From a virus, in the IMG/VR virus record IMGVR_UViG_3300010354_000790, positions 1-21,723 of that record: DNA of 21,723 nt; one strand, given 5' to 3'. This document shows positions 1 through 21,723 of the stretch, one piece after another. Made by a program: the position numbers and the translations under genes. The first letter of the stretch is position 1; each line of letters starts with the position of its first letter. The notes beneath the pieces were generated by a model. The model was given only the letters and a program-made list of their open reading frames with translations, searched no databases and was not told the origin of the DNA.

Positions 1-454
1 CTACGTCAATTTTTATTAAATCTACATTTTCTAAATTAAAACTATCAAGAGTTTTCATAGGAATTTTACCTTTACCATATGTAACTGGGTCAACATGACT
101 ATGACCTGTATTTCCTTTTACTATATTCATATTGATAAACGTTTCTTCCTTACCTAGTGCGTATTCATACAACGTATAATTTGCTGCTCTGACATTTCTT
201 TCGTAACATACTCTAAAATCTTTTACTGGTTCGAATGCAATAACATGCTCGAAAGATTTTACTAAATCGCAAGACCATAATCCAACATTAGCTCCTATAT
301 CTATACAGATTCTTCTCGTATCGCAAGCATTAATAGCAGCATCACGTGCTCTCCATTGATATCTCGCTGTATTATCTTTCCTGATACCTTTTTCTAACAT
401 TTTAGGAAAGTGATCATCATAACTAGGAAAATAAAAACCGTATGCTTCTTTCAT
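1..454 (-). CDS. FkbM-family methyltransferase, partial (C-terminus beyond window)
   Basis: This gene runs off the left edge, and 151 residues are visible from an ATG at 454. It is a SAM-dependent methyltransferase of the FkbM type, a family that usually O-methylates sugars or small molecules. Visible motifs are the SAM-binding glycine loop IDIGANVG (residues 51-58), the acidic AFEPV end of strand 2 (about 73-77) and LIKIDV just at the cut (146-151), which in FkbM proteins continues as the signature KIDVEG. It is the last visible gene of a minus-strand run that also holds another methyltransferase and a glycosyltransferase. Only 1 bp separates its start from the stop of the gene before it, so the two are probably translated together. 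A role in methylating a glycan is inferred from family and neighbours; the substrate is unknown. Confidence 0.82.
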   Translation of the reverse strand, partial: MKEAYGFYFPSYDDHFPKMLEKGIRKDNTARYQWRARDAAINACDTRRICIDIGANVGLWSCDLVKSFEHVIAFEPVKDFRVCYERNVRAANYTLYEYALGKEETFINMNIVKGNTGHSHVDPVTYGKGKIPMKTLDSFNLENVDLIKIDV

Positions 455-455
455 T

Positions 456-1079
456 TTAATCCTTTAATAGTTTAATTTCAACAGTTGACCGCTTTTTGCC
501 TCTAGGTATTACTACATTGACTATTTCAAACCCTTCGACGCCTATAAAGTTATCAGGAGTTCCTTTGGCTCGAACATCTATTATTATTCTAGTATTTTCA
601 TCGCTGTGTTTTAACATAAGATCTTTATAAACGCTCACAGGATAATGATGTCCACAACTAAGATAGGATGTTATAAGATCAAACTTTATATCTTTTGGAA
701 TATTGATATTATTACAATCAATTAATTGGTAATTTTCAGTTCCTAGTGACTTTAACTGTTGATCTAGATGTTCCAAACTGTGATAAAATTTTAAATCATT
801 GACATTTTCATTCCAATTACCGAAACTTGCATACTCCGATTTAGACAAGTTATGTTTTACATCGCCATCTATTAAAAATAACTCACAATTATATTTTTTT
901 TGAAAAAATCTTGATTCATATGCAAACCCACAACCTATATCTAAAATCCTTTTTACAGGTCTGTTAAGATATGCATCTATTTTTTGAAAATTTTCTCTTT
1001 TTTTATCAACATATTCATCTTTAAGCCATTTTCTAGTCCAGGCAAAACTATCTTCACCATCTGTTCTATGTTCACTCAT
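456..1079 (-). CDS. Class I SAM-dependent methyltransferase
   Basis: A 207-residue Rossmann-type methyltransferase. The SAM-binding motif I, ILDIGCGFAYE, lies at residues 45-55 and the acidic LIDGD of motif II at 69-73, followed by a region with no strong substrate signature. I chose the ATG at 1079, because its ATGA overlaps the stop of the upstream glycosyltransferase by 4 bp, the usual coupling in this genome. A TTG two codons upstream at 1085 is possible but less likely. It sits between a glycosyltransferase-like gene and an FkbM-type methyltransferase, so a sugar or small-molecule substrate is plausible but not shown. The N-terminus (about 40 residues, charged, with Trp) precedes the Rossmann core and could be a lid. 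Confidence 0.75.
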   Translation of the reverse strand: MSEHRTDGEDSFAWTRKWLKDEYVDKKRENFQKIDAYLNRPVKRILDIGCGFAYESRFFQKKYNCELFLIDGDVKHNLSKSEYASFGNWNENVNDLKFYHSLEHLDQQLKSLGTENYQLIDCNNINIPKDIKFDLITSYLSCGHHYPVSVYKDLMLKHSDENTRIIIDVRAKGTPDNFIGVEGFEIVNVVIPRGKKRSTVEIKLLKD

Positions 1080-1882
1080 CGCCAATAACCCTCATTTCTT
1101 TGTACAACCAAGTCAGTAACAAGACTTTTACCATATTCTTTACGTTTTCCCTTAAGATGATCAAGATATGCACCCCATGCACTATTAATTAACGGATGTC
1201 CTTCACCTTTTATAAGATTTTTAGACCAATCTAACTCGTTCATTGGTACTTTAGAACGTACGGCATCAAAAACAAAACTATCATGCCACTCCTCTAACGT
1301 AAAAATTCCATTTTCTGCGTCATCATAAAAATTTTGAAAGGTATTTAAGAATCTTTTAATTTGTTTATTACGCAGATTCATGGAATAAAGACCACATTCA
1401 CTAAATTTACCTTCTCGACCAAGAAAACAGAGATCTTTATCTGATGGAATAAGAGAATTTAATGTACCTTCAGTTATTTTAGTATGGCACACCATGTCTG
1501 CATCCATCCAAATTAGAATTTCTGCATCACAGTTTGCCGCACAATGAAAAATTGCATAAACTTTATGAGCAAAACGTATTGCGTCCCACTTAAATCCTTT
1601 ACCTGCATCACGACGTCGACTTCTTACCGGGTCGGCACTGACATCTCCATTAGCTTTAGGCACATCACGCCACTTTTTTTTAAATTCAACAAGCGGTTGA
1701 CTTGAAGCATGAAGATCTCTTACAATAATGTTAGGTGCAGATTCCAAAATTGTGCAATTTTCGGTATATACATACAAATTAACAGAAGGCGGCCACGTTT
1801 CTTTGTAGGTTTGTATAAATCTTTGAGCATATTGTTTATACCCTTCGGCATGAAATGTGGTTACAACCGCATATTTTGGCAT
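1076..1882 (-). CDS. GT-A-like glycosyltransferase (nucleotide-sugar transferase fold)
   Basis: A 268-residue protein that looks like a GT-A-fold glycosyltransferase. It opens with a beta strand (YAVVTTF) typical of the nucleotide-binding Rossmann half. A clear DxD-type metal site, IWMDADM, lies at about residues 124-130 after a hydrophobic strand. An acidic C-terminal half contains EEWHDSF, reminiscent of the second acidic patch in such enzymes. Two ATGs stand in tandem (1885 and 1882). A GGAG Shine-Dalgarno sits 2 nt before the first and 5 nt before the second, so I prefer 1882. It is the first gene of the minus-strand block and its stop overlaps the next methyltransferase start by 4 bp. 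Donor and acceptor cannot be told from sequence. Confidence 0.65.
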   Translation of the reverse strand: MPKYAVVTTFHAEGYKQYAQRFIQTYKETWPPSVNLYVYTENCTILESAPNIIVRDLHASSQPLVEFKKKWRDVPKANGDVSADPVRSRRRDAGKGFKWDAIRFAHKVYAIFHCAANCDAEILIWMDADMVCHTKITEGTLNSLIPSDKDLCFLGREGKFSECGLYSMNLRNKQIKRFLNTFQNFYDDAENGIFTLEEWHDSFVFDAVRSKVPMNELDWSKNLIKGEGHPLINSAWGAYLDHLKGKRKEYGKSLVTDLVVQRNEGYWR

Positions 1883-1920
1883 CATTACTCCATTAAATAC
1901 TTATATTACTTATCACTACT

Positions 1921-2778
1921 ATGAAATTCAGTATTTTTCCTCGACACGGTGCTCAAAACTCTAAACCTGTATTTGCAGCCTTTGAACAAGGCGCAAAAAA
2001 ATTAGGATATGAGGTAGTCGAACACGATATGAATGCAGATGTGTTTGTGATCTGGAGTGTACTATGGCATGGAAAAATGGAACAAAATAAAAAAATATGG
2101 GAAGAGGCAAAAAAATTAAAAAAAACTATTCTGGTACTGGAAGTCGGTTGTCTTCGAAGAGGAGAAACTTGGAAGTTAATGCGTAACGGTGTAAACAATA
2201 AAGGTTTTTTTGGTGTTGGTAGAGATCTTATACCTAATAGAGCAAAAAAAATAGGTATAAAATTAGCACCATGGACCATGAACGGATACAATATTTTAAT
2301 TTGCGGTCAGCATACTAAAAGTGAACAGTGGTCCAGTATGCCCTATCCAATAGAATGGCTGAAATCTACAGTAGATTCAATAAAAAAGCATACTGAGAAG
2401 CCTATTATATTTAGGCCTCACCCTAGAGATTGGCAGTGGGCAGCAAATTTTAAATACAAAGATGTCAAAATAAAAATCCCTAAACAGCTCGTCGGTACGT
2501 ATGACGATTTTGATTTTGACCAAGATCTAAAAAATGCGTGGGCTGTAGTTAACCCTAGTTCAAACACTGGTATACAGAGTATAATTAGCGGTGTACCAGC
2601 ATTTGTACATAAAGATAGTCTTGCTGCGTCTGTTGGGAATTTAGAATTTTCTTATCTTAACAATCCCCTAAGGCCTCGGCGAGAAGAATGGTTAGAATGG
2701 TTATCACATTCTGAATGGACTATAGATGAGCTGGCAGAAGGCTCACCAATTCATAGAATTTTACAGTCAAATATTTGA
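1921..2778 (+). CDS. Capsule-type (KpsC/GT-B-like) glycosyltransferase-like protein
   Basis: A 285-residue protein. Its C-terminal half resembles the nucleotide-sugar-binding domain of capsule/Kdo-type transferases: FRPHPRD at about 164-170 and NPSSNTGIQSIISGVPAF at 211-228, the place where GT-B enzymes carry an S/T-x-G-x-E/Q loop followed by G-x-P. The N-terminal half (VFVIWSVLWHG around 41-51, then LVLEVGCLRRG) looks like an alternating beta-alpha acceptor domain. No Shine-Dalgarno is visible before the ATG at 1921, and the 38 bp between it and the divergent gene contain only a weak late-promoter-like string (ATTAAATA). The gene is shorter than cellular capsule transferases. A carbohydrate role is likely; the exact reaction is not known. 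Confidence 0.55.
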   Translation: MKFSIFPRHGAQNSKPVFAAFEQGAKKLGYEVVEHDMNADVFVIWSVLWHGKMEQNKKIWEEAKKLKKTILVLEVGCLRRGETWKLMRNGVNNKGFFGVGRDLIPNRAKKIGIKLAPWTMNGYNILICGQHTKSEQWSSMPYPIEWLKSTVDSIKKHTEKPIIFRPHPRDWQWAANFKYKDVKIKIPKQLVGTYDDFDFDQDLKNAWAVVNPSSNTGIQSIISGVPAFVHKDSLAASVGNLEFSYLNNPLRPRREEWLEWLSHSEWTIDELAEGSPIHRILQSNI

Positions 2779-2803
2779 CATTTGTTATTACTTCTTATAT
2801 AAT
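2775..2803 (+). promoter_or_regulatory. Consensus sigma-70 promoter (TTGACA, 17 bp, TATAAT)
   Basis: A perfect -35 box TTGACA lies at 2775-2780 and a perfect -10 box TATAAT at 2798-2803, with the optimal 17-bp spacer. The -35 overlaps the stop codon of the preceding gene. The expected transcription start (about 7-8 nt after the -10) is 2810-2811, exactly at the ATG of the next gene, so the message would be leaderless. This fits early transcription by host RNA polymerase of the gene pair ending in UvsW. Confidence 0.75.
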
Positions 2804-2810
2804 TTGTATT

Positions 2811-3983
2811 ATGTTAACAACTGATCAACTATTGAATAATCTTATAGACAATGGGGCCATATCCCAATGCGACAAAATTTCGGATCAAGATAAAAAAATA
2901 TTCGGCAGTCTAAGACATCAGCTAAAAAAACAGGTTTTTTTGACTGAAAAACAAGGAAATTTATTAATTAAACTTTTACAAAATAATAAAAAACACTTAC
3001 ATTTGACCACCGAAGAAATTTATGTAATTAATACTCCGTTCTGGAGTCAAGAATTTAGACTATATTTTCCTATTAGAAAAATATATTTTTCCAACGAAAA
3101 AAGAGATTCGATAATCATTGAATTTTCCTATGATAAAGAATTGAAACAAAAACTTAGCAAAGAATTTGACCCAAGTGCTTCGAGAAGGGCGATATCTTCT
3201 ACTTCAAACAGAATAACAATTTATCCTACTGAATATAATATTCTTAAATTGATTCATACTATAAAAAATGATAATTTTGAAATCGAACATGACATTCTCG
3301 ACTTGTATCAAAAAATAGAATTAGCTATTAAAAATCACACAAATTATATAGATATATTAAATGAAAAAAATCAAAATCTATTTAATATAGTGACCAAGGA
3401 TCTAACCGATAAAGATAATACTGATTTAATACTTCTAGATAGACGAATCAAATTTCAATATGAATATAAATCAACAAACATACAAAATACCTTAGCATAC
3501 AAAATTGCATCTAGAAAAAACAGTACATTATATGTTAATTCTAAGATATATGAATTACAAAATATTTTTGAAGCATTTACTCAGTTGAAGAGATTTCCTA
3601 TCTTAATTATATTTGACGAACATGAGATATCAACATGTAATAGATTATTAGATGAACTTAATAATGTTTTAAAAATATCAAATATCGAAAATAAAACAGG
3701 AGTTTATTTTAGATTTAATAATAGTATTAACAAAATTTTTAATCAAAAAATTTCCGAATATAATTTTAATCAATATTTAGATTATGATACAAATATAGTG
3801 GGAATATCTTTGAAACAATTACCTAAGTTTTTATTAAAAACAGATTGGTATCCTAGATCAGTAATCAGTCTCACAGCGAATTTCAGACACAGTAAAGTTT
3901 GGTCATATTGTAATCAATCGGACTTGATAATTTTTTATTCAGAAGTAGAACCATTAACGAGGAATCATGATGTCGTCCTGTAA
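2811..3983 (+). CDS. Conserved phage protein with DEHE box, coupled to UvsW; function unknown
   Basis: A 390-residue, very AT-rich gene that I do not recognise by function. I take the ATG at 2811. A longer reading from a TTG at 2775 would start inside the promoter -35 box and add 12 hydrophobic residues. The N-terminal region (about 20-60) is helical with LTEKQGNLL, a pattern common at the start of phage replication ATPases. Near residue 263 there is a hydrophobic strand followed by an acidic box, PILIIFDEHE (DEHE at 269-272), shaped like a Walker B/DExH motif. No P-loop is visible. The C-terminus carries two further hydrophobic strands (VISLTANF and LIIFYSEVE). It overlaps the UvsW start by 17 bp, so it is probably co-translated with it and may be a UvsW partner or a degenerate RecA-fold protein. 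This is inference. Confidence 0.6.
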   Translation: MLTTDQLLNNLIDNGAISQCDKISDQDKKIFGSLRHQLKKQVFLTEKQGNLLIKLLQNNKKHLHLTTEEIYVINTPFWSQEFRLYFPIRKIYFSNEKRDSIIIEFSYDKELKQKLSKEFDPSASRRAISSTSNRITIYPTEYNILKLIHTIKNDNFEIEHDILDLYQKIELAIKNHTNYIDILNEKNQNLFNIVTKDLTDKDNTDLILLDRRIKFQYEYKSTNIQNTLAYKIASRKNSTLYVNSKIYELQNIFEAFTQLKRFPILIIFDEHEISTCNRLLDELNNVLKISNIENKTGVYFRFNNSINKIFNQKISEYNFNQYLDYDTNIVGISLKQLPKFLLKTDWYPRSVISLTANFRHSKVWSYCNQSDLIIFYSEVEPLTRNHDVVL

Positions 3984-5436
3984 ACTAATTATTAAAGACG
4001 AGGTTAATCTAAAATTAGAAGGATTACCAATCGAAGTTAGAAGAAAACTTGTAAACAAATTTAAATTTGTAGATCCTACTGCTCGCTATAGACCAGCTTA
4101 TCAATTAGGCAGATGGGATGGAACTGTGACCTTATTTGGTATGGGCGGTAACGGGTACTTACAGCAATTACCTACAATTTTATCTGTTTTAGAAGAATGT
4201 AATTATGAGATTAGTGAGATTACTGATCAAAGAACTCCTTTTAATTTAAATTTTAGTTTAGTAACGAACACATACTGGGCAGATCAAGGTAAAGTATGGG
4301 GATCGGGTCATAGATTCGAAGGCGAGCCCATAATGCTGAGAGACGATCAAGTAGAAGTCGTTAATAGATTTATTCAAAACCCACAGAGTTTACAAGAAGT
4401 AGCGACGGGCGCAGGTAAAACTATTATGACAGCAACCTTAGCCCAGCTATGTGAACCGTATGGCAGAACAATGATTATTGTTCCTAATAAGGATCTTGTT
4501 ACTCAAACAGAGGAAGATTTTGTAAACGTTGGATTGGATGTAGGTGTTTATTACGGGGATCGTAAAGATTTAGGAAAAACTCACACTATATGTACATGGC
4601 AAAGTTTAAACATTTTAGATAAAAAATCTAAAAACAATGAACATGAAATAGTTACACTTGCTGAATTTTTAGATGACGTCAAATGTGTAATTGTAGATGA
4701 AGTTCATATGGCTAAAGCAGCCGTTCTTAAAAATTTACTAACACAAAATTTTTGTAATGCTGCTATTCGATGGGGGTTAACTGGTACTATTCCAAAAGCA
4801 AATTATGAATCTGAAATAATATTTGCTAGCATAGGTCCAGTAGTAGGAGGAGTTAAGGCTCATGAATTACAAGAATTAGGTATATTAAGTGATTTACATG
4901 TTAACATATTACAATTATATGATAATCCTGAATTTAAATCATATGCAGAAGAACTAAAATATCTAGTAACTAATAAAGACAGAATAAAATATATTTCAAA
5001 TTTAATTCACACTATTTCAGAATCTGGCAACACACTTGTATTAGTGAATAGAATAGATACAGGTAATTTGTTGACAGAATTATTAGATGGATCAGTGTTT
5101 ATTTCAGGAGAAGTAAAAACAGAAGAGAGAAAAGAAGAATATGATGATGTTAAAAGAAGTGATAAAAAGATTATTGTGGCGACTTACGGTGTGGCCGCTG
5201 TTGGCATTAATATCCCAAGGATTTTTAATTTGGTTCTTCTTGAACCCGGAAAAAGCTTTGTTCGCGTTATACAATCAATTGGACGAGGTATTCGCAAAGC
5301 AGAAGACAAAGACTTCGTACAAATTTGGGACGTCACAAGCACCTGTAAGTACGCGAAAAAGCATCTTACAGAAAGGAAAAAGTTTTATAAAGAGGCGAAA
5401 TATCCGTTCACAGTTGAAAAGATCACATGGAATTGA
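3967..5436 (+). CDS. uvsW: UvsW-like superfamily 2 DNA/RNA helicase
   Basis: A 489-residue SF2 helicase matching T4 UvsW in length (about 500) and order. In T4 this enzyme unwinds R-loops and branched DNA and drives the switch from origin- to recombination-primed replication. The N-terminal domain (1-110) contains the basic YRPAYQLGRWDGTV patch typical of the family. Then come the P-loop ATGAGKT at 146-152, DEVH at 244-247 (motif II), LTGT at 271-274 (motif III), YGVAAVGINI at 407-416 (motif V) and QSIGRGIRK at 436-444 (motif VI with arginine finger). All catalytic motifs are intact. Start codons ATG ATG at 3967/3970 follow a GAGG Shine-Dalgarno at 3959-3962; the second ATG has the better 7-nt spacing. 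It overlaps the DEHE-box gene and is followed 3 bp later by a conserved hypothetical gene. Confidence 0.95.
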   Translation: MMSSCKLIIKDEVNLKLEGLPIEVRRKLVNKFKFVDPTARYRPAYQLGRWDGTVTLFGMGGNGYLQQLPTILSVLEECNYEISEITDQRTPFNLNFSLVTNTYWADQGKVWGSGHRFEGEPIMLRDDQVEVVNRFIQNPQSLQEVATGAGKTIMTATLAQLCEPYGRTMIIVPNKDLVTQTEEDFVNVGLDVGVYYGDRKDLGKTHTICTWQSLNILDKKSKNNEHEIVTLAEFLDDVKCVIVDEVHMAKAAVLKNLLTQNFCNAAIRWGLTGTIPKANYESEIIFASIGPVVGGVKAHELQELGILSDLHVNILQLYDNPEFKSYAEELKYLVTNKDRIKYISNLIHTISESGNTLVLVNRIDTGNLLTELLDGSVFISGEVKTEERKEEYDDVKRSDKKIIVATYGVAAVGINIPRIFNLVLLEPGKSFVRVIQSIGRGIRKAEDKDFVQIWDVTSTCKYAKKHLTERKKFYKEAKYPFTVEKITWN

Positions 5437-5439
5437 ATT

Positions 5440-5946
5440 ATGAAAATACTAACTTTAAACAATAAGGCATATGATCTTAACAATCTGCCAGATAATGTAG
5501 ATGATGAAATGAGATTCAGTGTATTAGATAATAGCGATAATAGTAACCCAGATTTTTATTTTATACCTTTAATTTTTTTAGAATCATTCAATAGTCCTGC
5601 TATGGTTTTAAAAATAGGTGATGATGAAATCAGTATGCCGATTGATTGGAGTATTGCAGTAGGCGATAGCTCTAGTAGTAGCGATATTGAAATACTACCG
5701 TTGACTAGTTTAAATGACAGGGGGTTCGAAGCGTTTTGCTTTAATCCATTAAGTAGCTTTAGAATAGAATTTAAGCCTATTGAAATAGTTAACTTTTATA
5801 ATGACGTAAAATGGTATTTTCCTAAAATGAAAAATGGCCAATTACTTAGTGTGCCGACAAGTACTAAAGATAAACCAAATTGCTGTTATTTTGTAAAAGA
5901 AATTAGCAGACAGAGTGAACTAATTGATCTAAGTAAAATTCTTTGA
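5440..5946 (+). CDS. Conserved T4-like phage protein of unknown function (downstream of uvsW)
   Basis: A 168-residue acidic protein. It resembles a family I associate with marine T4-like phages directly after uvsW, but no function is known to me. Conserved-looking stretches are MPIDWSIAVGD (about 64-74), ILPLTSLNDRGFEAFCFNPL (85-104) and VKWYFPKMKNGQLLSVP (124-140). They suggest a compact mixed alpha/beta domain with many aromatic residues. There is no signal peptide, membrane segment or zinc motif. A run of serines (about 76-80) may be a loop. Its ATG follows the UvsW stop by 3 bp, so it belongs to the same transcript and probably to the same expression class. A role in replication or transcription control is possible from context only. 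Confidence 0.7.
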   Translation: MKILTLNNKAYDLNNLPDNVDDEMRFSVLDNSDNSNPDFYFIPLIFLESFNSPAMVLKIGDDEISMPIDWSIAVGDSSSSSDIEILPLTSLNDRGFEAFCFNPLSSFRIEFKPIEIVNFYNDVKWYFPKMKNGQLLSVPTSTKDKPNCCYFVKEISRQSELIDLSKIL

Positions 5947-5952
5947 GGAGAC

Positions 5953-6300
5953 ATGATGATTGCAGGAAAAGTGTGGGGCAAAACTGAGCTTTTGGAAGCT
6001 AACGGTGTTTTAGAATTACATCGAATCGAGGTTAAAAAAGGCGGAGTATGTAGTAAACATAAACACAAACATAAATGGAATGGGTTCTTTGTAGAAAAAG
6101 GTGCCTTGTTAGTTCGTGTATGGAAAAATAATTACGACTTAGTCGATGAAACAGTTTGTATGGACGGAATGTATACCAAAGTAGGTCCAGGTGAATATCA
6201 CCAATTTGAAGCGTTAGAAGATACAATAGCGTTTGAAATTTATTGGGCAGAATTTGATCACGAAGATATAGAAAGAGATAATCACGGATATGTTAAATAA
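5953..6300 (+). CDS. Small single-domain cupin protein
   Basis: A 115-residue beta-barrel cupin. Cupin motif 1 is visible at 31-50, with the histidine-rich run H36-K-H38-K-H40, then E48 and the closing KG. Motif 2 is VGPGEYHQF at 77-85 with H83. Together these are a plausible 3-His/1-Glu metal site. The strongest Shine-Dalgarno of the region, GAGGAG at 5945-5950, precedes tandem ATGs at 5953 and 5956 and argues for a well-expressed protein. Small cupins of this type act as sugar isomerases/epimerases, dioxygenases or metal-dependent binding proteins. Here it opens a cassette of sugar and radical SAM enzymes, so a nucleotide-sugar or modified-base substrate is a reasonable guess, not a demonstration. 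Confidence 0.75.
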   Translation: MMIAGKVWGKTELLEANGVLELHRIEVKKGGVCSKHKHKHKWNGFFVEKGALLVRVWKNNYDLVDETVCMDGMYTKVGPGEYHQFEALEDTIAFEIYWAEFDHEDIERDNHGYVK

Positions 6301-6303
6301 CAG

Positions 6304-6990
6304 ATGCATTGCGAAATAATTACATTGTTAGGTCATAAACTATCTGAAAAGCTAGCAAGAGATTGCATAGATCAAGCAGAAAAATTTAATGTAAAAGTTA
6401 AAAAGTTTAACGCTATTTGGGGTAAAGATTATAAACAACATTTAGCACACTTAGGCATTAGTCTTGGCAGAGCAAAAGTTGGAAAAATGACTTTAGCCCA
6501 TTACGGTAACTTTTTAAGTCATTATTATCTATGGCTAAAATGTATAGAAACTAATGAACCTTTGATTATTTTAGAACATGATGGTTTTATGATTCGTCCA
6601 ATTCCTGATAATGTTCTTGATATCTTTCCTGATATTTTAAAATTAGATAGATTTAATCCTTATGAAAGAGATTATAATGATTTGATAGAAAAAAGCTTAC
6701 ATGAGCCTTTTACAGTTAAGCCTATAGAAAAACTTAAAAAGAAAAAATGCGGTTACTATACTTGGGGAAGTTATGCTTACATTATTAAACCTATCGGAGC
6801 AATGAAACTAGTCGAATATGTTAAATCTAATGGATTTTTACCAACTGATAACCAAATAGCATCAGGAGTAGTCGATATCTATACCTGTACAACTCCTATT
6901 GCTAGATTACATCCCTTATTCGCAGAAAATAAAGATAATATCACAGCATTATCTACTAGTAGAGAAATGGGAATGCCAAATGATGTATAA
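6304..6990 (+). CDS. GT25-like glycosyltransferase (LPS-type)
   Basis: A 228-residue protein resembling glycosyltransferase family 25 (LPS beta-galactosyltransferase/LgtB type). It starts with a strand-turn typical of the family, followed by KVKKFNAIWG (about 31-40), the position of the family's substrate-binding 'R-F-x-A-x-G' region. The diagnostic GNFLSHYYLW is at 68-77 (family: G-C-x-x-S-H) and the acidic LEHDG at 90-94 (family: L-E-D-D, metal site). TWGSYAYIIKP at 153-163 matches the family's 'G-x-x-A-Y' segment, and TDNQIASG at 181-188 corresponds to the C-terminal acid. It starts 3 bp after the cupin. A second, shorter relative is at 12338-12886. The acceptor is unknown. Confidence 0.72.
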   Translation: MHCEIITLLGHKLSEKLARDCIDQAEKFNVKVKKFNAIWGKDYKQHLAHLGISLGRAKVGKMTLAHYGNFLSHYYLWLKCIETNEPLIILEHDGFMIRPIPDNVLDIFPDILKLDRFNPYERDYNDLIEKSLHEPFTVKPIEKLKKKKCGYYTWGSYAYIIKPIGAMKLVEYVKSNGFLPTDNQIASGVVDIYTCTTPIARLHPLFAENKDNITALSTSREMGMPNDV

Positions 6991-7002
6991 TAGGATAATA
7001 AA

Positions 7003-8127
7003 ATGCTACAGCCAATAGAATTTATAAAGAAAAATGAAAAGCATAAGACTTTAACACAACAATATAGTACATGGGGAGATAAGATTCTTCAACATACGGA
7101 TGTTCTATATTCAATTCAACACGAAAAAAAGTTTAAACCTATCACTATTCAATTATCACCTTGTGAAGTATGTTCTAGTGGATGCCCTTTTTGCAGTGTA
7201 GCTGAACGCCCATTAAGGTCTTACATGCCTTTTGAAAAAATTAAAAAAACACTAGAAGATTTTAGAACATTGGGTGCAAAAAGTGTAGAAATAACAGGCG
7301 GCGGTGAACCTTTACTATACAAAGATAAAAACACTAACGATGATATAAACAGCATAATTAACTATGCATACGAATTAGGATATGATATCGGTATCATTAC
7401 CAATAGCCTGAAGTTAACAAAAATAAACCCCCAAAATTTTCATAAACTTAATTGGGTAAGAGTCAGCTTGATAAAGCTAGACGAAGGATATGATCCTGAA
7501 GATTATGATTTCTGTAATTTTCCTCAAACTAAAATGGGATTTTCGTATATTATTTACGAAGGTAATAAAGGCACAGGAACTAGAGCAGGATTAGATTATA
7601 AACCAACAGACGTAGATACTATTAGACGTATTGCTAAAGTTTTAGAATTATATCCTGATGTAAAATTTGTAAGAATCGCAGGTAATTGTCTTATTAAGGG
7701 AAACAACAGTCAGATAAGAGAACAATTTAAAGATGTCATTGACGAAATTGATAATTTTGGAAAAATATTTATTAAAGACATCGGAGAAGACGATTCTCCA
7801 TATGACGAAGGCTGTTATGTTGGCATGATACGTCCATATGTAGCGCCACAACCTCACGGAGAAGGCAATTATCAAGTTTATATTTGCACGAGCCATGTAT
7901 TAAACAAACAAAATTACGATTTAGATTATTCTTTGTGTGACGTGGATAACATCATTCCTACATGGGAAAAAATGAGTCAGAATTATAAAGAATTTGGTTA
8001 TCCTTATCAAATTAAGAATAATTGCGGTAAAAATTGGATTGATAGCTGTAAGTATTGTTACTATAAATTTAATAACAAAATTTTACACACCGTTGCTCAA
8101 GAAATGCCAGATAAAAATTTCCCATGA
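7003..8127 (+). CDS. Radical SAM enzyme with C-terminal cysteine cluster
   Basis: A 374-residue radical SAM protein. The 4Fe-4S site is C57-x3-C61-x2-C64, with another cysteine at C54. The GGE-type SAM contact is TGGGEPLLY (98-106). A TIM-barrel-like alternation follows (IGIITNSLKL, NWVRVSLIKL, FVRIAGNCL). The C-terminus has a second cysteine group, C341, C349 and C352, reminiscent of the auxiliary cluster of SPASM/twitch enzymes. The real product is unknown: such enzymes rearrange sugars, modify peptides or alkylate nucleosides. A Shine-Dalgarno AGGA sits about 7 nt before the ATG. Its stop overlaps the following methyltransferase by 4 bp, and it lies between a GT25-like transferase and a GT-B transferase, so the cassette probably handles one substrate together. 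Confidence 0.88.
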   Translation: MLQPIEFIKKNEKHKTLTQQYSTWGDKILQHTDVLYSIQHEKKFKPITIQLSPCEVCSSGCPFCSVAERPLRSYMPFEKIKKTLEDFRTLGAKSVEITGGGEPLLYKDKNTNDDINSIINYAYELGYDIGIITNSLKLTKINPQNFHKLNWVRVSLIKLDEGYDPEDYDFCNFPQTKMGFSYIIYEGNKGTGTRAGLDYKPTDVDTIRRIAKVLELYPDVKFVRIAGNCLIKGNNSQIREQFKDVIDEIDNFGKIFIKDIGEDDSPYDEGCYVGMIRPYVAPQPHGEGNYQVYICTSHVLNKQNYDLDYSLCDVDNIIPTWEKMSQNYKEFGYPYQIKNNCGKNWIDSCKYCYYKFNNKILHTVAQEMPDKNFP

Positions 8128-8708
8128 CACACGTATTCGACGAACTGTATTATAAATCAAATAACTACGTGGACTATCTTTCTAAAAAAGAAAGATATGT
8201 TAGAACCGCTGAAGAAATTTATTCTAATTTTAAAAAATTTAGTGTTATTAATCAAGAATCTTTTATTTTAGATTACGGTTGTAGTTTAGGATTTTTAATA
8301 AAAGGATTTGAAAAGTTAGGATTTAATAATATATTTGGATATGATATTTCAGAATGGGCCACAGAACAAGCTAAAAAATTAGACTGTAAATTAATAACTT
8401 CCTTAGAAGGAAATTATGATTTAGGAATTTTTTTAGACGTGTTAGAGCATATGGAAGACTCGGATATACGGACACTGTTTAATAAAATAAATTTTAAAAA
8501 TGTTTTAGTTAGAATTCCGTGTTCTGTTACTACAGATCCTAGCAGATTTTATTTAGAGATTTCTAGAAAAGATCCTACTCATATAAATTGTAAAACAGAT
8601 GAGGACTGGATTAAGTTTTTTGAGGAACTAGGGTTTAAAAGACATTTCAGAATAAACATGTCTACCATTTACGATTCTCCAGGATGTTTTTGTTGTTTAT
8701 TTGTTTAA
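8124..8708 (+). CDS. Class I SAM-dependent methyltransferase (Methyltransf_11/12-like)
   Basis: A 194-residue methyltransferase. Motif I is ILDYGCSLG (48-56), motif II GYDIS (72-76) and motif IV DVLEHM (105-110), the pattern of small-molecule methyltransferases that include ubiquinone/sugar/SAM-dependent 'type 11' enzymes. The C-terminus ends in an unusual Cys-rich tail (GCFCCLFV), which might bind metal or simply be hydrophobic. Its ATG lies inside the radical SAM stop (ATGA overlap). Four bases after its own stop begins a GT-B glycosyltransferase. The family and context point to methylation of a sugar or a radical SAM product. It is not obviously related to the two methyltransferases at the left end beyond the shared fold. 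Confidence 0.78.
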   Translation: MTHVFDELYYKSNNYVDYLSKKERYVRTAEEIYSNFKKFSVINQESFILDYGCSLGFLIKGFEKLGFNNIFGYDISEWATEQAKKLDCKLITSLEGNYDLGIFLDVLEHMEDSDIRTLFNKINFKNVLVRIPCSVTTDPSRFYLEISRKDPTHINCKTDEDWIKFFEELGFKRHFRINMSTIYDSPGCFCCLFV

Positions 8709-8712
8709 TTTT

Positions 8713-9705
8713 ATGAAATCAGAATGTTATATAGATACTACTGTTCATTTTATTGCAAGTAAATTCAGAGAATGGAGAGCTAGTCACAGACTTAGAGGAC
8801 AACTAATAGCAGAACAACTTGTTTCTCAAAGTATAAAATCTGTTTATGGAAATAATATAGGTAACATACAAAAAAATGATATAATTGTTTTTTTAAAGAA
8901 CAGTACTGTAGATCAAATTGAGTTTGCTAAAGAAAAACAGGCAATTACTGTATATGATATATGTGATAACAAATTTGAAGAAAATCCGGACATAGAAGAA
9001 TGTGCTAAACATGCAGATTATATAACTTGTAATTCTAATGTGATGAAAGAAGAAATATATTCTAGATTGCAAAAAGATTCAGTAGTTATCCCTGACCCTT
9101 TTGAAAGATATATATTACCTATACAGTTTGCTCCACATAAATCTGTTCGACTACTATGGTTCGGAAGCGGATCAAGCTTAGGATATGTTAATTGGCATGA
9201 AGTTTGGAAAAAATTAGAAACAAGAATTGTAGATTATGAACTTACAATACTTACGGCTGAAGCTGAAAAATTTAAACAAAAGACTATTAGTAGAATTAGA
9301 AAAGCAGAAAAAAAACTAGGAAATATCAATCTAGACAAAATTAAGTTTGAAGAATGGTCTTGGCAAGATCAGCAGAAGCATCTAATTAGCACCGATATAA
9401 TTTTTATTCCTTTTGATATTGAACATCATCGAACAAAAACTAAAAGTTCTACTAGAGTAATAGATTCATTGATTTCTGGAAAATTTGTAATAACTTCTGA
9501 AATCGAAAGCTACAAAGAGTTTTCTAATTTTATTTGGACCAAAGACTACATTAAGGGTATAACTTGGGCATTGGAAAATCCTCATCAAGTTTCACAAATG
9601 ATTAGTCAAGGACAAAAATATGTACTAGAAAATTATTCGGTTGAAAAAATTACCGATCGATGGATAAAATTTTTTATATCAATTAAAAATGACAAAAATT
9701 TTTGA
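8713..9705 (+). CDS. GT-B (GT4-like) glycosyltransferase
   Basis: A 330-residue GT-B glycosyltransferase-like protein. The N-terminal acceptor half contains FREWRASHRLRGQ (18-30) and YDICDNK (81-87). The C-terminal half begins with RLLWFGSGSS (146-155), the usual first strand of the donor domain. It continues to RTKTKSSTRVIDSLISGKFV (240-259), which occupies the place of the family's E-x7-E loop but has Ser/Thr/Lys residues where the first Glu usually stands. The ATG at 8713 gives the most likely start; a TTG at 8701 would overlap the previous stop. It overlaps the next small gene by 17 bp. It probably transfers a sugar in the same pathway as the radical SAM and methyltransferase genes, but donor and acceptor are unknown, and the altered loop weakens any claim of catalysis. 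Confidence 0.65.
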   Translation: MKSECYIDTTVHFIASKFREWRASHRLRGQLIAEQLVSQSIKSVYGNNIGNIQKNDIIVFLKNSTVDQIEFAKEKQAITVYDICDNKFEENPDIEECAKHADYITCNSNVMKEEIYSRLQKDSVVIPDPFERYILPIQFAPHKSVRLLWFGSGSSLGYVNWHEVWKKLETRIVDYELTILTAEAEKFKQKTISRIRKAEKKLGNINLDKIKFEEWSWQDQQKHLISTDIIFIPFDIEHHRTKTKSSTRVIDSLISGKFVITSEIESYKEFSNFIWTKDYIKGITWALENPHQVSQMISQGQKYVLENYSVEKITDRWIKFFISIKNDKNF

Positions 9706-9910
9706 AAGCCCAGACGGCGGCAAAACTGTCTATCAAAGAGAATTTAATAAGGTAGAAAGAACTCAAATTAAGAGTGAAGGAATAGAAGATTTGAGAGAAC
9801 ACCAATTATGGCACGAAATCAGGCAAGCTGCTAAGACGAATCCAACATTGAAAAAAGCTTGTGACAATGTTAAAATGTTATATAGATTAAGTGTGGATAA
9901 ACCCTTGTGA
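9689..9910 (+). CDS. Small conserved phage protein, unknown function
   Basis: A 73-residue soluble, charged protein. It starts MTKIFESPDGGKTVY, a recognisable opening of a small family seen in T4-like marine phages, for which I know no function. The N-terminal third looks like a beta hairpin; the rest (EHQLWHEIRQAAKTNPTLKK, about 37-56) is helical. No membrane segment, cysteine cluster or nucleic-acid motif is visible. It overlaps the glycosyltransferase by 17 bp and the oxygenase-like gene by 4 bp (GTGA), opening a run of eight overlapping genes that goes on to replication-type proteins. Confidence 0.7.
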   Translation: MTKIFESPDGGKTVYQREFNKVERTQIKSEGIEDLREHQLWHEIRQAAKTNPTLKKACDNVKMLYRLSVDKPL

Positions 9911-10416
9911 TAAATTCAGATGATTGTTTTAAACGACTTAATGCAAAGTCTATCTTTATAGGCAAAAATTTTACTAGGCTATTGGCAGATGCCGAGTGGG
10001 TATGCAATTACGGATTTAATAATTTTCTCATACCAGAATCACTTTGGAAATTAGAACCAATTCTTAAAAAAATTGATTATCAATTTCCTATCGAATGTTG
10101 TGTAGTTTTGCATATTCCTCCAAATACTATGTACAATTGGCATAATGATATCGAAAGAGGCTTGAGTATCAACATGAAGTTGTGTAATAATACGACTAGT
10201 CATACACTGTTCGGAGTTTCTGTAGATAGTTATTCAGATGAAATTATCGAATTGAAATACGAAGAAGATTATTTTTATTTGTTTAATACTCAAAATAAAC
10301 ATTGTGTTATAAATTTTGAAAAAGACAGATATATGTTTTCAGTAATTTTTAAACAAAAACAAGAACTAAAATATACAGTTGTTTACGACTGGTGCAAACA
10401 AAATGGAATGTATTAA
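9907..10416 (+). CDS. 2OG-Fe(II) oxygenase-like protein (Asp/Asn hydroxylase-like)
   Basis: A 169-residue double-stranded beta-helix protein resembling small 2-oxoglutarate/Fe(II) oxygenases. The iron triad is visible as H79-x-D81 in NWHNDI and H132 in NKHCVINF, and R141 in RYMFSVIF is the likely 2OG anchor, with the expected spacing. A proline-rich PPNTMYNWH segment precedes the HxD motif, as in aspartyl-hydroxylase-like phage proteins. The start is a GTG at 9907 embedded in the previous stop (GTGA); no ATG lies nearby. The next gene begins on the last base of its stop (TAATG). Substrates of such phage enzymes are unknown; protein side chains or modified bases are both possible. Confidence 0.65.
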   Translation: MINSDDCFKRLNAKSIFIGKNFTRLLADAEWVCNYGFNNFLIPESLWKLEPILKKIDYQFPIECCVVLHIPPNTMYNWHNDIERGLSINMKLCNNTTSHTLFGVSVDSYSDEIIELKYEEDYFYLFNTQNKHCVINFEKDRYMFSVIFKQKQELKYTVVYDWCKQNGMY

Positions 10417-10892
10417 TGTCTGAAAAAATTGAATTGAAGGAAAAATTAGCAGCAGTTGATTTAAATGTTAAATCCCTTTGGGATGAAATTGACGACGATC
10501 AACGTAAACACTTAAAAAGTGAATTTTTTATTCTTAATAGATATATAAGCAATATAAAGTCCGGAACCAGAGAAGAAAAAGAACATTTTGTGTTAACGGT
10601 TAATGAGTATTTTAACAAACACTGGAATACTCTGCAAAAACATCCTAAACTACTTTGGAATTTATTGTGTATGTGTAGTTATGAAAGTAGGAAACTATTT
10701 TATCACGAATGGATTGGATTTAAAAATAAAAAAGTAAAAAATAAAACTATTAAATTTCTTTTAGAGATATATCCTAATCGAAAACAAGACGAATTAGAAT
10801 TAATGAGTTTTATTTTAACCGACAAAGAATGTGAAGAGCTAGCTAGAAATCACGGTTATAGTGATCAACAAATTAAAACACTTTTTAAATGA
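10416..10892 (+). CDS. Possible phage sliding-clamp loader A subunit (gp62-like)
   Basis: A 158-residue helical protein. It shows the general pattern of the small clamp-loader subunit of marine T4-like phages rather than T4 gp62 itself: EFFILNRYISN (36-46), FVLTVNEYFNKHW (58-70), then a lysine/arginine-rich segment around IGFKNKKVKNK (100-110) and a C-terminal helix ending HGYSDQQIKTLFK. The family partner, the gp44 ATPase, is not in this window, which is unusual since gp44 and gp62 are normally adjacent. This subunit may therefore be a paralogue or an unrelated helical protein. The ATG shares one base with the upstream stop (TAATG), and its own stop overlaps the next gene by 4 bp. A profile search against the Phage_clamp_A family would decide. 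Confidence 0.4.
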   Translation: MSEKIELKEKLAAVDLNVKSLWDEIDDDQRKHLKSEFFILNRYISNIKSGTREEKEHFVLTVNEYFNKHWNTLQKHPKLLWNLLCMCSYESRKLFYHEWIGFKNKKVKNKTIKFLLEIYPNRKQDELELMSFILTDKECEELARNHGYSDQQIKTLFK

Positions 10893-11581
10893 TGCTTTTG
10901 AAAACAGACGAATATATTTGTTCGCATTGTCAAACAAAGTTTACAAAAGAAAAAACTTTGATAGTGCATATGTGCGAACAAAAACGCCGTCATCTTGCCA
11001 AAGAAGAAAAACATGTTATAATGGGGTTGTATGCATTTAACAAGTTTTATCAATTATCACAAAAAACCGTAGAACAAAAAACTTATGATGAATTTGCCAA
11101 AAGCTCTTACTATAATGCCTTCGTAAAATTTGGAAGTTTTATTTCAAACATTAACCCGTTATACCCTGAAAAATTTTTAGAATATGTTATTCGTAGTGGA
11201 GTAAAATTAGATCATTGGTGCAAAGAAGAATTATATGAAAAATATATAGTACATCTTTTACAACATGAATCAGTGGAAACTGCACTAGAAAGATCAATCC
11301 AAACTATGTCGTTGTGGGCGGAAAAAAATAATAGTGTTTGGAATCATTATTTTGCGTTCGTGAGCACTAATAGAGCTATGTTTGATATTAAAGATGGTAA
11401 AATTAGCCCTTGGCTTTTATTGAATTGCGATAGCGGTAAAACATTACTAAATCAATTTGATGATGTACAACTATCGGCAATAAGTAATATTATTGATCCT
11501 GTATTTTGGGTTAAGAAGTTTAAGAATCAAAAAGAAGATTTAATTCTAGTAAAATCTGTGGTCAAGGAGTCCACTTTATGA
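10889..11581 (+). CDS. Zinc-finger phage protein, unknown function
   Basis: A 230-residue protein with one N-terminal zinc-finger-like module: C11-x2-C14, then H27 and C29, embedded in YICSHCQTKF and LIVHMCEQKRR, followed by a basic patch fit for nucleic acid. The remainder is a largely helical domain with a notable GKISPWLLLNCDSGKTLL (about 172-189) near the C-terminus. The latter looks superficially like a P-loop but lacks the G-x4-GK[ST] spacing. It resembles a conserved family of marine T4-like phages, for which I know no assay. Its ATG overlaps the preceding stop (ATGATG), and the next gene again overlaps by 4 bp. DNA or RNA binding in replication or transcription is inferred from the finger and the neighbours. 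Confidence 0.65.
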   Translation: MMLLKTDEYICSHCQTKFTKEKTLIVHMCEQKRRHLAKEEKHVIMGLYAFNKFYQLSQKTVEQKTYDEFAKSSYYNAFVKFGSFISNINPLYPEKFLEYVIRSGVKLDHWCKEELYEKYIVHLLQHESVETALERSIQTMSLWAEKNNSVWNHYFAFVSTNRAMFDIKDGKISPWLLLNCDSGKTLLNQFDDVQLSAISNIIDPVFWVKKFKNQKEDLILVKSVVKESTL

Positions 11582-11760
11582 GCGAAAACATTATGAGTGA
11601 TCTAGCAGAATTAAGTATGCAAGTAATTGTAAGTGAGCGAGATAATTCTGTTTATGTTAAATTAGAAGGATTTGACGATTTAGACGATGCCGAAAGTTAT
11701 GCAGAATTTTTATCAAAAAATCTTCCTCTGTTACTTTTTGAATCTGAAATAATACACTAA
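11578..11760 (+). CDS. Small acidic phage protein, unknown function
   Basis: A 60-residue, strongly acidic protein with a simple beta-beta-alpha look: a strand SMQVIVSERDNSVYVKLEGF (13-32), then DDLDDAESYAEFLSKNLPLL. No cysteine cluster or membrane segment is visible. It is coupled at both ends: 4-bp overlap with the zinc-finger gene and 1-bp overlap (TAATG) with the DnaE-like gene. Together with the next gene it could form one functional unit, for example as an accessory or inhibitor of the mini-polymerase-like protein. That is inference from position only. Confidence 0.65.
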   Translation: MSENIMSDLAELSMQVIVSERDNSVYVKLEGFDDLDDAESYAEFLSKNLPLLLFESEIIH

Positions 11761-12341
11761 TGCCTGATATTGATATTGATTTAGCTGATAGAACATTAGT
11801 TCTTGATAAAATAAAATATATTTCTGCTTCTATAAAAGAAGATAGAAACAATTTTAAAAAACATAATACAGGCATTTACTGTACGCAGATTCCACACAAC
11901 CCTATTGACAATCTTGCAAATATCGCATACAAAGAAGCAGAAGATCGAGGCTACTTTAAGATAGATTTACTAAATGTAAATTTATATAAAGATGTTAAAG
12001 ACGAAGCGCATCTCATAGAACTTATGGAGACAGAACCATTATGGGACCTATTAGAGCAAGACGATTTCACAAACCTACTGTTCCATATAAACGGCCATGG
12101 AAATATCTTAAGAACAATGAAACCGAAGAGTCTGGAACAACTTGCAGCAATACTAGCTATGATCAGGCCAGCCAAGAGATATCTGATAGGTCAAGATTGG
12201 AATGTAGTGATGGCGGAGGTTTGGAAAAAACCAGAAAATGATGAATATTATTTTAAAAAAGCTCATGCTATAGCCTATGCACAAGCAATTATAGTACAAA
12301 TGAATTTAATTTGTTCTCAAATTAGTATAGAATTTTCATGA
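11760..12341 (+). CDS. Miniature DNA polymerase III alpha (DnaE-like) catalytic-core relative
   Basis: A 193-residue protein with, in correct order, the hallmark motifs of the bacterial C-family polymerase DnaE/PolC compressed into one short chain. PDIDIDLADR at 2-11 matches the palm motif PDxDxD that bears two catalytic aspartates. KKHNTGIY at 33-40 matches the DnaE K-x-H-A-G-G segment. GYFKIDLLN at 64-72 matches K-x-D-F-L-G with the third catalytic aspartate (here D69). LLFHINGHGNILRTMKPKSL then IRPAKR (135-140) match the finger segment ending A-L-x-RPG. YYFKKAHAIAYA at 163-174 matches N-K-S-H-A-x-AYA. PHP domain, thumb, clamp-binding region and OB domain are absent; cellular DnaE has about 1,160 residues. 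It starts on the last base of the preceding stop and overlaps the next gene by 4 bp. Whether it polymerises DNA, binds nucleotides or only regulates is unknown. Confidence 0.8.
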   Translation: MPDIDIDLADRTLVLDKIKYISASIKEDRNNFKKHNTGIYCTQIPHNPIDNLANIAYKEAEDRGYFKIDLLNVNLYKDVKDEAHLIELMETEPLWDLLEQDDFTNLLFHINGHGNILRTMKPKSLEQLAAILAMIRPAKRYLIGQDWNVVMAEVWKKPENDEYYFKKAHAIAYAQAIIVQMNLICSQISIEFS

Positions 12342-12886
12342 AATGTTTTGCGATAACATTGCCTGATAATTCTTCAGCTCTTAGACAGTTCGAAAGATGT
12401 AGAAATATTGCTGCTAAGTTTGATCTAGTTGTAGAAAAATTTGATGCAATAGTTGGACAAACTCTTACTATCAAAGACTTTGAAAAAGAGGGTCTTAACT
12501 TACTGCCGCATACTAGAATATATAAAAAACCAAAGTTCTTAGGCACATTTATGAGCCATTATATCTTGTGGAAATTGTGCGCATCTGATAATGAAAATTA
12601 TGTAATTTTAGAGTCTGATGCAGTACTAACTGACTCGATTCCTAATCTAGACTTGTCCTCGCATGTGATCAAACTACATTTAGACAAGGGCACCGAAACA
12701 AGTAACGTAACAGGTAGATGGAGTAAAGGAAGCTATGCGTATGCTTTAAGTCCTGCACTGGCACAGCAATTAATAGATGGAATAAAAGCTAAAAATGTGA
12801 AACCTTCTGATGTTTGTATAGGGGATGCTATAGTACCTTGGAGACATTATCATATTGATCTAGTTCAACATGTAGCTACAGTTTAA
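12338..12886 (+). CDS. Short GT25-like glycosyltransferase
   Basis: A 182-residue, shorter relative of the GT25-like protein at 6304-6990. It has VVEKFDAIVG (31-40), GTFMSHYILW (69-78; family G-C-x-x-S-H), LESDAVL (91-97; family acidic metal site), KGSYAYALSP (130-139) and a late acidic PSDVCIGDA (156-164). The two proteins align motif by motif, but this one lacks about 45 residues between the acidic site and the GSYAY segment, so it may be a minimal catalytic core or be inactive. It closes the run of overlapping genes (ATGA with the DnaE-like gene) and ends on a TTAA shared with the stop of the opposite-strand gene, so the two genes converge on the same bases. Confidence 0.65.
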   Translation: MKCFAITLPDNSSALRQFERCRNIAAKFDLVVEKFDAIVGQTLTIKDFEKEGLNLLPHTRIYKKPKFLGTFMSHYILWKLCASDNENYVILESDAVLTDSIPNLDLSSHVIKLHLDKGTETSNVTGRWSKGSYAYALSPALAQQLIDGIKAKNVKPSDVCIGDAIVPWRHYHIDLVQHVATV

Positions 12887-13260
12887 CGCTTAGGATTTCT
12901 TACTAACTGCACACTTTTACGTTTAACACGTTTTATAGATAGATTCAGTAAATTTACTACAGGGCCTAAAATTATTCTAACATCTTTGCTGTTAAAAGTT
13001 TTTATAGCATATCTGTAGGGTTCTATTTCTTTTCTTAGGAAGATATTAATTGGTACTTGCCTATTCGATTCCCACCACCAAATTTCACCTATTTCTAGAA
13101 GTCCTGCTTTGTGCTCTTGCGTTTTTATAACGCCCAAGTCAAAAAAACTAGTGACAAACTGATCTTGGTTGATAATGATTCCGACGTATTCATTTTCTCC
13201 ATAATGAATAACCGAAATGAAGGGTAATTGTTCTTGTATGTTTTCTCTTAATTTTGCCAT
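12883..13260 (-). CDS. Conserved T4-like phage protein, unknown function (single minus-strand gene)
   Basis: A 125-residue basic protein starting MAKLRENIQEQL at 13260. A longer reading from 13287 would add nine residues overlapping the divergent gene and is less likely. Strands FISVIHYG, YVGIIIN and GEIWWWES precede a C-terminal basic tail rich in Lys/Arg (NLSIKRVKRKSVQLVRNPKR, 106-125). It looks like a small beta protein with a nucleic-acid- or membrane-facing tail, and resembles a family recurring in marine T4-like phages. No function is known to me. It is the only minus-strand gene in the middle of the window. A TATAAATA octamer on its strand at 13307-13300 could drive it as a late gene. 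No Shine-Dalgarno is visible. Confidence 0.68.
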   Translation of the reverse strand: MAKLRENIQEQLPFISVIHYGENEYVGIIINQDQFVTSFFDLGVIKTQEHKAGLLEIGEIWWWESNRQVPINIFLRKEIEPYRYAIKTFNSKDVRIILGPVVNLLNLSIKRVKRKSVQLVRNPKR

Positions 13261-13265
13261 AAATA
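13258..13265 (+). promoter_or_regulatory. T4-type late promoter candidate, CATAAATA, for the structural gene
   Basis: The string CATAAATACTG differs from the T4 late consensus TATAAATA by one base. It lies 16 bp before the ATG of a virion-type gene, where a late promoter is expected. It overlaps the start codon of the minus-strand gene. Confidence 0.45.
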
Positions 13266-13281
13266 CTGTGGGACTAACCAA

Positions 13282-14103
13282 ATGCAAAAAATTTCAACTT
13301 ATTTATATCGAAATAGAGTCTTTGTCATAGCCGATATGGCTTGCTTTCCTGTGGAGTGGCGACTAGTGTACCAGAGAACAATTAAAATCTATAAAGGCAT
13401 GGAAAACATCATAGAATTTGATGTTAGGAATGCTGATCAAAAACGTGTGCCTATCAATGGTTTAACAATGAAATGTCTAATTATGGATAGAAACAATGAG
13501 GAAATTCTGACAGCTGAAGTTGACACTAATGCAGTCAACTGTAGTACAGGTATAGGAATTTTGATGTTAGATGCAAATGATCTAAATCATATAGACCCCC
13601 AATTCTTAAAATACACACTGTATATAGAAAATGTAGATGGCAGTAAAACACCTGTATACGGCGACACACAATTTGGACTAGGAGGCACTATCGAATTCAT
13701 CGGAGGAGTATTACCCCAAGCACCGGCTCCTCAGATAATCGATGCATTCAATTATGTTAATAATGACAATTTGTTAAATCCTACTAATGTTACTTATTTT
13801 AGCGAAGCAGTCGAAGTTCACCCGAAAAATAGAATCGGCGAGTCTCATACTGTAAGCTTAGAATTTAAAGTAACTAATCTTGATGCTGAAATTAAAGTTC
13901 AAATGACCACAGATGTTGTTGTCAGCACTGCTACAACATGGGTAGATTTAGAAACGTTTATAGTAACACCGTCGACTGATACGATTTCTAAACATTATCA
14001 AGAAGTGGATGATTTTAGTAATAATATTGGTTGGTTAAGAATCGAATATACTCCAACTAGCACTAACACCGGAAAAATTGACAAAATATTAGTAAGATCA
14101 TAA
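13282..14103 (+). CDS. Virion structural protein candidate (BppU-like N-terminus)
   Basis: A 273-residue beta-rich protein. The N-terminal part (about 28-65) reads as an immunoglobulin-like or baseplate-upper-protein domain: QRTIKIYKG then NIIEFDVRNADQKRVPING, the pattern seen in BppU-type tail/baseplate proteins and in structural proteins of cyanophage-like T4 relatives. The C-terminal half (from about 165) is Thr/Val/Asn-rich with SLEFKVTNLDAEIKVQ and GWLRIEYTP, looking like a jelly-roll or fibre domain. No signal peptide or membrane segment is visible. It is preceded by a late-promoter-like CATAAATA and a weak GGGA, consistent with late expression. A structural assignment is likely; whether baseplate, neck or fibre is not resolved. 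Confidence 0.6.
   Translation: MQKISTYLYRNRVFVIADMACFPVEWRLVYQRTIKIYKGMENIIEFDVRNADQKRVPINGLTMKCLIMDRNNEEILTAEVDTNAVNCSTGIGILMLDANDLNHIDPQFLKYTLYIENVDGSKTPVYGDTQFGLGGTIEFIGGVLPQAPAPQIIDAFNYVNNDNLLNPTNVTYFSEAVEVHPKNRIGESHTVSLEFKVTNLDAEIKVQMTTDVVVSTATTWVDLETFIVTPSTDTISKHYQEVDDFSNNIGWLRIEYTPTSTNTGKIDKILVRS
13300..13307 (-). promoter_or_regulatory. T4-type late promoter candidate, TATAAATA, minus strand
   Basis: An exact TATAAATA on the minus strand lies 39 bp upstream of the ATG at 13260. The initiation point predicted from T4 geometry (about 7 nt downstream, near 13293) gives a leader of about 33 nt. The octamer is inside the coding start of the opposite gene, so a chance occurrence cannot be excluded. 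Confidence 0.4.
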
Positions 14104-14106
14104 AAT
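14078..14106 (+). promoter_or_regulatory. Sigma-70-like promoter (TTGACA, 17 bp, TAAAAT) for the primase operon
   Basis: A perfect -35 TTGACA at 14078-14083, a 17-bp spacer and a -10 TAAAAT at 14101-14106 (one mismatch to TATAAT). The -35 is inside the last codons of the structural gene and the -10 overlaps its stop. The predicted transcription start is about 14113, at the primase ATG, so the message would have no leader, with the same geometry as the promoter at 2775-2803. Confidence 0.65.
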
Positions 14107-14112
14107 GTATCT

Positions 14113-15111
14113 ATGAGTCTTATTGTAGATACTGTCAGTCTCCATTTACCTTCGAAACGAAAAAATACACCGAGCGGTTGGATTAGTTTCAATGCGATTT
14201 GCTGTCACCATAATGGAACATCGGCAGACACAAGACAACGCGGCGGCATAATGATAAACGAAGGAGTGAGCTATCATTGTTTTAACTGTGGGTTTAAGTC
14301 TAGTTGGCAACCAGGCAGAATTATATCTGCCAAATTTAGAAAATTTCTTCGCTGGTTGAATGTCGATGACGATCTTATTAATAAATGCATTTTGGAAGCT
14401 TTAAGATTAAAGGAAGATATTACATATACAGGTAAATCTAATTTACTACCTTCATTTATTAATAAATCGTTACCTTTAGGATCTAAGTCTCTTAATGAAT
14501 GGTCCGTTGATAATAACGAAGTTCCTCGAGGATTACTCGATGTAATCAATTATATTACTTCGAGAGGATTAAATCCTTTGGAATATCCTTATTATTATTC
14601 GAATGAATTAGGATTTAGAAATAGAATTATAATTCCATATTTTTATCAAAAGCAAATTGTAGGTTGGACGGCAAGAGCGATTAACGATAGTAAACCAAAA
14701 TATCTAAGTGAACAACAACCTGGCTATGTGTTTAATTTAGATAATCAAACACATGACCGTAAATATGTTATAGTTTGTGAAGGGCCGTTTGACGCTATTT
14801 CGATAGATGGCGTCGCTGTTTTAGGTGGCGAATTGAGCGACTCTCAATGTATCCTGATCAAACAATTGCAAAAGGAAGTAATTGTTTTACCGGATCGAGA
14901 TAAAGCAGGAAGAAAAATAGTTAACCAAGCCATAGACAATGGATGGTCGGTAAGTTTTCCTGTTTGGGAACCTCATATAAAAGATGCCAACGACGCTATA
15001 AAGATATATGGAAAACTATACACATTGTATAGCATTTTACAAAATAAACAAGATACTAAACTTAAAATAGAACTTTATTCTAAAAAATGGTTTGAAAAGG
15101 AAAAACAATGA
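14113..15111 (+). CDS. 61: DNA primase, T4 gp61-like
   Basis: A 332-residue primase close in length to T4 gp61 (342). It makes RNA primers for lagging-strand synthesis within the gp41 helicase complex. An N-terminal zinc-binding domain is seen from C30-C31-H32-H33 and C56-F-N-C59, inside YHCFNCGF. A helical linker follows. The TOPRIM catalytic centre has E222 in VIVCEGPFDAI and D260-R-D262 in VLPDRDKAGRK, the metal-binding Glu and DxD pair, all intact. A GFRNRIIIPYF segment (about 166-176) is the usual DnaG/gp61-type strand before TOPRIM. Its stop overlaps the next microprotein by 4 bp, and the helicase follows two genes later. In T4 the two genes are neighbours; here two genes are inserted between them. 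Confidence 0.92.
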   Translation: MSLIVDTVSLHLPSKRKNTPSGWISFNAICCHHNGTSADTRQRGGIMINEGVSYHCFNCGFKSSWQPGRIISAKFRKFLRWLNVDDDLINKCILEALRLKEDITYTGKSNLLPSFINKSLPLGSKSLNEWSVDNNEVPRGLLDVINYITSRGLNPLEYPYYYSNELGFRNRIIIPYFYQKQIVGWTARAINDSKPKYLSEQQPGYVFNLDNQTHDRKYVIVCEGPFDAISIDGVAVLGGELSDSQCILIKQLQKEVIVLPDRDKAGRKIVNQAIDNGWSVSFPVWEPHIKDANDAIKIYGKLYTLYSILQNKQDTKLKIELYSKKWFEKEKQ

Positions 15112-15221
15112 GATTTATTATAGACATACTCTGCTGGCCTTGGAATTATTATCAAGAACGCAGAGCTTTTAAAAAACGAATCGAAGAACTTAAAAAACGA
15201 GATCCATATATATACAAATGA
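15108..15221 (+). CDS. 37-aa microprotein between primase and carbamoyltransferase
   Basis: A 37-residue open reading frame linked to both neighbours by ATGA overlaps (start in the primase stop, stop over the next ATG). The sequence begins with a hydrophobic MRFIIDILCWPWNYY and continues as a basic amphipathic helix (ERRAFKKRIEELKKRDPYIYK). It could lie along the membrane or bind a partner protein. A similar small protein ending in RIEELKK-D-P-x-IYK is, as far as I recall, repeated in marine T4-like phages near this replication block, which supports it being real. Its function is unknown. Confidence 0.65.
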   Translation: MRFIIDILCWPWNYYQERRAFKKRIEELKKRDPYIYK

Positions 15222-16678
15222 TTACTTGGGGAATATCTGCAAACAGTCATGATGCAGCATTGGCTGTTTTTAACAATAACGATTTATTATTTGCTAGTCA
15301 TAGCGAACGATTTAGTCATAAAAAAAATGATCCTCATCTGTGCGATGAGCTAGTTAATTACGTTGCAAACAATTATGGCGAACCTGATAAAGTATTCTGG
15401 TATGAAACTCCATGGTTAAAAACTACTAGACAGCTATATGCCGGACAAGGATTTCAAGATAATAATATTAAAAAATATCTAGATAAGTTCCATATAGATG
15501 CAAAAATAAAATTTACAAAACATCACGAAAGTCATGCAGCAGCAGGCTTTTACACTAGTAAATTTGAAAATGCTACTGTGCTAGTCATTGACTCAATTGG
15601 CGAATGGGAATGTTTAACTGTATGGAAAGCGTGTTCTACATATGGACTGAAAAAAGTTTATAGTCAAAAATATCCTCATAGCATCGGATTGTGGTATAGT
15701 GCAATGACTCAGCGTATTGGGCTTACACCCAACGAAGATGAATACATACTTATGGGTATGGCTGCATATGGAAATCCAAACAAATATTTTGACAGAATCA
15801 ATAACGATTTCTTTTACACAAGTCTATCTGGCTGGCCGCATCTAAGAAAAAATTTACACAAAGGATGTTTAGACTGGTTTCCTAATTTACCCGAAGATGA
15901 ATATTTTCATATTGCCGCAGCTACTCAAGAAATTTACGAATATCAACTTAAAAAAATTCTTTATCAGGTAAGACTACTTGCTCCTAATGAAAATTTAGTA
16001 TTCATGGGCGGTTGTGCATTGAATTGTTCTGCTAATCGTATCCTATTAGATTTTTATAAAGATGTTTGGATAATGCCTAATCCTGGTGATGCAGGCAGTG
16101 CTATTGGAGCAGTGTTGGCACACAACAAGCAGCATATAGACTGGAAAGGTCCTTTTTTAGGATATAGTATTACTCCTTCTGCATCTAATGAAGATATTGT
16201 AAAACATTTAATGAAACATAAAATTTGTGGTGTAGCAAGAGGCCCAGCAGAATTTGGTCCAAGAGCATTAGGGAACAGAAGCTTGATAGCAGATCCAAGA
16301 GATCCGTCGACTAAAGACTTAGTGAATAAAATTAAACGTAGACAACAGTTCAGACCTTTCGCTCCTATGATTTTAAAAGAACATGCAGACAAATATTTTG
16401 ATATGCCTGTAAAATCTAGTCCTTATATGCAATTTACTGCTAAATGTAAATATCCTGACAAGTATCCTGCAATTATTCATGAAGATGGTACTAGTCGAGT
16501 GCAAACTGTAGGCAATGAAGCTCCATTAGCCAAAGCACTATTACAGACTTGGTATGAAAAAACAGGATGTCCTATGTTATTGAATACTAGTCTTAATATA
16601 AAAGGTCAACCAATGGTGAATGATATCGCAGATTCAAAAGAATTTGAAGCAACATACAACACGAAAGTTTTTAACTAA
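15218..16678 (+). CDS. NodU/CmcH-type carbamoyltransferase
   Basis: A 486-residue O-carbamoyltransferase, a family that uses carbamoyl phosphate and ATP to carbamoylate a hydroxyl group. The N-terminal Kae1-like domain has GISANSHDAALA (5-16) and the KHHESHAAAGF metal-site helix (101-111, with H102, H103 and H106), then VLVIDSIGEW (121-130). GGCALNCSANR (about 264-274) is the conserved nucleotide-site loop. The C-terminal catalytic segment shows ARGPAEFGPRALGNRS and ends with NTSLNIKGQPM. It is somewhat shorter than many bacterial members (550-600 aa), but all core motifs are present. It lies between primase/microprotein and the helicase. Carbamoyl transfer to hydroxymethyl-cytosine has been described for phage DNA, so base modification is a candidate role; sugar carbamoylation is the alternative. 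Confidence 0.9.
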   Translation: MITWGISANSHDAALAVFNNNDLLFASHSERFSHKKNDPHLCDELVNYVANNYGEPDKVFWYETPWLKTTRQLYAGQGFQDNNIKKYLDKFHIDAKIKFTKHHESHAAAGFYTSKFENATVLVIDSIGEWECLTVWKACSTYGLKKVYSQKYPHSIGLWYSAMTQRIGLTPNEDEYILMGMAAYGNPNKYFDRINNDFFYTSLSGWPHLRKNLHKGCLDWFPNLPEDEYFHIAAATQEIYEYQLKKILYQVRLLAPNENLVFMGGCALNCSANRILLDFYKDVWIMPNPGDAGSAIGAVLAHNKQHIDWKGPFLGYSITPSASNEDIVKHLMKHKICGVARGPAEFGPRALGNRSLIADPRDPSTKDLVNKIKRRQQFRPFAPMILKEHADKYFDMPVKSSPYMQFTAKCKYPDKYPAIIHEDGTSRVQTVGNEAPLAKALLQTWYEKTGCPMLLNTSLNIKGQPMVNDIADSKEFEATYNTKVFN

Positions 16679-16679
16679 T

Positions 16680-18086
16680 ATGACAAGACAAAATGCCGAT
16701 TATGGTTTACAAATACAAAAATTGTATTTAGAAATGATGCTGAGTGATGCTGAAACATTTGTGAGATGTCAAAGTATTTTTGATTATACTCTATTTGAGC
16801 GTCAGCTACAGCCAGCTGCAAAATTTATTAGCGAATATGTAACTCAACATGCTACATTGCCTACTTTTGAAATAGTTAATGCAGCAACTAAAAGTGATCT
16901 AACAGTTCATAACAATCTTAGAGAAGAACATTATGATTGGTTAATGCAGGACTTCGAAACGTTTATTAGACACAAAGGATTAGAGAGAGCTATCCTAGAA
17001 AGCGCAGATCTTCTTGAAAAAGGAGAATATGGTCCGGTTGAAGAATTAGTTAAAAAAGCAGTACAAGTCGGACTTACGAAAGATATGGGCACTGATTATT
17101 TTGCAGATCCTCGAGCACGTCTGATGCGTATAAAAGATAAAAATGGTCAAATTAGTACAGGATGGCAAACTGTAGACAAGAGATTATTCGGCGGTATGAA
17201 TAGAGGAGAACTTAATATATTTGCTGGTGGTAGTGGTGCAGGTAAAAGTTTATTCTTGGCAAATCTTGGAGTGAACTGGGCACTACAAGGATTGAATGTT
17301 GTTTACCTGACATTAGAACTAAGTGAAGAACTAGTAAGTATGCGAATCGATAGTATGATTACTGAAATTCCTACTAGAGATATTTTCAAACAAATTGACG
17401 ATGTTGAAATGAAGGTTAAAGTTATCGGAAAAAAATCTGGTACATATCAAGTAAAATATATGCCAAGTGGCAAAACTGCTAACGATATTCGTGCTTACTT
17501 AAAAGAATATGAAATAAAAATGAATCGCAAAGTAGATGTGTTATTGGTAGATTACTTAGATTTGTTGATGCCGCAAAGTAAAAAAATCAGTGCTGAAAAC
17601 TTGTTTGTGAAAGACAAGTATGTATCCGAAGAGTTACGTAATTTAGCTATGGAAAAAAATTGTATCTTTGTTACAGCAGCACAATTAAATCGAGGAGCTG
17701 TTGAAGAAGTCGAATACGATCATAGTCATATCTCAGGCGGACTGAGTAAAATACAAACAGCAGACAATGTGTTCGGTATCTTTACTAGTCGTGCTATGAG
17801 AGAGCGTGGTAAGTATCAAATACAATTAATGAAGACTCGTAGTTCAAGCGGTGTAGGTATGAAGATTGATCTAGATTTTGATATAGATACTTTGCGTATT
17901 ACGGATCCCGGCGAAGAAGGCCAAACGGATGAAACTACATCGCGTAGTTCAAGTATTCTAAATAATCTTCAACGCAATAGTACTATAAATGTTGATCCAT
18001 CTGAAGGAGCAAGTGTAAAAACTACAGCTCAAGTTGAAAGTAGTAAACTAAGACAATTGTTAAGCAATTTACCAACTGAAATATAA
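16680..18086 (+). CDS. 41: Replicative DNA helicase, DnaB family (T4 gp41-like)
   Basis: A 468-residue RecA-type hexameric helicase, close to T4 gp41 (475), that unwinds DNA at the fork and partners the gp61 primase. I chose the ATG at 16680, one base after the carbamoyltransferase stop. An ORF could be opened at 16620, but it would overlap that gene by 59 bp. The N-terminal helical primase-interaction domain (1-135) is followed by a GWQTVDKRLFGG linker (161-172), Walker A GGSGAGKS (183-190), a VVYLTLELSEE strand/E motif (207-217), Walker B VLLVDYLDLL (287-296) and a C-terminal QLNRG/SGG segment for DNA contact. All ATPase motifs are intact. The last residues and the stop codon lie inside a 22-bp palindrome. 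Confidence 0.93.
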   Translation: MTRQNADYGLQIQKLYLEMMLSDAETFVRCQSIFDYTLFERQLQPAAKFISEYVTQHATLPTFEIVNAATKSDLTVHNNLREEHYDWLMQDFETFIRHKGLERAILESADLLEKGEYGPVEELVKKAVQVGLTKDMGTDYFADPRARLMRIKDKNGQISTGWQTVDKRLFGGMNRGELNIFAGGSGAGKSLFLANLGVNWALQGLNVVYLTLELSEELVSMRIDSMITEIPTRDIFKQIDDVEMKVKVIGKKSGTYQVKYMPSGKTANDIRAYLKEYEIKMNRKVDVLLVDYLDLLMPQSKKISAENLFVKDKYVSEELRNLAMEKNCIFVTAAQLNRGAVEEVEYDHSHISGGLSKIQTADNVFGIFTSRAMRERGKYQIQLMKTRSSSGVGMKIDLDFDIDTLRITDPGEEGQTDETTSRSSSILNNLQRNSTINVDPSEGASVKTTAQVESSKLRQLLSNLPTEI

Positions 18087-18096
18087 ATATTTCAGT
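18075..18096. repeat. 22-bp perfect inverted repeat over the helicase stop codon
   Basis: ACTGAAATAT and ATATTTCAGT flank a 2-base AA centre (10 + 2 + 10). The helicase TAA stop is at 18084-18086 and the late octamer TATAAATA at 18082-18089 sits in its centre. The next ATG follows at 18097. No T-run follows, so it is not a classical terminator. Confidence 0.7.
18082..18089 (+). promoter_or_regulatory. T4-type late promoter candidate, TATAAATA
   Basis: An exact late-promoter octamer inside the 22-bp palindrome, 7 nt before the ATG of the next gene. The predicted start would coincide with that ATG. It is a likely regulatory site for 18097-18522, though the AT-rich palindrome alone could generate it. 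Confidence 0.45.
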
Positions 18097-18522
18097 ATGA
18101 TAGAACCTGAGTATTACACAGCATGGTTTGATTTAGTCGATCATGCTAAAAAGAAACATGGTTGGCCAATACCTGTTCATATAGAACAATATCTTAGTGC
18201 AGTATTGGCCAACTATACAGATAAACCTGACTGGCAACCTCAACCAAGTTGGGCCGAAACCCTATTACAAATTCAATCAGCTCAAGCAGCTAAAGTATTA
18301 GGTGATCAAGCACTTTTTGCAGCCGCAGTTTTTCCTAATATGCTAACAGCAAGGGGCATAACTTATACGTATTTTCATGACATTGGACGTATGAGCTATC
18401 ATCGGGCTACTGCCATTAACTTAGCACTTTTTAGTGCCATGAGCCACAACTTTACCTATCTAGCTAATTGTCTACAACAGGTAATAAACGATAACCCACA
18501 ACTAAACTGGCATCAACAGTAA
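18097..18522 (+). CDS. Conserved helical protein, unknown function
   Basis: A 141-residue soluble, mostly helical protein that I do not recognise. It is rich in Ala, Gln, Trp and His (for instance WAETLLQIQSAQAAKVLGDQ, about 48-67). It then contains FHDIGRMSYHRATAINLALF (about 92-111), which reads like a helix-turn segment with conserved Gly-Arg and Tyr. No zinc cluster, membrane segment or nucleotide motif is visible. The ATG at 18097 follows the palindrome directly with no Shine-Dalgarno, so if expressed from the late octamer it would have a very short or no leader. It is visibly less AT-rich than its upstream neighbours, as is the next gene, and may have a different origin. Confidence 0.6.
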   Translation: MIEPEYYTAWFDLVDHAKKKHGWPIPVHIEQYLSAVLANYTDKPDWQPQPSWAETLLQIQSAQAAKVLGDQALFAAAVFPNMLTARGITYTYFHDIGRMSYHRATAINLALFSAMSHNFTYLANCLQQVINDNPQLNWHQQ

Positions 18523-18541
18523 ATAAGTAAGAGCGTACAAT

Positions 18542-18570
18542 TTGGAGCGAATATGCCAACACGGTATAAT
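18542..18570 (+). promoter_or_regulatory. Weak sigma-70-like promoter (TTGGAG, 17 bp, TATAAT)
   Basis: In the longest gene-free stretch (18523-18587) a perfect -10 TATAAT at 18565-18570 lies 17 bp from TTGGAG at 18542-18547, a poor -35 (3 of 6). The following gene starts at GTG 18588 behind a GGGAG at 18576-18580. The predicted start lies in that Shine-Dalgarno, which weakens the case. Confidence 0.35.
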
Positions 18571-18587
18571 GATCCGGGAGCGAAGCC

Positions 18588-19370
18588 GTGGATCCATTAA
18601 CCCTTTTTGCCCTTGCCAATGGAGCTGTTAAACTTGTAAAGGAAGGTTGCAAACTTTACAAAGATATCAAAGGTGCTGCTGGGGATGTTAAAGACGTCCT
18701 CAAAGATCTTGACGACCAATTTCATAATAAATTTAAGGACCGTGCTCCTACTATTGCGGAAAAAAATCAGTACATCACTGAAAAAAATCGCATCATTGAA
18801 CTTAACAAACAAGCTGGTGATACCACTAATATCTACACTGAAATTGGACAGCAATTGGGTGTATACTTTGACAATCTCTACAAATGCAGGGCTGTGTTTG
18901 ACGAAGAAGAACGCCGCAGCAAGTACGAAGTTTATCATGGTGAAGATAGCATAGGTAAACGTGCTCTACAGCGTGTGCTACTGAGAAAACAACTGGATGC
19001 CATGGGTGCAGAGCTACGTGAAATCATGGTGTACCAAAGCCCACCAGAACTAGGTCCGTTGTATCTCGAAGTAGAAGAAATGATGAAAATAGTGGGCAAG
19101 GAACAGGCTGGTGCCGTGGCTATAGAAATGCGAGCCAATGAACTACGAGCTAAAGAGACAAGACGTCGTCGAAAACGCTTACAGTATAGAATAATGTGCT
19201 GGAGTTTAAGCACAATCGCAATAATGTATCTTGCATGGTTAGTTTGGGCTGTGGTACAAATAAGAATCGAAAATAATCCTGAATTAGGTGTTTGTCTACT
19301 ACCAAAAGGAAGTTGGGGATATACACAATACAATAATTTAAAATGGGTAGACTGTGAACCCTATAAATAG
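18588..19370 (+). CDS. Single-pass membrane protein with cytoplasmic helical domain
   Basis: A 260-residue protein starting at GTG 18588, supported by GGGAG 7 nt upstream. Residues 1-50 form an amphipathic, Gly/Lys/Asp-rich helix (KLVKEGCKLYKDIKGAAGDV), residues 51-190 long charged helices, possibly coiled coil. Then a very basic stretch (192-201, TRRRRKRLQY) is followed by one membrane helix (about 203-225, MCWSLSTIAIMYLAWLVWAVV). A short C-terminal tail of about 35 residues has two cysteines (C236, C256) able to pair outside the cytoplasm. The positive-inside rule puts the large N-terminal part in the cytoplasm. Its composition is less AT-rich than the rest. A homologous-looking N-terminus occurs in marine T4-like phages in my recollection, function unknown. 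Confidence 0.7.
   Translation: MDPLTLFALANGAVKLVKEGCKLYKDIKGAAGDVKDVLKDLDDQFHNKFKDRAPTIAEKNQYITEKNRIIELNKQAGDTTNIYTEIGQQLGVYFDNLYKCRAVFDEEERRSKYEVYHGEDSIGKRALQRVLLRKQLDAMGAELREIMVYQSPPELGPLYLEVEEMMKIVGKEQAGAVAIEMRANELRAKETRRRRKRLQYRIMCWSLSTIAIMYLAWLVWAVVQIRIENNPELGVCLLPKGSWGYTQYNNLKWVDCEPYK
19362..19369 (+). promoter_or_regulatory. Possible late promoter octamer TATAAATA
   Basis: An exact TATAAATA at the stop of the membrane-protein gene, followed by AGGAGG at 19373-19378 and the ATG of a 29-aa gene at 19385. The octamer also encodes Tyr-Lys-stop of the preceding gene, and the predicted start falls within the Shine-Dalgarno, so it may be coincidental. Confidence 0.3.
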
Positions 19371-19384
19371 CTAGGAGGTTCGCT

Positions 19385-19474
19385 ATGTGGTGGATTAACT
19401 TATTAATTATATTGTCTGCTTTAGCAGTTATGGCAATACTATTTTGGCTACTGACAGAAAACTATGACGACTGA
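19385..19474 (+). CDS. 29-aa membrane microprotein
   Basis: A 29-residue ORF with the best ribosome binding site in the window: AGGAGG at 19373-19378, 6 nt before the ATG. The product is one hydrophobic helix (WWINLLIILSALAVMAILFW) and an acidic tail TENYDD. Its stop overlaps the next gene's start region by 11 bp. It is too small for family assignment; such peptides act as membrane regulators, holin-like or antiholin-like factors, but none is shown here. Confidence 0.65.
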   Translation: MWWINLLIILSALAVMAILFWLLTENYDD

Positions 19475-19703
19475 TAACGACGACGCTAAAGATCAATTGG
19501 CTAAAATGAAACGAGAAATGGCCAAGAAAAAAACTAAAATGGCTGTGCCTGCAGAATTCCTTGACAATGCCAAAAGTTATGATGATAAAGTTACTCTGGT
19601 AAAAATACTTACAGAAAAAGAAAAAAATCGCGTAGTATTAATGTTTAAAAAAATGATACAATCAGGAATGGCAGAATCTAATCGAAAGAAAGGCTTAAAA
19701 TGA
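19464..19703 (+). CDS. Small basic coiled protein, unknown function
   Basis: A 79-residue soluble protein, very Lys-rich (AKMKREMAKKKTKMAVPAEF, about 13-32) and helical, ending with EKNRVVLMFKKMIQSGMAES. It has no cysteines and no hydrophobic membrane segment. It is flanked by two tiny membrane proteins and coupled to both (11-bp overlap upstream, ATGA downstream), so it could be a cytosolic partner of one of them. I do not recognise it. Confidence 0.6.
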   Translation: MTTDNDDAKDQLAKMKREMAKKKTKMAVPAEFLDNAKSYDDKVTLVKILTEKEKNRVVLMFKKMIQSGMAESNRKKGLK

Positions 19704-19786
19704 TCGATATTGTAGATCTATTTCTTATACTAGCAGTAATAGCATTTGTTGTCTATTATAAAACACATGTCCCTCCTTCAGAATAA
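19700..19786 (+). CDS. 28-aa membrane microprotein
   Basis: A 28-residue ORF whose ATG overlaps the previous stop (ATGA). Its hydrophobic core VDLFLILAVIAFVVYY is followed by KTHVPPSE. Single-pass, probably with the N-terminus outside or inside undetermined. Like the 29-aa peptide it is flanked by coupled genes, which supports translation, though there is no homology evidence. Confidence 0.5.
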   Translation: MIDIVDLFLILAVIAFVVYYKTHVPPSE

Positions 19787-19799
19787 TTGAGAAAAATTT

Positions 19800-20123
19800 A
19801 TGTGGAAAAGAACAGCAGAAATTCAAAATCCTAATTTTGACGATTATGAAAAATTATCAAATTATATTCACGAACTACGAAGTCACAGTATGTATAAATT
19901 TGTTGTAGACGATCTTAAACAAAGAGTAGGGTTTGTTAGAAAAGAACATATCCTTCGAGAAGATAATCAATCACAAATATTCTATAGTACAATAATTTTT
20001 GATACCGAAGAAAATTTAAAAAATTATGCCGATGAAGAATCTATTCAAAGTTTATGGACATATTTAGAATTAAGCTCTACGCAACAAGGATTTTTATTTA
20101 AAATCTATGACGAAGAGATTTGA
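19800..20123 (+). CDS. Small phage protein, possibly ferredoxin-like alpha/beta fold
   Basis: A 107-residue protein. It looks like a ferredoxin-like or dimeric alpha/beta-barrel domain: a helix (FDDYEKLSNYIHELRSH), strands RVGFVRKEHIL and IFYSTIIFDT, a helix ENLKNYADEES, and a last strand FLFKIYDEEI. I do not recognise a family and no catalytic motif is evident. A weak GAG precedes the ATG at 19800. Its end overlaps the minus-strand oxygenase stop by 19 bp in a convergent arrangement, marking the border to the right-hand minus-strand block. Confidence 0.55.
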   Translation: MWKRTAEIQNPNFDDYEKLSNYIHELRSHSMYKFVVDDLKQRVGFVRKEHILREDNQSQIFYSTIIFDTEENLKNYADEESIQSLWTYLELSSTQQGFLFKIYDEEI

Positions 20124-20662
20124 TCATCTAAAAATAATCCAGCATCGGGAATAGTACTGATCGTTAACGTTATTCTGGGAACTCTCGTCTCATCCATTAG
20201 AATATTATGCCCTTCTGAAATTCTAACAATGGCTGCTTGTTCAAACGGCATCCTGTCGACTTCATAATAATCATTATTATATGTCATGTAAAAAGGAGCA
20301 GTAGTAGGTAACACTAATCTTCTTGATTGAATGTTTTCGTAAAAAGTTGTAAACGTTCCTTCACAATTTAATATTGGAATATTAATCCTAGCTATACTGT
20401 CTGCATAATCTTTGTGAGGAATACTGTCTGCATTTCTATAAGTTATGTATACACTTGCATCCTCAGGAAACATGTCTAATTTTCTAAAAGACTCTCCAAT
20501 TTCAGGAATTAGATTTAAAAAATTATATTTTTTAAGATTCTCAAACGGACCCCTATACTTAGACCTATTTAAAAATGTAGTTTTTTCTGCTAAAAAATCT
20601 AGAGTTTTTTTCTGTATGAGTTCTAAATTTTCTAATTCAATGTACTTCCAATAATATCCCAT
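20105..20662 (-). CDS. 2OG-Fe(II) oxygenase-like (jelly-roll) protein
   Basis: A 185-residue protein with a double-stranded beta-helix look. The iron ligands are plausible as H83-x-D85 in IPHKDYADS and H152 in EGHNILMDETR, with R163 in VPRITLTI as possible 2OG anchor, a set typical of small phage 2OG oxygenases and aspartyl-hydroxylase relatives. The start at 20662 overlaps the end of the upstream (right-hand) oxygenase gene by 26 bp, so both are translated from one message. The substrate is unknown; with neighbours of the same class, protein or nucleotide hydroxylation is possible. If the triad assignment is wrong it could be a non-catalytic cupin-like fold. Confidence 0.6.
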   Translation of the reverse strand: MGYYWKYIELENLELIQKKTLDFLAEKTTFLNRSKYRGPFENLKKYNFLNLIPEIGESFRKLDMFPEDASVYITYRNADSIPHKDYADSIARINIPILNCEGTFTTFYENIQSRRLVLPTTAPFYMTYNNDYYEVDRMPFEQAAIVRISEGHNILMDETRVPRITLTISTIPDAGLFLDDQISSS

Positions 20663-21581
20663 ATTTGTCTATACTCTTTTCAATTAACTTATCTAATTTA
20701 TCTGCATTCCATATGGCACTAACAATTAATTGATAACTTGGCTTGTTATCATAATCTATTCCATATAAATGTGTTCCATTACTCCAACAAACACTATTAG
20801 TATCCATTGGCTGCTTTATGTAAGTAGTATCACCTGATTCTATATGAGTCAAATACATTGTTGGTTTTACATTTTCGTCGTGTAATAATACTCTAAATTC
20901 AGTAGGACATTTCCAAACCCAGGTCTGCTCTCTATGGGGCAACACATCTGCTATTGGTTCAACAATCATAACTGTGTTCAATACAGATATAGGAAATGTA
21001 TCCATTATTTGAACTAAAATATTATTAAAGAATTTGTGCTTGAATAATTTTTTAGTAAATGTTCCTTGTGCATGTCGACCCTGACCATAGCCCGAACTTG
21101 TTGAATAGATTGGCAGTTCTAAGCGGCCTTTAACATAAAGATCATGAATATTGAAATCTAAAGTTGCATTACTGTGAATATGCAGGCCATTAAATTCTAC
21201 TCTTTTAAAACTACTTTGATCACCTAATGGATGATCATTTTCACCCCATGGTTCGTCTTCACTAGGTAATAGACGTTTAATCTCAATTTTTTCTTTATTC
21301 CAAATCTCTTTGAATTCTTCGAGATCAGTTAATTCTATCTTTGGAATATCTAAAAATGTATAATGTAGATTTTTATATTTTTCACCTAACCGTAAAAATT
21401 TTGATTGATAGTCTTGACTAATAGGAAAGGTGGGACTCCAACTAGCACCAGTCCATTCTCCATAACTTTGAAAACATGGACCTATTTTAGTTTTACTTGC
21501 ATTTAGTTTGGTATGATCAAATTGATCTTTAGAATATTTTAGTCTAGCTTGATCGATTAATTGTTGTTTATCCAAGATCAT
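20637..21581 (-). CDS. Asp/Asn-hydroxylase-like oxygenase with extended N-terminus
   Basis: A 314-residue protein. Its C-terminal part resembles the aspartyl/asparaginyl beta-hydroxylase class of 2OG-Fe(II) enzymes: VLPHREQTW (213-221), then TEFRVLLHDEN (227-237), and the distal histidine in CWSNGTHLYGIDYDNKPSYQ (265-284). The first ligand pair is H216-x-E218, with Glu instead of the usual Asp, a conservative change found in some non-heme iron sites. The N-terminal 200 residues are mixed and I cannot assign a fold. It overlaps the next gene to the left by 26 bp. The end of another minus-strand gene overlaps its start by 14 bp and ends in a similar WSNG segment, suggesting duplication. Confidence 0.6.
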   Translation of the reverse strand: MILDKQQLIDQARLKYSKDQFDHTKLNASKTKIGPCFQSYGEWTGASWSPTFPISQDYQSKFLRLGEKYKNLHYTFLDIPKIELTDLEEFKEIWNKEKIEIKRLLPSEDEPWGENDHPLGDQSSFKRVEFNGLHIHSNATLDFNIHDLYVKGRLELPIYSTSSGYGQGRHAQGTFTKKLFKHKFFNNILVQIMDTFPISVLNTVMIVEPIADVLPHREQTWVWKCPTEFRVLLHDENVKPTMYLTHIESGDTTYIKQPMDTNSVCWSNGTHLYGIDYDNKPSYQLIVSAIWNADKLDKLIEKSIDKYGILLEVH

Positions 21582-21723
21582 AATTTAATTTGTCTTTATA
21601 TTTGTTTATACTACGATCAAATAGATCAGCAGATTTTTGGCTGTGTTGCGGACCAGTTACACACATTATGAGTTTTCTTTTACCATGATATGTGCTACCA
21701 TGAAACATTTTTCCATTACTCCA
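21568..21723 (-). CDS. Partial oxygenase-like protein, C-terminal 51 residues
   Basis: Only the last 51 residues of a minus-strand gene are inside the window; the rest lies to the right. The visible part begins WSNGKMFHGSTYHGKRKLIMCV and ends in a charged helix (DLFDRSINKYKDKLNYDLG). The WSNG-x-x-x-x-G segment and the following strand match the same place in the neighbouring 314-aa oxygenase (WSNGTHLYGIDYDNK), and both end with a D-x-S-I-x-KY-type helix. It overlaps the neighbour's start by 14 bp. I therefore read it as a tandem relative; the distal metal histidine would be H8 or H13 of the visible part. Confidence 0.5.
   Translation of the reverse strand, partial: WSNGKMFHGSTYHGKRKLIMCVTGPQHSQKSADLFDRSINKYKDKLNYDLG

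Follow-up and report, generated by a model that had tools for sequence, protein, structure and literature searches.

The stretch of DNA analysed here (the window) is a 21.7-kb fragment of the genome of an uncultured phage. Positions 11760 to 12341 of its plus strand hold an open reading frame of 193 codons, with an ATG start and a TGA stop, which belongs to phrog_11778 and which we assign as the 193-residue C-terminal unit of a split minimal DNA polymerase III alpha (hereafter the C-unit). When its translation was compared with DnaE of E. coli, five motifs of C-family polymerases were evident, beginning at residues 2, 33, 66, 135 and 166 and occurring in DnaE order; the E. coli equivalents lie at 400, 510, 553, 639 and 758 of a chain of 1160 residues. 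An earlier, sequence-only reading of this DNA had described the same five motifs, in DnaE/PolC order, in a protein about one sixth of the usual length, and both statements were correct.

The first motif, PDIDID (residues 2-7; 11763..11780, plus strand), corresponds to D401/D403/D405 of E. coli DnaE and contains two catalytic aspartates, D3 and D5, as well as D7, each of which was invariant in 60/60 sequences. It is followed by KKHNTG (residues 33-38; 11856..11873, plus strand), the equivalent of KxHAGG, which aligned to E. coli K510-H511 and in which H35 and G38 were invariant among C-unit homologues, and by FKIDLLN (residues 66-72; 11955..11975, plus strand), the equivalent of KxDFLG, which aligned to K553/D555 and holds the third catalytic aspartate, D69; K67 and D69 were both invariant. 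A finger stretch identified with Pfam PF17657 and hhalign (12087..12182, plus strand) ends in IRPAKR (residues 135-140), the RPG equivalent, with invariant R136, P137 and K139. The last motif, KKAHAIAYA (residues 166-174; 12255..12281, plus strand), is the equivalent of KSHxxAY, contains the invariant H169 and Y173, and is placed in the same order as residues 774-788 of M. tuberculosis DnaE1.

Gene neighbourhood of the C-unit

Directly upstream, a 60-residue ORF (11578..11760, plus strand) with homologues in close relatives only ends in a stop codon that overlaps the C-unit start (TAATG), an arrangement that suggests translational coupling; the TGA of the C-unit gene overlaps the start of the next gene. 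The small ORF is preceded by a gene for a 230-residue protein with a CxxC...HxxxC N-terminus (phrog_11058; 10889..11581, plus strand), found at 15 of the 18 loci scanned; lying beside the C-unit, this protein is a candidate DNA-binding partner. A convergent gene for a 134-residue protein (12883..13287, minus strand), found at 16 of the 18 loci, usually runs up to or into the 3' end of the C-unit gene; in the window, a gene for a GT25-type glycosyltransferase (12338-12886) is inserted between the two. A 228-residue ORF at 6304-6990 looks similar to the GT25 gene.

Genes of the phage replication machinery were found on both sides. An SF2 helicase with Pfam ResIII and Helicase_C domains (3967..5436, plus strand) is UvsW-like by position and domains, and the UvsW-like gene 10 of phage 121Q occupies the same place; in 121Q a gene for a DnaQ-like exonuclease lies beside UvsW. 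Downstream of the C-unit are a DnaG-type primase resembling T4 gp61, with a Toprim domain (14113..15111, plus strand; phrog_47, E=2e-42), and a DnaB-like replicative helicase resembling T4 gp41 (16620..18086, plus strand; phrog_19, E=1.5e-67). Between primase and replicative helicase lies the gene for a NodU/CmcH-type carbamoyltransferase (15218-16678), which perhaps takes part in DNA or sugar modification. The order in the window (UvsW-like helicase, phrog_11758, phrog_11058, small ORF, C-unit, convergent gene, a 273-residue gene, primase and DnaB-like helicase) matches that in 121Q, Atu_ph07 and Paride, and constitutes a T4-type replication neighbourhood.

The C-unit is homologous to DNA polymerase III alpha

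Among the PHROG profiles, phrog_11778 ('DNA polymerase') matched the C-unit over its whole length (E=3.2e-64), and phrog_405, a family of full-length phage DnaE proteins, matched residues 51-139 (E=4.6e-5). Alignment of the C-unit family profile with four bacterial DnaEs by hhalign gave E=1.2e-7, and set K34/H35 on K510/H511, and D69 on D555, of the E. coli protein. When a profile of 53 homologues was compared with the PDB, the top match was M. tuberculosis DnaE1 (E=7e-4), in which four segments aligned in order: 413-425 (MPDIDIDFDDRR), 483-526, 566-664 (KMDFLG to RPG) and 774-788 (FNKSHAAGY). PF17657, the finger domain, was found in 44 of the 53 family members. The lone window sequence scored weakly, at E=0.014 for the Pfam finger domain, which is below the cut-off, and with a chance match in the PDB; the C-family assignment therefore rests on the family profiles.

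An AF2 model of the C-unit, computed from a 41-row alignment of the window sequence with IMG/VR rows, reached a pLDDT of 84, and when it was searched against the PDB with Foldseek the first 17 matches were all C-family polymerases. The scores were modest (best E only 2e-3, and low TM-scores of 0.33-0.46), as is expected for half a palm modelled alone. Matches in NCBIfam favoured the DnaE type over PolC; the split form can be aligned with DnaE and PolC over roughly 200 columns, at about 20% identity, too little for a reliable tree. The window C-unit is 66-76% identical to its IMG/VR relatives, 36-50% identical to most C-units of cultured phages and less than 50% identical to any of them. At the level of sequence, these comparisons establish that the C-unit is a true Pol III alpha homologue. 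The relationship had been proposed from motifs, with the predicted fold named as a point on which the proposal could fail, and the modelled fold matched C-family polymerases.

Reduction of the C-unit relative to DnaE

The C-unit chain begins at PDxDxD and ends after KxHxxAY, and is devoid of the PHP, beta-binding, OB and tau-binding parts, as these domains are commonly named in DnaE. The interval between D7 and the KH pair is only 27 residues long, compared with about 105 in E. coli DnaE, indicating that the thumb is gone, and the stretch from RPG to KSH measures about 31 residues, compared with 119 in E. coli. With the thumb and much of the fingers missing, grip on DNA and processivity would be poor. 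GRGS, a further motif of the catalytic site in the C-family palm, was detected neither in the C-unit ORF nor anywhere in the 21.7-kb window.

A second gene encodes the complementary half

When six large genomes with a C-unit homologue were searched with the PF07733 profile, each yielded one other short ORF, which matched profile positions 11-98 and was nowhere near the C-unit gene. The product (hereafter the N-unit), of about 110-185 residues, matched PHROG 11127, 'DNA polymerase', with E=9e-43, and aligned by hhalign to DnaE with E=8.7e-12, over residues 321-393 of the E. coli protein; it carries GxGRGS, invariant in 91/91 sequences. Its AF2 model reached a pLDDT of 88, and DnaE and PolC were the top Foldseek matches. 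A stand-alone enzyme made of the C-unit was rejected, since GRGS is missing from the C-unit and was found in this second gene. The characterization of the C-unit as a stripped palm/finger unit consequently holds for its palm and finger homology and finds no support as regards a complete, self-sufficient unit, since the N-terminal half of the palm, with GRGS, is a separate gene in every large relative checked.

The N-unit ends at E. coli DnaE position 393 and the C-unit starts at 400, so that the halves abut at one point of DnaE. This end falls at the FERFL position (E. coli 388-392): N-units stop within a few residues of FL(R/K), that of a 270-kb contig ending in ...GVGRGSSVASYVLYLIGVHKIDSLKYNLDWREFLR followed by the stop codon, and C-units start at most about 16 residues before PDxDxD. 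On phrog_405 the N-unit maps to 358-429 and the C-unit to 579-679, which are consecutive parts. The alignments establish both the split point and the complementarity of the two units, which together appear to make up a C-family catalytic centre that has neither PHP nor thumb, lacks most of the fingers and has no beta-binding region. A split intein was considered and rejected: no intein sequence was present after the N-unit or before the C-unit, and the pieces therefore cannot be joined by intein splicing. The two genes are 11-224 kb apart across 11 phage records, and the N-unit gene is found within a few genes of the clamp loader (gp44) in 121Q, Atu_ph07, Paride and SCTP-2.

The two units co-occur and are under purifying selection

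The evidence for co-occurrence comes from larger relatives of the window, which is itself a fragment. An N-unit was present in 12 of the 12 large relatives checked for both units, namely 11 phage records (141-490 kb) and a 383-kb contig; contigs of 383, 365, 270 and 181 kb carry both. The C-unit was found in 90 phage records, plus one chance-level match to a full-length DnaE, and the N-unit in 86 phage records at E<=1e-8, with weaker matches in other phages of the split type, such as Slicko01 and CMSTMSU. Seventy-two of the 79 C-unit records among the matches listed also appear among the N-unit matches listed; the other seven include one duplicate entry (a phage under another accession) and one 109-kb fragment. 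Some contigs of 109-213 kb contain only the N-unit and some of 95-145 kb only the C-unit, as follows from the distance between the genes and the incompleteness of the contigs. Sequence distances of the N- and C-units were correlated (Mantel r=0.83, p=0.0001; 14 genomes), indicating that the units are inherited together; such a correlation owes as much to vertical descent as to interaction, and is no proof of contact.

The C-unit is common in uncultured phages, with at least about 600 IMG/VR stretches. In Alishewanella phage Slicko01 (OQ508956.1), which at 141 kb lies below jumbo size, the N-unit (2617-3129) and C-unit (13968-14579) are 11 kb apart, both genes are annotated as hypothetical, and a B-family polymerase is present. 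A cellular source was sought, and no split form was found among the matches listed from 84,980 bacterial and archaeal genomes; these matches comprised four confirmed relatives, 26-31% identical, of which at least three are full-length DnaE.

Across 60 C-units, a set that reaches members 30-32% identical to that of the window, D3, D5, D7, H35, K67, D69, R136, P137, K139, H169 and Y173 were invariant in 60/60. The median dN/dS was 0.12, the highest value being 0.45 (235 pairs, dS<1.5). Purifying selection is evident from these values, and the claim that the three aspartates are kept by selection was borne out: loss of an aspartate in homologues, singled out beforehand as damaging to it, was seen in none of the 60. 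The invariance of residues in both units and the low dN/dS argue for an active two-chain nucleotidyltransferase centre.

These constraints bear on two other explanations. In the first, the C-unit alone would act as a decoy or inhibitor of host Pol III, a function proposed in the sequence-only reading and consistent with its resemblance to part of host DnaE; however, its catalytic residues are fully constrained, the obvious decoy surfaces, namely the thumb and the regions that contact host factors (PHP for epsilon, and the beta- and tau-binding regions), are gone, and a dedicated partner, the N-unit, co-occurs with it. We consider a decoy highly improbable. In the second, the pair would be an inactive remnant of a complete DnaE that now serves as a structural part of the replisome, which would accord with the large losses relative to DnaE and with an apparently intact gp43 alongside, but the invariance of the catalytic residues of both metal-binding motifs (60/60) and of GxGRGS (91/91) is unexpected in a dead enzyme, and this explanation, too, appears very unlikely.

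A putative auxiliary enzyme beside gp43

Matches to B-family polymerase were present in 15 of the 15 larger records tested, and the coexistence with gp43 anticipated for a T4-like phage is hence seen in relatives of the window; within the 21.7-kb window, itself a genome fragment, there was no gp43 match. In the genomes inspected, gp43 keeps YGDTDS and/or KxxxNSxYG, and with these motifs intact a dead gp43, with the split pair as main replicase, is not favoured.

We reasoned, with good though not complete confidence, that the window ORF encodes one of the two pieces, the C-terminal one, of a minimal C-family (Pol III alpha/DnaE-type) nucleotidyltransferase of T4-like phages, most of them jumbo phages. 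The products of the N- and C-unit genes probably assemble into an enzyme of very small size that works beside the main phage polymerase. The C-unit would contribute three aspartates for metal binding, the KxH element, the RPG portion of the fingers and the helix that carries KxHxxAY, and the N-unit, encoded tens to hundreds of kilobases away near gp44, would bring the GRGS triphosphate-binding helix; the two chains would fold together, with the active site at the subunit interface. From the sequence comparisons we infer a physical heterodimer, nucleotidyl transfer and an auxiliary-polymerase role beside gp43, most likely in primer extension, gap filling or repair. The role is suggested by gene position: the C-unit gene is flanked by the UvsW-like helicase on one side and by the primase and replicative helicase on the other, and the N-unit gene lies by the clamp loader.

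As to the activity itself, we tentatively propose that the pair may form a working C-family polymerase despite the lost thumb. At about 360 residues it would possibly be the smallest of its class; its active site would form only on contact between two subunits that are regulated separately, and it would have its own step beside the B-family replicase, in primer hand-off, gap filling or lesion bypass. The pair might instead be active without being a usual DNA polymerase, performing template-independent tailing, primer making, or transfer onto nucleotides, RNA or protein. With no thumb and a shortened RPG-to-KSH stretch, the pair nevertheless keeps all metal- and triphosphate-binding residues invariant, and many small enzymes of the Pol beta fold are non-processive, all of which would suit such a transferase. 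Against it, the RPG finger helix and the KxHxxAY helix are retained, helices which in C-family enzymes contact the template and the incoming dNTP, and both genes lie among replisome genes; we judge a non-polymerase transferase rather unlikely.

Comparison with known systems

C-family polymerases are known as very large proteins with thumb, PHP and clamp-binding parts. The split form shares with bacterial DnaE (E. coli, and M. tuberculosis DnaE1) the motif set and its order, the palm and part of the fingers; in contrast to bacterial DnaE, it is without PHP, thumb, middle fingers, beta-clamp-binding, OB and tau-binding parts, and is made of two chains rather than one. The phage families phrog_405 (1190 positions) and phrog_11165 (782 positions) are far longer and hold the C-family core in one chain; the N-unit falls close to the beginning of phrog_11165, which appears to be without the PHP part. 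For PHROG 11778 (C-unit) and PHROG 11127 (N-unit), the name 'DNA polymerase' hides the status of half an enzyme. In cyanobacteria with split-intein DnaE, two distant genes likewise encode DnaE; the distant two-gene layout is shared, whereas the phage units carry no intein sequence. Rossellomorea phage phiT1 (PV767480.1) has another, probably independent, DnaE split, with a 573-residue PHP-palm part and a 469-residue finger-to-C-terminal part encoded on the minus strand (215-1624 and 1776-3497) by neighbouring genes with a small ORF between them, the cut falling after KFDLLGL.

A conserved form reduced to the palm and some of the fingers, and divided between two chains, puts to the test which parts catalysis needs, and provides a compact system for biochemical and structural study. 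It also raises the questions of why strong selection maintains a bacterial-type core in a phage that has a B-family replicase of its own, and of whether the reduced form was derived from cellular DnaE or is old; given its abundance and its presence in easily grown coliphages such as 121Q, these are testable now.

Iyer et al. 2021 (PMC7824862; sections 3.4.1 and 3.5, Fig. 3b) described in the group 2.2 jumbo phages a minimal Pol III alpha that is specific to phages and divided between two distant genes, one for an NTP-binding N-terminal protein and the other for a Mg2+- and template-binding C-terminal protein, and suggested cooperation with the B-family enzyme in the synthesis of one strand or in repair; their account answers the surprise, voiced in the sequence-only reading, at a C-family core in a T4-like phage. 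Earlier genome papers reported for CBB only a truncated Pol III alpha of 172 residues and for Atu_ph07 only a gene (gp316) for Pol III alpha; by size or position, both are the N-unit. A search of openly accessible papers found no biochemical work on the split enzyme. The paper on Ralstonia phage RsoM2USA (PMC8504454) names a phage DNA polymerase, an ORF resembling Pol I and a Pol III epsilon, in passages that name no Pol III alpha; the phage is absent among the C-unit matches listed, possibly through secondary loss.

The present analysis adds the exact split point, the residue invariance in both units, their near-complete co-occurrence, the loss of the thumb, a conserved gene cassette that includes the CxxC protein and the convergent gene, the abundance in uncultured phages and the occurrence in a 141-kb phage. 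The window is a further member of the split Pol III alpha described by Iyer et al. 2021: it has the C-terminal unit with metal and template elements, its larger relatives carry a distant N-unit and gp43 alongside, and its C-unit is homologous to and syntenic with those of 121Q, RaK2, GAP32, Atu_ph07 and PA5oct, whereas the GT25 gene inserted behind the C-unit distinguishes it from the group 2.2 phages.
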